Source: Phormidesmis priestleyi BC1401
Lineage (GTDB): Bacteria > Cyanobacteriota > Cyanobacteriia > Leptolyngbyales > Leptolyngbyaceae
NCBI RefSeq assembly: GCF_001650195.1
Contig: NZ_LXYR01000012.1
Span: 1-64,000, forward strand
Reading direction: 5' to 3'
DNA: 64,000 nucleotides
This document shows, piece after piece, positions 1 to 64,000 of this stretch. The notes below the pieces were generated by a model, which searched no databases, was not told the origin of the DNA, and saw nothing but the letters and a program-made list of their open reading frames with translations. The translations under genes and the position numbers were made by a program. The number at the start of each line of letters is the position of its first letter. Positions within the stretch are counted from its first letter, which is position 1.

Positions 1-160
1 CGGTGTCCAGATACTCAAGAGCGGCTGTAGTGGCAATACGACCCGCCTCGTTGAGGCTTTCCTGAATCGCTTCTTCACTGGTCAGCAGCGAATGACTCAG
101 GTCTATCGTCACTTCTATCCTGACTTGCGTCCCTTCTTGACTCAGCAATTGAGCGCTCAT
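1..160 (-). CDS. ISKra4-family-like transposase, N-terminal part (cut by window edge)
   Basis: Read on the minus strand, an ATG at 160 opens a frame that stays open to the window edge (about 53 codons). It is preceded by AGAGGTGG, a plausible ribosome binding site. The visible protein contains EEAIQESLNEAGRIATTAAL followed by EYLDT. From memory this resembles the N-terminal region of ISKra4-type transposases, which typically continue with a 'FDTDGSPI'-like stretch. Catalytic residues lie outside the window, so intactness cannot be judged. The element would lie just downstream of the secreted-protein gene at 209-595. The family assignment is an inference from a short segment. Confidence 0.5.
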   Translation of the reverse strand, partial: MSAQLLSQEGTQVRIEVTIDLSHSLLTSEEAIQESLNEAGRIATTAALEYLDT

Positions 161-208
161 ACTCACCACCTCTTGGTTGCCTCACTCAGTGATATCATGC
201 TTGACCTA

Positions 209-595
209 CTAAATCAAGTAGAGGTCGCACCCGTTGGTGCGAAACGGAATTGCGGCGTTGGGGTTCATAGCCGAAAACTGACCATCAACGCGCATTCCGT
301 TTGAGTTGCGCGATCGATTCATTGAATAGGAAGAACGATTTTGAGGAATCGTTGCCGTGTCATAGCTTGACTGGCTTGACCGCCCCGTCATCGAGGAGTT
401 GTTAGCGCTAGACCCATTGTCGATCGGTCCCCCAATTCCTCCATTCACATAAGCTGAACAATTCACCGATCGCTGACTTTGCTCAGAAGAATTTGTCTGA
501 GCTAAGACAGGTAAGCCAGAGAAGGCAGCTAGCCCGGCTGCGCCTAAAAGGGCAAACATCTGTTTGATTAAACGATCGTGGTTGAGTGATGTCAT
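209..595 (-). CDS. Small secreted Ser/Asn-rich protein of unknown function
   Basis: The 128-residue product starts at ATG 595 with GGAG about 8 bases upstream. A typical Sec signal peptide covers residues 1-33: basic start, hydrophobic LLGAAGLAAFSGLPVL, then an AQT cleavage region. The mature part is short and rich in Ser, Asn and Gly, with repeated SS/NSS and SYD/SYSM segments and two cysteines that could pair. No enzyme motif is visible. It is probably periplasmic or surface exposed. Its stop lies about 50 bases from the transposase start, with an imperfect hairpin in between, so the 3' end may have been altered by insertion. Function unknown. Confidence 0.6.
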   Translation of the reverse strand: MTSLNHDRLIKQMFALLGAAGLAAFSGLPVLAQTNSSEQSQRSVNCSAYVNGGIGGPIDNGSSANNSSMTGRSSQSSYDTATIPQNRSSYSMNRSRNSNGMRVDGQFSAMNPNAAIPFRTNGCDLYLI

Positions 596-884
596 GAAAA
601 ACGCTCCAACAAACTAAGAATGTAGTCTTCTATACTTTCTAAGCTTAAGGAAGGAGATGAGGAGCGTTCTCTACCATTAGGAACTGATGCGAGTCTTTCT
701 CAAGTGAGATCTCAACCCAGTCTTAAAAAAGCGCATAGATTCTAAAAATTCGCTCTCTAGCTGGAGGCAGAATAAACACTTTAGCGCTAAGATATATTCC
801 CTAATGAGATACTGGTGGCGATTCCAAAGCGCTTATCTGTAACGAATTAGCACTACTTTCTCGATCGTGAACTGGAGGCTGGCA

Positions 885-1676
885 ATGCTGGAGTTATATC
901 AATTTGAGATGTCTCACTATGCCGAGAAGATTCGGCTAATTTTAGACTACAAAGGCTTGGACTATCGTAAGGTCGAAGTGACTCCGGGTGTGGGTCAAAT
1001 CGAGCTTTATCAACTGTCAGGTCAGCGTCAGGTGCCCGTTCTCAAAGACGGCAGTGAGGTCATCGCAGACTCGACCGCGATCGCGGACTATTTAGACAAA
1101 AGATATCCCGACAAGCCGATCATTCCATCTGACCCCAAGCAAAAAGGGTTGTGTTTATTGATGGAGCAATGGGCAGATGAATCGATCGGACTCAATGCGC
1201 GCAAAGGGTTGATTGGCTCGATCGGCAGCAATCAAGCCTTTAGAACAGCGTTACTTCCCAACTCTGTTCCCGATGTTTTCAAGAATCTAGTGGGCGCAAT
1301 TCCTCATGAGCTATTTGGCTTTCTAGGAATGGGAATCGGAATGGGACCCGAAGCTGTTAAAGATGCCCAAGCCGCCCTCAAGCGTGATTTAACCGCCCTT
1401 TGCTTTATTCTGAGAGAGCAGCCTTATCTCATCGGAGACACCCCCACACTGGCAGATTTTGCCGTCGCAGGCTTAACGATGTATGTCAAATTTCCCACGG
1501 GTTCCTATTTAAATATTCCTGAGTCGCTCAAAGGCAAAGGCATTTCTGGAATCGCAGATATCGGTACTTTTGAGCCGTTCTTCACTTGGCGCGATAAGCT
1601 CTATGCTGATTTCCGCAAGTCTTCACCATTTGCGGCTTCTGTATCAGGTTCGCCTACGTCGATCGATATCGATTAA
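885..1676 (+). CDS. Glutathione S-transferase family protein
   Basis: The 263-residue cytosolic protein begins MLELYQFEMSHYAEKIRL, a thioredoxin-fold GST N-domain with the active-site region at SHYAEK. The cis-proline segment QVPVL and the glutathione-contact segment ADSTAIADYL follow near residues 53-72. An all-helical C-domain contains the usual PTLADFAVAGL capping motif near residue 190. ATG 885 was chosen over the in-frame GTG at 867 because GGAGG sits at 874-878 with good spacing. GSTs conjugate or reduce electrophiles with glutathione; the substrate cannot be told. It is somewhat longer than the usual 200-220 residues because of a loop between the domains. The gene stands alone. Confidence 0.85.
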   Translation: MLELYQFEMSHYAEKIRLILDYKGLDYRKVEVTPGVGQIELYQLSGQRQVPVLKDGSEVIADSTAIADYLDKRYPDKPIIPSDPKQKGLCLLMEQWADESIGLNARKGLIGSIGSNQAFRTALLPNSVPDVFKNLVGAIPHELFGFLGMGIGMGPEAVKDAQAALKRDLTALCFILREQPYLIGDTPTLADFAVAGLTMYVKFPTGSYLNIPESLKGKGISGIADIGTFEPFFTWRDKLYADFRKSSPFAASVSGSPTSIDID

Positions 1677-1687
1677 TCCGTTATTCT

Positions 1688-1714
1688 GTGGGATGGGCAG
1701 TTTGCCTGTCCCAC
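1688..1714 (+). other. Hairpin between GST gene and Septu cassette
   Basis: GTGGGA (1688-1693) pairs with TCCCAC (1709-1714), and the inner bases TGGGCA/TGCCTG pair partly. There is no U-tract, so this is a weak terminator candidate. It may instead be a small dispersed palindromic repeat of the kind common between cyanobacterial genes. Confidence 0.4.
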
Positions 1715-1726
1715 TGCTAAACCAGC

Positions 1727-2995
1727 ATGAAAGTCAAAAGCCTGACCCTGCGATCGTTCCGTGGCATCGACGATTTAACGCTAGATTTCGCTCCAAATGT
1801 CACTGTGCTAATTGGTAACAACGGTGTTGGCAAGTCAAGTATTCTAGATGCTCTCGCAATCTCATTCACTCAATTCGTTGAGAAATTAAGCGAGGTTGGA
1901 ATGGAGATTTCTCAAAAGTTTCAATATTCTGACATCATCAATTCATTCACTCAATCAACGCTTCAAATGTCAGTTGATTGTCTAGGAGAACAGACTTGGA
2001 TAGCGACACGAGATCGCTTTACGGATGAGTCTACTTTCTCGGCTGCTGAAGGCTCTATTCCGCCAGAAGAGGTTGCTTCTTCCTTTCTGCGTAATTTGTT
2101 GAACAATCACAGAGCCAACTTGCCTTTAATCGTTTACTACCCAGTTAGTCGTGGAGTGACCTCTATTTCACTAGAATCGAGCCTAAATTTCTTAGAAGAG
2201 CAAGCTGGATCAGCTCAAACTCTTGCTTACGATCATTCGCTTCCAGCAGGACAATCTAGCTTCAGCGATTTTTTTCAATGGTTCAAAATAAGAGAAGATT
2301 TAGAGAATGAAGTACGGCTAGAGGAAGATTCAAGTTATCGTGATCATCAATTAAAAGCGGTTAGAGACGCAATTTATAGCTTTTCACCCGGATTTAGCAA
2401 TCTGCGAGTTCGGAGATCACCCCTCCGCATGATTGTAGAAAAGTTTGGAGAACTCGTTGTTAATCAGCTTTCTGATGGTGAGAAAGGTTTGTTAGCGATG
2501 GTAGGAGATTTGGCGAGGAGACTAGCGATCGCTAACCCCGGTCTTCTCGATCCCCTCCAAGGCGAAGGTGTGGTTCTGATTGATGAAATCGAATTACATC
2601 TTCATCCAGAATGGCAGCGTAGAATCATTCCATCTTTGACTCAGACCTTTCCCAATTGCCAGTTTATTATCACAACTCATTCACCTCAAATATTGGGTGA
2701 GATTCAAAATGGAATTGTTTATCGTCTGAGGTCATCACCCAAAGGAATCGTTGCTGAGAAGATGCAAACCTATGGCAGAGACAGCAATCAAATTCTTGAA
2801 GATATCATGGATGTTTCAGAACGATCGCCGACCTTCAAAAATGATCTGCGTCGTCTATTTCGATTGATTGAAGATGGCAAGTTGGATGAAGCAAAAAGAC
2901 TACAGCAAGAGCTTGAGAATTCGATTCAATACGACGAGCCAGAGTTTGCAAAATCTGATGCGTTAATTCGACGGAAAGAAGTTTTGGGACGATGA
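1727..2995 (+). CDS. ptuA: Septu-type defence ATPase (PtuA-like, AAA/ABC-fold)
   Basis: The 422-residue protein of the AAA_21/RecF-like class starts MKVKSLTLRSFRGID. Walker A is GNNGVGKSS near residues 29-37. The ABC signature-like segment NQLSDGEKGLLAMV lies near 245-258, Walker B VVLIDEIELHLHP near 283-295, and the H-loop ITTHSPQIL near 313-321. It overlaps the next gene by ATGA, so the two are translated together. The partner is a small HNH protein with the CxxC/HxxH arrangement of retron and Septu nucleases, and this pairing defines Septu (PtuAB) anti-phage systems. In known systems PtuA oligomers bind and control the PtuB nuclease. No reverse transcriptase lies nearby, so this would be stand-alone Septu rather than a retron. 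Confidence 0.8.
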   Translation: MKVKSLTLRSFRGIDDLTLDFAPNVTVLIGNNGVGKSSILDALAISFTQFVEKLSEVGMEISQKFQYSDIINSFTQSTLQMSVDCLGEQTWIATRDRFTDESTFSAAEGSIPPEEVASSFLRNLLNNHRANLPLIVYYPVSRGVTSISLESSLNFLEEQAGSAQTLAYDHSLPAGQSSFSDFFQWFKIREDLENEVRLEEDSSYRDHQLKAVRDAIYSFSPGFSNLRVRRSPLRMIVEKFGELVVNQLSDGEKGLLAMVGDLARRLAIANPGLLDPLQGEGVVLIDEIELHLHPEWQRRIIPSLTQTFPNCQFIITTHSPQILGEIQNGIVYRLRSSPKGIVAEKMQTYGRDSNQILEDIMDVSERSPTFKNDLRRLFRLIEDGKLDEAKRLQQELENSIQYDEPEFAKSDALIRRKEVLGR

Positions 2996-3654
2996 AGCAC
3001 ATCAAAAAAAACCAAGGACCGCAAAACTTCACAGATTGGAAAAAACGAGCTAATGAAGACTGGCAGCCCAATTGGAAGGAAAACTTTCAAGCTCCAGAAA
3101 AAACAGAAGTTCATGAGGCATTGCTGACCGAGCAAGGCTATATCTGCTGTTATTGCGGCAGACGCATCGACTACCAGAGCAGCCACATCGAACATTTCCA
3201 GCCTCGAAAACACTATCCAGAACTCGCCTTGGAATACACCAATCTCTTGGCATCTTGTCCTGGATATCCTGAAGACGAAGATCCTAAATTAGGCAGTCAG
3301 GCAACCCAAGCGCACTGTGGACAGAAGAAAGGAGCTTGGTACGATCGTGACCTCACTGTTTCACCATTGATCGGAGATTGTGCTGACTATTTCAGATACA
3401 CCAGAGATGGGCAAATTCTGCCAACTGAGATTCTATCAATGCAACCTGCTGCCAAAGAGACGATCGAGCAGTTAGGGTTAAATTGCAGTAGCTTAGAAAG
3501 AGCCAGAAAGAAGGTCATTGAAGCAATTCCAGACGGTCTCACCCGCGAAGAAGCCCAAAAGCTAATTCAGGCATACGAACAACTCAACGAACAAGGAAAA
3601 CACATCCGCTTTTGCGCTACGCTCATTTACCGTTTGCACCAACCTGTCTCCTAA
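2992..3654 (+). CDS. ptuB: Septu-type HNH endonuclease (PtuB-like, TIGR02646 class)
   Basis: The 220-residue protein is translationally coupled to the ATPase by a 4-base overlap. The HNH core is visible: YICCYCGRRI (first zinc pair, residues ~49-58), HIEHFQPRKHYPELALEYTN (catalytic His region and Asn, ~65-85), then SC and AHCGQKKGAWYD, which supply further metal ligands and a conserved 'CGxKK' feature. This is the layout of the HNH protein accompanying Septu and retron ATPases (TIGR02646 family). It is expected to cleave nucleic acid once released by PtuA upon infection. No key residue looks lost, so the cassette appears intact. The trigger and phage range cannot be inferred. Confidence 0.8.
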   Translation: MKHIKKNQGPQNFTDWKKRANEDWQPNWKENFQAPEKTEVHEALLTEQGYICCYCGRRIDYQSSHIEHFQPRKHYPELALEYTNLLASCPGYPEDEDPKLGSQATQAHCGQKKGAWYDRDLTVSPLIGDCADYFRYTRDGQILPTEILSMQPAAKETIEQLGLNCSSLERARKKVIEAIPDGLTREEAQKLIQAYEQLNEQGKHIRFCATLIYRLHQPVS

Positions 3655-3722
3655 ACATAGAACGTCTGTATTGACCTCCTAAAATCGCGGTACGATAAAC
3701 CAGAAGGTCGATCGAGGCTGCT

Positions 3723-5453
3723 ATGAATCCAGAAAAACCATTAGGCTCCGTCATTCAAGGTTCGTTGAGCCAAGGATTAGAAGTGCGCCTGCATCCCGAT
3801 GTCTCGGTTGAAGAGATGCGAGTCGGCAAGTTTTTGGTTGTGCAGGGTGTTCGATCGCGCTTTTTCTGTATGCTCACCGACGTGTCTCTCGGAACCAGCA
3901 GCCCCCGCATCGTGGCGAATCCTCCCGATCCGAGTAACACCTTTATGCAAGAAGTCCTTGCAGGCAGTGGGACGTATGGCACGATCGACCTTACTCCCAT
4001 GCTGATGTTTACGCCCGAAGAGGCGATGAGCGAAGCGCAAGCCGCTAACAATGCCTCCAAGAAAAAATCAAAATCAAAAACAGCCGCCGCATCTTACGAA
4101 CCCAACTCCAGTGCCAACATTGAACTGCTTCCCGTCAAGACCATTCCGAGTCACTTCAGTCAAGTGTTTGATGCCAGCGATCGAGACTTTCGTGCTGTCT
4201 TCGGCTGGGAAGATGACCCGACGCGGCGCAACTTTGCCATTGGACAACCGATCGATATGGAAGTGCCGATTTGCATTGATCTCGATCGCTTTGTCGAACG
4301 CAGTAACGGTGTGTTTGGCAAATCAGGAACTGGGAAATCGTTTCTGACGCGATTGCTGCTGTCGGGCATCATTCGCAAACAGGCGGCGGTCAATCTGATC
4401 TTTGATATGCACTCCGAATATGGCTGGGAGGCAACTCGCGAAGGCAAACACTTCAGCACCGTTAAAGGGCTGCGGCAACTCTTCCCCGGACAGGTGCAAA
4501 TCTTCACCCTCGATCCTGACTCGACCAAGCGCCGAGGCGTTCGCGACGCTCAAGAACTCTACATCGGCTATGACCAGCTCGAAGTTGAAGACCTGATGCT
4601 GGTGCGCGGAGAACTCAACCTCTCAGAAGCTAGCCTAGAAAACGCGGTCATTCTTCGCAACGAGTTTGGCAAAGCCTGGATCAATCGCCTCATGACCATG
4701 AGCAACGGCGAAATTCAAGAGTTTTGCGAAACCAAGATGGGCAGCAAGTCATCGATCATGGCACTGCAACGCAAGCTCAATCGCCTCGATGACCTGAAAT
4801 ACATTCGGAACAGTTGCCCTCACAACTACGTCGATCAGGTTCTAGAGTGTTTAGAAAGCGGAAAGCATGTGGTCGTCGAGTTTGGCTCTCAGTCAAATCT
4901 GTTGTCCTATATGCTGGCAACCAATATTATTGCGCGTCGCATTCACCAGGCGTATGTCCGCAAAGCTGAGAAATTTTTGCAGACCAAGAATGTTAGCGAT
5001 CGTCCTCGCCAACTCGTGATCACGATCGAAGAGGCACACCGCTTTCTCGATCCCGCAACGGTAGGGCAGACCATTTTTGGCACGATCGCTCGTGAGATGC
5101 GGAAATACTTTGTCACGCTGCTGGTGGTGGATCAGCGTCCGTCAGGCATCGATAACGAAGTCATGTCTCAAATTGGAACTCGGATCACTGCTCTGTTGAA
5201 TGATGAGAAAGATATCGACGCGATTTTTACGGGCGTGTCGGGTGCTCAAAGTTTGCGATCGGTGCTCTCAAAACTTGACTCTAAGCAACAGGCTCTCATC
5301 CTTGGTCATGCCGTCCCAATGCCCGTAGTGATTCGCACTCGCCCTTACGACGAAACCTTCTACACCGAAATTGGAGACATTGCGTGGGAAGAAATGCCCA
5401 ACGACAAGGTTCTAAAGGCAGCCGAAGTCGCGAAAGCTGATCTGGGGTTTTAA
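3723..5453 (+). CDS. HerA-type ATPase (DUF87 helicase/translocase family)
   Basis: The 576-residue protein has an N-terminal beta-barrel-like region (residues ~1-100), then a low-complexity Lys/Ala/Ser linker (~105-125) and a RecA-type ATPase core. Walker A is GKSGTGKSF near residue 198. Walker B is VITIEEAHRFLDP near 430, followed by the sensor region VVDQRPSGID and an Arg segment SQIGTRITALL. These features are typical of HerA/FtsK-like hexameric DNA translocases. In archaea HerA works with NurA; some bacterial HerA proteins partner with defence nucleases. No NurA, Sir2 or DUF4297 partner is adjacent, but Septu lies 68 bases upstream. It may be a housekeeping cyanobacterial protein. Confidence 0.75.
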   Translation: MNPEKPLGSVIQGSLSQGLEVRLHPDVSVEEMRVGKFLVVQGVRSRFFCMLTDVSLGTSSPRIVANPPDPSNTFMQEVLAGSGTYGTIDLTPMLMFTPEEAMSEAQAANNASKKKSKSKTAAASYEPNSSANIELLPVKTIPSHFSQVFDASDRDFRAVFGWEDDPTRRNFAIGQPIDMEVPICIDLDRFVERSNGVFGKSGTGKSFLTRLLLSGIIRKQAAVNLIFDMHSEYGWEATREGKHFSTVKGLRQLFPGQVQIFTLDPDSTKRRGVRDAQELYIGYDQLEVEDLMLVRGELNLSEASLENAVILRNEFGKAWINRLMTMSNGEIQEFCETKMGSKSSIMALQRKLNRLDDLKYIRNSCPHNYVDQVLECLESGKHVVVEFGSQSNLLSYMLATNIIARRIHQAYVRKAEKFLQTKNVSDRPRQLVITIEEAHRFLDPATVGQTIFGTIAREMRKYFVTLLVVDQRPSGIDNEVMSQIGTRITALLNDEKDIDAIFTGVSGAQSLRSVLSKLDSKQQALILGHAVPMPVVIRTRPYDETFYTEIGDIAWEEMPNDKVLKAAEVAKADLGF

Positions 5454-6200
5454 GACCCGTTATTCTTCATGCTGTAGCCCTAGAATCACCTTTGATAATC
5501 GAGTCTCTCGCTGAATGACACACCTTTGTCATCTCTCGATTGCATCTCCGATAAACCGATTCACTAAAGTCATCAGACTTAGCTCTATCCTAATACCTTT
5601 CGTATCCTTATAAATCTGCTGAAACCTTTACCGGGTGAACATCTAAAGTAATTTCATAGTTTTTTCATAGTTTGTTTGAATAGCTTGATTTAGAACTAGA
5701 AAAAGGTTCGGTTATCCTCCATCCACACCACTATTCAGCCAAGTGGATACAAGGCACTATAGATAGAGGAAGTGATTCACCCCTGCTTTGATGTCTGACC
5801 CAATTAACAGACAGATTCTGCCCCTGCTTCTATGGATGTTTGTCTAGAGAGACTCCTGAATCAAGACTCATTAAATTCGTCCAAATGGAGGACAACCGCC
5901 CCTTTACTTCAGATACCATTTGTAATAATATATAGAAATCGAACTCGGACTGACTTCAAGATACGTCACGTTCCATTGATTGTCACCTTCCCTACACGTC
6001 ATAGTTCGATCGTTAGTCCATCCCGTCAAAGTCTTACTGAGATGTAGTTCCTCAATCCTTCTCCTGATACTCCACCTCTATACACCGAGAGATGAATGTT
6101 CTTTCTTCCCTAGCTAATCTTCGTGATTGAGCTAGTGCACCCTCTTCGAGTTTTTCCTGCCTCGCCCCACAGATTTTTATTTACGGAGTTCACTGCAACC
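5454..6200 (+). promoter_or_regulatory. Long non-coding leader upstream of the sigma factor gene
   Basis: About 750 bases contain no convincing gene; a 71-codon open frame at 5832-6047 has no family features. The stretch is AT-rich near 5600-5720 and contains two similar segments starting CCCCTGCTT (around 5780 and 5821) flanking a small hairpin (GTCTG...CAGAC). It probably holds the sigma gene's promoter(s) and a long 5' UTR. No specific operator was recognised. Confidence 0.35.
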
Positions 6201-7184
6201 ATGGCTACTGCCAACTCTAAAGAAAAGACTACTAAGTCCCCCTTCACGGCAGATATGGTGCGGACTTACTTGCACGAAATTGGTCGTGTGCCCATGCTGA
6301 CCCACGAACAAGAAATTGTTTTGGGCAAGCAGGTGCAGCAGATGATGACGTTGCAGGAGAAAAAGGACGCTCTTGCTAAGACGCTAGATCATGAGCCAAC
6401 TCATCAAGAGTTTGCCGATCACGTTCAGATCAGCGAAACTGAGTTGACCAGCCTTTTGCATCGCGGTCGCCGTGCAAAGCAGAAGATGATCGAAGCTAAC
6501 CTGCGTTTAGTAGTGTCGATCGCTAAAAAATACCAGAAGCGCAACCTTGAGTTTTTGGATCTGATTCAAGAAGGCTCTCTTGGATTAGAGCGCGGTGTCG
6601 AGAAGTTTGACCCGACTCGCGGCTACAAGTTTTCGACCTACGCCTACTGGTGGATTCGTCAGGCGATCACCCGCGCGATCGCTCAACAAGCCCGCACGAT
6701 TCGGTTGCCAATTCACATCACTGAAAAGCTGAACAAGATCAAGCGAGTTCAGCGTGAGCTATCTCAAAAGCTGGGTCGTAGCCCGTCTGCGATTGAGATC
6801 GCTAAAGAGCTCGAGCTTGAGCCAGAGCAGATTCGTGAGTTTCTACTTCTCTCTCGTCAGCCTGTCTCTCTTGACTTGCGCGTTGGCGACAATCAAGACA
6901 CCGAGCTGCAAGATTTGCTCGAAGATGATGGTCCTTCGCCTGAGCACTATATGACTCAAGAGTCTCTGCGAAATGACCTAAACACGCTCTTGACAGAGTT
7001 AAACCCTCAGCAGCGAGAAGTCTTGACTCTGCGCTATGGGTTAGATGACGGCTATGAGCTATCTCTGGCAAAGGTCGGTGAGCGGCTCAATCTCAGTCGC
7101 GAGCGAGTGCGTCAGTTAGAGCGGCAAGCGCTCGATCATCTTCGTCGTCGCAAAGCAAACGTGCGCGAGTACATTGCCAGTTAG
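6201..7184 (+). CDS. Group 2 RNA polymerase sigma-70 factor (SigB/SigD-like)
   Basis: The 327-residue protein starts MATANSKEK. Region 1.2 is DMVRTYLHEIGRVPMLTHEQE. Region 2 runs LRLVVSIAKKYQKRNLEF, then DLIQEGSLGLERGVEKFDP and FSTYAYWWIRQAI (core binding and -10 recognition). Region 3 includes LPIHITEKLNKIKRVQREL. The C-terminal region 4.2 helix-turn-helix is LSLAKVGERLNLSRERVRQLE. It lacks the long N-terminal extension of the primary sigma factor, so it is a group 2 factor; these redirect polymerase during stress, darkness or nitrogen change. ATG 6201 was preferred over the in-frame upstream start at 6123 because homology begins there. Which paralogue it is cannot be decided by eye. Confidence 0.85.
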   Translation: MATANSKEKTTKSPFTADMVRTYLHEIGRVPMLTHEQEIVLGKQVQQMMTLQEKKDALAKTLDHEPTHQEFADHVQISETELTSLLHRGRRAKQKMIEANLRLVVSIAKKYQKRNLEFLDLIQEGSLGLERGVEKFDPTRGYKFSTYAYWWIRQAITRAIAQQARTIRLPIHITEKLNKIKRVQRELSQKLGRSPSAIEIAKELELEPEQIREFLLLSRQPVSLDLRVGDNQDTELQDLLEDDGPSPEHYMTQESLRNDLNTLLTELNPQQREVLTLRYGLDDGYELSLAKVGERLNLSRERVRQLERQALDHLRRRKANVREYIAS

Positions 7185-7234
7185 TTAAGTGCAAGTATGA
7201 ATCAGTACGGGATTAAACTTCTCGTTTGGTGAAT

Positions 7235-7280
7235 GGGGAAGGGACGATCGAGTTATTACGATCGTCCCTTCCCCTTTTTT
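7235..7280 (+). terminator. Rho-independent terminator of the sigma factor gene
   Basis: A perfect 16-bp stem (GGGGAAGGGACGATCG at 7235-7250 and its complement at 7259-7274) with an 8-base loop is followed directly by six T residues. It lies 50 bases after the sigma factor stop. Confidence 0.9.
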
Positions 7281-7367
7281 AGTCTGCATTAGCAGCAGGC
7301 TCACGTTTCTATAAGTCTACGAATCGATGAACGCTTTTTGATGGATCTCCTGCGTGAATCTGGACAC

Positions 7368-7477
7368 CCCTCCTCACGAGGTGGGGCAAGCCCTCGCCAA
7401 CCCTTCTCCCTAGACAGAAGGGAGCTAGAACCTCTTGTTCCTGTTCCCTCTCCTTGGGGAGAGGGCTAGGGTGAGGG
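7368..7477 (+). repeat. Dispersed palindromic repeat, copy 1
   Basis: Non-coding element built of short inverted repeats: AACCCTTCTCCCTAGACAGA...AGGGAG and TTCCCTCTCC-TTGG-GGAGAGGG, ending CTAGGGTGAGGG. Related copies lie at 19707-19812, 49925-49999 and 53138-53222. All sit between genes and share the core TTCCCTCTCC-N-GGAGAGGG and TGAGGG ends. Confidence 0.7.
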
Positions 7478-7939
7478 CAAAGGATTCGTGCAGAAGGTTA
7501 ATGTCTTGTTACTATTCAAAATGGGTGATTTGCTTAACGCTTTCTGTGTGATAGCGTGAGAGCAAATGTTGCACCAGTAGAAGGTGTTAAGTTTTAGCAG
7601 CGATTTCAGCAGTTTATCAGGTTGGTATTGAAGTCCCTCACAGTGGTCAGTACGTTCACTGTCACTCAAGGCAATGATACGAGTCTGACAGGGTGGTTTG
7701 ATAAGGATAAGAAAAAGTTTGCTGCTGCGCGAGGAGACTTCTCTTCGCAACTGAGTTTTGCAGTGGTCTTTCCAAACTGGTTTTTATTGTTTGACGAGGT
7801 GAGGTGTTGAGAAAATTGGTTACTCTGCATTGAGTTAGCAGCTTCTTCTACCGTTTCCTTTTCTAATTATTCGCTAGTTACCTCTCGATTTCGGGATCAT
7901 TTTTAACCAATTTATATCGCTTGATGTGAGGGCACCCCG
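7478..7939. other. Intergenic stretch without recognised gene
   Basis: Short open frames on both strands (minus 7466-7750, plus 7622-7810) show no family motif, no good start context and no conserved-looking composition. The last about 80 bases probably hold the promoter of the exported protein at 7940. Confidence 0.3.
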
Positions 7940-8494
7940 ATGAAGTCGCCATTTTTATCAGTATCTTTTTTGACCATTGCGTCTCTAAAAACCCTGCCTC
8001 GATCGGTTATGGGCATAGCGTTGGCGACTGGGCTGATGGCGATCGGGTTGCCTACACAATCAGCACTCAGTGCTCAAGTCACTCCTCAAGCAAAACCCGT
8101 CAACACGACTGCTAAACCGTCTACCCTTGCAGATGGGGTTTATCTATATGGGCAGTCTGCGGAGCCTGACCAAATCGGACGAGCTTATTTTGTCTTTGAG
8201 GTGCGTCAAAGTAAGGTGCTTGGTGCGCTGTATATGCCGCGATCGTCTTTTGACTGCGCGTATGGATCGTTTCAAGCCGATCAGTTAGCGCTAACAGTAG
8301 TTGACAGCTACGATCGCTCAGAAAACCCCTACGCGATCGCGCTTGCGAAAGAGGCATCGGTTGCAACTCGTGGAAATCCTGCGATGACTCAGATTAACTT
8401 AGAAGGGTTTGAGCCATTGGCAAAGCTGAGTGACAATGATCAGCGCGTTCTCAACGTTTGCAAACAAAACTATCAGCAACGAGCCTGGAAATAA
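7940..8494 (+). CDS. Exported cyanobacterial protein of unknown function
   Basis: The 184-residue protein has an N-terminal hydrophobic segment (SVMGIALATGLMAIGLP, residues ~23-40) and an Ala-rich cleavage region ending near SALSAQ, so it is exported or membrane anchored. A Thr/Pro-rich linker follows. The mature domain carries GVYLYGQSAEPDQIGRAYFV and VLGALYMPRSSFDCAYGSF, and ends in a cysteine-containing helix (VCKQNY). Two cysteines could form a disulfide. I recall similar exported proteins of unknown role in cyanobacteria but cannot assign a function. The stop lies 7 bases from the convergent SbcC-like gene. Confidence 0.7.
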   Translation: MKSPFLSVSFLTIASLKTLPRSVMGIALATGLMAIGLPTQSALSAQVTPQAKPVNTTAKPSTLADGVYLYGQSAEPDQIGRAYFVFEVRQSKVLGALYMPRSSFDCAYGSFQADQLALTVVDSYDRSENPYAIALAKEASVATRGNPAMTQINLEGFEPLAKLSDNDQRVLNVCKQNYQQRAWK

Positions 8495-8501
8495 GATGAT
8501 T

Positions 8502-11261
8502 TCAGGCTTCCCGCTCAACCAATATGACGTTTTCGGTGACTTTCTCGAAGGTGTCATCGTGGCTAATCACGAATAGCTGACGAAAGGTTTTGATGTTGGC
8601 GATCGCGTCTGCTAAACTCTCTCGTCTGGCTCGATCCATATTAGTTGTTGGTTCATCAAAGAACGCGACATTGATATCCGCCAACACCTTGAGCAACGCG
8701 AGACGAACTGCTAGCGCTGCACACATTTGCTCTCCTCCAGAGAGATTGATCAAGCGGCGAGAATGTGCGCCTTCCTGCACGACAATCTCGTAGTCTCGCG
8801 TCCACTCTAACGCCACGTTTGAACGATTGAGCAACTCTCGAAATAGCTTATCTGCCTCGCGTGAGATGTTTTGCACATAGCGCTCAGTGATGCGCGGTCC
8901 TGCCTCCTTGTATGCCTTACGGGCAAACTTAATAAAACGCTCAATTTTCTGTTTGCGCTTCGCCTCGATTTGAGCAGAGTCTCGCTTTTCTTGGATAGTT
9001 TGCAGCTTTGAGATCTGCACGTCGTAGTCTTCAAGGCGTTTGACTTTTTCGGGCAGTTGGGCAGTTAGTTGAGTCTGTTTGTCTCTCGCTTCTTGATAGG
9101 CAGATTGCACGATCGCCACTCGCACCGGGTCGAACGTCTCTGCTAGCTGTGCCTGTTGGGTTGCAAATTCTGTGCTGCGTTTCTGGTATTCATGCAGTTG
9201 TGCCGTCACGTCTTCTAACTGCTGCTTGCGACCACGATAGCTGTTTGCAGACTGCTGATGCTCAAGATAAAGCTGATGCGTGGCGCGATGGTCGTCTCGT
9301 AAGCTCTGCTGTTCACGAATCTGTTCGGCAAGATTTGCAAACGCCGCGAGTTGAGCATCGACCTGGGCGATCGCGTTTTGAATCTCTAATAAAGCGCTCT
9401 GAAGTTTGGGTTGCTGAACTTCTAAATTTGTCTGCTGCTGTAGTTCTTGCTGAAATAATCGAGTTTTGCCGCGGGGATCATTGAGTTCTTGAAGCTGCCC
9501 GTTGAGATGCGCTAGCTGTTGCTGTAAGTTTGGCTCGTCGGTGAGTTGAGTTTGACCGTTGAGAATCTGCGATCGCACGTCTTCAGCTTCGGCAGCTAAG
9601 GCTTCTTCGGCATCTAGCTTGGTGTCGAGGCTGAGGAACTGAATTTGCTGTTGACGGGCTGCTTGCAGTTGGGTTTGAACCTGTTGAAGGTGCTGCTTTA
9701 GGCGATCGGCGAGGAGCTGCTCAGACAAATCTTCTAGAATGCCTTGTAGGTCAGACATCAGTTGCCCTTGCAGTTTGGAGCCGTTGCCAAGAGTTATCAG
9801 CACTTCGGTCAGGTGGGGTGCCCATTTTGGAGCCGCTTGCTGAAGTTCCTTAAGCGTTGCGGTCGCCGATTGAATGTGATGGGTGTAGATGCCTTCGCGG
9901 GTTTGGGCTTGGGTGACAATTTGCCGCAGATCAGCCTCAAACTGAGTCGCGGCATCAATGCGGCTGAGTTGTTGTTGATAGCGCTGCTGCTGCTCTTCGA
10001 GTTGCGGAATTTTTTGCACGATCGCGCCAAATGCCTCTAAGTCTTCAATCTCTTGCCCTAGCTGTTTGCGGCGAGTTTCGAGTTGAGTCAGACGTTTTTG
10101 ATCGCGGCTAATGGTTTGTCGCCAGCTTTGGCAGGTTTGAAGCTGTTGATTAAGTGCCTGTTGCTGCTGGTCTAACTTAATTTGATGTTGAACTAAAGGC
10201 TCAAGACGTTGAGTTTCCGCTTCGATGTGCGATCGCCGCTCTAGTTGCTGCGTAATCGTAGCAAGTTTAGTTTGACGATCGCTTTCCTGTTTCACTAATC
10301 CTTGACGCTGTTGCATTAAAGCCTGTTGCGTCCCGCGATTTTTCTCTAGCTCCTGTAGCGTTATTTCCGTTTGCAAAAAGGTTTGATAACTTGTGCGATG
10401 AGTCGTGCAAATCTCAACGGATTGTTCGGCTTGCTGAAGATCCAGGGTGAGCCGATCGACCTCTAGTTTTTTAGACTGAATCTGAGCCGATAATTTTTCT
10501 AACTCGCGGGTCAACTGCTGCATCTGAGCCGCCTGAGTGCTGAGGTGTGCTTGCTCGGCTTGCAGTTCATTAAAGCGTTGCTGCCATTGGGTCAATTCAA
10601 CGTTGAGTTCTGCAATTTCTTGACGAACCGTTTGCTGTTTTTCAGTGACGATCGCCCATTCTTCGAGCGCTTCATCATAGTGAGTGATCGTGCGTTCTAG
10701 ACTTTCTGACTCAGATTTTGCATATTTCTCTAGCGTCAGCATTTGCTGGTTTGCCTGACGATATTCTTCGACTTTGAGAATCGCGTCAAAAATCGGCTTG
10801 CGTCTCTCAGCGGTCTGCAAAAAGTCGGCGGTAAACGTGCCTTGCGGAACTCCGATCGTATTAGAAAATAGTTTGGCTAAATCAGTCCCCACCGCAACGC
10901 CTAAATGCTGTCTCAGCCAGGGCAATACTTCTTCTCGAATGCGCGTGTAGGCAAGTTTTTCTCCGATTTGGGGATCAAAGAGCGTGTAGCCCGATCGCGT
11001 GCAGCGCTGAACCTCATAAGTCCGCTGGTCGTGACTGGAGATAAACGCGACTCGCGCCTGGGCACTCGCCGCCCCGTTGCGAATCAAGTCTTCGACTTTG
11101 TAGTCGCCTTTGTGGTCAAACAGCACCCAGGCGATCGCTTCTAGAATGCTCGTCTTTCCGGCACCGTTTTCGCCGCAGATGGCGTTGGTGCCCGGTTGAA
11201 ACGAGAAGTGGCGATCGCTGTGAGATTTGAAGTTCTTGAGGCTAACCGAGAGAATTTCCAT
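8502..11261 (-). CDS. SbcC/Rad50-like SMC-type ATPase lacking a zinc-hook CxxC
   Basis: The 919-residue protein has the Rad50/SbcC plan. An N-terminal ATPase half starts MEILSVSLKNFKSHSDRHF, with Walker A GENGAGKTS near residues 31-39. Two long Gln/Glu-rich coiled-coil arms span about 180-450 and 520-740. The C-terminal half has the signature INLSGGEQMCAALAVRLALL near 845-865, Walker B VAFFDEPTTNMD near 871-882, and an H-loop FVISHDD. Such proteins work with the Mre11/SbcD nuclease on DNA ends and hairpins; no sbcD lies nearby. The apex (about residues 455-520) contains no CxxC, the motif that normally binds the hook zinc. Start ATG 11261 fits the family N-terminus. Confidence 0.85.
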   Translation of the reverse strand: MEILSVSLKNFKSHSDRHFSFQPGTNAICGENGAGKTSILEAIAWVLFDHKGDYKVEDLIRNGAASAQARVAFISSHDQRTYEVQRCTRSGYTLFDPQIGEKLAYTRIREEVLPWLRQHLGVAVGTDLAKLFSNTIGVPQGTFTADFLQTAERRKPIFDAILKVEEYRQANQQMLTLEKYAKSESESLERTITHYDEALEEWAIVTEKQQTVRQEIAELNVELTQWQQRFNELQAEQAHLSTQAAQMQQLTRELEKLSAQIQSKKLEVDRLTLDLQQAEQSVEICTTHRTSYQTFLQTEITLQELEKNRGTQQALMQQRQGLVKQESDRQTKLATITQQLERRSHIEAETQRLEPLVQHQIKLDQQQQALNQQLQTCQSWRQTISRDQKRLTQLETRRKQLGQEIEDLEAFGAIVQKIPQLEEQQQRYQQQLSRIDAATQFEADLRQIVTQAQTREGIYTHHIQSATATLKELQQAAPKWAPHLTEVLITLGNGSKLQGQLMSDLQGILEDLSEQLLADRLKQHLQQVQTQLQAARQQQIQFLSLDTKLDAEEALAAEAEDVRSQILNGQTQLTDEPNLQQQLAHLNGQLQELNDPRGKTRLFQQELQQQTNLEVQQPKLQSALLEIQNAIAQVDAQLAAFANLAEQIREQQSLRDDHRATHQLYLEHQQSANSYRGRKQQLEDVTAQLHEYQKRSTEFATQQAQLAETFDPVRVAIVQSAYQEARDKQTQLTAQLPEKVKRLEDYDVQISKLQTIQEKRDSAQIEAKRKQKIERFIKFARKAYKEAGPRITERYVQNISREADKLFRELLNRSNVALEWTRDYEIVVQEGAHSRRLINLSGGEQMCAALAVRLALLKVLADINVAFFDEPTTNMDRARRESLADAIANIKTFRQLFVISHDDTFEKVTENVILVEREA

Positions 11262-11322
11262 GACTTGATTGTAGATCAGATGTTCTGACTAAAATCTGAG
11301 TGAGAGCCGCCAATAGAATCTA

Positions 11323-11463
11323 TCACTCGCGGTTCGCTTCGCGCTCTAATAGGTTCTGTAATTGCGATACTAGCGGAATGAAGTCATTCTGAACTGTCTT
11401 CCACACGGTCTCTAAAGAGGCTTGAAAATATCCATGAGTCGTAATTTTGCAACCTTTAAAAAA
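11323..11463 (-). pseudogene. Remnant of a HepT/DUF86 (HEPN) toxin, C-terminal part
   Basis: Directly after the Uma2 stop codon, and in the same frame, the minus strand reads ITTHGYFQASLETVWKTVQN and continues DFIPLVSQLQNLLERE before a stop at 11323-11325. In HepT (DUF86) ribonucleases of MntA-HepT toxin-antitoxin pairs the C-terminus reads like HGYF.....VW.TV...LP.L. The H-x-Y of the RX4-6HXY catalytic motif is kept, but the preceding Arg region and everything N-terminal are missing. There is no start codon, and no MntA nucleotidyltransferase was found nearby. It is a dead fragment. Confidence 0.6.
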
Positions 11464-12003
11464 TTAAAATTCTGGCGACCACAGTTCCACGATCGGGACT
11501 GACCAACCCGGAAATAAACTAGGAATCGTCAGCACGTCGCCGTCTGTGAATCTAGTCGGAGTGTCGTTGCACCGCTCCTTGACTTCAATCCACCGCTCTT
11601 CCGGGTTGATCAAAATGCCAATCTGAGTGCCCTGACTCAAAAAGCCGTCTATCTTCTCTCTGAGCTTTGTCAAACTGTCGGTGGGCGACTTGACCTCTAC
11701 CATCAGATCCGGTGCCAACTCTGCAAAACTGCGATAACTGCGACGCATTCGCTCTGCCAGCACAAACGAAACGTCAGGAGCGCGAGTATCTGAGTTGGGC
11801 AGCGTAAACCCTGCGCTGGAGGCAGAAACTCTCCCTAGTCTGTTTGCATCAACGTAAGGAAATAGCTTGCCGATAACTCTTGCAGCAACTTCATCCGACT
11901 CATAGCCCGATGGACTCATGATGATGATCTCTCCATTGACTAGCTCGATCTTGTTGTCTGAATCCAATGCTTGATAGATCGCTAAATCTTTGGCACTCAA
12001 CAT
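11464..12003 (-). CDS. Uma2 family protein (DUF820, PD-(D/E)XK nuclease fold)
   Basis: The 179-residue protein shows the Uma2 pattern: KIELVNGEIIIMSPSG near the N-terminus, APDVSFV (nuclease Asp) near residue 78, and LMVEVKSPTDSLTKL (E-x-K) near 103. KIDGFLSQGTQIGILINPEE follows. These families are strongly expanded in cyanobacteria and have a restriction-endonuclease-like fold; their role is unknown and they are often linked to mobile DNA. The start at 12003 lacks a strong ribosome binding site. Its stop codon is followed in frame by a HepT-toxin remnant. A second Uma2 gene lies at 19061-19639. Confidence 0.85.
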   Translation of the reverse strand: MLSAKDLAIYQALDSDNKIELVNGEIIIMSPSGYESDEVAARVIGKLFPYVDANRLGRVSASSAGFTLPNSDTRAPDVSFVLAERMRRSYRSFAELAPDLMVEVKSPTDSLTKLREKIDGFLSQGTQIGILINPEERWIEVKERCNDTPTRFTDGDVLTIPSLFPGWSVPIVELWSPEF

Positions 12004-12248
12004 GGTTGCTCCTCGGTAAACGATCGGATCTATAGCGGCAATCTTTCAACGCCTTCTGAGTTCCTAATCAACTGAGTACTCTAGCAGGGTCTCCAGATAG
12101 TTTTGCACCGTGAACAGTTAGAATCGCGATCGACAGAACCCGATCTCGCTTTGCAAGGAGTTATCTACGCAATTGCTTGTAGCTTAACACCTGATCCTAT
12201 CATGGTTTTCAGCTTGACATCATAATTATTTTCTCTAGCCTCGCACTA

Positions 12249-12290
12249 GAATCGACGGGCATCAACCCCACCATCCAAAGCCGTCGATTC
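12249..12290 (-). other. Hairpin after the polysaccharide exporter gene
   Basis: A perfect 10-bp inverted repeat (GAATCGACGG at 12249-12258 and its complement at 12281-12290) has a 22-base loop, 9 bases past the stop of the minus-strand exporter gene. There is no U-tract. It could be a transcript-stabilising hairpin or a weak terminator. Confidence 0.45.
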
Positions 12291-12299
12291 TTGAGAAAT

Positions 12300-13340
12300 T
12301 TACTTAAAGATATTCAGAAAGACCCCAAATGGACCCAACAACTGCGATCCAATATCTAGTAGATTGCGCCCCATGCTCTTGTGAACAATCAACACATCCC
12401 CATCCTGGACTTGCTGATCATCCGTCAAGTTTCGCAGATCAATGTCGCGGCGATCGACCTTGCCATTTTCATTCATCCGCACAAACGTCACCTTACTCAG
12501 CCTTGCTTTCTCAGTCGGACCACCCGCGATCGCCACCGCACTAGATAATGTACTGTCCGGCGGCACCTCTACCTCTCCGGGCTTTTGCACCTCGCCAACC
12601 ACTCGCACTCGCACCGTTTTGGGAGAAAACACTGCCCGCGCCATGATTCGGCGGTCTATCGAATTGTCACCTTCTGCCTTGGGCACAAAAATGGTGTCAC
12701 CATCCATCAAAGTTTGATCCGTAGAGGCGTTTTCTGATCGCAGCGCTTCCCACAAATTCACAATCACCGGAGCCGCATCGCCATCGGGACTGTATCGCTT
12801 CAGCACCACACGACGAATATCTGCATTGCGATTTACGCCTCCCGCCTGTAGGAGTGCTTCGGTGAGTGTCGGGGTGAGAACTTGATTAGTGCCGCCGATC
12901 GCATTCACGGGTGCCAGACTTTGCAGTTGAATTGGACCCGGACGCTGCACCTCACCGGACACATTCACCCGAAGCGGTCGGAGTTTATTGAGACCGATCG
13001 TCACAACTGGATTTTTGAGCAATGGCTTCAATCGGGCTGTAACCTCTTGGGTTAGTGCATCGGGCGTTTTATGAATAGCGACCACTCTTCCAACCAAAGG
13101 CAGCGTAATTGTTCCATCAGGCAATATGATCTGTGTTCCAGTATATTCTTCGTAATCGTAGACTTTGATATCTAGGACATCTCCGGGTCCCAAGAAGTAG
13201 GTCCGAGGCTCAGTTGAGCGAGTGGTTGCCGTTAAAGGAGGAGGCGACGTGAATAAAGACTGAGCCGATGCAGAGGCTCGGAAGGTCATTGCTAACACGA
13301 TCGTCAGCAAGAGGCTGTGCTGAAATGTAGGAGAAGTCAT
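12300..13340 (-). CDS. Outer-membrane polysaccharide export protein (Wza/OPX-like)
   Basis: The 346-residue protein has a signal peptide (residues 1-27, ending ASASAQS) and then the Poly_export domain YFLGPGDVLDIKVYDYEEYT near residues 48-67. DGTITLPLVGRV follows, and then two SLBB-type segments (LRVNVSGEVQRPGPIQL near 146, VRVVGEVQKPGEVEVPP near 247). It ends in a hydrophobic helix (LLGPFGVFLNIF). OPX proteins form the outer-membrane channel for capsule or exopolysaccharide. It lies 66 bases (by frame) downstream of the matching co-polymerase/kinase gene, and the two would make one operon. It completes the export end of the polysaccharide locus. Confidence 0.88.
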   Translation of the reverse strand: MTSPTFQHSLLLTIVLAMTFRASASAQSLFTSPPPLTATTRSTEPRTYFLGPGDVLDIKVYDYEEYTGTQIILPDGTITLPLVGRVVAIHKTPDALTQEVTARLKPLLKNPVVTIGLNKLRPLRVNVSGEVQRPGPIQLQSLAPVNAIGGTNQVLTPTLTEALLQAGGVNRNADIRRVVLKRYSPDGDAAPVIVNLWEALRSENASTDQTLMDGDTIFVPKAEGDNSIDRRIMARAVFSPKTVRVRVVGEVQKPGEVEVPPDSTLSSAVAIAGGPTEKARLSKVTFVRMNENGKVDRRDIDLRNLTDDQQVQDGDVLIVHKSMGRNLLDIGSQLLGPFGVFLNIFK

Positions 13341-13405
13341 AGGGTTTAGAGGAGTAAATCACACGAATGTGCGGCGGACTATCTGTTTATAAAATTGAAG
13401 AAAAT

Positions 13406-15580
13406 TTACCTGGCAGAAATTTTGGCACCATTGAGTTCGGGCGTGGCGCGATAGCCGTAGTAGCGATCGATGCCGTAGTAGCTGCCCGATTCGTTGCTAG
13501 AAATGATGCCGTTTATCACCATGCCCAAAACGTGTTGACCCGATTGCTCTAAAAGCGATTTTGCAGTCGCGATCGCGCCCGTATTGACCACTCCCGGACG
13601 GACAACCAACAGCACCCCATCTGCCAGTTTGCCCAGAGTCAGACCCTCTGCGGCGAGGGCGATCGGCGGCGTGTCGATGACGATAAAGTCATAGTCTGCT
13701 CTTGCGGCTTCAATCACAGCGGCGATCCGTTGTGACGTGATCAGTGCCATCGGATTGGGCGGAATCGTACCAGCCGTCAAAATGTCTAGATTGATCAATC
13801 CTTCAGTCACACTTGTCTGATACTCTGCCTGACCCACCAAAACATCGCTGAGTCCTTTAAAGTTGGGCAGTTGCCAGATCTCATGCTGACTCGGTCGCCG
13901 CATATCGGCATCGATCAACAGCACACGACGACCCATTTGGGCATTCGACACCGCAAGATTGGCAGCGACAAAAGATTTGCCTTCGGTCGGTAGGGCACTG
14001 GTCACTAACACTACTTTTAGCGCCTTGTCTGTCAGCGTAAAGCCCAGCGTCGTTTGCAGCATCTCAAAGGCAGCACTCACGGGCGAATAGGGATTGTCTC
14101 GCACGGGCACGATCGTCGCACTTTCACCTGATTTTTGCGAAAATCGAGGAATCGTTCCCAACAGTGGAAAGTCGAGCAATCGTTTAACTTCGTCAATGGT
14201 TTTGACTGAATGGTCGATCGCCTCCAGCATGGCTGCCACCGCTAACCCCGCCAAAACTCCTAAAAATCCGCCCAGTGCCAGGTTGAGCAAAATTCGAGGA
14301 GAAATCGGCTGATCGGGCGCTGCTGCTTCAGACACGACTCGCGCATTGCCGACATTTTGATTTTCAACGACCTGCACCTCTTGCAAGTGTTTGAGTAATT
14401 CTTCGTAAGTTGTGCGAGCTACCTGCAATTGGCGTTCTAGCCCTCGCTGAATCTGTTCTAACCGGGGCAACACGTTGGCACGGTTTCGATTGATCACATA
14501 GGCATTTCTGAGCACGTTCACCTGATTTGCCAGCCCCAATCGTTCGCTTTCTAGCTTCACCAGGTCAGCCGTCATGCCTTGCTTTAACTGACCCATCTGC
14601 AAGTTTTGGTCGGCGATCGATTGAGGACTCTCCAGAGTTTGGGCAACCCGCTTATCGAGCTGAGTTCTCAAGGCAGCTTCTTTGCGTTTGAGATTGACGA
14701 TCGACGGATGACCATCTTGATAGCGCGTTTGCTGCACGGCTAACTGATTTTGCACCTGCCGATAGTCGGTCAACACCTGCTGAACTTCGGTGGATTGACT
14801 GAGAGAGGTGAGCGCGATCGCTTGTTTAGAATCGAGTCTTAACTGAGTCTGCATTGACCCAGCGCGAGCGTTGGCATCTGCTAGAGCTGCCTGCGCTTTG
14901 GTAATCTGATCGGTGAGATCGCTGAGTCCTGCGACCGTCGCTTTTGCTTCCTCATCGAGTGCCACAACCCGGTTGGCTTCCTTAAACTGACGTAGAGACT
15001 GTTCTGCCTCTAAAACTCTAGACTCTATTTTAGGCAATTCTTTAGTAATAAATTTTCGTGCGGCAACCGCTTCTGCTCGGTTTGTGCGAACGTCATTTTC
15101 CATATAGTTTTTCGCCAGCAGGTTGACGACCTCAGCCGCTTCTTTTGCATCTGTGCTGCGATAAGACAAGTCCAATACATCGGTTCCACGAACGCTTTTC
15201 ACTTTTAATTGCTTGAGAAACTCCTCGACCTTGAGCGGTTCACCTTCTGCATTCTTGAGCTTCAGCGTAGTAATTGTTTGTTTAACGAGAGGAAGCGATC
15301 GCAGAATCTCAGACTCAGTATCTAGGGGATTACTCATCTGGGTCAAACCACTCAACTCCCCTACCTTCTCGGTCATTCCAGAAAGCGAAGAAGTTTGATT
15401 TGTCTTCTTAAACAAAAGTGTTCCTTCTGCTTCATAAACAGGCTTTTGCAAATACGTCAAAGCAGCCGTCAGCCCAAATATAGAGCCGATCGCCAGACAA
15501 CCAGGCAACCAACGCCGCTTAAGAATCAGCCAATAGCGCTGCAAATCGAGAGAATCTTGATCTTCGTGATTGGGTGACAT
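13406..15580 (-). CDS. Polysaccharide co-polymerase with BY-kinase domain (Wzc-like)
   Basis: The protein has about 724 residues. The N-terminal Wzz domain has a first membrane helix (CLAIGSIFGLTAALTYL) and EGTLLFKK. Long periplasmic coiled coils (about residues 170-400) lead to a second helix (LALGGFLGVLAGLAVAAML, ~430). A cytoplasmic bacterial tyrosine kinase follows with Walker A SALPTEGKSF, Walker A' VLLIDADMRRPS and Walker B DFIVIDTPPIAL. The C-terminus has a tyrosine cluster (SYYGIDRYYGYR) typical of autophosphorylation tails. Such proteins set chain length and couple to the OPX channel. ATG 15580 was preferred over the upstream TTG at 15598. Confidence 0.88.
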   Translation of the reverse strand: MSPNHEDQDSLDLQRYWLILKRRWLPGCLAIGSIFGLTAALTYLQKPVYEAEGTLLFKKTNQTSSLSGMTEKVGELSGLTQMSNPLDTESEILRSLPLVKQTITTLKLKNAEGEPLKVEEFLKQLKVKSVRGTDVLDLSYRSTDAKEAAEVVNLLAKNYMENDVRTNRAEAVAARKFITKELPKIESRVLEAEQSLRQFKEANRVVALDEEAKATVAGLSDLTDQITKAQAALADANARAGSMQTQLRLDSKQAIALTSLSQSTEVQQVLTDYRQVQNQLAVQQTRYQDGHPSIVNLKRKEAALRTQLDKRVAQTLESPQSIADQNLQMGQLKQGMTADLVKLESERLGLANQVNVLRNAYVINRNRANVLPRLEQIQRGLERQLQVARTTYEELLKHLQEVQVVENQNVGNARVVSEAAAPDQPISPRILLNLALGGFLGVLAGLAVAAMLEAIDHSVKTIDEVKRLLDFPLLGTIPRFSQKSGESATIVPVRDNPYSPVSAAFEMLQTTLGFTLTDKALKVVLVTSALPTEGKSFVAANLAVSNAQMGRRVLLIDADMRRPSQHEIWQLPNFKGLSDVLVGQAEYQTSVTEGLINLDILTAGTIPPNPMALITSQRIAAVIEAARADYDFIVIDTPPIALAAEGLTLGKLADGVLLVVRPGVVNTGAIATAKSLLEQSGQHVLGMVINGIISSNESGSYYGIDRYYGYRATPELNGAKISAR

Positions 15581-16009
15581 GGCAAGACCGAGGGGCAAGG
15601 GATAAGGGCGAAGGAATGGCTCTATGGGCTGGGCGCTGAGTGTGGAGTGAAAAGCACAAAAGTCAGAATTTAAACCTGACTATTTAGGCTTCATTCCTCG
15701 TCTCTCCCTAAGTACCCCATGACTGTGAAGCAATCGCGGCTTGCAAGCATCCGTGTATCTTCTGAAGCGTTTTGGGCGGTCTCCGTAGGATTTCGGGGAA
15801 TGAAGAACAGTTTCTGCAAGCATCGTGATCTTGATTTGGGATTGGGCATCTTAGTAGAAATCAGTGATGCCCACAGGTGGGTTTGGCGGTAGAGACTCCA
15901 TTGTTGAAATGATTCGTTGGAATTAACGACCTGTGGTGATTGCCTTATCGAGAACAAAACGCTCTCATTTCTCGATCGCTTTTCCCTGTCCACGCTCTAA
16001 GTATCTTAG
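15581..16009. promoter_or_regulatory. Divergent intergenic region of the polysaccharide locus
   Basis: About 430 bases separate the co-polymerase gene (minus) from the sugar transferase gene (plus). A 100-codon minus frame at 15691-15993 shows no protein family and is probably chance. The region must carry promoters in both directions. No repeat or operator was recognised. Confidence 0.4.
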
Positions 16010-17398
16010 ATGTCAACTAGCACCTCTTTCTCTAATCCACCAGCAAAATTACTGGTCTCTCGTCGCCAACTTGCGATCGCTCTCCTCGCAGGAGATATCT
16101 TGGGATTAGGCGTTTCTCTGTCACTAGCGCTGTGGTTTCGGTTTGGGCAACTGAGCGAACTGCATCCCCTCCTTTATGGAGTGGGGTTGTTGGTTTTGAC
16201 GGGGCTATATTTAGTCGATGCCTATCGTCCAGAGTTGCAGATTCAAGGCGTTTGGGTTTCGCTGCGAATCGTAATCAGCAATTCGACCATCGCCCTGCTT
16301 AGTGCTGCTTTTATTTACTTATCAGGACTGTGGGTAGAGAATGCACTTTTAGGACGAGGCGTTTTATTACCTAGTTTGGGATTGTTTACAAGTTGGGCGA
16401 TTCTCTTAAGATGGGGAGCGATCGCTTGGGTTCAGGCTCAACGCGATCGATGGGTGGTCTTGGGAAGTGGAGAGCAGACTCAGAGGTTCATACAGGATTT
16501 TTCAGCGTCGAATTCTTCTGGACGATTGATATTGACCGAAAATTCTGAACTGACAACCTTCCATCCTTTAACCTGGGTTGAACAATCAAACGATCGCTTG
16601 ACTCATCATCCTCATTCTGGGTTAGGCATCATTGTTTCAGATCAAGATGAACTGACCGAATCACAACTCAGCCATCTGATGTATTTGCGGTTACAAGGAA
16701 CTTCTATTTATGGACTACTCGATTTTTACGAGACGTTCTTTTATAAGTTACCGTCCAAGTTACTCAGTGATTCCTGGTTTGTGTCGAGTAGCGGTTATCG
16801 ACTGATTGGAGATCGAGTTAGTCTAAAGATTAAACGAATGATTGATGTGATGTCTGCAATTACATTACTGATTACATTCTCACCCGTAATCATCCTAACG
16901 GCGCTGGCGATTCGGCTTGATAGTCCTGGTGCGGTGTTATATAGTCAACTGCGATCGGGGCTAAACCGCAAGCCCTTCAAGGTTTACAAGTTTCGATCGA
17001 TGTATCAAGATGCCGAAACGCGAGGCGCACAGTGGGCACAAGAACACGACCCACGCATCACACGAGTTGGGCACTGGCTGCGCTTAATGCGAATCGACGA
17101 ATTGCCCCAAATCTGGAACGTACTGCGCGGGGAAATGAGCCTGATTGGTCCTCGTCCAGAACGCCCAGAATTTGACACGAAACTGGCAGCGGCAATTCCT
17201 TATTACGACGTTCGCTATTGGGTGAGACCGGGCATTACAGGCTGGGCACAGGTGATGTATCCCTACGGAGCTTCTGTAGAGGATGCTTACGAAAAACTCG
17301 CCTACGACCTGTACTACATCAAGCATTACTCGCTCTGGTTGGAGTGGGCGATCGCATTTAAAACCATTCGAGTTGTTCTACTAGGAAAAGGCAGATGA
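16010..17398 (+). CDS. Polyprenyl-phosphate sugar-1-phosphate transferase (WbaP/WcaJ-like)
   Basis: The 462-residue protein has four to five N-terminal membrane helices (residues ~15-140) and a soluble loop. The bacterial sugar transferase domain begins MIDVMSAITLLITFSPVIIL (~residue 280). Catalytic motifs are KVYKFRSMYQDAE, LMRIDELPQIWNVLRGEMS and GPRPERPEF, with a C-terminal GWAQV segment. The enzyme moves a sugar-1-phosphate from a nucleotide sugar to undecaprenyl phosphate, starting repeat-unit assembly at the inner membrane. It overlaps galE by ATGA. GalE next door suggests the first sugar may be galactose or a related epimer, which is inference. Confidence 0.88.
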   Translation: MSTSTSFSNPPAKLLVSRRQLAIALLAGDILGLGVSLSLALWFRFGQLSELHPLLYGVGLLVLTGLYLVDAYRPELQIQGVWVSLRIVISNSTIALLSAAFIYLSGLWVENALLGRGVLLPSLGLFTSWAILLRWGAIAWVQAQRDRWVVLGSGEQTQRFIQDFSASNSSGRLILTENSELTTFHPLTWVEQSNDRLTHHPHSGLGIIVSDQDELTESQLSHLMYLRLQGTSIYGLLDFYETFFYKLPSKLLSDSWFVSSSGYRLIGDRVSLKIKRMIDVMSAITLLITFSPVIILTALAIRLDSPGAVLYSQLRSGLNRKPFKVYKFRSMYQDAETRGAQWAQEHDPRITRVGHWLRLMRIDELPQIWNVLRGEMSLIGPRPERPEFDTKLAAAIPYYDVRYWVRPGITGWAQVMYPYGASVEDAYEKLAYDLYYIKHYSLWLEWAIAFKTIRVVLLGKGR

Positions 17399-18498
17399 AC
17401 CAGAAAGTCTTGGTGACGGGTGGCGCAGGTTACATCGGTTCCCATGTGGTGCGGCAACTAGGTGAAGCGGGCTATGACGTGGTGGTGTATGACAATTGCT
17501 CAACAGGTAGCGCCTCTGCTGTGTTATTTGGCAAACTGATCGTTGGAGATTTAGCAGATCTCGATCGGCTCTACAAAGTCTTTGCTACTCATCAATTTAC
17601 TGCAGTGCTGCATTTTGCTGCCAGTCTGATCGCTCCCGAATCGGTGATCAATCCCCTCGACTACTACGCTAACAACACTCGCAACACCTTGAATTTGCTG
17701 CGATGCTGCGATGCGTTTGGCATTGATAAAATCATTTTCTCCAGCACGGCTGCGGTCTATGGCGAACCTGCTCATAACCCTGTCACTGAAGAGACACCCA
17801 CGCTGCCGATCAATCCTTACGGACGATCGAAGCTGATGAGCGAATGGCTGATTCAAGACACCAGCAAAGCGTCTCATTTGCGTCACGTCATTCTCCGCTA
17901 CTTCAACGTTGCAGGCGCTGATCCGAGTGGACGGATTGGACAGATGAATCTCGAAGCCACGCACCTGATTCGTGCCGCCTGTGATGCTGCCCTAAGCCGT
18001 AAACCGGGTGTGAGAATCTTTGGCACCGACTTCCCTACCCCTGACGGCACCGGGATTCGCGACTATATTCATGTTGAAGATCTAGCATCGGCTCACTTAG
18101 CGGCGCTGCGCTATCTGGAAGCGGGTCACGAGAGCCAGATTTTGAATTGTGGATATGGGCAGGGTTATAGCGTCAGGCAGGTGATCGATCGCGTCAAAGC
18201 CATTTCTGGGGTTAATTTTTCAGTGATTGAAACCGATCGTCGTCCGGGTGATCCTGCTTGTGTGACGGCTTGTGCAGATCGCATTCGTCAAGTCCTCGAC
18301 TGGCGACCGCGCTACGATGATTTGGATATAATCGTCCGCACTGCCCTCTACTGGGAAATTCGCCGCGACAAGCAGACTATTCAGCATCCGTTGATCCAAA
18401 CTTTGGCAAAACGGCTTAGACAAGCCCCGATCGCTCAGACCCATTCTGTAAAGAGCCGCCATGCACAAGCGTCTGCGATCGCGAACAGGCAACCCTAA
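17395..18498 (+). CDS. galE: UDP-glucose 4-epimerase
   Basis: The 367-residue short-chain dehydrogenase-type enzyme has the NAD-binding motif TGGAGYIGSH near residues 8-17. The catalytic Ser-Ala region is IIFSSTAAVYG near 115-125, and YGRSK carries the catalytic Tyr/Lys near 149-153. The substrate region is RYFNVAGADPSG. It interconverts UDP-glucose and UDP-galactose (or the N-acetyl forms), feeding the polysaccharide locus. It is coupled to the sugar transferase by a 4-base overlap, and its last 38 bases overlap the ydcF-like gene. The length is slightly above the usual about 335 residues because of a C-terminal tail. Confidence 0.9.
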   Translation: MNQKVLVTGGAGYIGSHVVRQLGEAGYDVVVYDNCSTGSASAVLFGKLIVGDLADLDRLYKVFATHQFTAVLHFAASLIAPESVINPLDYYANNTRNTLNLLRCCDAFGIDKIIFSSTAAVYGEPAHNPVTEETPTLPINPYGRSKLMSEWLIQDTSKASHLRHVILRYFNVAGADPSGRIGQMNLEATHLIRAACDAALSRKPGVRIFGTDFPTPDGTGIRDYIHVEDLASAHLAALRYLEAGHESQILNCGYGQGYSVRQVIDRVKAISGVNFSVIETDRRPGDPACVTACADRIRQVLDWRPRYDDLDIIVRTALYWEIRRDKQTIQHPLIQTLAKRLRQAPIAQTHSVKSRHAQASAIANRQP

Positions 18499-19102
18499 TC
18501 GGCTGATCAACTGGTTTTTGGTGGGAGTGTTGATGATCAGCGCGATCGTTCCTATTCGACTGACGATCGCGGTTCATCAAACTCCCATTCCGCAGGCGAT
18601 TTTCGTATTGGGTGGAGATCTCGATCGCATGAAGTTTGCGGCTCAGTTCTGGCAGTCTCATGCTGATTTGGATATTTGGATTTCTGATTTTGCCGCTTAC
18701 GAGATCGAGAATCGCCAAATTTTTCGACAGTTTCGCATTCCAGAAAATCAAGTCAATTTTGACGGTCAAGCAACGGATACGGTGACAAATTTCACGTCCC
18801 TTGTAGATAATTTTGCCCAACAAAAACTACAGCACCTCTACCTGATCACTTCGGACTATCACATGAGGAGAGCGAGCACGATCGCGGCGATCGTATTGGG
18901 CAGTCGAGGGATTGCGGTTACGACGGTTTCAGTACCTGCAAAACATCTCAAATCAGAGTCACTGCTGCGAGTTTTGCGAGATGGTGGGCGATCGATTCTC
19001 TGGCTAGCAACAGGTCGCAGTGGTGCCAGTCTCAACCCCCATTTGGGTCAGCACGAGCGGTTAACCAAAAATTCGACTCAGATCCAGCACAAACCTGGGT
19101 AA
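18461..19102 (+). CDS. YdcF/SanA-like DUF218 membrane protein
   Basis: The 213-residue protein has one N-terminal membrane helix (LINWFLVGVLMISAIVPI). The DUF218 core follows: AIFVLGGDLDRMKFAA, then ATDTVTNFTSLV and LYLITSDYHMRRAS, which are the family's conserved Asp/Thr/Asn and Ser-Asp-x-His-xx-Arg positions. DUF218 proteins are envelope-linked, and some influence peptidoglycan or polysaccharide; the reaction is unclear. It overlaps galE by 38 bases in another frame and the convergent Uma2 gene by 42 bases. Its C-terminal segment GRSGASLNP recurs in a DNA remnant at 20262-20289. Confidence 0.8.
   Translation: MHKRLRSRTGNPNRLINWFLVGVLMISAIVPIRLTIAVHQTPIPQAIFVLGGDLDRMKFAAQFWQSHADLDIWISDFAAYEIENRQIFRQFRIPENQVNFDGQATDTVTNFTSLVDNFAQQKLQHLYLITSDYHMRRASTIAAIVLGSRGIAVTTVSVPAKHLKSESLLRVLRDGGRSILWLATGRSGASLNPHLGQHERLTKNSTQIQHKPG
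19011..19038 (+). repeat. 28-bp near-direct repeat, copy A (inside ydcF-like gene)
   Basis: CAGGTCGCAG TGGTGCCAGT (19011-19030) and the following CTCAACCC match 20262-20289 at 25 of 28 positions. Copy A encodes the GRSGASLNP tail of the YdcF-like protein. Confidence 0.75.
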
Positions 19103-19639
19103 GACTGCTTCGCCCGAAAGCGTGGTTGGGGACTGTAGCGTTTCAGCAGGCTGATCAGGGCGATAGATGCTCACTTGCCTTATTTGTGGGTCAATGAGCC
19201 AACCGAGCCGCACTCCATTGCCCACATATTCCCGCATTTTTTCCTGAAGATCTTTCAGCGTGTCGGTTTCTGACCTCAATTCGATCACAAAATCAGGAGC
19301 GATCGGAGGAAACTTTTTCTGCCGTTCGACACTTAAAACGTTCCAGCGTTCATTCGTAATCCAGGCGACATCGGGCGATCGATTCGCTCCATTCGGCAAC
19401 TTGAAGACGGTTGAAGAATCGAAAACGACTCCCAATTCTGTTTGACGGTTCCACAGATTCACGTCCGTCGTCAAGTCTGCATTCCGATGTCCTGATTCTC
19501 CTCCGGTTGGTGGCATAACAACTAGCGCTCCTGTTGCGGTGCGTTCAATTCTGAGATCGGAATTGTGTTGGCAAAACTCATAAAATTCATCGTCGGTCAG
19601 GTTAATGATTGGACGCAGATTAATCACTAAGGCAGTCAT
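19061..19639 (-). CDS. Uma2 family protein (DUF820)
   Basis: The 192-residue protein has the Uma2 signature: DDEFYEFCQHN and LVVMPPTGGESGHRNADL near the N-terminus, RSPDVAWI near residue 88, PDFVIELRSETDTLKDLQEK (E-x-R/K region) near 113-132, and VRLGWLIDPQ. The fold is PD-(D/E)XK nuclease-like and the role is unknown. It is convergent with the ydcF-like gene and overlaps it by 42 bases. With the copy at 11464-12003 it brackets the polysaccharide core genes, fitting the habit of these genes to sit beside variable loci. The sequences of the two copies differ clearly, so this is not a recent duplication. Confidence 0.85.
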   Translation of the reverse strand: MTALVINLRPIINLTDDEFYEFCQHNSDLRIERTATGALVVMPPTGGESGHRNADLTTDVNLWNRQTELGVVFDSSTVFKLPNGANRSPDVAWITNERWNVLSVERQKKFPPIAPDFVIELRSETDTLKDLQEKMREYVGNGVRLGWLIDPQIRQVSIYRPDQPAETLQSPTTLSGEAVLPRFVLDLSRIFG

Positions 19640-19706
19640 CGTTCGCCTCGCTGAATTAGTACTTGTAACGAGATCTGCAACTTTCCTGAAACGCCCGCAA
19701 AGACTG

Positions 19707-19812
19707 CCCTCACCCTAACCCTCTCCCACGGGGAGAGGGAACCGGAACGGTTTGGAAGCCCTTTTCTTGGGGGAGAAGGATTGGGAGGGCTTCGCTCCAC
19801 TGGGTGAGGAGG
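19707..19812 (+). repeat. Dispersed palindromic repeat, copy 2
   Basis: This is an inverted-orientation relative of copy 1. It starts CCCTCACCCTAACCCTCTCC, has the stem CCCTCTCCCACGGGGAGAGG, and ends GGGTGAGGAGG. It lies between Uma2 and the broken glycosyltransferase, in a 343-base stretch otherwise without genes. Confidence 0.7.
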
Positions 19813-19982
19813 GAGAATTAGTTACACCTCGCGTCTCCATAGCTTAACAGAACTGCTTTTTCCACAGGACTTTCTTTTAAGGGCTAGAAGTCTTTCAGTG
19901 CCTTCACTCCCCGTCTCTTTAAGGCTGAGGAGTGTCAACTAATTGCAGCAACACCGATCGCACCTCCCACAGATCGCCACCC

Positions 19983-20237
19983 TCATAGCTGTCGATAAAA
20001 CTCCAGCAAACTTTTGAGAACCTTTTCTCGTGAAAACTCCTGCTCGACGCGCTTTCTGGCATTTTGACCGAGGCGCGATCGCAATTCTAAGTCAGCCGCT
20101 AATGTCTGAATCGCCTCTGTCAGCGCCCCTTCATCTTTAGCAGGCACTAACAAGCCCGTTTTTCCTGCCTGAATCGCACAGCAAATACCGGGAATATCAG
20201 TGCCAATAAGTGGCTTTGCGGCGGCAGCTCCTTCCAA
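19983..20237 (-). pseudogene. C-terminal fragment of a family 4 glycosyltransferase
   Basis: About 84 residues match only the end of a GT4 (GT-B fold) enzyme: LLEGAAAAKPLIGTDIPG, then TGLLVPAKDEGALTEAIQ and RKRVEQEFSREKV. The residues upstream in the same frame (WHRFDLRVVKTFS) do not look like glycosyltransferase sequence, and no start codon with family homology exists. The N-terminal three quarters are missing. The break falls where a ydcF-like tail remnant lies (20262-20289), indicating a recombination junction. Confidence 0.7.
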
Positions 20238-20254
20238 AAGCGAGAATGTTTTGA

Positions 20255-21403
20255 CTACTCGCAGGTCGAAGCGGTGCCAGTCTCAATCCTAGAACTAAGC
20301 TGTTGTGACAGAACTTCCTGATACACCAATCGAATCTGAGTCAGCATCAATTCCAGTGTAAACTCCTGCAAAAACCTAGCTCGACTCGCTTGTCCCATTT
20401 GTTCACGCAGTTCAGCAGATCGAATTAGCGTTTTCAGTGCGATCGCGAGTGCCTCCCCGTCTTCATGAGGAACTAGGCAACCCGTTTCGCCTTGTATCAC
20501 TTCTTCAGGAATTCCATTAACACTTGTAGCAATCACAGGCAACCCTGTTCGCATCGCTTCTAAAATGCTGATGGGCAACCCTTCATAGTGAGTGCTCAAC
20601 ACAAAAATCTGCGATCGTGCCAACAAATCTGGAACGTCTTGACGATCGCCCAAGAAATTCACTCGGTCAGCAATTCCTAATGTCTCTGCCATCGTCTTAC
20701 AGGCTTCTAGAGAAGGACCACTGCCCACCAAATCAAGAGAGGAGGATTCCTGCTTTAGTTGAGCGATCGCTTTAAGTAGTGTGGCTTGATCTTTCTGTTC
20801 GTTAAATCGTGCCACCATGATCAAGCGAGGTGGTTCCTTTGCGGGCTGAGCACTCGGAGCTAAAACGCTCGGAATGCCACAGCGAATCGTCGTCAAAGAA
20901 AATGGAGTCCCTACCCCTAACCGCAACGCTAACTGGCGATCGCTCTCTGACACACAGATCAGCTTAGCGGTGAGCGGTGCCAACAGTTTTTCGGTGAACA
21001 GAGCCAGCGATCGACGCAAGCGAGGCGTATTCGGTGTAAAGCCCCAACCGTGCGCTGTAAAAATGGTGGGAATGCCACAAAGCCATCCTGCAACTCGCCC
21101 TACAACCCCCGCTTTGCTGCTATGAGTATGAATGATGTCGGGCTGAATTTTGTTAATCAGAGCAACAAAATCTTTGACGGCGAGTAGATCCTTCAGCAAG
21201 TTAACTCCCCGTGTCAATGTTGGGACACAATGAACCGTCACTCCCGCATCCCGAAGGCTTTCGGTCAGCGAACCAGTTTGCCCAACTGCCAGATGAACTT
21301 CATACTCTAGATGAAAATGTCTAGTCAGATCTCGAACGTGGGACTGAGCGCCGCCCAGTTCAGATTTTGTGATCACATACAGCAGGACTCGCTTGGTATT
21401 CAT
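20255..21403 (-). CDS. Family 4 glycosyltransferase
   Basis: About 382 residues starting MNTKRVLLYVITKSELGGAQ. ATG 21403 was chosen because family homology begins there; earlier in-frame codons run through the upstream gene. The N-domain has the nucleotide-sugar site start GGAQSHVRDL and the acceptor region IIHTHSSKAGVVGRVAGWL. The C-domain has MVARFNEQKDQATLLKA and the donor-site motif STHYEGLPISILEAMRTGLP (E-x7-E). It adds a sugar to the lipid-linked repeat unit at the cytoplasmic face. It overlaps the next upstream gene by 44 bases. Its last residues (GTASTCE) are encoded by the antisense strand of a ydcF-tail remnant, so the C-terminus may be an acquired end. Confidence 0.85.
   Translation of the reverse strand: MNTKRVLLYVITKSELGGAQSHVRDLTRHFHLEYEVHLAVGQTGSLTESLRDAGVTVHCVPTLTRGVNLLKDLLAVKDFVALINKIQPDIIHTHSSKAGVVGRVAGWLCGIPTIFTAHGWGFTPNTPRLRRSLALFTEKLLAPLTAKLICVSESDRQLALRLGVGTPFSLTTIRCGIPSVLAPSAQPAKEPPRLIMVARFNEQKDQATLLKAIAQLKQESSSLDLVGSGPSLEACKTMAETLGIADRVNFLGDRQDVPDLLARSQIFVLSTHYEGLPISILEAMRTGLPVIATSVNGIPEEVIQGETGCLVPHEDGEALAIALKTLIRSAELREQMGQASRARFLQEFTLELMLTQIRLVYQEVLSQQLSSRIETGTASTCE
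20262..20289 (+). repeat. 28-bp near-direct repeat, copy B (ydcF-tail remnant)
   Basis: This stretch matches 19011-19038 at 25 of 28 bases. On the plus strand it can be read as LLAGRSGASLNP, the conserved tail of the YdcF-like protein, with stops on both sides. It overlaps the 3' end of the intact glycosyltransferase gene on the other strand. Confidence 0.65.
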
Positions 21404-22583
21404 TGTGAACATTGTGAAGAGGGTGGGGTAGGATTCCGAGTTCTCGATAGAAGGTCGTAAGACGCTGAAAAACAAAGCGCTCATCATATTTAGACTGGAC
21501 TCGCAGACGACCTGCTCTTCCGTAAGCACTTCGCAGATTGGCATCAAGCAGCAATATCCGTAGCGCTTCTGCAAGTAGGTCTGCCTGACGAGGAGGCACA
21601 ATTAGCCCAGTTTGACCGTGAAGCACAGCTTCTCGACAGCCTCGAATATTGGTTGTCACCACAGGCAACTCCATTCCCATCGCTTCTAGGATCGATCGTG
21701 GTAGCCCTTCATGGGTAAAAGTGGGTAGCGTGAAAATGTCGAGCAGTCCGAGCAGCTCAGGAGTATCTTGGCGATGACCTGTGAATGTGACGTGATCTTT
21801 CAAGCCAAGCGTGTGAATTCGTTGGAGCAGTTCTGCTTGAAAGGGTTCGGGGTCGCCTTTTACCTGTGCCCCGATAATCAGCAGATGCAGATTGGGAAAC
21901 TCAGGCAGTAGGTTTGCGATCGCCTCCACTAAAACCCCACTGCCTTTTTTGAGGGTCAGTCGCCCGATCATGCCGATGATAAGCCCTGCGGTGTCAGGAA
22001 TTTCTAAAGACCGTCGCAGTTGGATTTGAGCACCCGACTCTAAACAAGTTCGGCTGAAGCGATCAACATCAATGCCGTTGCCAAGATAGCGCACTTTATC
22101 TGGTGGGCACAGGTTTGACTTTTGCGCTGTTTCAAAATCCTCTTCACTCTGCGTCAATACTAGGTCAGTTAGCAATGCACCCAGTTTTTCAACGGTGAAA
22201 TACAACCAATAGTTTAAGGGTGGTGATTGATCGTGAAATGGAAATCCATGAGCTGTATAAACCACTCGTGGAACACCTGCCAATCTAGCTGCAATACGAC
22301 CGACAACAGCAGCAACAGGCGTATGAACATGAACGAGATCATACTGGTGGTCACGCATTAACTTCGCTAAGTGATAAATATCAATTAGGTGAGCCAATGG
22401 AGAGAAACGACGAGCGATCGTAATGGGATGAATCACATATCCCTTCTGCTGCAACTCTTGTAACTCATTTCCAGGAGAGCAGGTACTTTCAACCGACAAG
22501 CGCTCAGTTAAAAAGTAATTGATTTGAGGAAGCAACAGATTCTTAACGGTGTATCCAACTGCGCTAGTGTGAAGAATTTTCAT
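21360..22583 (-). CDS. Family 4 glycosyltransferase
   Basis: The 407-residue GT-B protein starts MKILHTSAVGYTVKNLLLPQ. The N-domain includes YDLVHVHTPVAAVVGRIAAR and VVYTAHGFPFH, typical of GT4 enzymes of capsule loci. The C-domain includes IIGMIGRLTLKKGSGVLVEA and the E-x7-E donor motif within FTHEGLPRSILEAMGMELPV. The reading frame runs past the usual end into a tail (PHPLHNVHNEYQASPAVC) that overlaps the next gene by 44 bases. The start overlaps the upstream glycosyltransferase by ATGA. Donor and linkage are unknown. Confidence 0.88.
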   Translation of the reverse strand: MKILHTSAVGYTVKNLLLPQINYFLTERLSVESTCSPGNELQELQQKGYVIHPITIARRFSPLAHLIDIYHLAKLMRDHQYDLVHVHTPVAAVVGRIAARLAGVPRVVYTAHGFPFHDQSPPLNYWLYFTVEKLGALLTDLVLTQSEEDFETAQKSNLCPPDKVRYLGNGIDVDRFSRTCLESGAQIQLRRSLEIPDTAGLIIGMIGRLTLKKGSGVLVEAIANLLPEFPNLHLLIIGAQVKGDPEPFQAELLQRIHTLGLKDHVTFTGHRQDTPELLGLLDIFTLPTFTHEGLPRSILEAMGMELPVVTTNIRGCREAVLHGQTGLIVPPRQADLLAEALRILLLDANLRSAYGRAGRLRVQSKYDERFVFQRLTTFYRELGILPHPLHNVHNEYQASPAVCDHKI

Positions 22584-23653
22584 TGAGAGACTCGGTTGTA
22601 TAAGTTCAAGTACTCTAAAGCTGTACTTTGAATGTCAAATCGAGCTGCCTGAAGTTGTGCATTTTTGCCCATTCGAGACCGTAAATCTGGGTCTTTAAGC
22701 AATTTGTCCAAGGCGGCAGCAATGTCGTTTGGAGAAGATGGATCAACTAAAAATCCAGCTTGAGATTCTTGAGGAACAACTTCTTGCAGTCCTGGTACAT
22801 TACTCACCACAACAGGAAGCCCTGCCGCCATCGCCTCCACGACTGCCAGACCAAATCCTTCCCAAAGAGAAGGGAGTAGGAAAATATCAGCCTGCCTGAG
22901 TAAATCAGGGATATCTTTGCGAAACCCCAGAAATTTCACCTTGGATTCCATTCCTAGAGATTTCACCGAGCGTTTCAAATCAGCTTCTAAAGGTCCTGAA
23001 CCCAAGATCCAGTATTCAAAGGACCGATCGGAGAGGCTATTCAATGCTTGAATTGCTGCTTCAAAGTTTTTTAGTTGGACCAATCTACCCACAGAAACAA
23101 TAATAGGAGCTTTATGATGTGGTCTCTCCTCTACGTTAGACGAGTATTCAGAATGATTAATTCCGTTATGAATAACCTCTAATTTATCTGCTATTTGGGG
23201 CTGCCACTGATGCAACAACGTAGAGGTTCCAGCACTGATGCAAACTACTTTCGTATAGAAAGTATAGAGAAATTTGTCAACTGCCTTACCTAAATTCGTG
23301 CTTCTACGACGATTAGATGTACTGTGTTCAGTGGTAATAAGACGAGCGTGAAGCTTTAGCAGTTTAAGAACGATCGGCACAAATAATTGAGCCGGAAATA
23401 AATGAACATGAATAATGTCTAAGTCTCGCCAAAAAGGTTGTTTAAGAAATGAGTAAAGCTTAAACAGAGCTAGCACTCGGTAGGGGTTATCTAAATTCAG
23501 CGAGGAAGTGTTGTGTAAGCCATTCGCAGAGGAAGTCATCAAACTTAAGGCATGGCTATTAATATTTTGAGCTAAAGAAATTTCGTGAAGTTGAAGCAAT
23601 AGTTTTTCTGCTCCGCCTCCTTCAAAAGAATTGATGATGTGTAGAACTTTCAT
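22580..23653 (-). CDS. Family 4 glycosyltransferase
   Basis: The 357-residue protein starts MKVLHIINSFEGGGAEKLLL; the GGGAEK loop is typical of GT4 N-domains. LDIIHVHLFPAQLFVPIV and RLITTEHSTSNRRR follow. The C-domain has IIVSVGRLVQLKNFEAAI and the donor motif PSLWEGFGLAVVEAMAAGLP. It is the first of three consecutive glycosyltransferases read on the minus strand (coupled by ATGA to the next), each probably adding one sugar to the repeat unit. Base composition is noticeably more AT-rich than the genes left of 19 kb, as is usual for variable surface-polysaccharide genes. Confidence 0.87.
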   Translation of the reverse strand: MKVLHIINSFEGGGAEKLLLQLHEISLAQNINSHALSLMTSSANGLHNTSSLNLDNPYRVLALFKLYSFLKQPFWRDLDIIHVHLFPAQLFVPIVLKLLKLHARLITTEHSTSNRRRSTNLGKAVDKFLYTFYTKVVCISAGTSTLLHQWQPQIADKLEVIHNGINHSEYSSNVEERPHHKAPIIVSVGRLVQLKNFEAAIQALNSLSDRSFEYWILGSGPLEADLKRSVKSLGMESKVKFLGFRKDIPDLLRQADIFLLPSLWEGFGLAVVEAMAAGLPVVVSNVPGLQEVVPQESQAGFLVDPSSPNDIAAALDKLLKDPDLRSRMGKNAQLQAARFDIQSTALEYLNLYNRVSQ

Positions 23654-23699
23654 AATTTAGCTTGTTTTTGATTTGTGACGCTAATACAATCAGAGTTCT

Positions 23700-24953
23700 T
23701 TAGTTATCAATTCTAAAAGTACGACACTTATCTTTTTGAATGATGACATCTGCGGCTGCAAGGGCGAACCATATCATCGGAAACCAATAGTTTGAGATAA
23801 AAGTATAGTGAATTGAAAGGGATAAAACAGCAACCAAAACGAGTCTAGATTCAAGGCTTCTTATTTTAGACAACCCAATAATTCGCGCCACAATGAATTT
23901 TAAAAATAAGGCTAATCCTATCAATCCAGAAGCAATTAAAACTTCAGCGTATAAACTAATTAGACCTGCATCAACCACTTGAATCCCTGCAAAAATTTGA
24001 CTATCTACTGCCATTTGAGAAACAGTCCCCCAGCCAATTCCGAATGGCGCAGAAACAAACAAGCTTAAAGCATCTCGAAATCGCCTCGCTCGATCGAAGG
24101 CTGAAAAGTTACTTTGCTCAGAGGGATCGGAGAATATTTGTAATCGCGCCCCAACGGTTTGATCTAAGTAAGATCGACTAAGATCGGAAGACAGAGCGAT
24201 AACAACCAACAAACTTACAACGATAACTATAACAAGAGAGCTTTTAGAACGAATGTTAGATAAAGAAACGATCATGAGTGCAACAGGGAGAGCTACAAAC
24301 GCTGTCGCGCTGACTAAAAGAATAAACGTCCCCAAAACAGGTAAATAATAGCTTGCCTGGATAATAAATGGCTTGTCTTTAAAGTATAGGAACGAAAGAG
24401 GTAGGGCAAGTTCATAGAAGACTGCCATGTGTCCTGCTTCCTCCGCAAAACCGCGAGGTCTAATAAAATAACCTGCAACCGAAGCATCTGATAAATCTAT
24501 TTGACCGTAAGGAATTACGTCTACAAATTTAATGCCAAAAAAGTTACTCCCAATAAACTCAACCACCACAAAAGCAGAAACAATTGCTAGGGAGACTGCA
24601 AAAGCTTCCCCAAACACTTCGAGAGACTTAACTTTTCTAAGTAAGCTTTTGACTGTAATAAAAAAGAACACTACTGAAGTTAGGATCGCGGCAGTGTGAT
24701 TTAGATTCTTCGCCCCTAAATAGTCTGTTGAGAACATCATTGCAATAATTCCCAGCACGATTACTAGAAAGATTTCGACATCTTCTTTAGTAAACTTAAG
24801 CCTTGCGGTTAGTAATGCAAAAATTGTCACCAGTGCCATCAATACTAAGGGTAACGGCAGCCAGGGACTAATAGAGAATGCACTAATAAAGGGCATTACC
24901 AGAATGTGCATTCGAAGAATAATTATTTCTAGAGTGTTGGATTGTTTCGACAT
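23700..24953 (-). CDS. Polysaccharide polymerase/ligase-like membrane protein (Wzy-type)
   Basis: About 417 residues with around ten to twelve hydrophobic segments, for example SPWLPLPLVLMALVTIFALL, FLVIVLGIIAMMFS, and VVIVIVVSLLVVIALSS. A large periplasmic-type loop contains RPRGFAEEAGHMAVFYELAL and, later, GIGWGT. The RGxxxE/H-rich loop is a common feature of O-antigen polymerase and ligase families, which vary greatly in sequence. Position among glycosyltransferases and a flippase supports a Wzy role: joining repeat units in the periplasm. ATG 24953 was chosen over GTG 24959 because GAGG lies 9 bases upstream. Low GC. Confidence 0.75.
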   Translation of the reverse strand: MSKQSNTLEIIILRMHILVMPFISAFSISPWLPLPLVLMALVTIFALLTARLKFTKEDVEIFLVIVLGIIAMMFSTDYLGAKNLNHTAAILTSVVFFFITVKSLLRKVKSLEVFGEAFAVSLAIVSAFVVVEFIGSNFFGIKFVDVIPYGQIDLSDASVAGYFIRPRGFAEEAGHMAVFYELALPLSFLYFKDKPFIIQASYYLPVLGTFILLVSATAFVALPVALMIVSLSNIRSKSSLVIVIVVSLLVVIALSSDLSRSYLDQTVGARLQIFSDPSEQSNFSAFDRARRFRDALSLFVSAPFGIGWGTVSQMAVDSQIFAGIQVVDAGLISLYAEVLIASGLIGLALFLKFIVARIIGLSKIRSLESRLVLVAVLSLSIHYTFISNYWFPMIWFALAAADVIIQKDKCRTFRIDN

Positions 24954-25049
24954 CTTCACAGCCTCTAAATTAATTTGTTGAGCGGTTAATTAATTGCTTT
25001 TTAGCAAAATGAATAGGGTGATTGAAGAGTCTTTCAACTCTATAGGTTA

Positions 25050-25396
25050 AATACTCTGGACATTCTTTAAACCGCTCTGTAAAGATTTCAGAGTTTGTAG
25101 TTAACAATACTCCGGACATTTTTTTGAACGGTTCCACAAGGCTTTCAGAGTTTATGGTTCAAGGATCGAGCTATTTTTTCAAAGTTAGCTCTGCCTCTGA
25201 CTTGGAAAAAAAGATCTTGTCCACGGCAGAATAAGGGTTTGAGCCTTAAAATCTGCTCAAATTTTGTCCGGAGTATTGGTTAAAGGATCGAGCTATTTTT
25301 TCAAGTTAGCTCTGCCCCCGACTTGGAAAAAAGATCTTGTCCACGACGGATGAGGGTTTGAGCCTTAGTTCCTGCTCAAACTTTGTCCGGAATATT
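25050..25396. repeat. Nested inverted-repeat element with a 120-bp tandem duplication
   Basis: Two similar units lie head to tail: 25156-25277 and 25278-25396, both starting GGTT(C/A)AAGGATCGAGCTAT and ending TGTCCGGA(G/A)TATT. The right end of unit 1 (TGTCCGGAGTATT, 25265-25277) is the exact complement of AATACTCCGGACA at 25106-25118. An outer pair, AATACTCTGGACA (25050-25062) and TGTCCGGAATATT (25384-25396), has the same relation with few changes. No coding frame is seen. The structure looks like a small non-autonomous element (MITE-like) that duplicated in place. It lies in a 600-base gap between polymerase and methyltransferase genes. Confidence 0.75.
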
Positions 25397-25571
25397 GTAA
25401 GTTCTGACACCGGGTAAAATCCTCAGCTAGTTCTCCTTAAATTTTTTCTTAGCTGTTTGTAAGAAATATAGGTTAAAACTTCTAGCTCAATGCGATCGAT
25501 CTCAACACACTTATCAGCCACGTTTCGGTTCCGTGTCGGTTCATCCCGCCAACGACTTGAAGAATCCTCAT

Positions 25572-26555
25572 TTAATTCCGTCTCCAAACTGTGCAAAAAT
25601 TCGCCCCATCGTCAGGAAACTTCTGAGCCATTTCTCGACTAGCATCAGACCAACGACTTGACAAATCTTGCTCATAAGAACTTCCCATGAATGAGTATGT
25701 TTTGACCCACTCAAGCTGCCAGGAATCTGCAAATTCTTGCTGCATACTCTTAAAGTCAAACCCTCGTCCTTGACTTGCTTCTTCGAGAGAGTGAGCCACA
25801 TGAAAATCAACTAAGCGACCGACCACAAATGGAGAAGGTTGTTGTTTAAACAGTCCTTTATGAAAAGCAGCTTTTGCCGCCTCCTTTGAAGGATTGCTTC
25901 TTAACCCAACCAACTGTTTAGCTTTGGTGAGGTAGTTCTCAACTGATAAGAACCTGCTCCACTGCTTTTGCTGTGAGAAACCCTTGTATAGCCGAGCACA
26001 TTCAGCATTCTTGTAGAAGCGGCTAGAAGGCTCATGTCCCGCTAACCACAACACGTTTTTACTCAGTTGAGGTAGTAGATAATTGATCGTACCGAGCGGA
26101 TTCGGCAAATGGTGAAGTAATGAATTGGTTGCAAGCAAGTTGTAAGTTTGTGGGTCGTCTAGTTGACTGCTTAAATCAGAAACAAACACCGCATCTGAGA
26201 ACAAAGGAGTAATTTTAGCTCGACAGCGATCAAGCATTTCTGGAGAAGGATCATAACAAGTCAATCGAGCAATGCTGCCTTGAGGCAGGTAGCGAATTAG
26301 TTGTTCAGCTTCAAAACCAGTGCCGCAACCGAAGTCTAGAATTCTCCATTCTTTTACCTCAGCAGTTTTAGCTGCATGATCAGTCATTTCTTTCCAGATG
26401 GGAGGCAGTTGTTCATGAACTTCGGGGTGGCGATCGTCATAATCTTGAGCTTCAACGGCGTGATAGAGCCTGTTGACCTCTAACACCAACTCTTCCGTCG
26501 GAAGTTGAGGTTGATAAGGAGCAAGAATCTTCGTGATGAAATCTGTATTCGTCAT
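25572..26555 (-). CDS. Class I SAM-dependent methyltransferase
   Basis: The 327-residue protein has the Rossmann motif I WRILDFGCGTGFEAEQLI near residues 70-87, motif post-I TCYDPSPEMLDRC near 98-110, and NLLATNSLLHHLPNP (motif IV-like) near 138. The C-terminal half is a substrate-specific region without a recognised domain. Placed inside the polysaccharide locus, it may methylate a sugar of the repeat unit or cap the chain; this is inference. A fragment of its N-terminal coding region is duplicated at 28375-28458, about 2 kb upstream, indicating a second, now lost, copy. Confidence 0.82.
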   Translation of the reverse strand: MTNTDFITKILAPYQPQLPTEELVLEVNRLYHAVEAQDYDDRHPEVHEQLPPIWKEMTDHAAKTAEVKEWRILDFGCGTGFEAEQLIRYLPQGSIARLTCYDPSPEMLDRCRAKITPLFSDAVFVSDLSSQLDDPQTYNLLATNSLLHHLPNPLGTINYLLPQLSKNVLWLAGHEPSSRFYKNAECARLYKGFSQQKQWSRFLSVENYLTKAKQLVGLRSNPSKEAAKAAFHKGLFKQQPSPFVVGRLVDFHVAHSLEEASQGRGFDFKSMQQEFADSWQLEWVKTYSFMGSSYEQDLSSRWSDASREMAQKFPDDGANFCTVWRRN

Positions 26556-26585
26556 AATTAAGTTAAACCGTAAGTAAGGTGAAAA

Positions 26586-27836
26586 CTAGAAAATTAGAAG
26601 CCAAAAGTAGCCCATCATGGCGACAGCAGAGGTAATCACCATCGAATTAGCAGCACCTAACAAACCCGCCGTGGGGATGAACCAGTAGCAGCTTAAAGCC
26701 GATACCAGAACTGTGGTCAGTAGCACGATCGACTGTTTGTGAATTCTCCGTTTTGCAGTGGCTGCATATCCAAGAATTGAGGTGATGTACCAGAGCGCTG
26801 CGGCAACCATCAAGCGAACGAGTAGGTTTGAATGTTCTGCAAATTCCGGGCTGTAGAGTAGACTCAGAACATTGTGCCCAGCAAAAACAGCAACTAGCAC
26901 TCCAAACAACCCTAAAACAAATGCAATCCCCACAAGTTTGAGAAGTATTCTGCGAAACCCCAATTGTTTTCCTGAAGCAGCCTCCTTCGCCAATCGAGGA
27001 CTTGCAGATTGCCCTAATGCAGATATAACGGTAGTTCCGACAACTTGCAGATATGCCATTGCTGCAAAAATGCCAAGTTCTCGCTGTCCTAAATAATGCT
27101 CAATAAAATAGCGAGGCAGATTGGCATTGAGAGAAATCAGCATCATTACAAAGCCAAGCGGTAGTGCAACCCAAGATAATCTCAGCAGTGTTTTGGCGCG
27201 TCCTTTAAAGCTTAGGAGAGCAGGGAATTTTAAAAAATCTCTCTCCAAAATTCCTTGCATAGTGTAGAAATTTGGGATGTCATACCAAAGCAGGACGATT
27301 GCCCATGCAGCGACCAACCCCATTACGCCCCAAACTAGACTTCGCGTTAGATAAACTGCAATCGACAAAACCACGATCGACAGAACTCCTTTGCCAATCA
27401 TCGATATTGCAATACGATCCATTCGCTCTTGCTGTTGCAAAAACCCATAGAAGACATCACTGATAGACTCGATCGCTTTTGCAATGCCGATTGTGAGAAT
27501 TATCCACGCTGTGTCACTTTGATAGCCTCCTAAAAGAATTACTCCCACGATCATCACTAAGGCGAGGGTAGTAGTCACCAACCTTAGCGAAAAATAATCT
27601 GCAAACTGATACTGTCCTTGAGTGTCTGTGGCTTGAATGGCTCTCAGTTGCAGATTGCATAAGAGCATTATAGGTGCAGTCACTGCCAAGCCTAAAGTAA
27701 ACTGCCCTACCATTTCCGGTGTTCCTAATTTGGCAAGCACCACAAGCATCGCCCACTGACAACCTGCATAAACCACGTTGCCAAGAAAAGTCCAAGAGAA
27801 ATTGTGCCGTAGCGTCAGAGGTTGAATTGTGTGCAT
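26586..27836 (-). CDS. Oligosaccharide flippase-like membrane protein (Wzx, MOP superfamily)
   Basis: About 416 residues with roughly twelve membrane segments, for example WTFLGNVVYAGCQWAMLVVL, PIMLLCNLQLRAIQA and FGLFLVLGFVF-like stretches. The layout matches the polysaccharide transport (RfbX/Wzx) family, which moves undecaprenyl-linked repeat units to the periplasmic side. ATG 27836 was preferred to the longer start at 27887 because GGAG lies 8 bases upstream and membrane-protein homology starts there. It is the first gene of the minus-strand block containing the methyltransferase, polymerase and glycosyltransferases. Confidence 0.85.
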   Translation of the reverse strand: MHTIQPLTLRHNFSWTFLGNVVYAGCQWAMLVVLAKLGTPEMVGQFTLGLAVTAPIMLLCNLQLRAIQATDTQGQYQFADYFSLRLVTTTLALVMIVGVILLGGYQSDTAWIILTIGIAKAIESISDVFYGFLQQQERMDRIAISMIGKGVLSIVVLSIAVYLTRSLVWGVMGLVAAWAIVLLWYDIPNFYTMQGILERDFLKFPALLSFKGRAKTLLRLSWVALPLGFVMMLISLNANLPRYFIEHYLGQRELGIFAAMAYLQVVGTTVISALGQSASPRLAKEAASGKQLGFRRILLKLVGIAFVLGLFGVLVAVFAGHNVLSLLYSPEFAEHSNLLVRLMVAAALWYITSILGYAATAKRRIHKQSIVLLTTVLVSALSCYWFIPTAGLLGAANSMVITSAVAMMGYFWLLIF

Positions 27837-27887
27837 TATCCGTTCTCCGCTCATACAGACAAAATATCTTTTGCGCCTTAGCTTCAT

Positions 27888-28374
27888 TGGTAAAGGCAGA
27901 CTTGTTTAAGTGTTCCTCAAGTACTCATATCGGTAATCCGAACTCATACTTAAGTTTTTCGTCTAGCAATGAGTCTAGAGCTAACTTATTTAAGTATTTC
28001 TACAATCTTGGTACCGAGGCATTCAGTACTTCTATGTAAGATGGATCAGAAATGAAATTGTGCAAAACGCCAGCCCCAGGCGGACAACCCCGGCGGCTGT
28101 GTTGTAGAATCCATTTTTCAGCACTGACACCTCCTCGACTCTTAATGACTAACAAAAATACGAAATCGACTCCGTACTTACGTCCCTTCACCTGCACCAC
28201 TTTCTGAATCTGTTTAGTAGAGTAGGCTTCCTCCGCAAATTTTCAGACATGGAAAACACTGAAGCTTAGAGATGCCGCCAGATAGAAATCGTAATATTAC
28301 GGAGAGAGTAGACTGACGCATTGACAGAAGTAGCGAAGTCTGAAGTCAGGCAACGATCGGTCATTCCTCTTCAA
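27888..28374. other. Intergenic stretch without recognised gene
   Basis: About 490 bases upstream of the flippase. A 66-codon minus frame (28000-28200) has no recognisable motif. The first 100 bases are AT-rich and probably contain the promoter of the flippase block. Confidence 0.3.
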
Positions 28375-28458
28375 CTCAGGGGCAGTTGTTCATAAACTTC
28401 GGGGTAGCGATCGTCATAGCCTTGAGCTTCAACTGTGTGACAAATCTGGTTAACCTCC
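28375..28458 (-). pseudogene. Duplicated fragment of the methyltransferase gene
   Basis: The minus strand reads EVNQICHTVEAQGYDDRYPE then VYEQLPLS. This corresponds to EVNRLYHAVEAQDYDDRHPE then VHEQLPPI of the methyltransferase at 25572-26555 (its residues ~24-51). The DNA is also clearly similar. No further homology is seen on either side. It is a remnant of a second copy, or a recombination scar at the end of the polysaccharide locus. Confidence 0.8.
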
Positions 28459-28595
28459 GATCGTACTCCTGCTGAATCAAGTAATCTGAGACACAGTGTT
28501 ATAAATTATTCACTCACTATTTGCGCAAAGCTCCTTTCTATTCCTGCTTTGCAAGCTTTTGTTTAGACCGAAACCACCTATCGATTGAACCTGCT

Positions 28596-28958
28596 ATGCA
28601 CATTACACAATTTCTTCACGCGGCGATTCTCGTCTCGAACTTAGAGAAATCCGAGCACTTCTACGGGACAATTTTAGGGCTGATGAAAGTCGATCGTGTC
28701 CTCAAATTTCCGGGAGCCTGGTATGAAATCAACGGCTTTCAAATTCACCTGATCACAGATGCCGCCGCCAAATCAGAGGTGAAAAACTCCGAGAAGTGGG
28801 GACGCAACCGCCATCTAGCCTTCTCAGTTGCAGATATTAATGCAGCGAAAGATCAGCTTTTCAGCTATGGATGCGAGTTTCAAATGAGCGCATCGGGACG
28901 ATCGGCATTGTTTGTCCAAGATCCCGATGGCACCGTGATCGAATTAGGAGAACCATAA
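28596..28958 (+). CDS. VOC/glyoxalase-fold protein
   Basis: The 120-residue protein starts MHITQFLHAAILVSNLEKSE. ATG 28596 was chosen over an upstream in-frame ATG at 28521 because the fold begins here. It shows the paired beta-alpha-beta-beta-beta modules of the vicinal oxygen chelate family: HAAILV...FYGTILGL, WYEINGFQIHLI, HLAFSVADINAAKDQL, and the closing FVQDPDGTVIELGEP. Metal-ligand positions (His in HAAI, His in IHLI, His in HLAF, Glu in IELGE) are present, so it could be a metalloenzyme such as a glyoxalase or dioxygenase. The substrate is unknown. It lies 37 bases upstream of the recombinase gene. Confidence 0.82.
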   Translation: MHITQFLHAAILVSNLEKSEHFYGTILGLMKVDRVLKFPGAWYEINGFQIHLITDAAAKSEVKNSEKWGRNRHLAFSVADINAAKDQLFSYGCEFQMSASGRSALFVQDPDGTVIELGEP

Positions 28959-28995
28959 GCCAAAATAAAATAGAGACTGCAACACTCCCCCATCC

Positions 28996-30321
28996 ATGAA
29001 AATTATTGCCTATCTCTACAGCGATCCGTTATTAGAACCAACGCCCGATCGCACGCTCTGGGGATGGGAAGTTGATCAGGTCTATCAAGATATTGCAACC
29101 GAAAAGGCAACCCGTCCGCAGCTACAGCAACTCTTAGCCGATTGTCAGACAGAGCCAACCCATTATTTATTAGTTCGGCGATTAGAAGAGTTGGGCGACT
29201 CGGTGCAAGAAGTCAGCGATCGTCTCGCCAATTTAGAAGCCCTCGGAGTTCGCTTGGTGACGATCGAGCAGTCTGCATCTCCATCGGATGGTGCGATCGA
29301 GACAGACTCCGACCTGCGGGCTGACCTCCTCAATCTGCTGCAAGAGGTGCAGACGAGTCAACGCAGCCGCCGCATTCGTCAAGGACACGCCCGCAATCGC
29401 ATCAAGGCAATACCACCTCCGGGCAAAGCTCCTTATGGCTATCGGCGTAGCAAAAATCGCTATGTGGTTGATCGGACGACTGCACCGATCGTCAAAGAAT
29501 TCTTCGAGCAATTTTTGCTTTACGGATCGCTGCGGAGTGCTGTGCGTTATCTAGAGAAGAAATATAGCAAGAAAATTTCGGTCTCTACGGGGCAACGGTG
29601 GCTAACCAATCCTGTTTATCGGGGCGACTTAGAATATCAAACTGGAGATGTGGTTGCCGATACCCATGCCGGAATTCTTTCTCGCGACGAAGCCGCTCAA
29701 ATCGATCGCTTACTGCGGCGAAATCGTCGCCTGCCCTCTCGGACCGCTAGCGCCCCCCGATCGCTTGCTGGATTAGTGGTGTGTGAATCCTGTCAGTCTC
29801 CGATGACCGTGACTCGTGTGGCACCTCGCGGCAAAGACACAAAAGAATATTTATATTTGCGTCCGACTCGCTGCCCCAACACGCCGACGTGCAAAGCGAT
29901 CGCTTACGAGGAGATTTTGCAAGCGACGATCGAGCGCATTTGTGACGACTTGCCTCGTGCTGTTGCAGGAGCCAACATACCAGATATGAATCTCATCAAA
30001 CAGGGAATTGGAGGCGCGATCGCTGCCAAGCAAGCCATTTTAACGCAGCTTCCCGGCTTGATCGAAAGTGGCATTCTCGACACCGAAAGCGCAGACTTAC
30101 GTGCCTACACCCTTCGCACCGAGATTGCTCAACTGCAAGGCAAACTCGCCCAACTGCCGCCCGTTAGTTTGAGGGCGATCGCTCAAACCGTGTCTATTCC
30201 TCAGTTTTGGCTCGACCTCTCAGAACCCGAACGCCGCTTTTACTTTCGAGAATTCATTCGTCAAATCGAACTTATTCGCGACGAAGGTGACTGGACGTTG
30301 AAGCTGCTCTTTATTTTTTGA
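28996..30321 (+). CDS. Divergent large serine recombinase-like protein
   Basis: The 441-residue protein has an N-terminal resolvase-like domain (residues ~1-130), then a Recombinase domain (GKAPYGYRRSKNRYVVD near 145-160, ending in RWLTNPVYRGD near 202-212). A zinc ribbon (VVCESCQSPM ... RCPNTPTCKA, ~263-300) and a C-terminal helical region follow. Catalytic motifs are unusual: the N-terminus reads AYLYSDPLLE instead of a Y-x-R-x-S active-site strand, and the D-R-x-x-R helix reads VRRLEELGDS. Family members are phage or excision recombinases (XisF/SpoIVCA type). No attachment sites or prophage are near, so this may be a resident cyanobacterial gene with another role. Confidence 0.75.
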   Translation: MKIIAYLYSDPLLEPTPDRTLWGWEVDQVYQDIATEKATRPQLQQLLADCQTEPTHYLLVRRLEELGDSVQEVSDRLANLEALGVRLVTIEQSASPSDGAIETDSDLRADLLNLLQEVQTSQRSRRIRQGHARNRIKAIPPPGKAPYGYRRSKNRYVVDRTTAPIVKEFFEQFLLYGSLRSAVRYLEKKYSKKISVSTGQRWLTNPVYRGDLEYQTGDVVADTHAGILSRDEAAQIDRLLRRNRRLPSRTASAPRSLAGLVVCESCQSPMTVTRVAPRGKDTKEYLYLRPTRCPNTPTCKAIAYEEILQATIERICDDLPRAVAGANIPDMNLIKQGIGGAIAAKQAILTQLPGLIESGILDTESADLRAYTLRTEIAQLQGKLAQLPPVSLRAIAQTVSIPQFWLDLSEPERRFYFREFIRQIELIRDEGDWTLKLLFIF

Positions 30322-30412
30322 ATAGTAATCTATTACTGTAAGTAGCTGGCATCTACTGATCTGGAAAGCCACACAAACTAGCAGTTTTCGCCCATCCTGA
30401 TCAGGAACCCTA

Positions 30413-31105
30413 TTAAGCTGTGTGCCCTATCGCCAACAAAACCATTTCAAACAATTCGATTGCATTATTAGTGCATCCAATCGCACCTCTACTGCGAGCT
30501 TCCGCAACGTGTTTAGGAGCCTTGGAACCAGCGTAAATGATAAATGGAGTTTGATTGCCCATTGATCCAAGCTTGTCTAGAAGTGTATATCCTGCACGAG
30601 GATCAGGCGGTCTACCCATATCCGAAATAATCGCATCAAAATGCTGCCGGTTTATCTTTTCCAATGCTTCCTCTGTAGAGGTTGCCAATTCAAAACTGAC
30701 TCCTAGTGCCTCTAGTGATTGCCTCGCATAGCTATTATTATTTGGGCGATCGTCAACCCACAAAACTCTCGATCGACTTGCGCGTCTAATAATTCGAGGA
30801 GTAACAGCTTCAGCAACCAGATCCACGGCATTTCTTGCTTCTTGGGCAGCAATTTTAGGAGTTGTTGTTCCATCAGGTTGAGAAATTGTAGCCGCAGCCA
30901 ACGCAGCCGCAGCTTCGGCTTGTTTTCTTTTCAAAGAAGCCTCGAATCCTGCCCCTTTAAGAGATAATTCACCTAAACTCGAAAAAAACTCACGTAAGTC
31001 TCGACCGAAGTGGACTAAGAAATACAAAAATACTGCTGGATAAACCAACACGTTGAGCAACTTCGTTATTGCATCTATTAACTTAACAAAATCGTCGACG
31101 CTCAC
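30413..31105 (-). CDS. Membrane-anchored stand-alone receiver-domain protein
   Basis: The 230-residue protein begins with one membrane helix (LLNVLVYPAVFLYFLVHF, ~residues 17-34). An Ala-rich coiled coil (about 55-75) and a linker follow, then a response-regulator receiver domain from ~110. SRVLWVDDRPNNN provides the acidic pair, FDAIISDMGRPPD the phosphoacceptor Asp, and PFIIYAGSKAP the conserved Lys. There is no output domain and no kinase gene beside it. The subfamily with 'VDDRP' and 'SDMGRP' motifs is known to me mainly from proteins of unknown role. It may act by protein contact at the membrane. Confidence 0.75.
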   Translation of the reverse strand: MSVDDFVKLIDAITKLLNVLVYPAVFLYFLVHFGRDLREFFSSLGELSLKGAGFEASLKRKQAEAAAALAAATISQPDGTTTPKIAAQEARNAVDLVAEAVTPRIIRRASRSRVLWVDDRPNNNSYARQSLEALGVSFELATSTEEALEKINRQHFDAIISDMGRPPDPRAGYTLLDKLGSMGNQTPFIIYAGSKAPKHVAEARSRGAIGCTNNAIELFEMVLLAIGHTA

Positions 31106-31343
31106 TTCTTACTCAACTAAAAAGCTTCAATTCAGCTTAACCGCAAATACCGAAAAATGGGCTAGAAATAGCTGTTTCAACTGACAACTAAACCGCTCAA
31201 CATTTGACTAAATGAAAATGATCCGTCTACCTCTCATAATTCGGATAGTTAGGCTGACCCTTGTATCGAAGTCTTCACCAGTAAACAAAAACGGTGGATG
31301 ATAAGTTACATTCACCGTTCAGCGTTGAAAAACGTGTTTAGTT

Positions 31344-31745
31344 TTACGGGGCTGGAGTCGTCCCGTTAACAGGTGGCACAACCTGAATCGGAGCGGGTGC
31401 CACAGAAGACGGTTGCCCCTGAATGCGTTGCCGTTGCTGTGCTTTAAATTGTGCCGCCGCATCATCTAAATTTTGCTGCTGCTCGGCTTGGAAATTACCC
31501 GAATTCGTTCCGCCTCTTATGACTCGCTGAATCAGATCAAGTACGCCAGTTGTTGAGCCATCATTGCGGTTAGAAAAAATGTCAGAAATACCGTCTTTCG
31601 ACTGCGTGTCTTTAAAGGGATCGACATTTGTCACCTGAGCGATCGAGGGTCGGGCAATCAAAGAAGCCATGCCCAAGCCGATGAGAAGGTTAAGCGCAAA
31701 CCAGGCGAGCGGCTTAACAGACTGAATCTCAAGTTTGGTTTTCAT
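31344..31745 (-). CDS. Small exported Gln/Pro-rich protein of unknown function
   Basis: About 133 residues starting MKTKLEIQSVKPLAWFALNL. ATG 31745 was chosen because a signal peptide follows; the longer frame to 31886 runs into the neighbouring permease gene. The signal region is WFALNLLIGLGMASLIARP with cleavage near SIAQ. The mature part contains FSNRNDGSTTGVLDLIQRV, then a Gln-rich helix (AEQQQNLDDAAAQFKAQQRQ) and a Pro-rich C-terminus. It could be periplasmic. It sits 94 bases after the ABC permease gene and may be part of the same transcript. Function unknown. Confidence 0.65.
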   Translation of the reverse strand: MKTKLEIQSVKPLAWFALNLLIGLGMASLIARPSIAQVTNVDPFKDTQSKDGISDIFSNRNDGSTTGVLDLIQRVIRGGTNSGNFQAEQQQNLDDAAAQFKAQQRQRIQGQPSSVAPAPIQVVPPVNGTTPAP

Positions 31746-31839
31746 CGCCGTGGAAGTCCTGAATAATGAATGCTTACTGCTAATTCTACTCAAGACGCAA
31801 CAAGCTTGGATTTGCTCCTGAGAACTTTGTTTCAGAACT

Positions 31840-32727
31840 TTACGCCAGGGTGCGCTTGAGTAAAGGCTGAATTGCCACAAATGCAACCACGTTGAATGCC
31901 AGCAAGATCAGCAGAGACATTCCCATCGTGACAGATCCCCACGGAGCATTCACGACAACACTGCTGAGATTCCAATCACTGTGCAGATAGACATAGCGAA
32001 TTGGCTCGATCGCATAACTTAACGGATTCAGCGTCGCAACCACTTGCAGCCACTTGGGCATAAACGATAAAGGCACCAACGCCGTACTCGCAAACAGAAG
32101 CGGTAGGTTTGTGACAAAAATAACCGCAATCAGCTCGATGTGACCAGGAAGGGCGAACGCTAATCCTAAGCTTAATGCGGTGACGGCAAGCACGAGCATT
32201 AACACGATCAGTCCGACCAGCGCCAACCCTAACGCGTTGGGCAAACCCGAACCGAGCAATGCACTCATGACCACGATCGCTGCCGTCTGAATCAAGCTTA
32301 GTGTTGTAATGAAAATTGCGGATGCCATGACGATCGAGAACCGAGACGCAAGCGGTGCGACTAACAAACGGTTTAAAAAGCCAAACTCGCGATCAAACAT
32401 TACAGGCAACCCAGCATTCAACGCGCCGCCAAATGCTGTGAAAACGATGATTCCTGCGCCGAGAAACTGCCCGTAACTGGCGCTCTCACCAAATAATCCC
32501 TGGGGTGCATTTTGGAACAGTGCTCCAAACAAGACGAGCCACATCAACGGCTGAATAATGCCTGCTGCCAGAGTCGAAGGGCGACGCTGAAGTTGAATAA
32601 ACAAGCGTCGAGTCAGTGCCAGAGTTTCTTGAATAAAATCGCTGAGAGGTGTGGAGTTTGGAATAGCGATCGAGCCTTCTCGATCGTTCAAAAACTCAGA
32701 TTGGGGAGGAGTAATGGTGCGACTCAT
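31840..32727 (-). CDS. ABC-2 type exporter permease
   Basis: The 295-residue protein has six membrane segments in the ABC-2 layout: FIQLQRRPSTLAAGIIQPLM (coupling helix then TM1), SYGQFLGAGIIVFTAFGGAL, FSIVMASAIFITTLSLI, ALGLALVGLIVLMLVLAVTA, IAVIFVTNLPLLFASTALVP, and a last helix near the C-terminus. The conserved 'PLMWL' and 'LVPLSFMPKWLQ' segments match daunorubicin/NodJ-type permeases. It pairs with the ATPase gene 75 bases upstream. Cyanobacterial ctaA-ctaB loci often carry this exporter pair, but the cargo is unknown. Confidence 0.85.
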   Translation of the reverse strand: MSRTITPPQSEFLNDREGSIAIPNSTPLSDFIQETLALTRRLFIQLQRRPSTLAAGIIQPLMWLVLFGALFQNAPQGLFGESASYGQFLGAGIIVFTAFGGALNAGLPVMFDREFGFLNRLLVAPLASRFSIVMASAIFITTLSLIQTAAIVVMSALLGSGLPNALGLALVGLIVLMLVLAVTALSLGLAFALPGHIELIAVIFVTNLPLLFASTALVPLSFMPKWLQVVATLNPLSYAIEPIRYVYLHSDWNLSSVVVNAPWGSVTMGMSLLILLAFNVVAFVAIQPLLKRTLA

Positions 32728-32802
32728 AAGAAAAAATGTGAATGAGTGGGAAGAAATTTTGAATGTGAGTTTTAAGGCAGCCGATCGAAACCAACCCTTT
32801 AC

Positions 32803-33822
32803 TTACCGCATATTTTGCTTCTTTTCTGCTTTGACATCGCGACTTCCAGCCGCCGCAATTTCGGCATCTAGCAACGTGCGACCCGTCGCATTGAGATAGA
32901 CATCATCTAAACTGGGGCGAGCTTGGGCAATGCCAAATGTAGGCAATCCGGCTTGTTGAAGCGCGTGCTGAATGGTCATCAGAGCCTCACTTTGAGGAAC
33001 AACCACCAAATTTAGAGAGTTTCCTTGAGCACCATTAATAATCACTTCTTGAACGAGCGGCAACGATTCGAGCAAGCCTTTTGCCTGTTCAGCCTCCTCA
33101 ACCGAGGAAAACTCTCGAATCCGCAGAGTGACTCGATCGCCCCCAACCTGATCTTTCAACTCTGAGGGAGTGCCCGACGCGATCACAATGCCACGATCGA
33201 TGATGGCGACTCGATTTGCAAGCGCATCAATCTCTTCTAAATAATGGCTCGTAATTAAAATAGTGGTTCCTTGCTCTCGCAGTTCGCGCAAGAAATTCCA
33301 GACGGCGACTCGACTTTCGATATCCAACCCAACCGTTGGCTCGTCGAGAACCAGCACATCGGGTCGATGGAGAAGTCCGGCTGCCAAATCTAGGCGTTTT
33401 TTTAAGCCACCAGAGTAGGTTCCTGACTTCTTATCTGCCCATTCGTCTAGCCCCAACAGCGTTAAAATCTCGGCAATTCGCGGCTTAATGGTCTGTCGTG
33501 GCAGATGGTAGAGCGCTGCCTGAAGCTCTAGAAGTTCTCGCCCTGTCAAGACTTTATCGATCGCCACTTCTTGAGCGACATAGCCGAGACGTTGACGTGC
33601 CAAACGAGGATTCTCGATCGCGGAAACCCCAGAGACCTCAATCTGCCCCGAATCGGGTGTAGTCAAAGTACACAGACATCGCAGCGTGGTGGTTTTCCCG
33701 GCTCCGTTGGGACCCAATAAGCCAAAAATCTCACCCGATTCGACCTGCAAAGAAACGTCTTTTACGGCTGCGATCGCGCCGTACCGTTTCTGAAGTTGTT
33801 CGATTAGAACCGCAGGAGCCAT
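32803..33822 (-). CDS. ABC-2 exporter ATP-binding subunit (DrrA/CcmA class)
   Basis: About 339 residues starting MAPAVLIEQLQKRYGAIAAV. ATG 33822 has a GGAGGAG ribosome site 7 bases upstream and so was preferred to 33885. Motifs are Walker A GLLGPNGAGKTTT (~37-49), Q-loop YVAQEVAIDKVLTG, signature YSGGLKKRLDLAAGLLHRPD (~137), Walker B VLVLDEPTVGLD, and H-loop ILITSHYLEEID. A C-terminal DUF4162-type domain with SSVEEAEQAKGLLESLP is typical of this class. It powers the permease at 31840-32727. It lies directly downstream of ctaB on the same strand, 117 bases away. Confidence 0.88.
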   Translation of the reverse strand: MAPAVLIEQLQKRYGAIAAVKDVSLQVESGEIFGLLGPNGAGKTTTLRCLCTLTTPDSGQIEVSGVSAIENPRLARQRLGYVAQEVAIDKVLTGRELLELQAALYHLPRQTIKPRIAEILTLLGLDEWADKKSGTYSGGLKKRLDLAAGLLHRPDVLVLDEPTVGLDIESRVAVWNFLRELREQGTTILITSHYLEEIDALANRVAIIDRGIVIASGTPSELKDQVGGDRVTLRIREFSSVEEAEQAKGLLESLPLVQEVIINGAQGNSLNLVVVPQSEALMTIQHALQQAGLPTFGIAQARPSLDDVYLNATGRTLLDAEIAAAGSRDVKAEKKQNMR

Positions 33823-33939
33823 AGCTACTCCTCCCTTATTAGATACAAATCTTCGCCGCTGTTCTCTCTTAATTGTAGAGAGCATTTACGAGATGAATTC
33901 TCTAACGATCGTAATTCATTTCGTCAATGCGATCCATGA

Positions 33940-34920
33940 TTAGCTCCAGGGAATTTGCCCCATCAGGGTTTGCAGATGATCGAAAAGATCAGCCGTAAGT
34001 TGATGAGTCACAGGCAAGCTATCGATCCCCATCCCCGCACACAGCAGCATCAAGTAGAGAATAGAGTACTTGAAAAGAGATTTTGCCACCATCAATTCAG
34101 ACGGCTCCTGAACCAACTTCCAGGCTTTTTGGACGAAGACCCCACCGAGTAATAGCGCGATCGCGGCATACACAGCGCCCATGACGTGCAGCGGATAAAC
34201 CAACAGCAGCGTCACTGGGATCAACGCCAACGTATAGTAGAGAATCTGATAGCTCGTCGATTCGTTGCCCTCAACGACAGGCATCATCGGCACGCCTACT
34301 TTGGCATAATCTTCGCGAATCATAATCGCCAGCGCCCAGAAGTGAGGCGGTGTCCACATAAACACGATCGCAAACAGCACCCAGGCTGCCCAACTCAAAT
34401 CGCCTGTGACCGCCGCCCAGCCTACCAGCGGAGGAATCGCCCCGGCTGCTCCGCCAATCACGATGTTTTGAGTGCTGTGACGCTTGAGCCAGTGGGTATA
34501 GACCACGACGTAGCAAAAGATGCCAGACATCGCGAGACAGGCACTGAGTAGATTCGCAAATACAGTCAACAGCACAAAAGCAGTCACCGCCAGCGTGGTC
34601 GCAAAAATCAGCGCGTCTCTAGGGCTAACGCGCCCCGACGGCAGCGGACGGTTGCGAGTGCGCTCCATAATATAGTCAATGTCGCGATCGTACAGACAGT
34701 TAATCGTGTTTGCCGCCCCTGCTGAAAATGCACCGCCAATCAGCGTAGTGATCAGCAGAATGGGAGAAACTTGTCCTTCAGCCGCGATCCACATTCCACC
34801 CGCCGTTGTGATCAACAGCAGCAAAATGATTCGAGGCTTTGTCAGTTGCCAATAGCTTTGAATGACGTGCAGAAAATCTTGATTGCGGCGAGAAATGCCA
34901 GGAAGCGCAGTGTTTTGCAT
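33940..34920 (-). CDS. ctaB: Protoheme IX farnesyltransferase (heme O synthase)
   Basis: The 326-residue UbiA-family membrane enzyme has about nine membrane helices. The first Asp-rich prenyl diphosphate site is in [20 protein letters not shown] (~residues 65-84), and the second aspartate-containing loop lies near [19 protein letters not shown]. The heme-related region [18 protein letters not shown] is also present. It adds a farnesyl group to heme B to make heme O, the first step to heme A for cytochrome oxidase. It follows ctaA by 72 bases on the same strand, and the coxBAC structural genes are divergent on the other side. Confidence 0.93.
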
Positions 34921-34992
34921 TCTCTGATAAGTTCCAAAAGGTTAAGAGTAGGAGTAGGAGAGGATGAAAAAGACGAGTGAAATTTATTGGAT

Positions 34993-35940
34993 TTAGAAGT
35001 TTACCGTTTCTTCCCAGGTTTCAGCTTTTCTCAAAACTGGAGCGTCTCGAAACGCTAAAACAGTGAAGACCAGCAGAGTACCCAGTAAGGAAGCTCCAAC
35101 AGCCTGATGGGCAACGGTCAGAGGTTCAACCTGAAGGTGAAGGCGGAAGGTCGCAACGCCCAATGCGATTTGCAGCAACAGGCAAAGTCCAGCTAGGCTT
35201 GCCCAACGGCGGAGTGAAGGATGCAGGGCAGGAGTCCGCCAAGACAGGACGATGAGCGTGAGGGTGGCGATCGTCGCCGGAACTACCCCCGCGAGGTGGC
35301 TGTTCATCACCGCACAGAGCTGATTGGTGCCATAACACTGATGCAGCGCCCACTGAGAAGAGACTAATCCGCCCAAAATACTTTGCACGTAAACCAAGAT
35401 AACGGCAGTGACTCCAACCCACTTCAGCTTACCGACGTTTCCGGTTCCATGATGGGACAAAAGGGCTGTGCCGATAGCAACCAGCGTACTGAAAAATAGA
35501 AGTCCGGTTCCTAAATGAGCAGTGACGATATCAAATCGCAACAGTTCGGTGACGGTTAATCCGCCCAAAACGCCCTGAACGATGACCAGAAATAGGGCAA
35601 ACGTCGCTGCCCAAGGGGTCCAGACGGGAAGGACGCGGCGATACCACCAGGTTAGACTAGCAAGCCCGATCGCGGCAATCCCCATTGAGGTTGCAATCAA
35701 GCGATGAAACCATTCCAGGAAGACCTGAAGATTCATCTGATCACGGGGAACAAATTCGCCATAGCAAAGGGGCCAGTCAGGGCAGGACAAACCAGCATTC
35801 ATAACACGGGTTGCGCTGCCCAACGCCATTAAGAAGAGAGTCGCGATCGCCAACCCAAACACTAGGCGAGTCACCCAAGTTTTAACAACGGTGGGGTCAG
35901 GGGTCGAGGCGGCTGACTGATGCAGGAAAGAGTCAAACAT
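34993..35940 (-). CDS. ctaA: Heme A synthase (COX15/CtaA family)
   Basis: The 315-residue, eight-helix membrane protein has the family segment GSATRVMNAGLSCPDWPLCY near residues 42-61 and EWFHRLIATSMG with a heme-ligand His near 76. GVLGGLTVTELLRFDIVTAH, HQCYGTNQLCAVMNSHLAG and LTVAHQAVGASLLG hold the remaining His pairs, and paired cysteines lie in the loops. It oxidises the C8 methyl of heme O to give heme A. It is the first gene of the ctaA-ctaB-ABC transporter run and is divergent to coxB across a 426-base spacer. Confidence 0.93.
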   Translation of the reverse strand: MFDSFLHQSAASTPDPTVVKTWVTRLVFGLAIATLFLMALGSATRVMNAGLSCPDWPLCYGEFVPRDQMNLQVFLEWFHRLIATSMGIAAIGLASLTWWYRRVLPVWTPWAATFALFLVIVQGVLGGLTVTELLRFDIVTAHLGTGLLFFSTLVAIGTALLSHHGTGNVGKLKWVGVTAVILVYVQSILGGLVSSQWALHQCYGTNQLCAVMNSHLAGVVPATIATLTLIVLSWRTPALHPSLRRWASLAGLCLLLQIALGVATFRLHLQVEPLTVAHQAVGASLLGTLLVFTVLAFRDAPVLRKAETWEETVNF

Positions 35941-36366
35941 GAATTAGAAGCCCTAGTTTTGATGCTTGAAAATAAAACAAAAGTTAATCAAACGCTCCGT
36001 ATCTACTCTAGCGTCTACTTTAGTAACGCAACGCTAACTCCTGACAGGCTTTCAGAATTTCTTTTAATTGTGGATTTCGTCAAACCAATATTCAACAGCC
36101 TTGCAGCAAAATTCTAAAGAGATTGTTAAGGATAGATAGATAACGACCTTCTCATGAAGGGGGTGGCTTACCGTGTAGTTAGGCGACCACACAACGTAGA
36201 TTTTGAGCCTAAACCCTTGAAGTTGTTCTGTTGCAGTATGGTAGATCTATCTACCTCAAGTCACTCTACCAAGGTCAGATTCAAGCCCTAAAATTTGAGG
36301 CATGTTCGGTGGTTTTCGTTTGGTCGCTGATGCGATCGCCCAGTTGTTTGTGAGATTTGACAAATC
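35941..36366. promoter_or_regulatory. Divergent control region between ctaA and coxB
   Basis: The 426-base region has no real gene. It contains GATAGATAGATAAC (about 36131-36144) and an interrupted palindrome GGTAGAT-CT-ATCTACC at 36240-36255, which share the TAGAT motif and could bind a regulator. Both the heme A genes and the oxidase operon would start from here. No named binding site was recognised. Confidence 0.4.
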
Positions 36367-37443
36367 GTGAATATTCCAAGTCAGATTACAACCCTGCTGG
36401 CTGGTATCGCTCTGACCCTAGTCAGTTTTTGGTACGGTCAGAATCATGATCTTCTACCTATCTCCGCTTCGGTTGAGTCTATTCGTGTCGATAGTCTCTT
36501 CAACCTGATGATGACGATCGGGACGGGGATTTTTCTGCTGGTTATGGGCATATTGGTCTACTCAGCGTTTAAGTTTCGTCGTGAACCTGGAGACGAATCA
36601 GATGGACCTCCCGTCCACGGCAACATCCCCTTAGAGATTCTTTGGACGGCGATCCCAGCCATTATGGTTCTGGGTATTTCGATCTACAGTTTTGATATCT
36701 ACAACGAAAATGGTGGCGCTGATCCGATGGATCACTCAATGGCGCATGGCAAAGCTCATCAGCAAATGGCGAGTATGCCAGGGTCTGCGATGGCAGGAAC
36801 TCTAGTGGCGCAAGCCGATCCCAATCAGCAGAAGGCAGAAGTGGTCAATTCAGACCCGACCACCGCAGCCATCCGTGAAGATTTGCCGCAGAAAAAAGAC
36901 GCGCCGACGCTGGGCGTTGTATCTCCCAAAATTGGCGGAGCAGAGCCAGGAGCGCCTGAGTTTGTCGTCAACGTGGCGGGAATGCAATACGCTTGGCTGT
37001 TCACCTATCCTGGTACAGACGTAGTGACGGGTGAGTTGCATGTGCCAATCAATCAGAAAGTGCTGGTCAACATCACCGCAAATGATGTGATTCACGCCTT
37101 CTGGGTGCCTCAATTTCGCTTGAAGCAAGACGCAATTCCAGGACGGCAAACTGAAGTGCGATTCACCCCCAACAGACTGGGCGAATATCCGCTGGTTTGC
37201 GCTGAACTGTGTGGCGCTTATCACGGTGCAATGAACACTAAAGTTGTCGTCGAGTCTGCCGAAGATGTCCAGAAATGGCTTCAGAGTCAGCAAGTCGCCA
37301 GCGCTGAAGGACTCAGCAAAGCGGTTGCTACGACTCCGGCAAACATGACTGAGACCGAGTATCTCGCTCCCTATGCCAAAGAGGTGGGGATCAGCGCAGA
37401 CACTCTCAAGCAACTTCATTCTGAGCACCATTCCATGAGCTAG
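36367..37443 (+). CDS. coxB: Cytochrome c oxidase subunit II with Met/His-rich insert
   Basis: The 358-residue protein starts at GTG. Two N-terminal membrane helices (ITTLLAGIALTLVSFWYG; LMMTIGTGIFLLVMGILVYS) precede the CuA cupredoxin domain. Copper ligands are the His in DVIHAFWVPQF and the CAELCGAYHGAM cluster (Cys, Glu, Cys, His, Met), all intact. Between TM2 and the CuA domain is an insert of about 75 residues with PMDHSMAHGKAHQQMASMPG, rich in Met and His. The C-terminus is also His-rich (LHSEHHSMS). The subunit accepts electrons from cytochrome c or plastocyanin. It is the first gene of coxBAC. Confidence 0.93.
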   Translation: MNIPSQITTLLAGIALTLVSFWYGQNHDLLPISASVESIRVDSLFNLMMTIGTGIFLLVMGILVYSAFKFRREPGDESDGPPVHGNIPLEILWTAIPAIMVLGISIYSFDIYNENGGADPMDHSMAHGKAHQQMASMPGSAMAGTLVAQADPNQQKAEVVNSDPTTAAIREDLPQKKDAPTLGVVSPKIGGAEPGAPEFVVNVAGMQYAWLFTYPGTDVVTGELHVPINQKVLVNITANDVIHAFWVPQFRLKQDAIPGRQTEVRFTPNRLGEYPLVCAELCGAYHGAMNTKVVVESAEDVQKWLQSQQVASAEGLSKAVATTPANMTETEYLAPYAKEVGISADTLKQLHSEHHSMS

Positions 37444-37523
37444 TGGTTGAGGTCATTCGTCATCACTCAATGGCAAATGACCTGTGACCTGTAATGAATG
37501 ACAGAGAACCCTTGACATTTCTT

Positions 37524-39290
37524 ATGACCCAAGCCGCAGAATATCAAGAACAAGCTAATCTTGTTGCCCGCGGTTCCGAACCGGACAAGAACGATTGGCG
37601 CAAATACTTTGGTTTCAGCACTGACCACAAAGTAATTGGGATTCAATACCTAGTTACGACGTTTATTTTCTATCTCATGGGTGGCGTGCTTGCGACTCTG
37701 GTGAGAACCGAGTTAGCGACTCCCGCCTCTGATTTTGTCAGCCGCGAGGTCTATAACAGTCTGTTTACCGTTCACGCAACGGTGATGATCTTTTTGTGGA
37801 TCGTGCCTGCGGGAACGGGTGGATTTGGTAATTATTTGATCCCCCTGATGATTGGGGCGCGAGATATGGCGTTTCCTCGCCTCAACGCGATCGCCTTCTG
37901 GATTATTCCACCCGCAGGAATTCTCCTAATGTCCAGCTTTTTTGTGGGCGCACCTGGTTCGGGTTGGACTTCTTATCCACCTCTGAGCTTGATGAACGGT
38001 AAAGCAGGAGAACTGATCTGGATTCTCAGCGTCTTGCTGTTAGGAACATCCTCAATTTTGGCGGCGGTGAATTTCATTGTCACCATCTTCAAAATGCGGA
38101 TTCCTGGAATGGGGCTAAACCAAATGCCCTTATTCTGCTGGGCAATGCTGGCAACTTCATTTTTGGCGCTGGTCGCGACTCCTGTTTTGGCAGGTGCGAT
38201 GATCTTGCTGTCGTTTGACCTGATTGTGGGCACAAATTTCTTTAACCCAACGGGCGGCGGCGATCCCATTGTCTACCAGCATATGTTCTGGTTTTACTCC
38301 CATCCGGCAGTCTACATCATGATTCTGCCCGTGTTTGGGATGATTTCAGAAATTGTGTCGGTGCACTCTCGCAAGCCGATTTTTGGATACAAAGCGATCG
38401 CCTATTCCAGCGTTGCGATCTGCGGGTTGGGGCTAATCGTGTGGGCACACCACATGTTTACAAGCGGCACTCCTCCCTGGCTGCGAATGTTTTTTATGAT
38501 CACGTCGATGATCATTGCCGTGCCAACGGGCATTAAAGTGTTTAGCTGGTTGGCGACGATTTGGGGCGGCAAACTTCGTCTCGAAAGCCCGTTGCTGTTC
38601 GCGATGGGATTCATTTCTCTATTCGTGATTGGTGGCATTAGTGGCGTAATGGTCGCGTCTGTGCCGTGGGATATTCACGTTCACGACACCTACTTCATTG
38701 TGGCTCACCTGCATTACGTGCTGTTTGGTGGCAGCGTGTTCGGGTTGTATGCTGCGTTTTATCACTGGTTCCCCAAAATGACGGGGCGGATGCTCAACGA
38801 AACGTGGGGCAAAATCCACTTTGCTCTCAGCTACGTCGGGTTTAACCTGGCGTTCATGCCGATGCACAAATTGGGGATCGAAGGGATGAACCGCCGAATT
38901 GCGGAGTATGATCCCAAGTTTGCAGCACTGAATCTGCTGTGCACGATCGGAGCCTACCTCCTAGCCGTCTCCACGCTTCCATTCTTGGTAAATGTTTGCT
39001 GGAGTTGGGTTTATGGCGAGAAAGCGAGCGATAACCCCTGGCGTGGTCTGACGCTGGAGTGGATGACCACCTCTCCTCCTCCGGTCGAAAACTTTGACGC
39101 AGATCCCGTCTTAGCCACGGGACCTTATGACTATGGAATGGGCAGTCGCGCAACCGAAGTTAACGTTGCGTTCTCAGATGCCAGCGATCCCGTTCTTTCA
39201 GCAGGTCCAAGCTCCACGCTGCGGGCAAAACCTGACCCAGCAGTTGCGGCTAGCCCCAGCGATCGGGTGGGTGAGAGCCACAACCGTTAA
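37524..39290 (+). CDS. coxA: Cytochrome c oxidase subunit I
   Basis: About 588 residues starting MTQAAEYQEQ; ATG 37524 was preferred to ATG 37494 because it fits the family N-terminus. Twelve membrane helices are present. Heme a/a3 and CuB ligands can be read: VHATVMIF, WFYSHPAVYIMILPVFG (His-Tyr crosslink), WAHHMFTSG, and HDTYFIVAHLHYVLFGG. The Glu usually found in the D-channel region lies in the HPAVY helix in other oxidases; here that position reads as an A-type 'PAVYI' variant. A C-terminal tail of about 60 residues extends past the last helix. The product reduces oxygen and pumps protons. Confidence 0.95.
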   Translation: MTQAAEYQEQANLVARGSEPDKNDWRKYFGFSTDHKVIGIQYLVTTFIFYLMGGVLATLVRTELATPASDFVSREVYNSLFTVHATVMIFLWIVPAGTGGFGNYLIPLMIGARDMAFPRLNAIAFWIIPPAGILLMSSFFVGAPGSGWTSYPPLSLMNGKAGELIWILSVLLLGTSSILAAVNFIVTIFKMRIPGMGLNQMPLFCWAMLATSFLALVATPVLAGAMILLSFDLIVGTNFFNPTGGGDPIVYQHMFWFYSHPAVYIMILPVFGMISEIVSVHSRKPIFGYKAIAYSSVAICGLGLIVWAHHMFTSGTPPWLRMFFMITSMIIAVPTGIKVFSWLATIWGGKLRLESPLLFAMGFISLFVIGGISGVMVASVPWDIHVHDTYFIVAHLHYVLFGGSVFGLYAAFYHWFPKMTGRMLNETWGKIHFALSYVGFNLAFMPMHKLGIEGMNRRIAEYDPKFAALNLLCTIGAYLLAVSTLPFLVNVCWSWVYGEKASDNPWRGLTLEWMTTSPPPVENFDADPVLATGPYDYGMGSRATEVNVAFSDASDPVLSAGPSSTLRAKPDPAVAASPSDRVGESHNR

Positions 39291-39362
39291 AGCATTTGAG
39301 GTTTGAACTGGAGATATCTGATTCAGACCTCAACGTTTTTTGTCCTTTACCAAGACGCAATC

Positions 39363-39989
39363 ATGACAGGTTCCACGCTTGATTCCGCAAAAACGGTTCT
39401 CAATCATCATCACGACGCAGAAGTGGTTGCCGCTCATGGAGCAGAACACCAAGACTTTCGACTCCTAGGTATCATTGTCTTCCTGGTTGCAGAGGGCATG
39501 ATTTTTCTGGGTCTGTTTATGGCATATCTCACCTTTCGATCGGTGGCAACTGAGTGGCCTCCCGCCGGGACACCTCGCCTCGAACTGTTGCTGCCCGGAA
39601 TCAACACCGCCATTCTAGTTTCTAGCAGTTTTGTGATTCACAAGGCTGATACGGCGATTAAAAAGAATGACGTGAAAGGGCTACGGCTCTGGTTTGGAAT
39701 CACCGCTGCAATGGGCGCTGTTTTCTTAGCCGGACAACTCTATGAATACTTCCATCTAGAGTTTGGACTGACGACTAATTTGTTCGCCAGCACCTTCTAT
39801 GTGTTGACGGGTTTTCACGGACTCCACGTTCTCTTTGGGCTAGTGCTGATGCTGGGAGTGTTGTGGCGATCGCTGAAGCCTGATCACTACAACAGCAAAA
39901 GTCACTTCGGCGTAGAAGCTGCTGAAATTTATTGGCACTTTGTCGATATTGTGTGGGTCATTCTCTTCTTGATGCTCTACATTCTGTAG
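39363..39989 (+). CDS. coxC: Cytochrome c oxidase subunit III
   Basis: About 208 residues starting MTGSTLDSAK; ATG 39363 replaces an upstream TTG at 39303. Five membrane helices match the short cyanobacterial subunit III (seven-helix versions are longer). Conserved segments are FLVAEGMIFLGLFMAYLTFR, PGINTAILVSSSF, FYVLTGFHGLHVLFGL, and the final AAEIYWHFVDIVWVILFLML. It stabilises subunit I and its proton uptake. It ends the coxBAC operon, and a clear terminator follows 28 bases later. Confidence 0.93.
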   Translation: MTGSTLDSAKTVLNHHHDAEVVAAHGAEHQDFRLLGIIVFLVAEGMIFLGLFMAYLTFRSVATEWPPAGTPRLELLLPGINTAILVSSSFVIHKADTAIKKNDVKGLRLWFGITAAMGAVFLAGQLYEYFHLEFGLTTNLFASTFYVLTGFHGLHVLFGLVLMLGVLWRSLKPDHYNSKSHFGVEAAEIYWHFVDIVWVILFLMLYIL

Positions 39990-40017
39990 ACTGATCCCGC
40001 AATCACAGTTTTTGAGC

Positions 40018-40050
40018 AGCCTCCAAGCAATTGGGGGCTTAATTTTTTTT
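40018..40050 (+). terminator. Terminator of the coxBAC operon
   Basis: AGCCTCCAA (40018-40026) pairs with TTGGGGGCT (40031-40039) with one G-U pair and a 4-base loop. TAA and eight T residues follow. Confidence 0.85.
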
Positions 40051-40136
40051 AAGGAAAGAAGCGACACTTAAAAAAGCCTGTATATTAACTTGTCGGTATC
40101 TAATCGAGCGCCTACTTAGCCCCAGAGTGATTGAGC

Positions 40137-42008
40137 ATGAATCTACCCTTTGTTTTAGATGTCGCGATCGGCTTAGTGTTTATTTATTTAATTCTGAGTT
40201 TGCTCGCGTCTGAAGTTCAAGAACTGATCACAACTCTGTTGCAGTGGCGGGCAAAGCATCTCAAGGAGTCGATCGAGATTCTCTTAGGTGGAGGCATAGA
40301 GATTCCTGAGCACCAAGCGCAGGTCACAGCCCTGGTAGATGAACTCTATAACGACCCACTGCTGAAAAATGTGAACCAAGGAGCCACAGAAGGCATCGCC
40401 CTTTGGTTTCGACGGTTCACAAAAATATTTCCGAGCAATCGCAGAGGAGCTTATGGAGAACAACTGGCAACAGGTCCGTCCTACGTTTCTCCCGAAACGT
40501 TTGCGACTTCTCTTTTAGAACGATTGGGAATCTCTAAATTAATCGATAAGCTCACAGAAGTCAGGCTAGAAAAATTTGCAACCCGATTGGTCGGAACCTA
40601 TAAAGTCAACGATAATGACGGAGTTGAGATTCCGACGAGTCAAGACCTAAAAGACCACTGGGAAGCTGGAAAAATTAGGCAGATTGTCGAGCAGGCAAAT
40701 CCAGATCAGGCAGATTTAAGCAGCGATCCTAACTTTGTGGGATTGGTGACTGACTATCACGACATTCTCAAAGACTTTCGATCGAGGCAAGCCACTTTAA
40801 AGACGTGCGTTGAGCGAATGGGAGAAAGCCTCGATCGCTTTATTTTGGCAGGTTCGCCAGCAGGCTCTGAAGCGGAAGGAGTGCCTTTAATCGGTCGTCT
40901 AAAGTCTTTTAAGCTGGGAATTTTTGGAGTAGACAACGAACGGGCGATCGTCTCTGGTGGACTCAGACCCTCGCTGTCTGAAATTGCGGATATGGTGAAT
41001 CAAGGAAGTGATGTCTATAAAGAAATCACAGATGCTTACGCAATTATTAGAACAAAGCTACCGCCGATCAACGAAAAAATAAATGCATCAATGAATGCAC
41101 GGCTTGATGCTTATAACAACTCTGAAACCCCACCTCTGAATCTAAAGTTAAGTGACTTAGCGAATGAACAGCGTGATCTGTTTCGCAACGCTGCGATTAG
41201 AGAACTTTCAGAAGAAGACTATGCGCTGTATCAAGATTACCAATCCTACGTCGAGATTGAGAAAGGCTTAACCAAGCTCCCTGCCCCAGTTAGAGAAAGT
41301 CTGGCGGTTTTGGCGAGGCGTGCTCAAACTAGAGTCAAGCAAACTGAGAGTGACATTAATCAACTGCGCGAAGAAGTTTCACTGTGGTTCGATCGCTCTA
41401 TGTCACGCGCTTCGGGCGTTTATAAACGCAATGCAAAAGGCGTTGCCATTTTGATTGGCATTACGATCGCTTCACTTATAAATGCCGATACCTTCCATGT
41501 GTTTGATCGTCTCTCTAGCGATGAAAATCTAAGACAAGTGATCACAAAACGGGCAAGTGACGTGGTTCCTGTAAATGGAGCCAGACCTCCTCTGCGCCAA
41601 GAGCTAGACGACATCCGCAACCAAACTAATGATGCGCTAAAAAATGTAGCGCTACCGATTAGCTGGAATCCGGCAAACTTATCAAAGCAATTTGACTGTC
41701 CTCCGGCTGCGCCGATTAACCGCGAAAACGTCACCAGCGAGCAGGAGTGGGCGACGATGTTTGCGAGTTGTCTCAATCGTCAACCCGAAAACCGAGCGCT
41801 CTCTTTCTTCGATAAAATTGGACTGACAGCACAGATTTTTTTAACGCGTCCTTGGGAGGGGTTTAAGATGTTGCTCGGTTGGATGCTGAGTGGCATTGCG
41901 ATCGCGATGGGTGCCCCCTTCTGGTTCGATTTGTTAAGCAAGATCGTCAATGTCCGCAACACGGGCAGCAAGCCCAAACAAGCTCCAGAGCAAACCCCAC
42001 CTCCATGA
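40137..42008 (+). CDS. Large cyanobacterial membrane protein of unknown function
   Basis: About 623 residues starting at ATG 40137. An N-terminal membrane helix (DVAIGLVFIYLILSLLASEVQ, near residues 7-27) is followed by a large soluble region with several helical, charged segments. There is a second hydrophobic segment near residue 435 (NAKGVAILIGITIASLINAD) and a last one near 585 (MLLGWMLSGIAIAMGAPFWF). The motifs LLASEVQELI and MGAPFWFDLLSKIVN recur in similar proteins I recall from cyanobacteria and other bacteria, with no known role. The tail is Pro-rich. It is not part of coxBAC because the terminator lies between them. Confidence 0.7.
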   Translation: MNLPFVLDVAIGLVFIYLILSLLASEVQELITTLLQWRAKHLKESIEILLGGGIEIPEHQAQVTALVDELYNDPLLKNVNQGATEGIALWFRRFTKIFPSNRRGAYGEQLATGPSYVSPETFATSLLERLGISKLIDKLTEVRLEKFATRLVGTYKVNDNDGVEIPTSQDLKDHWEAGKIRQIVEQANPDQADLSSDPNFVGLVTDYHDILKDFRSRQATLKTCVERMGESLDRFILAGSPAGSEAEGVPLIGRLKSFKLGIFGVDNERAIVSGGLRPSLSEIADMVNQGSDVYKEITDAYAIIRTKLPPINEKINASMNARLDAYNNSETPPLNLKLSDLANEQRDLFRNAAIRELSEEDYALYQDYQSYVEIEKGLTKLPAPVRESLAVLARRAQTRVKQTESDINQLREEVSLWFDRSMSRASGVYKRNAKGVAILIGITIASLINADTFHVFDRLSSDENLRQVITKRASDVVPVNGARPPLRQELDDIRNQTNDALKNVALPISWNPANLSKQFDCPPAAPINRENVTSEQEWATMFASCLNRQPENRALSFFDKIGLTAQIFLTRPWEGFKMLLGWMLSGIAIAMGAPFWFDLLSKIVNVRNTGSKPKQAPEQTPPP

Positions 42009-42039
42009 TCAGGCTTCGGACTGTCTCTTGAGACCTGCC

Positions 42040-43467
42040 CTAGAAAATCATACGTTCAAGTGCAGTTTGCAGGTCTTGAGTGAGATCAGAAACGGCTTGT
42101 TTTCCGGCGCGGCGATTGCTGTGATAAGTGTCCCAACGATCGGAGACTGAAATAGGTTGTCCGATCGTCACATAGCCACATTGTTTACCTAATTTTGGGC
42201 GATTGAGGGCATTGCCACCTTTGATTTTGGTGATTACATCCCACATCAATAAGGTCGTTTCGGCAAAACGCTCGGCGCTGGGCTTTTCTAGGACGTATTT
42301 GCCTGTGACCGCGACAAAGCTTTCGACTAGACGCATGTGCCAGATGCGAAGGTTCGCTTCTTCAGCGACGCGATCGGCGAGTCCTCGTCCTAGAGGTGAC
42401 AGCGTTTCTAGGTGCAAATCTTCGCGAAAGACATAATCCCATCCAGCTTGTTCGAGTTTGCGACAGCGATCGATGACGCTTCCTTTAGGCTGAAGGTTGA
42501 AATATTGTTCTGCTACTTGCAGCGCGACATTCAGCAACGCCTCTAAACGGACGGCAAACTCTGCATTTGAGCCAGGAGAAACGCCTTCAATCTCAGACGA
42601 TTTTGCGGCAGTGGTCGGCAATGGCTGATGATAAAAGCGCGTGTAAAACTCTTCCATCACCGTTAACAAATGCTCTGCCAACTGATAGAGCCGATGATAG
42701 AGATGCCCTTCTCTGGTTCGTCCGCTTTCATCGTTCATCCCGTCCGACAGTCCGCTATCGGCTTCTAGATCACTGAGCAGTTTTTCGAGCGCTTTCCAAG
42801 GAGGGGTGACATAGCGATACTGAATTCCGATCGGCACGATTAAAACTTTTTCCGATCGTCCCCCTTTGATCAAATCCTCAACGCACCAAAAGCCAAGCTG
42901 AGCGATTCCTGGCTCTAAAGGGCTGACGGTTTCGTTGTGCCCATTGGTTGCGCCTTCGGGGGCTGCCAAGAGCGGGAATGCGCCATTTGCAAACAGGTCA
43001 CGAGCAGACCGTAAACCGACCCGATCGAGCTTGCCGCGATGAATCGGAGTGCCGCCTAATTTAGAGTAGAGCCACCCCGCCAGCGACCCAGCCCATAAAG
43101 GAATGCCGCGATCGTATATAAAATGAGCATGAGTAGGAGCCTTGAGTCGGATGCCCTGCTGTCGTGCCACTTTGGGCATCAAATAATGCAGCAAATAGCC
43201 AACGCAAATCGGATCGTGAACGCTAGGATGGCGAAACGCGAGCAGCAATCGCACCTTGCCCGATTGAAACTGCTGATAGAGATGGGCGAGTTGCTCAACA
43301 TTTTCGGCTTCGACGCGAGTGAGCGGAGTTTTAAATCGCATCCAGAGCGGCAGTGCGCGCCGCACGAGATTGACCACGGTGAGATCAAGATCTGGAGCAA
43401 TGAATTCTAACGGCGGCTGAACTTGGGTCACCGATCGAGGAGCCAGCCTTCTAGAAAATTGGGGCAA
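42040..43467 (-). CDS. PlsC-like lysophospholipid acyltransferase
   Basis: The 475-residue protein has the catalytic HX4D motif in LAFRHPSVHDPICVGYLLHY (~residues 77-97), an FIYDRGIPLWAGSLAG segment, and the PEGATNGH substrate motif (~170). A long C-terminal region follows, beyond the PlsC core of about 200 residues. Such enzymes acylate lysophosphatidic acid in membrane lipid synthesis, but the C-terminal extension is unassigned. Family membership is clear, while whether this is the main phosphatidate-forming enzyme is uncertain. It is convergent with the upstream membrane-protein gene (31-base spacer). Confidence 0.82.
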   Translation of the reverse strand: MPQFSRRLAPRSVTQVQPPLEFIAPDLDLTVVNLVRRALPLWMRFKTPLTRVEAENVEQLAHLYQQFQSGKVRLLLAFRHPSVHDPICVGYLLHYLMPKVARQQGIRLKAPTHAHFIYDRGIPLWAGSLAGWLYSKLGGTPIHRGKLDRVGLRSARDLFANGAFPLLAAPEGATNGHNETVSPLEPGIAQLGFWCVEDLIKGGRSEKVLIVPIGIQYRYVTPPWKALEKLLSDLEADSGLSDGMNDESGRTREGHLYHRLYQLAEHLLTVMEEFYTRFYHQPLPTTAAKSSEIEGVSPGSNAEFAVRLEALLNVALQVAEQYFNLQPKGSVIDRCRKLEQAGWDYVFREDLHLETLSPLGRGLADRVAEEANLRIWHMRLVESFVAVTGKYVLEKPSAERFAETTLLMWDVITKIKGGNALNRPKLGKQCGYVTIGQPISVSDRWDTYHSNRRAGKQAVSDLTQDLQTALERMIF

Positions 43468-43617
43468 GAGAAGCCTCCTAAACTATCAATAAAAGGGACG
43501 ATAGTCTGCAAAAAGGCATGAAGGGAATCTAGATAGGGGCTGAAAAGTCTCTAAGATAGAAGTCTGCCATTGAGAGCAAGCCTTTTTCAGTATTCACTCG
43601 CATTCCTCCTTCCTCCC

Positions 43618-44454
43618 ATGTCTTCTCCCCCCATTCAATGGTATCCCGGTCACATCGCCAAAGCAGAAAGAGCGCTCTTTGAGCAGCTTAAGCGAGTCGA
43701 TGTCGTGTTAGAAGTGCGGGATGCTCGAATTCCCATGTCCACGCATCACCCTCAAGTCGATCAGTGGATCGGCAGCAAAGGGCAAGTGTTGGTGCTCAAC
43801 CGCACCGATATGATCCCCGCCCAAACTCGTCAGCAGTGGACGCAGTGGTTTCGATCGCGCGGACAAGAACCCAATTTCACCGATGCTCAACACGGCAAAG
43901 GCATTGAGGCAGTGGCTCAGGCAGTGCAAAACGCAGGCGTACAGGTGAATGAGCGGAGGCGCGATCGCGGTATGTTACCCAGACCGATTCGGGCAGTCGT
44001 GATTGGCTTCCCAAATGTGGGAAAATCTGCGTTGATTAATCGATTGCTCAATCGTCGAGCCGTTGAGAGTTCTCGCCGTGCCGGAGTCACGCGTCAACTG
44101 CGATGGGTGCGAATCTCTGATCAGATTGAATTGTTGGATGCCCCAGGCGTTTTGCCCAACAAGCTCACTGATCAAGAAGCAGCGATCAAACTGGCAATTT
44201 GTGATGACATTGGTGAAGCTGCCTACGACAATCAGCGCGTCGCGGCATCGCTCGTCGATTTGCTCAAACAGTTGCAGAGCGATCGCCCGCTAGCAGCCCG
44301 ATATGGAGTCGATTCGGCTGAGTTGACGGGGGCAAGCTATTTGGAAGCGTTAGCAGAGCGGAAATATAAAGGAGACGTTGAGCGATCGGCGCGTCAGATC
44401 CTCAACGACTTTCGTAAAGGAATATTGGGCACGATCGCGCTAGAACTCCCTTGA
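43618..44454 (+). CDS. rbgA: Ribosome biogenesis GTPase RbgA/YlqF
   Basis: About 278 residues starting MSSPPIQWYPGHIAKAER. ATG 43618 is chosen because the IQWYPGHxxKA start is a family hallmark. The GTPase motifs are circularly permuted: G4 VLNRTD near residue 60, then G1 GFPNVGKSALINRL near 128, G2 around AGVTRQ, and G3 LLDAPGVL near 170. A C-terminal ANTAR-like helical region ends at RQILNDFRKGILG. It helps late 50S subunit assembly. It stands alone and is probably constitutive. Confidence 0.93.
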   Translation: MSSPPIQWYPGHIAKAERALFEQLKRVDVVLEVRDARIPMSTHHPQVDQWIGSKGQVLVLNRTDMIPAQTRQQWTQWFRSRGQEPNFTDAQHGKGIEAVAQAVQNAGVQVNERRRDRGMLPRPIRAVVIGFPNVGKSALINRLLNRRAVESSRRAGVTRQLRWVRISDQIELLDAPGVLPNKLTDQEAAIKLAICDDIGEAAYDNQRVAASLVDLLKQLQSDRPLAARYGVDSAELTGASYLEALAERKYKGDVERSARQILNDFRKGILGTIALELP

Positions 44455-44654
44455 TTTAAGCCTTCATTGCACCGCCATGTCTGGCGCGGTAGAGCCAGAA
44501 TCTCGACATTTGGTTTCATCGGCTCGGTGAGCAAATCGAGCATTTTTTGCACTGTGCGCTACAAATCAGTCAAAACGGCTCCATCTGTGGCAATCTGAGA
44601 GACAGAGAGAATTTTAATTCTATTTCTTTGCTGTCGAATCTTAACAACAGCCGT

Positions 44655-45881
44655 ATGCAAACTTTGTCAACTCCCGTTCCGTCTGCTCCGATTTCTAGTG
44701 AGCTTTCTACTGACCCGACGATTCACCGTCGCAAAACTCGTCCCGTCCCGGTTGGCAGCATCACGATCGGAGGCAGTCATCCGGTCGCGGTGCAGTCGAT
44801 GATCAACGAAGACACCCTGGATATTGAGGGATCGGTAGCAGCGATTCGACGGCTGCATGAAATCGGCTGCGAAATTGTCCGTGTGACGGTGCCCAGCATG
44901 GCGCACGCAAAGGCGATGGAAGAGATTCGTGATCGGCTCCACAAAACCTATCAGCCTGTGCCCCTAGTGGCAGATGTCCACCACAACGGCATGAAAATCG
45001 CGCTCGAAGTGGCGAAATATGTCGATAACGTGCGGATCAATCCCGGTCTCTATGTGTTTGAAAAACCCAAGAGCGATCGCACCGAATATACAGCCGCAGA
45101 ATTTAAAGAGATTGGTGACAAGATCTACGAAACGCTAGAACCGCTGGTCGTTTCTTTGCGCGACCAAAACAAATCGATGCGGATTGGGGTCAATCATGGC
45201 TCTTTGTCTGAACGGATGCTGTTTACCTATGGCGATACGCCAGAGGGCATGGTCGAGTCGGCTCTAGAGTTTATTCGCATTTGTGAATCGCTCGATTTTC
45301 ATCATATTGAACTCTCGCTCAAGGCATCGAGAGTGCCTGTGATGCTGGCTGCTAACCGCCTCATGGTCAAACGCATGAACGAGTTAGGCATGGATTACCC
45401 GCTCCATTTGGGCGTGACCGAAGCCGGAGACGGTGAATATGGACGCATCAAATCCACCGCCGGGATCGGCACCCTGTTGGCAGAAGGCATCGGCGATACG
45501 ATTCGCGTCTCTCTGACCGAAGCGCCTGAGAAAGAGATTCCGGTCTGTTATGGCATTCTGCAAGCCTTGGGGCTGCGGAGAACGATGGTCGAATATGTGG
45601 CGTGTCCGTCTTGCGGGCGCACGCTGTTTAACCTAGAGGAAGTCTTGCATAAAGTGCGAGATGCGACGCAGCACTTAACCGGGTTGAACATCGCGGTGAT
45701 GGGCTGTATTGTCAACGGTCCGGGTGAGATGGCGGACGCTGACTATGGCTATGTGGGCAAGCAAGCCGGACTGATTTCCCTCTATCGGGGTCGAGATGAG
45801 ATCAAGAAAGTGCCGGAAGCAGATGGCGTTGAGGAGTTGATTAATTTGATTAAAGGGGACGATCGTTGGATCGATCCCTAG
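44655..45881 (+). CDS. ispG: 4-hydroxy-3-methylbut-2-enyl diphosphate synthase
   Basis: About 408 residues starting [20 protein letters not shown] 44655 was preferred over the upstream ATG at 44547 for family length. The TIM-barrel part contains [21 protein letters not shown] and [20 protein letters not shown]. The C-terminal [4Fe-4S] region has the paired Cys of [16 protein letters not shown] and the third Cys in [19 protein letters not shown]. The enzyme makes HMBPP in the MEP isoprenoid pathway, which supplies carotenoids, chlorophyll phytyl and quinones, and uses ferredoxin in cyanobacteria. All ligands are intact. Confidence 0.95.
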
Positions 45882-45914
45882 TGTCAAAGTAGTCTAACCT
45901 CAGATTTACGAAGA

Positions 45915-45948
45915 GCCTTTCGGATCACAGCATCTGAAAGGCTTTTTT
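45915..45948 (+). terminator. Terminator after ispG
   Basis: GCCTTTC (45915-45921) pairs with GAAAGGC (45936-45942), and the stem can extend inward through GGAT/ATCT. Six T residues follow. It sits between convergent genes, and the upstream A-rich bases are too few to call it bidirectional. Confidence 0.8.
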
Positions 45949-45971
45949 GTAAGCGGGATTTTGCACGCCAC

Positions 45972-47390
45972 CTATTCAGCGATCGAATCATCGTCCGCGG
46001 TCGGCTGATAGGTATAGAAACTAGCAATCAGCGCGATCATCAGCCACCAAAGCGTATTCACTGCTGGACGGTAGAGTACCGTATCAACACATCCGTGGGC
46101 AAACATAGCAGCTAAAGCACCGATGATGCCAATTAGCCAAAAACCATCTCGATCGCTCATCTGTCTCAGCCGCTTCAGTTGCACAAATCCCTGATTAAAC
46201 GTCACCAACAACAGCCACAAAAACGAAAATAAACCAATCATTCCCATCTCAACCGTCACCTCTAAGAGAATCGAGTAAGCACTGAGCGCACTAAATTTTG
46301 CTCTCTGATAAAGCGGATAGATTTTTTTGAACGGGGGATCACCGGGACCAATCCCCAACACGGGATAGTCATGAATCATTTGCAAAACTGAAGTCCATAC
46401 ATTGAGACGAAAATTGTTGCTGCTGTCACCTCGTCCCGCAAAGATGCTGGCGACTCGATAGCGCAACAGAGGAATCGTGATCACCGCCAAAGCAAACAAT
46501 CCAGCAACGGTGCCGATCGCGATCGGAAGTGCCCAAATTCTCCAAAAGCGCGGCATCCCCACACTCCACCAATACAGCACCAGCACCAGCAAGGTAAGCA
46601 TCAACACCACTAAGCCAATCCAGCCGCCCCGACTCCCCGTGTAGTAGAGACACATGAAGTTCGCCACCGTCATCGTCACCGCCAAAAGTTTTGGAACCCA
46701 GCCCCTCCAGGCGAATATTGCGGCAACACTGAGCGCGATCGCAGGCAGCAAATAACCCGCCAGCAGATTTGGGTTTCCTAAAAAGCTATAAACTCTCACG
46801 GCATCAGCATTTGGAGATTCTGGATCAACCCACGTCGCCAGCGCCTCTGCCCCAAAAAACTGTTGATGAATGCCATAAACGCTCATCAGCAGCGCGACGT
46901 GTAAAAAGAGCGTGATTAGCCACGATCGCAGACGAGGTGATCTCAACACCCGCGCCGCCAGCGCAAACAGCACGATATAAAGGGTTAGCTTACTCCATCC
47001 TGTAAACGCCAATTTCTTGACCGGAGACATCGCGGCAGAGATCGTGGCGACTCCCCAAAACAGCGACACCATTAAATGAATGGGCGTTAACCCTGATCCT
47101 AAAGCCGCTTTTTGCTCTGAGTCAAAGCCCCGATCGTCTGAAATTGTCAGCAGTGCCCAATAACAGCCGCACGCGAACAGCAGCACCCCCGTCAAGTCAC
47201 TCGACACAAAGGGAGTCAACCCAAAAACCGTGCTCAGAAGTGCCGCTCCGATCGGGTCTGCCCACTGCATCAGCACACTGCGCTTACGCCACGCTTGCAA
47301 CGGTCCGACTAATCGATGCAAATAGCTAGCGCCGCGCCACCGATAGAGCGGCATCGCAGAGAGTGTGACCTGTTGCCAAACCGAATTCAT
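45972..47390 (-). CDS. ictB: IctB-family membrane protein (O-antigen ligase-like fold)
   Basis: About 472 residues starting MNSVWQQVTLSAMPLYRWRG. ATG 47390 fits the family start better than 47432. There are around ten membrane helices and a periplasmic loop with the O-antigen-ligase-type stretch FRLNVWTSVLQMIHDYPVLG, then IGPGDPPFKKIYPLYQ. NPNLLAGYLLPAIALS and YTGSRGGWIGLV are recognisable IctB segments. IctB was first named for inorganic carbon accumulation in Synechococcus but is homologous to O-antigen ligases, so its real reaction is debated. It is convergent with ispG. Confidence 0.85.
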   Translation of the reverse strand: MNSVWQQVTLSAMPLYRWRGASYLHRLVGPLQAWRKRSVLMQWADPIGAALLSTVFGLTPFVSSDLTGVLLFACGCYWALLTISDDRGFDSEQKAALGSGLTPIHLMVSLFWGVATISAAMSPVKKLAFTGWSKLTLYIVLFALAARVLRSPRLRSWLITLFLHVALLMSVYGIHQQFFGAEALATWVDPESPNADAVRVYSFLGNPNLLAGYLLPAIALSVAAIFAWRGWVPKLLAVTMTVANFMCLYYTGSRGGWIGLVVLMLTLLVLVLYWWSVGMPRFWRIWALPIAIGTVAGLFALAVITIPLLRYRVASIFAGRGDSSNNFRLNVWTSVLQMIHDYPVLGIGPGDPPFKKIYPLYQRAKFSALSAYSILLEVTVEMGMIGLFSFLWLLLVTFNQGFVQLKRLRQMSDRDGFWLIGIIGALAAMFAHGCVDTVLYRPAVNTLWWLMIALIASFYTYQPTADDDSIAE

Positions 47391-47488
47391 AAGCGATCCC
47401 CAAAGCCTCAGAGAATAATAGCCAAGCCGCATTTAGGCTATGGTCAATTATCCTCAAAAACGGATCTTTGGCAAGGGGCATCACCCAA

Positions 47489-49000
47489 TCAGCTAGGCGC
47501 GCTTAACCGGGGAAGAGTAACCACATATCGATATCCCGGCTCTGAGCCACCTTGAATGAGAATTTGTCCGCCGTGCATTTCTGCTAGTTGATGGCTCAAC
47601 AGCAATCCTAAGTCTCGGCGAGGAACGTCTGCCTCGATCGTAGCTGGCACGGCTTCATACTCGGCGATCGCGGTAGTCATCTGGTTATACTCTGATAAGC
47701 CATTGCTATTGGTGTAACCGTCATAGTCGAGGCTCATTAGAGCAGCAGACCCGGTAGGCGTGTAGATCTCTGAGTAGCCCATCTCGTCGCCAAAGCACGG
47801 GTGAGATGACCAAACAGTTAGCCTCAACCCGCCTCCCTTGTGCGAGACGTGGAGGCGGATTAGACTTCCGGCGTTAGACACTTGAATCACACTAAACAGT
47901 AGGTGATAAAGCATCTGCCGAATCTTATCTTTGTCTAGCATCCAGACGCGGTTTCCAGGCTCGACCGAAAGCCGAATCGTTTGCTCTCGACGGTAGGCGG
48001 CTTGCTCTGAGCTGCTGATGGCTTGCTCACACAGCATCGCGACCTCAACAGAAGAAAGATTCAGAGATCGGGCGCTGTCATCCATTTGTGACAGTTCTAA
48101 AATCTCTTTCACTAAAGACAGCAAATATTGCCCACTTTGGTGAATGATGTCTAGGTATTCTTTCTGTTTGGGGGTCAGAGGTCCATAGATTTCTCGATTT
48201 AAGACGCTTGCCATCCCCATTACTGAAGTGAGAGGAGTTCGCAACTCTTGAGTGAGTTGAGCGAGTAGCTCACACTTGACAGGCTTAGGTGCGAGGCTAG
48301 GGGACTGAAGGGCGATCGTAAAGGCTTGTTTTCCGTGAATTTTCGCAAGGTGAGTGCGCTCATACTCGCTCATAGCCAGACGAGCAGTGAGCGCCAAAAA
48401 TTCGATGTCTTTCGCCGTGAAGAGTCGTGGCATCAGATCCATCACTGCTAGCGAACCGATGCACTCACCGCTCGAAGTCAACAGAGGAGCACCCATATAG
48501 GCACGAATTCCATACTGTTGTGTGAGAGTGCTATTGCTGAAGGCTCGATGATCGAGGGTGTCTGCGATCGTCAACACTTGATGACTGTCTACGACATGAG
48601 CGCAGAACGACTCATCGCGAGGCATTTCGCGCGATATTGCCAGACCGTTCATCAAGCCCAATCGAGACAGCCCAACCGCCGACTTAAACCACTGGCGGTC
48701 TTGATCCATCAAGCTCAGGATGCAGATAGGAGACTCTAAAAAGTGAGCGGCGGTCTGAGTCGCCTCCTCAAAAATTGGAACGCTGTCTGTTTCTAGCAAG
48801 CCCAACGCTGTCAGTCGTGACAGACGCTGATGCTCACGCATTGCAACCGTTAAACCATCTAAGCGACAAAAAAGTCTGCTTTCAGGGATTCCCATTCCAA
48901 CCCCAACCCCTATCGATAAGTCCGTGAGATCCTGTAATTGAAGAGACTTCTTTGTAGAATAGTCTTCATCTATTTCAAGACTGCCCTCACCCTCTGCCAT
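47489..49000 (-). CDS. GAF-domain histidine kinase homologue, probably inactive
   Basis: About 503 residues; ATG 49000 was preferred to TTG 49018. A GAF domain spans ~50-210 (SVPIFEEATQTAAHFL, QWFKSAVGL, ESFCAHVVDS, SNSTLTQQYGIRAYMGAPL, GSLAVMDLMPR). The HisKA-like helix pair (~245-310) reads AQLTQELRTPLTSVMGMASV, where the phosphoacceptor His of 'HELRTPL' is Gln. The C-terminal ATPase-like part has MLYHLLFSVIQVSNAGSLIR in place of the N-box, and no DxGxGI motif is seen. It may sense a ligand and act by dimer contact, without kinase activity. Confidence 0.78.
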   Translation of the reverse strand: MAEGEGSLEIDEDYSTKKSLQLQDLTDLSIGVGVGMGIPESRLFCRLDGLTVAMREHQRLSRLTALGLLETDSVPIFEEATQTAAHFLESPICILSLMDQDRQWFKSAVGLSRLGLMNGLAISREMPRDESFCAHVVDSHQVLTIADTLDHRAFSNSTLTQQYGIRAYMGAPLLTSSGECIGSLAVMDLMPRLFTAKDIEFLALTARLAMSEYERTHLAKIHGKQAFTIALQSPSLAPKPVKCELLAQLTQELRTPLTSVMGMASVLNREIYGPLTPKQKEYLDIIHQSGQYLLSLVKEILELSQMDDSARSLNLSSVEVAMLCEQAISSSEQAAYRREQTIRLSVEPGNRVWMLDKDKIRQMLYHLLFSVIQVSNAGSLIRLHVSHKGGGLRLTVWSSHPCFGDEMGYSEIYTPTGSAALMSLDYDGYTNSNGLSEYNQMTTAIAEYEAVPATIEADVPRRDLGLLLSHQLAEMHGGQILIQGGSEPGYRYVVTLPRLSAPS

Positions 49001-49109
49001 GTGAACGGTTGTAGGCAAGGGAGATTACTGAAGTTTGCGAACTAGACGACTGAGGCGATCGAAAACTCTCCTAAATCTTCAACATTTTTACTTAAGAATG
49101 AATAGAGCG

Positions 49110-49856
49110 TCACTCAAACCAGGCAGGATGCTCCAACAGAGCTGCAATCACCCGCACGCCGCGCAGTTGATTAGACAGCGGCAGATGCCCTCTCGGAGCG
49201 TCGAGACTCCAGGTAAACCCATTGGGGTAGCGAGTCCAGTTATTGCCAGACTTCCAGCCAATCTTTGACCAAAGTTTGTCCCAGTTCTTGCCCACACCGA
49301 GCCAGCTTTCACGCTGCACCGAGAAACCAAACCGACCGCCTGAGTGGGCAAGCCAAAGGGCGTTAATAGTCTGCAAATCGATCGACGACAGGCTTTCAAT
49401 CTCGGTGAAGTAGATCCACTTACGCTGCACTGCCGCAGACCCTGCAAGCTCACACAGTTTTTGAATTGTTAACTTGTCGGCTGCTTCAAACTCTTGCTTT
49501 GCCAAAAGCTGCTGGAGCGGGAGATAGTCAAGGTTGTGCTGCGATCGTAAGGGCACCGTCCCGGTCGGAAAGTGCTGCTGAAGAAAATCGACCACCTGAG
49601 AGGCGTGGGTGTTAAACAGCGCTTGATAAACTTTTGCCTCGACGACTTTAACCGGAGTTTTGCTCGATCGTTCCTGCTCTAAGTCAGGCTGACGCTCTCG
49701 CAAAAACTCCATCAAGACTGCCAAGCCTGCGTCTCCTTCGGCAATCAACTCGTCAATGATCTGTAGCTGAACTTTCTCTGGCTCCGATCGCAGCTTGTAT
49801 TGCAGGGTAGCAACGCTGGCGGGAATGTTGACCGAAGCGGTATCTGAGTTAGTCAT
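49110..49856 (-). CDS. GUN4-domain protein (tetrapyrrole-binding, Mg-chelatase regulator family)
   Basis: The 248-residue protein has an N-terminal helical repeat-like region (VATLQYKLRSEPEKVQLQI; residues ~15-90) and the GUN4 core in the C-terminal half. Recognisable core segments are LDYLPLQQLLAKQEFEAADK, KWIYFTEIESLSSIDLQTIN, FGFSVQRESWLGV, and WTRYPNGFTWSLDAPRGHLP. Gun4 binds protoporphyrin IX and stimulates Mg-chelatase for chlorophyll synthesis. The 'E-A-D-x-x-T', 'W..Y' and 'G(F/L)PxxxQL'-type landmarks are present. Cyanobacteria carry several GUN4-domain proteins, so this may be the main Gun4 or a paralogue; its N-terminal domain arrangement resembles Synechocystis Gun4. Confidence 0.85.
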   Translation of the reverse strand: MTNSDTASVNIPASVATLQYKLRSEPEKVQLQIIDELIAEGDAGLAVLMEFLRERQPDLEQERSSKTPVKVVEAKVYQALFNTHASQVVDFLQQHFPTGTVPLRSQHNLDYLPLQQLLAKQEFEAADKLTIQKLCELAGSAAVQRKWIYFTEIESLSSIDLQTINALWLAHSGGRFGFSVQRESWLGVGKNWDKLWSKIGWKSGNNWTRYPNGFTWSLDAPRGHLPLSNQLRGVRVIAALLEHPAWFE

Positions 49857-49924
49857 GAAACGATTTATTCCAGATTGCAGCAGGGAAAGGCTAGGGATTG
49901 GGAATTAAATAAGACCCGAATTTG

Positions 49925-49999
49925 CCCTCACCCTCTCCTTGGGAGAGGGAACAAGATTTTAGCTCCCTTCTCCCTAGAGAGAAGGGTTGGGAATGAGGG
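49925..49999 (+). repeat. Dispersed palindromic repeat, copy 3
   Basis: This is a compact copy, starting CCCTCACCCTCTCC-TTGG-GAGAGGGAAC and ending CCCTTCTCCCTAGAGAGAAG-GGTTGGGAATGAGGG. It holds both hairpins of copy 1 in inverted order, in the gap between GUN4 and nucleotidyltransferase genes. Confidence 0.72.
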
Positions 50000-50043
50000 T
50001 TATCCGAGAATATGCAATTCTCGGAGTTATTTAATCCACAATC

Positions 50044-50538
50044 CTAAAGATTTAGGATGCGGTGAATGATGGCACTGGTCGAGCTAGGAACTTCAATTTG
50101 AATCAGTTCGACGCGACCGCCATAAGAGTGAACGATCGCCGCTTCGGGCAGCGTCTCAATTTTGTAGTCTCCTCCCTTAGCATAGATCTCTGGCTGAAGC
50201 GCTTCAACTAATTGAGCCGCCGTTGGCTCAGAAAATAGGATGACTCCATCCACTGATCTGAGAGCAGCTAACACTTCGGCGCGTTGCAGTTGGGGCACGA
50301 TCGGTCTGGCGGGTGCCCCAACGGGCTGAGGTTTGATAGTTTGCACCGAGCGATCGCTGTTTAGCCCCACGACCAGCGATCGTCCCAACAATTTTGCAGC
50401 CTGCAAATATCGGACGTGCCCCGCGTGCAGCAAATCAAAACAGCCATTGGTGAACACGAGAGGTCGCCAAATTTGGGGATCAGCCGCGATCGCCTGTTTT
50501 AGCTCACTCAGACTATAAATACCAGAAATATTCTCCAT
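50044..50538 (-). CDS. RfaE2/HldE-type nucleotidyltransferase
   Basis: The 164-residue cytidylyltransferase-fold protein has the HxGH nucleotide motif in TNGCFDLLHAGHVRYLQAAK (~residues 28-47), followed by LGRSLVVGLNSDRSVQTIKP and VLAALRSVDGVILFSEPT. The end is YKIETLPEAAIVHSYGGRVE. This is the pattern of the adenylyltransferase half of HldE, which makes ADP-heptose precursors in LPS synthesis. The kinase half is absent here. In cyanobacteria such stand-alone proteins may act on another sugar phosphate. It precedes nothing in its operon except the response regulator 9 bases upstream on the same strand. Confidence 0.85.
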   Translation of the reverse strand: MENISGIYSLSELKQAIAADPQIWRPLVFTNGCFDLLHAGHVRYLQAAKLLGRSLVVGLNSDRSVQTIKPQPVGAPARPIVPQLQRAEVLAALRSVDGVILFSEPTAAQLVEALQPEIYAKGGDYKIETLPEAAIVHSYGGRVELIQIEVPSSTSAIIHRILNL

Positions 50539-50547
50539 CTCAACAGT

Positions 50548-51222
50548 TTAGTTCTCAGCGACTTCCGGTTGAGAAGAATGTTCGTTGCCGGGGAGCCGAT
50601 ATCCTTGCTCAAACGCAAACCGGACTAGCTGCGATCGATTCTCTAACTGAAGTTTGCTGAGAATGTTGCTGAGATGAGTTTGCACCGTGCGGGGGCTAAC
50701 AAACAAGTGATCGCCAATTTGTTTATTGGTGTAACCCTGAATGACTTCCCAAAAAACTTTTTCTTCGGCAGGGGTTAACGGGAGCGGAGTTGGAGCAGGG
50801 GCAGGAACGCCTTTAGATTGCTGCATCAGGCGGACGATTTCGGAGTGCGTCCGGCGTGATCGTTCTAGCTGTGCCTCGATTTTTGCCAGCAGTTCTTTTG
50901 GCTCAAACGGTTTGATCAGATAGTCATCTGCTCCGATCGAGTGCCCTTGAACGCGGTCGTCTACGTCGCTTTTGCTGGATAAGAAGATGAACGGCACTAA
51001 TTGACCCGATCGTATGGCTCTAAGCCGACGACAGAACTCGTATCCGTCCATTTCGGGCATCAGCACGTCGGAGACAATCAGATCGGCGGGGTCTTTTTCA
51101 AAAGTCTTAAAGGCTTCTAGCCCCGATGCGGCATCTTGAACCTGGTATCCTCTCTTTTCTAAATATCGGGTCAGCGCGGTCCGCAAAGTTGTATCGTCAT
51201 CGACTACAAGAATTTTCTTCAT
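50548..51222 (-). CDS. NarL/FixJ-type response regulator (Ycf29-like)
   Basis: The 224-residue protein has a receiver domain: KKILVVDDDTTLRTALTRYL, phosphoacceptor Asp in DLIVSDVLMPEMDGYEF, Thr/Ser in IFLSSKSD, and Lys in DYLIKPFEPKEL. A Gln/Pro-rich linker (about 130-147) and a C-terminal LuxR helix-turn-helix (PAEEKVFWEVIQGYTNKQIG, then SPRTVQTHLSNILSKL) follow. It resembles the Ycf29/TctD regulators found in cyanobacterial and red algal plastid genomes, whose targets are mostly unknown. The cognate kinase is not adjacent; the degenerate kinase at 47.5-49 kb is 1.5 kb away. Confidence 0.85.
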   Translation of the reverse strand: MKKILVVDDDTTLRTALTRYLEKRGYQVQDAASGLEAFKTFEKDPADLIVSDVLMPEMDGYEFCRRLRAIRSGQLVPFIFLSSKSDVDDRVQGHSIGADDYLIKPFEPKELLAKIEAQLERSRRTHSEIVRLMQQSKGVPAPAPTPLPLTPAEEKVFWEVIQGYTNKQIGDHLFVSPRTVQTHLSNILSKLQLENRSQLVRFAFEQGYRLPGNEHSSQPEVAEN

Positions 51223-51509
51223 TCACGTCTCCAAGCGGTCAATTAAGTCGCCCATAACTGGCTTTCGACAATCGTTAGCAGGAATACACACAAAATGATT
51301 GGACGAGACGAGCTAAACTCTCGACAAAAATAGTTCTTGCCACCTCATCGTATTTTAGAATTCTTTGATATTGCTGAGTTCTACTGAATTTAGTATCAAG
51401 AATTGATGAAGAAATAGGTAATACGGGGTCTATCAGGCTTCACAAAATTCTGGTAGCCTACCAAAACAGCAGCGATCCTCACGTTTGTAATTGACTCTCT
51501 CCTAGAATT
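51223..51509. promoter_or_regulatory. Upstream region of icd
   Basis: 287 bases between the divergent regulator gene and icd. An icd promoter is expected here; cyanobacterial icd is often NtcA-controlled. I searched for the GTA-N8-TAC NtcA box and did not find one. The stretch 51350-51420 is AT-rich. Confidence 0.35.
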
Positions 51510-52928
51510 ATGTACGAAAAAATTACCCCTCCCGCTACAGGTTCAGCCATCACCTTTAAAGAGGGTGAACCGATCGTGCCCGACTATCCAATTATCCCGT
51601 TTATTCGCGGTGACGGCACAGGGATCGACTTGTGGTCCGCGTCTGAAAAGGTGTTTGATGCTGCTGTCAAAGCTGCCTACGGGGATCAGCGTAAAATCAC
51701 CTGGTTTAAGGTTTACGCAGGTGACGAAGCGTGTGAGCAATACGGCACCTATCAGTATTTACCCGAAGACACGCTAGCCGCAATTCGAGAGTTTGGGGTA
51801 GCGATCAAGGGTCCTTTGACGACTCCGATCGGGGGTGGCATTCGATCGCTAAACGTCGCCCTTCGTCAAATTTTTGACCTCTACGCCTGTGTTCGTCCCT
51901 GCAAATATTACAACGGCACTCCGTCGCCTCACAAAACACCCGAAAAGCTGGATGTGATTATCTATCGCGAGAACACCGAAGATATTTATCTGGGGATCGA
52001 GTGGAAACAGGGCAGTGAGATGGGCGATCGTTTAATCAAATTTCTCAACGAAGACCTGATTCCCAACACGCCCGAACACGGTAAAAAGCAGATTCCTTTA
52101 GATTCGGGAATCGGCATTAAACCGATTAGCAAAAAAGGGTCGCAGCGTCTCGTTCGTCGAGCAATGCAGCACGCGCTACGTTTGCCCAAAAATAAGCAAA
52201 TGGTGACGCTGGTTCACAAGGGCAACATCATGAAATACACCGAAGGGGCGTTTCGCGATTGGGGCTATGAGCTGGCGATCGACGAGTTTCGAGCCGAGTG
52301 TGTGACTGAGCGCGAGTCGTGGATTCTTGGCAACAAAGAAAAGAATCCAAATCTGTCGCTCGAAGATAACGCCCGTCAAATCGATCCCGGTTATGATTCC
52401 CTGACTTCTGAGAAGCAAGCCGCCATTTGTGAGGAGGTTAAATCGGTCTTGGATGCGATTTGGGACACCCATGGAAACGGACAGTGGAAGGAGAAAGTGA
52501 TGGTCAACGATCGCATCGCTGACAGCATTTTTCAGCAGATTCAGACGCGCCCTGACGAATATTCAATTTTAGCGACAATGAATCTGAACGGCGATTATCT
52601 ATCCGATGCAGCGGCGGCGATCGTGGGCGGTTTGGGAATGGGTCCTGGTGCCAATATTGGCGATTCTTCTGCCATTTTTGAAGCGACTCACGGCACGGCT
52701 CCTAAACACGCCGGACTCGATCGCGTCAATCCCGGTTCTTTGATTTTGTCTGGCGTGATGATGCTGGAGTTTATGGGCTGGCAAGAAGCGGCGGATTTAA
52801 TCAAGAAAGGATTGAGCGCCGCGATCGCCAACGGCGAAGTCACCTACGATTTAGCGCGCATGATGGAGCCTCCGGTCGAACCACTGAAGTGCTCTGAGTT
52901 TGCAGACGCGATTATCAGACACTTCTAA
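51510..52928 (+). CDS. icd: NADP-dependent isocitrate dehydrogenase
   Basis: The 472-residue prokaryotic-type enzyme has the substrate-binding segment [20 protein letters not shown] (Ser-x-Asn and Arg pair, ~residues 108-127) and the metal-binding region near [10 protein letters not shown]. The NADP-binding loop [20 protein letters not shown] lies near residues 390-409. It makes 2-oxoglutarate, the carbon skeleton for ammonium assimilation, because many cyanobacteria lack 2-oxoglutarate dehydrogenase. Length and motifs match the cyanobacterial enzyme, which has an extra region compared with the E. coli protein (416 residues). Confidence 0.95.
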
Positions 52929-53137
52929 GGCATGTAGGGACGTTTCGTGAGATGTTTTGCAAATCAAGTGCTCGATCGGCTTAGGGCTTGCGTAGAAATA
53001 AAATCCTCTGTGCAGTTGGCTGTAGGTTTCGACTTCGCTCAACCCACTAATTCAGCGCTATGGAATGAGCGAAGTTCAGTCGATCGAGACTCGATGAGAC
53101 TGCAATTTCCGGCGTTGCTAAACGCAGATATGAAATG

Positions 53138-53222
53138 CCCTCATTCCCAACCCTTACTCCCCAAGGAGAAAAAAGCCAGAACTCTTGTCTCCTCTCCATT
53201 AGGGAAAGGGCTAGGGTGAGGG
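53138..53222 (+). repeat. Dispersed palindromic repeat, copy 4
   Basis: It starts CCCTCATTCCCAACCCTTAC and ends AAAGGGCTAGGGTGAGGG; it shares both termini with copies 1 and 3, with a more degenerate centre. It lies in the 337-base gap after icd, which holds no other recognisable feature. Confidence 0.7.
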
Positions 53223-53265
53223 TAAAATCCGTGCTTCATCCATCGATTCAGCAACGCTCAATTTC

Positions 53266-53481
53266 CTACGCAAACGGCTCTAGCTGATCGACTCGCAGCC
53301 AGACATTAGGAGTCGGAACAATGCCAAATTTGATGAAGGCAAAGTCACCTTTTAGATCGATCACTTCGCCTTTTGTATCAAAAATATAGCTCGGAAACCG
53401 AGAATCACTGGCTTTGGCTTCCAGGCTATTCTCTAGCTTTTCCCGCACCGCGCGAACCAAGTCACCTTTCTTGATTGCCAT
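53266..53481 (-). CDS. ndhO: NAD(P)H-quinone oxidoreductase subunit O
   Basis: The 71-residue protein matches NdhO over its full length: [40 protein letters not shown], and the C-terminal [13 protein letters not shown]. NdhO is a cyanobacteria/chloroplast-specific peripheral subunit of the NDH-1 complex, located on the cytoplasmic side, and influences cyclic electron flow. It is a single gene at a distance from other ndh genes, as is usual for this subunit. GGTGGGCGATGG around the start gives a plausible ribosome site (GGTGGG). Confidence 0.95.
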
Positions 53482-53530
53482 CGCCCACCTCGAAATTACG
53501 TTACCTAGTATTCTAAAGAGTTAAGTGACG

Positions 53531-54649
53531 CTATTTCAGCCGATTTTGGGCAGATTTCATTAGTTTTTGCGCGTCTGAGTATTGAGTCGTGCCGGGCTTC
53601 ACTTTAGCTAGCTCGTCAATAATAGCTTGCAGTTCGCTAGCGACGCGACCTCGATCGATGCCTTGCGGGTCGTTTGTTGTCACAGCCAGCAGGTTTTTCT
53701 TCAGCCGTTGAGCTTCGTCAAATGCCTGCACGGACTCCTGTTCGGCTTTCATTTGCACTTGGACTCCACTTAACGACTTCTGATAGCCGACGAGTTGCCG
53801 TTGGGCTGCAACGTAGTCGGGATCTTTGTCTGTAATGTTGCTCAAACGATCAATCGCGGTCTTCCAGAATTTTTGAATCTCCTCTAGTTCTGCTAGAGAA
53901 TGGGGCGGATTTTTTGCCAACTGGGTGGCTTCTTCGGCAAACTGCTTGGCGACAGTGATCAGGCTTCCCGTGCGAGTGTTGTCTTTGGTGAACCCAACGA
54001 CTTGTTGAAAATCTCGCTCATAAGCGCTGAGCTTACCTTGCGCCATGTGACCTGCCAGCGTTTTTGACGGAATCTCTTGCAGGGTGTCGATCGCTGCCTG
54101 CCATTGCGCGATCGCTTTACTCTGTCCGGGCAGATCGGTTGTCTGACGGTAGGCTTGTTGGGCTTCCGCGATCGCCTGATCTGCCTGCTCTATCTGAGTG
54201 CGGGCGTTGTCTTCCTGAAATAGTGTGGCATCCATACGGGCAACCGTTTCACGGGCAGAGCGAAACTCATCGATCGTAAAGTTCCAGCCACAGCGAAATA
54301 AGCTGCAATATTGACTCGGATAGTAGCCCACAAACCACACAGGCAGAGCGTCCAGGTTTTTTTGAGCAGCATTTGCTTTGGTTTTGCCTAACTCAAAATC
54401 GGCTGGAGACGTGGCTTGATTGACTAACTGATCGGCTTGCTTGATGTTGACGATCGCCTGTCGATAGTTCTGATCCATGCTGATAAAACTGGGAATCAGT
54501 AAAACAGGTGCCGATTTAGCCACTGCCCATCGAAGCGGAGCAAAGGGCAAATTAAGCATCCAAACCCCACCAGCCAGGGCAATGAGAGCGATCGTAGAAG
54601 ATTTGAGCGCTCCCCAAGGAAATGGGGCTTGATCACTCGAATGAGGCAT
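53531..54649 (-). CDS. Cyanobacterial membrane-anchored helical protein of unknown function
   Basis: The 372-residue protein has an N-terminal membrane helix (TIALIALAGGVWMLNLPFAP, residues ~18-37) and a second hydrophobic stretch (SAPVLLIPSFISM). A long region follows that is mostly helical, Gln/Ala/Glu-rich and likely coiled coil in blocks: ADQLVNQATSPADFELGKTK, then RTQIEQADQAIAEAQQAYRQ and VQVQMKAEQESVQAFDEAQR. There is a Cys pair in YCSLFRCGW and aromatic residues near residue 110. Similar proteins seem common in cyanobacteria, but I know no function. It lies downstream of a strong palindromic terminator. Confidence 0.7.
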   Translation of the reverse strand: MPHSSDQAPFPWGALKSSTIALIALAGGVWMLNLPFAPLRWAVAKSAPVLLIPSFISMDQNYRQAIVNIKQADQLVNQATSPADFELGKTKANAAQKNLDALPVWFVGYYPSQYCSLFRCGWNFTIDEFRSARETVARMDATLFQEDNARTQIEQADQAIAEAQQAYRQTTDLPGQSKAIAQWQAAIDTLQEIPSKTLAGHMAQGKLSAYERDFQQVVGFTKDNTRTGSLITVAKQFAEEATQLAKNPPHSLAELEEIQKFWKTAIDRLSNITDKDPDYVAAQRQLVGYQKSLSGVQVQMKAEQESVQAFDEAQRLKKNLLAVTTNDPQGIDRGRVASELQAIIDELAKVKPGTTQYSDAQKLMKSAQNRLK

Positions 54650-54700
54650 AGCGTGAAACTCGAAACGGCTCTTCTCTTATAAGATGCCCCAAGAATCCTG

Positions 54701-54748
54701 CACATTTGAGAAAAAGACGCTCGATCGAGCGTCTTTTTCTCAAATGTG
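54701..54748. terminator. Perfect 48-bp palindrome, bidirectional terminator
   Basis: The sequence 54701-54724 (starts CACATTTGAGAAAAAGACGC) is the exact complement of 54725-54748, with no loop. The centre is TCGATCGA, and on both strands the stem ends in a T-rich run (TTTTTC) preceded by GC-rich pairs. It lies between the RRM gene end and the start of the helical membrane protein gene, so it can stop RRM-gene transcripts on the minus strand. Confidence 0.75.
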
Positions 54749-54942
54749 ACCTGCTAAATTAAAGATCAAGTCTGGCAGCGATCGACGTGAAATACTTTAG
54801 GAGTTGACGCTCACCGAAGCAGAAGCAAAGTAGCTATAACGCTGCTCCCAATTCAATAAGCGTCAGCACAATCAGGCTAAACCGCCTGTGGTAGTTTGAA
54901 AAACTCTCAAGAATCGAGCCTCTGTCAAGGATGCTGAAACTC

Positions 54943-55416
54943 TTAAGAGTTGGTGGTTTGAGTCGCCAAGAGTTGCTTGAGTTTCTCAAGATCTTGCGCC
55001 CAGCGTGGGTCAGGTTGAATCGAGTCAGGATTAGCCGATGCCGTGGTGGTCGTGCTGCGGGTCTTAGTATTGGCGTTGTTAGTGCCACCCTTGCGACGAG
55101 CACCGCCAGACGAAGGCGCACTAACCGGAGCGGGTGCACTTCCTTCGGGTTGGTCTTCTGTCTCCTTGGTGCGAGGCAGAGCCTTTTCGATTTTGATGGC
55201 GTTGTCTTTAACTTGAAGACCGTTAAATTTTTCGATCAACTGATCGGCTAACTCATCGGTTTTAACGGTGACAAACCCAAAACCACGACACTTGCCCGTT
55301 TTACGATCGGTAATCAGCTTGGCTGAAACCCCGTCTCCTTCTTCTGCAAACACGGCTTCGAGTTCTTGCCGCGTCAGGTCTTCTGGCAAATTGCCAACAT
55401 ATAAACGAATAGACAT
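54943..55416 (-). CDS. RRM-type RNA-binding protein
   Basis: The 157-residue protein has one N-terminal RRM: RNP2 IRLYVGNL (residues ~3-10) and RNP1 RGFGFVTV (~43-50). An alanine/proline/serine/threonine-rich, basic low-complexity tail (~85-130) and a short C-terminal helix WAQDLEKLKQLLATQ follow. Cyanobacterial RNA-binding proteins (Rbp) of this type bind U-rich RNA, respond to cold, and help place thylakoid-protein mRNAs at membranes; the tail here differs from the usual glycine-rich one. GGAGG precedes the start by 8 bases (CTGGAGGTTCTCACA). Confidence 0.9.
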   Translation of the reverse strand: MSIRLYVGNLPEDLTRQELEAVFAEEGDGVSAKLITDRKTGKCRGFGFVTVKTDELADQLIEKFNGLQVKDNAIKIEKALPRTKETEDQPEGSAPAPVSAPSSGGARRKGGTNNANTKTRSTTTTASANPDSIQPDPRWAQDLEKLKQLLATQTTNS

Positions 55417-55450
55417 TGTGAGAACCTCCAGACTTTGAATCCTAGTACAC

Positions 55451-55657
55451 TTACTTTGAGAGCGTCCACCTGATGTTGGCTAAGGATGGGCTAGATAGAC
55501 CGATGAGAAACTGCCATCCTCCCCTCGCCAACCGCAACAACTCAGGTAATTCGTCAAACTTTAGACGTTCAGCGATCGGCTGACGACTGCCCCCAGATGA
55601 ATTGAGAACAATCTTCCTTAAGTTTTTGGTCACTGCTGGAGGACTCAGGCTAAACAT
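55451..55657 (-). CDS. Possible small protein, doubtful
   Basis: A 68-codon frame starts at ATG 55657 and ends shortly before the RRM gene. The protein is Leu/Arg/Ser-rich and shows no recognised motif; no convincing ribosome binding site is seen. It may be chance reading within the upstream region of the RRM gene. Reported only because the stretch from 55417 to 55810 otherwise has no gene. Confidence 0.15.
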   Translation of the reverse strand: MFSLSPPAVTKNLRKIVLNSSGGSRQPIAERLKFDELPELLRLARGGWQFLIGLSSPSLANIRWTLSK

Positions 55658-55810
55658 TAACTTTCAACTGTTTCCCCAGAATGTTCACGCCATTCTTAAA
55701 GTACCATGCTGACTCACGCTGAACTTCGCCAACAGCAGATTTCCGTCTCTAGCGTGATCCCCGCTTCATAAACTGAACTTACCCCTCCTTTTTTCCTACC
55801 TAAAGGCAGA

Positions 55811-55846
55811 TATAAAAACCAGCCATCGAAACTCGATCGGCTGGTT
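55811..55846 (-). terminator. Terminator of the candidate small RNA
   Basis: On the minus strand AACCAGCC-G-ATCG pairs with CGAT-GGCTGGTT (one bulged base, loop AGTTT), followed by TTTTTATA. It could also end transcripts of the M48-like gene upstream, which stops at 56008. Confidence 0.8.
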
Positions 55847-55948
55847 AAGCTTGCTGTGTTGGGAGGAGAAATAACGAGACCGAGACACTTTAGCCACATT
55901 AATCGCGAGATACAGGACTGAACCACGTCTGGGGGCATCAAACTCCTG
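55812..55948 (-). ncRNA. Candidate high-light small RNA (PsrR1-like)
   Basis: On the minus strand a sigma-70-type promoter (-35 TTGCAC, 17-base spacer, -10 TACATT) at 55955-55983 would start a transcript near 55948. The transcript would end at a U-rich hairpin at 55811-55846, giving about 135 bases with no credible protein. Within it, CGTTATTTCTCCTCCCAACA contains CTCCTCC, complementary to Shine-Dalgarno sequences and likely single-stranded, just before the terminator. An HLR1 (RpaB) site overlaps the -10 box. Size, terminal hairpin, anti-Shine-Dalgarno segment and RpaB control together fit PsrR1, the photosynthesis regulatory RNA of about 131 bases. I have not compared the sequence itself. 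Confidence 0.55.
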
Positions 55949-55983
55949 TAAAGAAATGTAACACTCTAGCGCAGTGGGTGCAA
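55945..55983 (-). promoter_or_regulatory. Promoter with HLR1 (RpaB) site for the small RNA
   Basis: The minus strand reads TTGCAC (55983-55978), a 17-base spacer, then TACATT (55960-55955). HLR1 has the consensus (G/T)TTACA(T/A)(T/A)NN(G/T)TTACA(T/A)(T/A). The sequence GTTACATTTCTTTACA at 55962-55947 matches its two half-sites exactly at the correct spacing, and only the last two positions (GG) differ. It covers the -10 box and start site, the position where RpaB represses in low light. Confidence 0.6.
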
Positions 55984-56007
55984 CTAATCTTTACAAGCTG
56001 GGGTCTC

Positions 56008-58338
56008 CTAAACGATTAGGAACAGCCCAAAGAGAATGGCGGTGCCTGCGAGCAGCGTAGACCAAACTTGGTGCCCACTCCGGCTGATTTGTGCCCCTGA
56101 ACGAACTGTGTCCATATCAATCCAGGGCGTTGCCCCGCGACGAAACCAGCCTGTCACCCGCACAGACTGCCCGACTAGATCAGCGGGACGGGTGGCTTGA
56201 GGAAGCAGATTTCCGATCGCGCCCAACTGCGACAGGTAATGCAGTTTAATCAATCCTTTTGAAGTTTGTAGAAGTAAATCTTGCCCTAACCAGTTGGCGA
56301 TGCCAGCCCGTCCTAGCAGCGTTCCTTCGAGGCGAATGGGTTGACGGTCGATCGGCAGCGCATTGGGGTTTGTCAGCAAGTCTACAAGAGATGGCGAGTC
56401 TGATTCATCTTGTGAAGACGATCGACTCAGCTCCAGATTTTTGAGTTCTGGAAAAAAGGCATTGAAGCGAAGAAAAATTCCGATGCCTAACCCAATCATC
56501 ATGAAGCCTGCAAAAAGGCTGTAATCACTCGCTAGCCAGGAAATTTGCTGCACTCCAAATCGATAGGCGATCTGAGCCGCAAACCAGAGAATCTGAGCGA
56601 CGAGGTATCCCGCCGCGAGTCCAAAAAATGGCGCACCCTGCAAGAGAATCGATCGCGGGTTGCGATGAGACGGCGCTGATGGAAGGTCTATCTCTGGCTC
56701 TAGCTGCCAGTGAAGAGCGTAGTGAGTGAGGCGTTGCAGACGATCGCCCATCAACGAGTGCGAGTTATTCAACACCAGCCAACCTCGATCGGGGTTCACC
56801 AAATCCCAAGCCAGCAGGGACTCTAGAGATGTATACGGATAGACACTGCCTGAACTTAGGGCACTGCGACATCCTACAGGCGTGAGGAGATCAAAACTTT
56901 CTAGCAGATAATCCGTTTTGGCGTCTCGCTGGATGGTTTGAGCCGTTGCGATCGCGCTTTTCACCAACGCCCGAATCAGCCCGTTTGGGTTTCCGGTTAA
57001 ATTGCAGGCAGCCCGATCGCTGTAAATCACTCGCTGTTTTGAGAGCCACAGCCCCGACCAGCGCAGCAGCCAATAAGAACTGTAGCTGAGAGCAGACCCG
57101 ATCGCCAGCAAATCTGCTCCGATGCCGAGCAACACCGCCATAAGCTTACTTTCCCGCTTTCGGAGCGCACTTCTGGCTCGCAGCAAGTCTCCTGCCTCTG
57201 CTGCCTGCCCATAAAGCGCGTAGGGAATTTGAGTGATGAGTGTCACCCAAGACATCAGACTAAAGTCCCAGTGCAGAATATGACCGAGTTCACCTGCATA
57301 AATGGCAGCGATTTCGTCATCCGCCAGTTGGTCGAGCAACCCTTGACTCACCACGATTCGAGAAAATCGCCGCAACGACCCGTAGGTAAACGCCAGAGGA
57401 GCTTGAGACGGCACCACTCCCAGGCGAGGCAACGGCATTTTGTGCTGCTGACAAAAGCGCTGAATGACTCGATAACTTTCTGGGCTATATCCTCCTAACG
57501 TGTTAGCTGAAAGAGGATGCAGGTTATATAGCCCTTTCAGCAGTGCGTCGAGTAGCCAAGGAGAGACGACAAACAACCCGCCCAAAATCACTAGAATCTG
57601 TACGACTGGAATCTCTAGTGATGGAATAGGACTGCTCCAGCGCAAAACACTGGTGATGAATCTGAACCAGAGAAGACCAACTCCGTTCAAAACTGCAAAC
57701 ACGCTGGCGATCAGCAGAAAAAGCCCGATCGGAGTTGCCATTTCTGCCCACTGCAATCGAGCCGGATTGAGTTTATTTAACGGTTGCCAACGCTGCGATC
57801 GTCCTGCACTACGCCAGATTGAAGGGGCTTGAGGCGGAGTAGTGGCGGATGATTTTTTAACGATGGATGGGGGATGGATGGGTGACGGAGACTCTGAATT
57901 CTCGACAGATGGCTGATCTGCTGCCGCTGATTTGGTGGGGGGAATGAAGACCGATCGCGTTCCACTAGCCTCAGACTGCAAGGGAACAAACCCGGCTAAG
58001 TCAGCAGCTTCAGCATCAGAATTCGTCCCCTTGCCCAACGTCGGATAGCGCTGCTCAATCTCCTCTAAGGTCTGACTTGCCCACTCTCTGAGCTTGGCGT
58101 TTGGGCTGTCACGCAACTGTTGGCAGACGGCGATCGCTTTTTTAGGTTGCCCACTTCGCACATAGACCGTTGCCAGCCACATTCGCGCCTTGATCGAGTC
58201 GGGCTGCTCTAAAGCACCCGCTTGAGAGACGAGATATCGCTCTAACTGTTGAATCGCTAGAGGGTAGTTGCCTTGCTTAATCGCTGCCAGACCTGCTTCA
58301 AGATTGGTGCCCGAAGCTGAATCGGGGGAAGAAGTCAT
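56008..58338 (-). CDS. M48-like membrane protein with TPR region, zinc ligands lost
   Basis: The 776-residue protein has an N-terminal TPR-type helical region (GLAAIKQGNYPLAIQQLERY, KARMWLATVYVRSGQPKKAI; residues ~10-105). A Ser/Pro linker leads to membrane helices (IGLFLLIASVFAVLNGVGLL; ILVILGGLFVVSPWLLD), an HtpX/M48-type domain and more helices. The catalytic strand reads IYAGELGHILHW (~residue 347) where HExxH is expected, so the first zinc His is Gly. The distal Glu ligand region reads IYSDRAACNLTGNP. The remaining fold signature is clear. It may be an inactive, scaffold-like homologue. prfC is 34 bases away on the same strand. Confidence 0.72.
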   Translation of the reverse strand: MTSSPDSASGTNLEAGLAAIKQGNYPLAIQQLERYLVSQAGALEQPDSIKARMWLATVYVRSGQPKKAIAVCQQLRDSPNAKLREWASQTLEEIEQRYPTLGKGTNSDAEAADLAGFVPLQSEASGTRSVFIPPTKSAAADQPSVENSESPSPIHPPSIVKKSSATTPPQAPSIWRSAGRSQRWQPLNKLNPARLQWAEMATPIGLFLLIASVFAVLNGVGLLWFRFITSVLRWSSPIPSLEIPVVQILVILGGLFVVSPWLLDALLKGLYNLHPLSANTLGGYSPESYRVIQRFCQQHKMPLPRLGVVPSQAPLAFTYGSLRRFSRIVVSQGLLDQLADDEIAAIYAGELGHILHWDFSLMSWVTLITQIPYALYGQAAEAGDLLRARSALRKRESKLMAVLLGIGADLLAIGSALSYSSYWLLRWSGLWLSKQRVIYSDRAACNLTGNPNGLIRALVKSAIATAQTIQRDAKTDYLLESFDLLTPVGCRSALSSGSVYPYTSLESLLAWDLVNPDRGWLVLNNSHSLMGDRLQRLTHYALHWQLEPEIDLPSAPSHRNPRSILLQGAPFFGLAAGYLVAQILWFAAQIAYRFGVQQISWLASDYSLFAGFMMIGLGIGIFLRFNAFFPELKNLELSRSSSQDESDSPSLVDLLTNPNALPIDRQPIRLEGTLLGRAGIANWLGQDLLLQTSKGLIKLHYLSQLGAIGNLLPQATRPADLVGQSVRVTGWFRRGATPWIDMDTVRSGAQISRSGHQVWSTLLAGTAILFGLFLIV

Positions 58339-58372
58339 AGATTGCCTAAACGCACAGCGCTTTTAGGATACC

Positions 58373-60001
58373 TTAGAGTGCGGTTGGCTCTTTCCCAGAA
58401 ACTACGGGAGCGATCGAGTTCAATTTCAACTCAGGGTGGTCAGATTGAAGCTGCTGACAGTTCCACTCGTTGCGAAACAGCAAAACGGGACGCTCCCAAC
58501 TATCTTTAACTGTCAAGGTGTTGAAGATTCGCCCTACTTTTTGCAGCGCTTCCCAGCCGCCCTCGACCCATCGAGCCACCGTGTAAGGAAGCCACTCTAC
58601 CGTCGTCTCGACTCCATATTCATTTTGTAGCCGAAACTGCACCACTTCAAACTGCAACTGTCCGACGGCTGCCAGAATGGGGTCACGTTTGGCTTCGTCG
58701 GCAGAATACATAATTTGAACGGCACCTTCTTCTCGCAGCTCAGACACGCCCTTGCGGAACTGTTTGAACTTAGACGGATTGGGGTTTCTCAAATAGGCAA
58801 ACAACTCTGGCGAAAAGCAAGGAATGCCTTCATATTCCAGCTTTTGCCCGCTGTAGATCGTGTCTCCGATCGCAAACACGCCCGGATTGTTCAACCCAAT
58901 CACATCGCCGGGGTAGGCTTCTTCGATCACTTCTCGATCTTGAGCAAATAGCTTTTGAGGACGAGACAAGCGCACCGTTTTTCCAGTTCGAGCGTGGCTG
59001 ACGGTCATATCTTTCTCAAACTTGCCCGAACAGACTCGCACAAAGGCGACCCGATCGCGGTGTTTGGGGTCCATGTTTGCCTGAAGCTTAAACACAAATC
59101 CCGAAAATTCTGGGTAGGTCGGCGCAATCTCACCTTGATTGCTCTCGTGATTTCCGGGCTTCAGTGCATAGTCGAGAAACGCATCTAGAAATAGCTCAAC
59201 CCCGAAGTTGGTCATCGCACTCCCAAAGAAAACGGGAGTCATTTTGCCTTGATGAACGGCTTCTAAATCAAGTTCGGGTCCAACGCCCTCGATCAGTTCT
59301 AACTCGTCTTTAAACTGGCGATAAAGCCCTTGCTCTAACAATGACTCAATGCGCGGATCACCTAAATCAATCACGGTGTCGATCGCTTCTTTCTTGCCGT
59401 GTTCACTGCGCTCAAATAGGTGAATCTGCTGACTACGACGATCGTAGACTCCTTGAAAAAGGTCGCCCATGCCGATCGGCCAATTGACCGCATAGGTTTG
59501 TAAGCCGAGTTCTTGCTCGATTTCGTCCAATAGCTCTAGCGGCGTGCGACCGGGACGATCGAGCTTATTCACAAAGGTGAAAATGGGTAGCGATCGTAGT
59601 TTGCACACTTCAAAGAGTTTGCGAGTCTGCGGCTCTAAGCCTTTGGCAGCATCGATCAGCATCACCGCGTTGTCGGCAGCGGCTAACGTCCGGTAGGTGT
59701 CTTCACTAAAGTCTTGGTGTCCGGGGGTGTCGAGCAGGTTAATCTGACAGTTTTGATACTCAAATTGCAGCACTGTCGAGGTGATTGAGATGCCACGCTG
59801 TTGCTCCATTGCCATCCAGTCCGACGTAGCATGACGTTGAGAACGACGCGCTTTGACGGCTCCTGCTTCGTGAATTGCGCCTCCATAGAGCAGCAGCTTT
59901 TCAGTCAGGGTCGTTTTGCCCGCATCGGGGTGAGAAATAATCGCAAAGTTGCGGCGACGCTCAACTGCTGTCTGCAATTCAGCCTGAAGTTCAGTGGACA
60001 T
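58373..60001 (-). CDS. prfC: Peptide chain release factor 3
   Basis: About 542 residues starting [23 protein letters not shown] 60001 was preferred to 60013. GTPase motifs are G1 [12 protein letters not shown] (~residues 24-35), G2 region [14 protein letters not shown]3 [14 protein letters not shown], and G4 [10 protein letters not shown]. The C-terminal domains end in [22 protein letters not shown]3 recycles RF1/RF2 from ribosomes after peptide release. The gene is the first of a minus-strand pair with the M48-like gene, and upstream is a spacer of about 170 bases to the divergent DUF4870 gene. Confidence 0.95.
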
Positions 60002-60174
60002 GCTTAGATCCAAAGGATAAATTCTGAGGGAGCCAGAAGTTTTACAATACCTTAAAGATAACGAGAAATGGAGTCAGGGGTGAGAGGTAAAAGGTACGTG
60101 AATTACTCACGTCTGACTCTAGATATCCTCACAGAAAAATCTCAAAAGAATTTCAACCTTGGAAGCTGACGATT

Positions 60175-60522
60175 ATGCAAAACTCTGATCAACGCAAGCT
60201 GTTATCTGCTCTATGTCACGGGTCAATCTTCTTGAGTTCTTTGCTGGTCTCGATCGGCATCCCAGTCGCCATTTTATTGATCTCTGAGGACGAGATCGTC
60301 AAAGGAAACGCCAGAGAAGCAATCAATTTTCACATTAATCTTTACCTTTATGCCGCACTTGCCGGAGTGCTAGCGGTTACGGTCATTGGCATCCCGATCG
60401 CGATTGTGCTGGGCATTGCTCTATTTGCTGCCAGTTTTGTGATGCCGATTTTGGCGATCGTATCAGTGTTAGGAGACTCCGGTCGACCCTACCGTTACCC
60501 ATTCATTTGGCGATTGGTCTAA
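60175..60522 (+). CDS. DUF4870 (Tic20-like) small membrane protein
   Basis: The 115-residue protein has the DUF4870 pattern: KLLSALCHGSIFLSSLLVSI with an N-terminal His-containing helix, the conserved loop ISEDEIVKGNAREAINFHIN (residues ~38-57), and two further helices (VTVIGIPIAIVLGIALFAA; FVMPILAIVSVL). It ends with GRPYRYPFIWRLV. It probably sits in the inner or thylakoid membrane. The function of the family is unknown. GGAAG upstream (GGAAGCTGACGATT) may serve as ribosome site. Confidence 0.82.
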   Translation: MQNSDQRKLLSALCHGSIFLSSLLVSIGIPVAILLISEDEIVKGNAREAINFHINLYLYAALAGVLAVTVIGIPIAIVLGIALFAASFVMPILAIVSVLGDSGRPYRYPFIWRLV

Positions 60523-60678
60523 CTTCATCAGAACTTAACAACTACCCCGAAAATTTGCGGTCTTTCCTCTGTAAGATGTAGAGTAATTATCAGGGCATCA
60601 CGGACTTCTTTTAGGTGAGATTAACTACCTTAAGCATCTACCATTTACCATGCAAAATCCTCTAGGTAGAGCCTGAAA

Positions 60679-60708
60679 GCCCTGAAAGTTCACAGAGGCT
60701 TTCAGGGC
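60679..60708. other. Hairpin downstream of the DUF4870 gene
   Basis: GCCCTGAAAG (60679-60688) pairs exactly with CTTTCAGGGC (60699-60708) across a 10-base loop. A T-run is lacking on both strands. It may be a processing site or a factor-dependent terminator. The preceding GCCTGAAA at 60671-60678 repeats part of the stem. Confidence 0.5.
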
Positions 60709-60839
60709 AGCACTTCTAGTATCGGTAACATTGGGAGTCAATGTGAATAGGTGTAAAACTTTTGTTAGTTTAGATCAGCCAGTCGTGTGTGCGTCTGGGT
60801 CTGTCAGTTTTGTGGTTGAGCGATTTTGGAGCAGTTGTC

Positions 60840-62963
60840 ATGGACACCACTAATGACCTGCTTACCGCTTCACCATTGCTTAATTCTGACCGTCCACCTC
60901 TCAGCACTGATGGTCTGCGAGTCGCCTCTGCTCAGAGCAGCGTTCAAACAGACATTCTCTGGCGAAACTCAGTCGGAGGGACAAACACAAGCTGGTCGAT
61001 GGACGGAACCCGATATGTCAAAAATCGTGATCTGACTTCCGTAAAAGACCCAAATTGGCAATTGACCGCAACAGGTGACTTTAACCGAGACGGACAAGAC
61101 GACATTCTCTGGCGAAACTCTGATGGCAGACTTGCCTGGTGGATCATGGATGGTGCCGCGATCGCCCAAGCTGTTTACTTAACCACTCCGGCAGTCAAAG
61201 ATCCCACTTGGCAGATTGTTGGAACGGGTGACTTTAACCAGGATGGACAAGTCGATTTGCTCTGGCGGAATAAGTCCGATGGTTCGGTTGCCTGGTGGGT
61301 GATGAATGGAACTTCGATCGGCAATACTCCATACTTACCAACCCTCAAAGATGCCAACCTCAACATCGTAGGCACAGGCGACTTTAACCAAGATGGGCAG
61401 GTCGATGTGCTTTGGCGAAACTCCGCTACTGGGGAAAATTTCTGGTGGGTGACCAACGGAACAACGATCGCTGAAAAGCGTGTTTTGCCGCCTGTCGTAG
61501 ACCTGAATTGGCAGATCGCAACCGTTGGTGATTTTAATCACGATGGCAAAGCCGACTTGGTGTGGCGTAACTCTAGCACGGGTGCCAACAGCCTTTGGTT
61601 GATGAATGGCGTTGAAGTCGTGGATACAGTGGCGCTGATCACGGTTCCTGATGTGAATTGGAAAATCATGGGCGTTTTGCGCCACCCGATCGAAGGGCCT
61701 CCATCCGTGGGCGTGGTCGCTGCGCCTCTAGCTAGCTTATCGGCGCTCACAGCATCAGGAACTCTAGCAACGGCGATCGCTGAACCGTCAGCAGCGTTTT
61801 CAAGGGGTGCTCAGGTGAGCGCGAACCGTCCCAGTGATTTCTATCAGTTTACGATCGCTCAATCTGGAGTCTTTAACGCCAGTTTGACGGGGTTGACGGG
61901 CGATGCAGATGTGCGGCTGATTCAAGATGTCAACCAGAATGGGGCGATCGATGCGGGCGAAGTGTTGGCGTGGCAGTGGGAGCGAGGCACCGTTAGCGAG
62001 TCGATTCGACGATTTTTGACCGCAGGCAACTATTATGCTCAAGTGATGAGCTACGGCGGTCAGACAGCAAACTACTCACTGACAACCAATTTCACTCCAG
62101 CGGTCAGCGATGACCAAAAATTTGAGTTTAAGCTTGATTTAACTCAGGGGTTGACTGGATTGACCGACGCGGCAAAAGCGGCGATCGGCGAAGCAGCAAA
62201 ATTTTGGGAAAACGCAATCACGAGCCGCAGTGCGATCACTCGATCGAATCAATTAGCCGTCACGATCACGGGCAAAAGCCTGGTCTACAGCAATGGCAAT
62301 GCTGACACTGGAACGCTGGCGCTCTCTGGACCGCAATTTGCTCTAGACGGTCCTAATTTGATCATCAGCAGTGGAGCCAGCACCCTCAATGCGCGTCGGT
62401 TTGCTGAGTTTAATGCCAATCCGACCTATTTACGCGACATCATGATTCATGAGTTTGCCCATGTTTTGGGCTTTGGCACCTTATGGGAGCCTGTCCAATT
62501 TATGGATTCGACGAGGCAGATTTTTAACTTTGGCAAGAATCTGGTCAACCGCACCAACGCGACTTATAACGCCAATACCTACGCAGGGTGGGCGTATGGA
62601 GAATTGATGGGCAGTTCTACCCAGGCAGCAGTCCCGATCGAGGCGGGTGCATTTTCTCACTGGGATGAAACTCGCTTTGACCCAGAATTGATGACCCCCT
62701 ATGCAGAAAATCCAGGAATCGCCACTCCGCTCAGCCAAATGACGCTGGCTTCTCTCAGAGATCTGGGCTGGAATCTCAATTTTGGGGTAGCTCAAGCGTA
62801 TTCACTTCCGAGCGTCGCCCCGGTAGTCACCCCAGCACTCACGCCTCAGAGCAGCCAAGTGGCAGCGTATACAAGCTGTGGGTGTGCTCAATGTTTGGCA
62901 ACTTCTAGAGTGTATGCGCTCAACGGCTCGACTTTGACCGAAGCCATTGGCAATCGTGCTTAA
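60840..62963 (+). CDS. Secreted FG-GAP/VCBS-repeat, PPC and metzincin protease fusion
   Basis: About 707 residues; ATG 60840 has GGAG 8 bases upstream and replaces the GTG at 60789. There is no standard signal peptide. Residues ~30-270 hold five FG-GAP/VCBS-like repeats, each with ILWRNS...WW(I/V)M(D/N)G and TGDFN(R/Q)DGQ(D/V)D calcium-type loops. A pre-peptidase C-terminal (PPC) domain follows at ~320-410 (SDFYQFTIAQSGVFNASLTG). Then a leishmanolysin-like metzincin has zinc motif MIHEFAHVLGFGTLW (~535), third His in FSHWDE, and Met-turn ELMTPY. The C-terminus has a CGCAQC segment. It is probably an exported surface protease, secreted by a non-Sec route. Confidence 0.82.
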   Translation: MDTTNDLLTASPLLNSDRPPLSTDGLRVASAQSSVQTDILWRNSVGGTNTSWSMDGTRYVKNRDLTSVKDPNWQLTATGDFNRDGQDDILWRNSDGRLAWWIMDGAAIAQAVYLTTPAVKDPTWQIVGTGDFNQDGQVDLLWRNKSDGSVAWWVMNGTSIGNTPYLPTLKDANLNIVGTGDFNQDGQVDVLWRNSATGENFWWVTNGTTIAEKRVLPPVVDLNWQIATVGDFNHDGKADLVWRNSSTGANSLWLMNGVEVVDTVALITVPDVNWKIMGVLRHPIEGPPSVGVVAAPLASLSALTASGTLATAIAEPSAAFSRGAQVSANRPSDFYQFTIAQSGVFNASLTGLTGDADVRLIQDVNQNGAIDAGEVLAWQWERGTVSESIRRFLTAGNYYAQVMSYGGQTANYSLTTNFTPAVSDDQKFEFKLDLTQGLTGLTDAAKAAIGEAAKFWENAITSRSAITRSNQLAVTITGKSLVYSNGNADTGTLALSGPQFALDGPNLIISSGASTLNARRFAEFNANPTYLRDIMIHEFAHVLGFGTLWEPVQFMDSTRQIFNFGKNLVNRTNATYNANTYAGWAYGELMGSSTQAAVPIEAGAFSHWDETRFDPELMTPYAENPGIATPLSQMTLASLRDLGWNLNFGVAQAYSLPSVAPVVTPALTPQSSQVAAYTSCGCAQCLATSRVYALNGSTLTEAIGNRA

Positions 62964-63325
62964 CGTGGCTCGATCGTTCCCTTCAAAATAAAACTGCCCA
63001 CAACCAAGTCTGGTCGTGGGCATAAGGACAGTTAAACGCTTGACGACATTATTGCTCAAGATCTTAATGAATGGGGCAATGATTTGGGACGGTTGAGAGA
63101 GTGTCCATTGGTAAGGAGCATTAGGCATTTCTTGATTGCAAATTGAAGCAATTTGGTCGCATCGCTCTCTTTGCTACGTGCTATTGACCCCCGAAAAGGT
63201 CCGACCCGTGTTTGAGACTCATCAGCGTTAAGGCAGCGTTTTACAATCGTTTGAGAAAAAAGTTTCAGGCGATCGATTTAACAGTAGACTATGCCGCTAG
63301 GACGCTGTTCTTTAGAACGCTAATC
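62964..63325. other. Intergenic region before the MBOAT gene
   Basis: 362 bases without a recognised gene. A hairpin GCCCAC-A-ACCA / TGGT-C-GTGGGC lies at 62996-63021, with a T-rich flank on the minus strand. Another (GCGTTCT/AGAACGC type) lies at about 63301-63320. A plus-strand promoter for the MBOAT gene is expected at about 63180-63300. Confidence 0.4.
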
Positions 63326-64000
63326 ATGACGTTTCTCTCTCCGCTTTACGGCTTATTTCTGCTTAGTGTGATCGGGATTTATTGGTCGGTGCAGCAGTCG
63401 TGGCTGCGATCGTGGCTGCTGTTTATCGCAAGTCTAATTTTTTATGCCTCGCTGCAAGCTCAATACATTCCTCTATTATTAGCGGCAACGTGGATTAACT
63501 TTAGTTTGGGGCAAGCGATCGGGGCACCTCCTGATTGGCGGATTGAAGACTGGCAGTTTGCCCAACAAGATTGGAATCGCCGACGCATCAAGCTATTGAC
63601 CTTTGGAGTCGTGACGAATGTTTTACTACTGCTGAGTTTTAAATATCTACCGTTCATTTTGTCGTCGATCGCGCCGGGGTTAGGGTGGTCAATCGCTCAA
63701 CAAAGTGCAGACTGGACGACTCAACACGTCATCGTCCCGTGGGGGCTGAGTTTTTTCTGTTTTGAGTGCATTGCTTATTTAGTGGATGTTTATCGGGGCG
63801 CACCTGCGGCACAAGAATTTCTGAAGTTCGCGGCTTACAAGTTGTTTTTTGCCAAGCTGATTTCGGGTCCGATCGTTCGCTATCACGCCTTTGCCGGACA
63901 ACTGCAATCGCTCAAATTTCCGGCGATCGACCAAATTACAGAAGGGCTGTGGCTGATTGCCTGCGGTGCTGTTAAAAAAGGACTGATTGCCGATCGCTTA
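63326..64000 (+). CDS. MBOAT family membrane O-acyltransferase, N-terminal part (cut by window edge)
   Basis: An open frame from ATG 63326 runs 225 codons to the window end without a stop. It starts MTFLSPLYGLFLLSVIGIYW with alternating hydrophobic helices, for example SWLLFIASLIFYASLQAQYI, LLTFGVVTNVLLLLSFKYLP and VPWGLSFFCFECIAYLVDVY. The stretch FFAKLISGPIVRYHAFAGQL matches the AlgI/DltB-type MBOAT motif, where conserved Asn/His residues of the acyl channel lie further on. These enzymes move acyl groups across the membrane to polysaccharides or teichoic acids. Substrate and completeness cannot be judged because the C-terminal catalytic His lies outside the window. Confidence 0.8.
   Translation, partial: MTFLSPLYGLFLLSVIGIYWSVQQSWLRSWLLFIASLIFYASLQAQYIPLLLAATWINFSLGQAIGAPPDWRIEDWQFAQQDWNRRRIKLLTFGVVTNVLLLLSFKYLPFILSSIAPGLGWSIAQQSADWTTQHVIVPWGLSFFCFECIAYLVDVYRGAPAAQEFLKFAAYKLFFAKLISGPIVRYHAFAGQLQSLKFPAIDQITEGLWLIACGAVKKGLIADRL

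Follow-up and report, generated by a model that had tools for sequence, protein, structure and literature searches.

A conserved predicted small RNA gene with an HLR1 promoter in Phormidesmis priestleyi, probably derepressed in high light and very probably not an orthologue of PsrR1

The window that we analysed, a 64,000-nucleotide stretch of Phormidesmis priestleyi BC1401 DNA, very probably carries a real small RNA gene at positions 55811–55947 of its minus strand, and this RNA is a member of an unnamed family that is absent from Rfam 15, resembles PsrR1 in its proposed working and is very probably distinct from PsrR1. Our reading of the whole, to which we give a probability of roughly 55%, is that the gene encodes an RpaB-repressed, high-light-induced, trans-acting small RNA that would lower bilin and phycobilisome synthesis. 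Knowledge of the cyanobacterial light-stress RNA regulon comes mostly from Synechocystis PsrR1; the gene described here encodes a second HLR1-driven RNA, linked to an RRM-protein gene and matched in about half of the 388 genomes of the class that were sampled. If our reading is true, this RNA would be a main light regulator at the post-transcriptional level in lineages that include the filamentous ones, and it would open to testing both how cyanobacteria other than Synechocystis restrain pigment synthesis under high light and whether small RNAs have RRM proteins as partners. The anatomy of the unit, its conservation, synteny, separateness from PsrR1 and predicted pairing were obtained by computation, while RpaB binding, light induction and repression are what we infer.

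The whole unit occupies positions 55811–55983 on the minus strand. The promoter boxes described in the earlier note, TTGCAC-N17-TACATT, are present there, with the −35 box at 55978–55983, the −10 box at 55955–55960 and a spacer of 17 nt, and both recur in homologues (the former as a GTTGCA-like box). The HLR1 that had been placed over the −10 box was likewise found, as GTTACATTTCTTTACAGG at 55945–55962 (minus strand) covers both this box and the start site and agrees with KTTACAWWNNKTTACAWW at 16 of 18 positions, with two mismatches. The start itself is predicted from the −10 box to lie at about 55948–55947. Just upstream of the −35 box there is an inverted TTTACA half-site (55990–55996, reading TTGTAAA on the minus strand), which may be a third RpaB contact or the site of another factor; of 70 homologous loci, 43 have an inverted half-site of the form TGTAA or CGTAA at most 55 nt before HLR1, a count from which L050 was left out and in which L177 and L178 lack a half-site of the listed forms.

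The transcript delimited by this start and by the conserved unit is predicted to be ~137 nt long (55811–55947), in good agreement with the ~135 bases without a protein that had been proposed; in a comparison of six close homologues, no open reading frame proved to be shared. Three elements follow one another along the minus strand: CGGTCTC at 55876–55882, an altered form of a CGGTATC seen 5′ of the core in some homologues (16 of 70 homologous loci have GGTATY in the 45 nt before the core); the near-invariant core TTTCTCCTCCCAACACAGCAAGC at 55849–55871, proposed from homologue comparison as the target-binding region; and a bulged intrinsic terminator hairpin with a U-tract at 55811–55846. In the predicted fold a 5′ AGGAG pairs with the CUCCU of the core within the RNA's own sequence, and CCCAACACAGCAAGCUU is left unpaired. 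Folding of the entire transcript is not more stable than that of its shuffles (z −0.98); folded by itself, the terminator stem reaches a z of −4.7, and together with the covariation given below this upholds the hairpin and U-tract of the earlier reading.

BLAST with positions 55790–56010 gave matches in 17 of 58 related genomes, own genome included, and all 17 loci share an HLR1-bearing promoter, a middle part that varies, the core CTCCTCCCAACACAGCAAG with 0–2 mismatches, and a terminator; the stretch previously read as anti-Shine–Dalgarno belongs to this CU-rich core (55871–55849). A covariance model of the 3′ part, R1, was built from 16 of these loci, with L017 excluded for its long terminator loop, and at E ≤ 0.01 it matched 190 of the 388 class genomes, the weak tail of these matches being partly chance. 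In family f32, inferred to be the Nostocaceae, 104 of 118 genomes matched at E ≤ 0.05, again with a weak tail. The conservation in related genomes on which the earlier note had staked its proposal was thus seen by both routes. One match, in the S. elongatus-like G064 (E 4.5e-4), is a terminator after a leuA-like gene, and the counts at E ≤ 0.01 therefore contain false positives. Among 14 named genomes the matches in Myxacorys almedinensis and Phormidesmis priestleyi are real, and seven weak ones were inspected individually and judged chance. The genome of the window and G001 belong to the same genus.

In 71 distinct homologous loci we scored the 260 nt preceding the core for HLR1; the top site agreed at 15 or more of 18 positions in 67 of them, against an average of about 12–14 in random 260-nt windows from 3-kb loci; in a few loci, such as L016, the top-scoring site differs from the one over the −10 box. 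Identical loci were counted once here, as they were for the upstream element and for covariation. The distance from HLR1 to the core varies from 36 nt (L011) to 143 nt (L007), so the RNA appears to be modular. In the terminator, 97.1% of cells are paired and seven of nine pairs have changed on both sides, values that none of 500 shuffles equalled, in an alignment fitted to the model's own stem. Carriers in families f13 and f16 have a variant core, CUCUCAACAC.

The gene also keeps its neighbours. On the same minus strand, downstream, lies rbp (54943–55416), which encodes an RRM-domain RNA-binding protein (Pfam RRM_1), and upstream lies a TPR/M48 peptidase gene (56008–58338, minus strand; Pfam Peptidase_M48). 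Among the 51 loci with flanks, a sample from which the 20 short loci L177–L196 were excluded, 50 have the RRM gene downstream on the same strand, at 262–604 nt past the terminator (median 401), and the M48 gene precedes the small RNA in 43; the one exception to the RRM gene, L260, was covered over 1.1 kb only. Conservation is poor directly past the terminator, and a fresh conserved block starts near 55711. This separate block (55631–55710, minus strand, nine aligned loci) is probably the promoter or leader of the RRM gene, and the small RNA therefore looks like an independent unit that is linked to rbp. From this linkage the RRM protein may be a partner of the small RNA, in a phylum reported to have no homologues of the enterobacterial RNA chaperones. 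Between the RRM gene and its own downstream neighbour we noted by eye a 48-nt perfect palindrome, cacatttgagaaaaagacgctcgatcgagcgtctttttctcaaatgtg (54701–54748), which is probably a two-way terminator.

Predicted targets were ranked in two samples, 373 genes of the own genome, drawn from the window, from 20 stretches of 20 kb each and from a few loci (about 9% of the genome), and 330 genes of G033, from another genus of the same family; phycobilisome loci were included deliberately, and ho1 entered by chance. By contiguous complementarity to the core, ho1 (heme oxygenase, Pfam PF01126) ranked first of 373 in the own genome and second of 330 in G033, with contiguous pairing between the 9-nt UCCCAACAC (55856–55864, minus strand) and the leader site GUGUUGGGA, 9 bp at −17, which is the same in both genomes and gives a duplex of −16.9 kcal/mol in each. 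By the same measure ho1 tops the 42 orthologue pairs and is followed by apcF, alanine racemase (with a score similar to that of apcF) and cpcB, with apcA sixth; ho1, apcF, cpcB and apcA thus make up four of the top six pairs, there being seven such genes among the 42 (P 0.004, post hoc). Shuffled cores reached the ho1 score in both genomes once in 400, placed ho1 at rank 2 or better in both three times in 400, and matched the mean rank of the bilin/phycobilisome set eight times in 400. In the own genome psaA ranks 7th and psaB 11th, and the scores of apcB and apcD are unremarkable.

The earlier expectation of pairing with psaL and cpc mRNAs held in part, with cpcB among the top six pairs and cpcA weak, while the own psaL leader (that of the first of two psaL genes) ranks 302 of 373 at −6.9 kcal/mol, which lends no support to the proposed repression of psaL. 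The two psaL genes of this genome, L075 on contig C16 and L076 on C9, are different from each other.

When full RNAduplex energies are used for the ranking, ho1 comes no higher than 15th in either gene list, and it was not found in the sampled 1.2 of 2.84 Mb (1063 genes) of the distant G049, and we therefore treat it as a good lead and not as a result. In that genome the top site, of 13 bp, lies before another gene, whose protein resembles by eye a lumenal pentapeptide-repeat protein. Plasmid collections, and viral ones surveyed at the level of matches, yielded no useful cyanobacterial ho1 leader. The ho1 site is known from two genomes of one family, and since conservation of the leader extends past it, something other than pairing may have preserved it; a CU-rich core is also complementary to strong ribosome-binding sites at large. 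Should the pairing take place, the ho1 leaders of those carriers in f13 and f16 that have the CUCUCAACAC core are expected to show a compensatory GUGUUGAG. From the predicted pairing, repression of phycobilisome mRNAs by the window RNA is plausible, and we hold the odds to be even that it would repress ho1 and phycobilisome genes.

According to the review PMC13421787, an HLR1 overlapping the start (−38 to +23) marks a gene that RpaB represses in low light and frees in high light, a rule that is said there to hold for Synechocystis and S. elongatus, and the window HLR1, at about −14 to +4 of the predicted start, lies inside this interval. By analogy, the window RNA is probably derepressed by RpaB in high light. 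In low light RpaB would occupy the HLR1, which covers the −10 box and the start site, and block transcription, and in high light it would leave, so that the ~137-nt RNA would be made and would end at the conserved terminator. The partly unpaired core UCUCCUCCCAACACAGC would pair with the ribosome-binding regions of bilin and phycobilisome mRNAs, ho1 first, then apcF and possibly cpcB, apcA and psaA/psaB, and this pairing would lower their translation and slow the supply of pigment in high light. More speculatively, and with the balance against it, the RNA could be a second RpaB high-light arm in many cyanobacteria outside the Synechocystis group, cutting heme oxygenase and phycobilisome core and rod genes and working with the adjacent RRM protein, with the Nostocaceae running both arms.

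None of the families in Rfam 15 matched the window. Eighteen homologous loci gave no match at gathering, and 18 short homologous loci gave only scattered sub-threshold matches, with E values of 1.8–9.8. An sRNA of the ApcZ type, derived from an mRNA 3′ end, is alike in being a regulatory RNA tied to light harvesting, whereas the window unit has its own HLR1 promoter. PMC8136909 ties a 3′-end-derived sRNA to light harvesting and photoprotection. Yfr1 has a conserved unpaired CU-rich motif, CACUCCUCACACC, that resembles CUCCUCCCAACAC of the window RNA, but according to PMC4734099 it is 54–57 nt long as first described and occurs in every genome analysed in that paper, and the window lacks any Rfam match. 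Literature searches, mostly of open-access text without supplements, returned only an unrelated fish paper for the core 13-mer and its complement, and no name for the window-type family among RpaB/HLR1 small RNAs of filamentous cyanobacteria; the RNA may be an unnamed entry in the Nostoc start-site table in the supplement of PMC4734099.

Like the window RNA, PsrR1/SyR1 (RF02701) has an HLR1 in its promoter, a CU-rich element facing ribosome-binding sites and an intrinsic terminator, and according to PMC6202907 and PMC12850537 it is about 131 nt long (against the ~137 nt predicted here), controlled by HLR1/RpaB and induced by high light in Synechocystis. The description of the window RNA as PsrR1-like therefore stands for the HLR1 in the core promoter and the CU-rich core, and falls for identity with PsrR1, at which RF02701 and two models of our own, R2 and R3, all failed. 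PMC2662882 and PMC6202907 locate PsrR1 in the fabF–hoxH spacer, with a RACE start at 1671919, and print two probe primers, both of which are present exactly in the spacer between the fabF-like and hoxH genes of Synechocystis salina. From S. salina and six further sequences of five relatives we defined the PsrR1 core as GUUUCGGUAUCU..CAUUGAGUUCUCCUA, which is unlike the core of the window RNA; the HLR1-like repeat of S. salina PsrR1 lies over the −35 box, whereas that of the window RNA lies over the −10 box.

In the covariance-model comparison that the earlier note had suggested, RF02701 matched the window neither at gathering nor even at E ≤ 5, and it matched neither 18 homologous window-type loci nor L260, the window-type RNA of a genome that also carries PsrR1. 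The same model gave 68.6 bits for S. salina as a positive control and 44.6–71.7 bits for 13 of 13 other PsrR1-type loci (seven Nostocaceae-type, six Microcystaceae-type). R2, a model of the PsrR1 core, matched 18 of 388 genomes at E ≤ 0.01, nine of them strongly (E ≤ 1e-4) and all nine in family f31, inferred to be the Microcystaceae; one of the remaining matches (L246) proved real. With filters on, R2 found nothing in the 71 window-type loci, and when it was run with filters off for the PsrR1 core UUGAGUUCUCCU it did not pick out the window RNA in L001. R3, which adds L246 and two more f31 members to R2, found PsrR1-type genes, with promoters that look HLR1-like by eye, in seven of 11 Nostocaceae-type genomes searched. 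All seven also match R1 (E 1.4e-6 to 2.0e-11), at different loci, and the window-type sequence itself was inspected in six of them (all but G401). In the own genome BLAST for PsrR1 returned nothing at E ≤ 1, and the best R3 match (E 0.18), away from the window RNA, was judged chance. The RF02701 misses and the presence of both RNAs in the same genomes therefore indicate two separate HLR1-driven RNA genes, and the window RNA is very probably not the PsrR1 orthologue. Likewise, the psaL leaders of five Microcystaceae-type genomes have in common AGGAGAACTC, which is complementary to PsrR1 at −33 to −38 kcal/mol (S. salina PsrR1 was used for all five control duplexes), and this element is absent from the Phormidesmis and Myxacorys psaL leaders.

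Kinship with PsrR1 could still take the form of a divergent orthologue, or of an ancient paralogue split off before the Nostocaceae, which we consider unlikely. Such a relationship would fit the shared promoter logic, the GGUAUY that precedes the core in 16 of 70 loci, the largely complementary distribution of the two RNAs by family, and the best non-self R2 matches, which coincide with GUUCUCCUAC at the corresponding position of L193, L196, L052, L048 and L043 (E 0.18–3.6). Against it, RF02701 passes over the window and its 18 homologous loci and yet matches all 13 PsrR1-type loci and S. salina, seven genomes have both genes at different loci, and neighbours and psaL pairing differ. Misses, co-occurrence and differing surroundings together make orthology hard to keep, and the short shared pieces leave room for ancient paralogy.

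Improbable to a greater degree is an attenuated 5′ leader, in which the HLR1 promoter would serve rbp and the small RNA would be the stopped product. The position of rbp, on the same strand and 262–604 nt downstream in 50 of 51 loci, is what such a leader would need, but the terminator is strong and covarying, conservation is poor past it until a separate block like rbp's own promoter and leader, and attenuation leaves the near-invariant core unexplained. We give very little credence to an mRNA for a small protein, for although a 75-aa TTG frame overlaps the transcript and short frames exist, none is kept in the six close homologues and one of these lacks any 10-codon frame. Chance motifs without a gene seem least credible of all. 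Taken alone, the HLR1 match is no better than chance (one was found in the 64 kb, and 70 of 100 shuffles give at least one), and a simple promoter/terminator scan of the window listed neither a promoter nor a terminator; against this stand the unit's conservation in many families, its covariation and its constant neighbours. It is the conservation, the HLR1 in homologues and the covarying terminator stem that lift the unit above chance, and we retain the reading of an independent, trans-acting small RNA gene.

Several minor observations concern PsrR1 genes themselves. Aphanothece hegewaldii has two RF02701 copies (L231 and L235), and one Nostocaceae-type genome has a HEARO RNA (RF02033, 152 bits; L265, 1012–1231) next to its PsrR1 gene. 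Two f31 genomes have a second terminator-bearing unit with TTGAGTTCTCCTACATAA (L256 and L257, near 1501–1534), about 8–10 kb from PsrR1, which is perhaps a further PsrR1-like RNA. Finally, the PsrR1 core model matches the antisense strand of an apparent cpcA leader, GGGAGATACCAAAACTATG (L254 and L255, near 1501–1544; gene assigned by eye), and thus appears to have picked up a PsrR1 target through complementarity.
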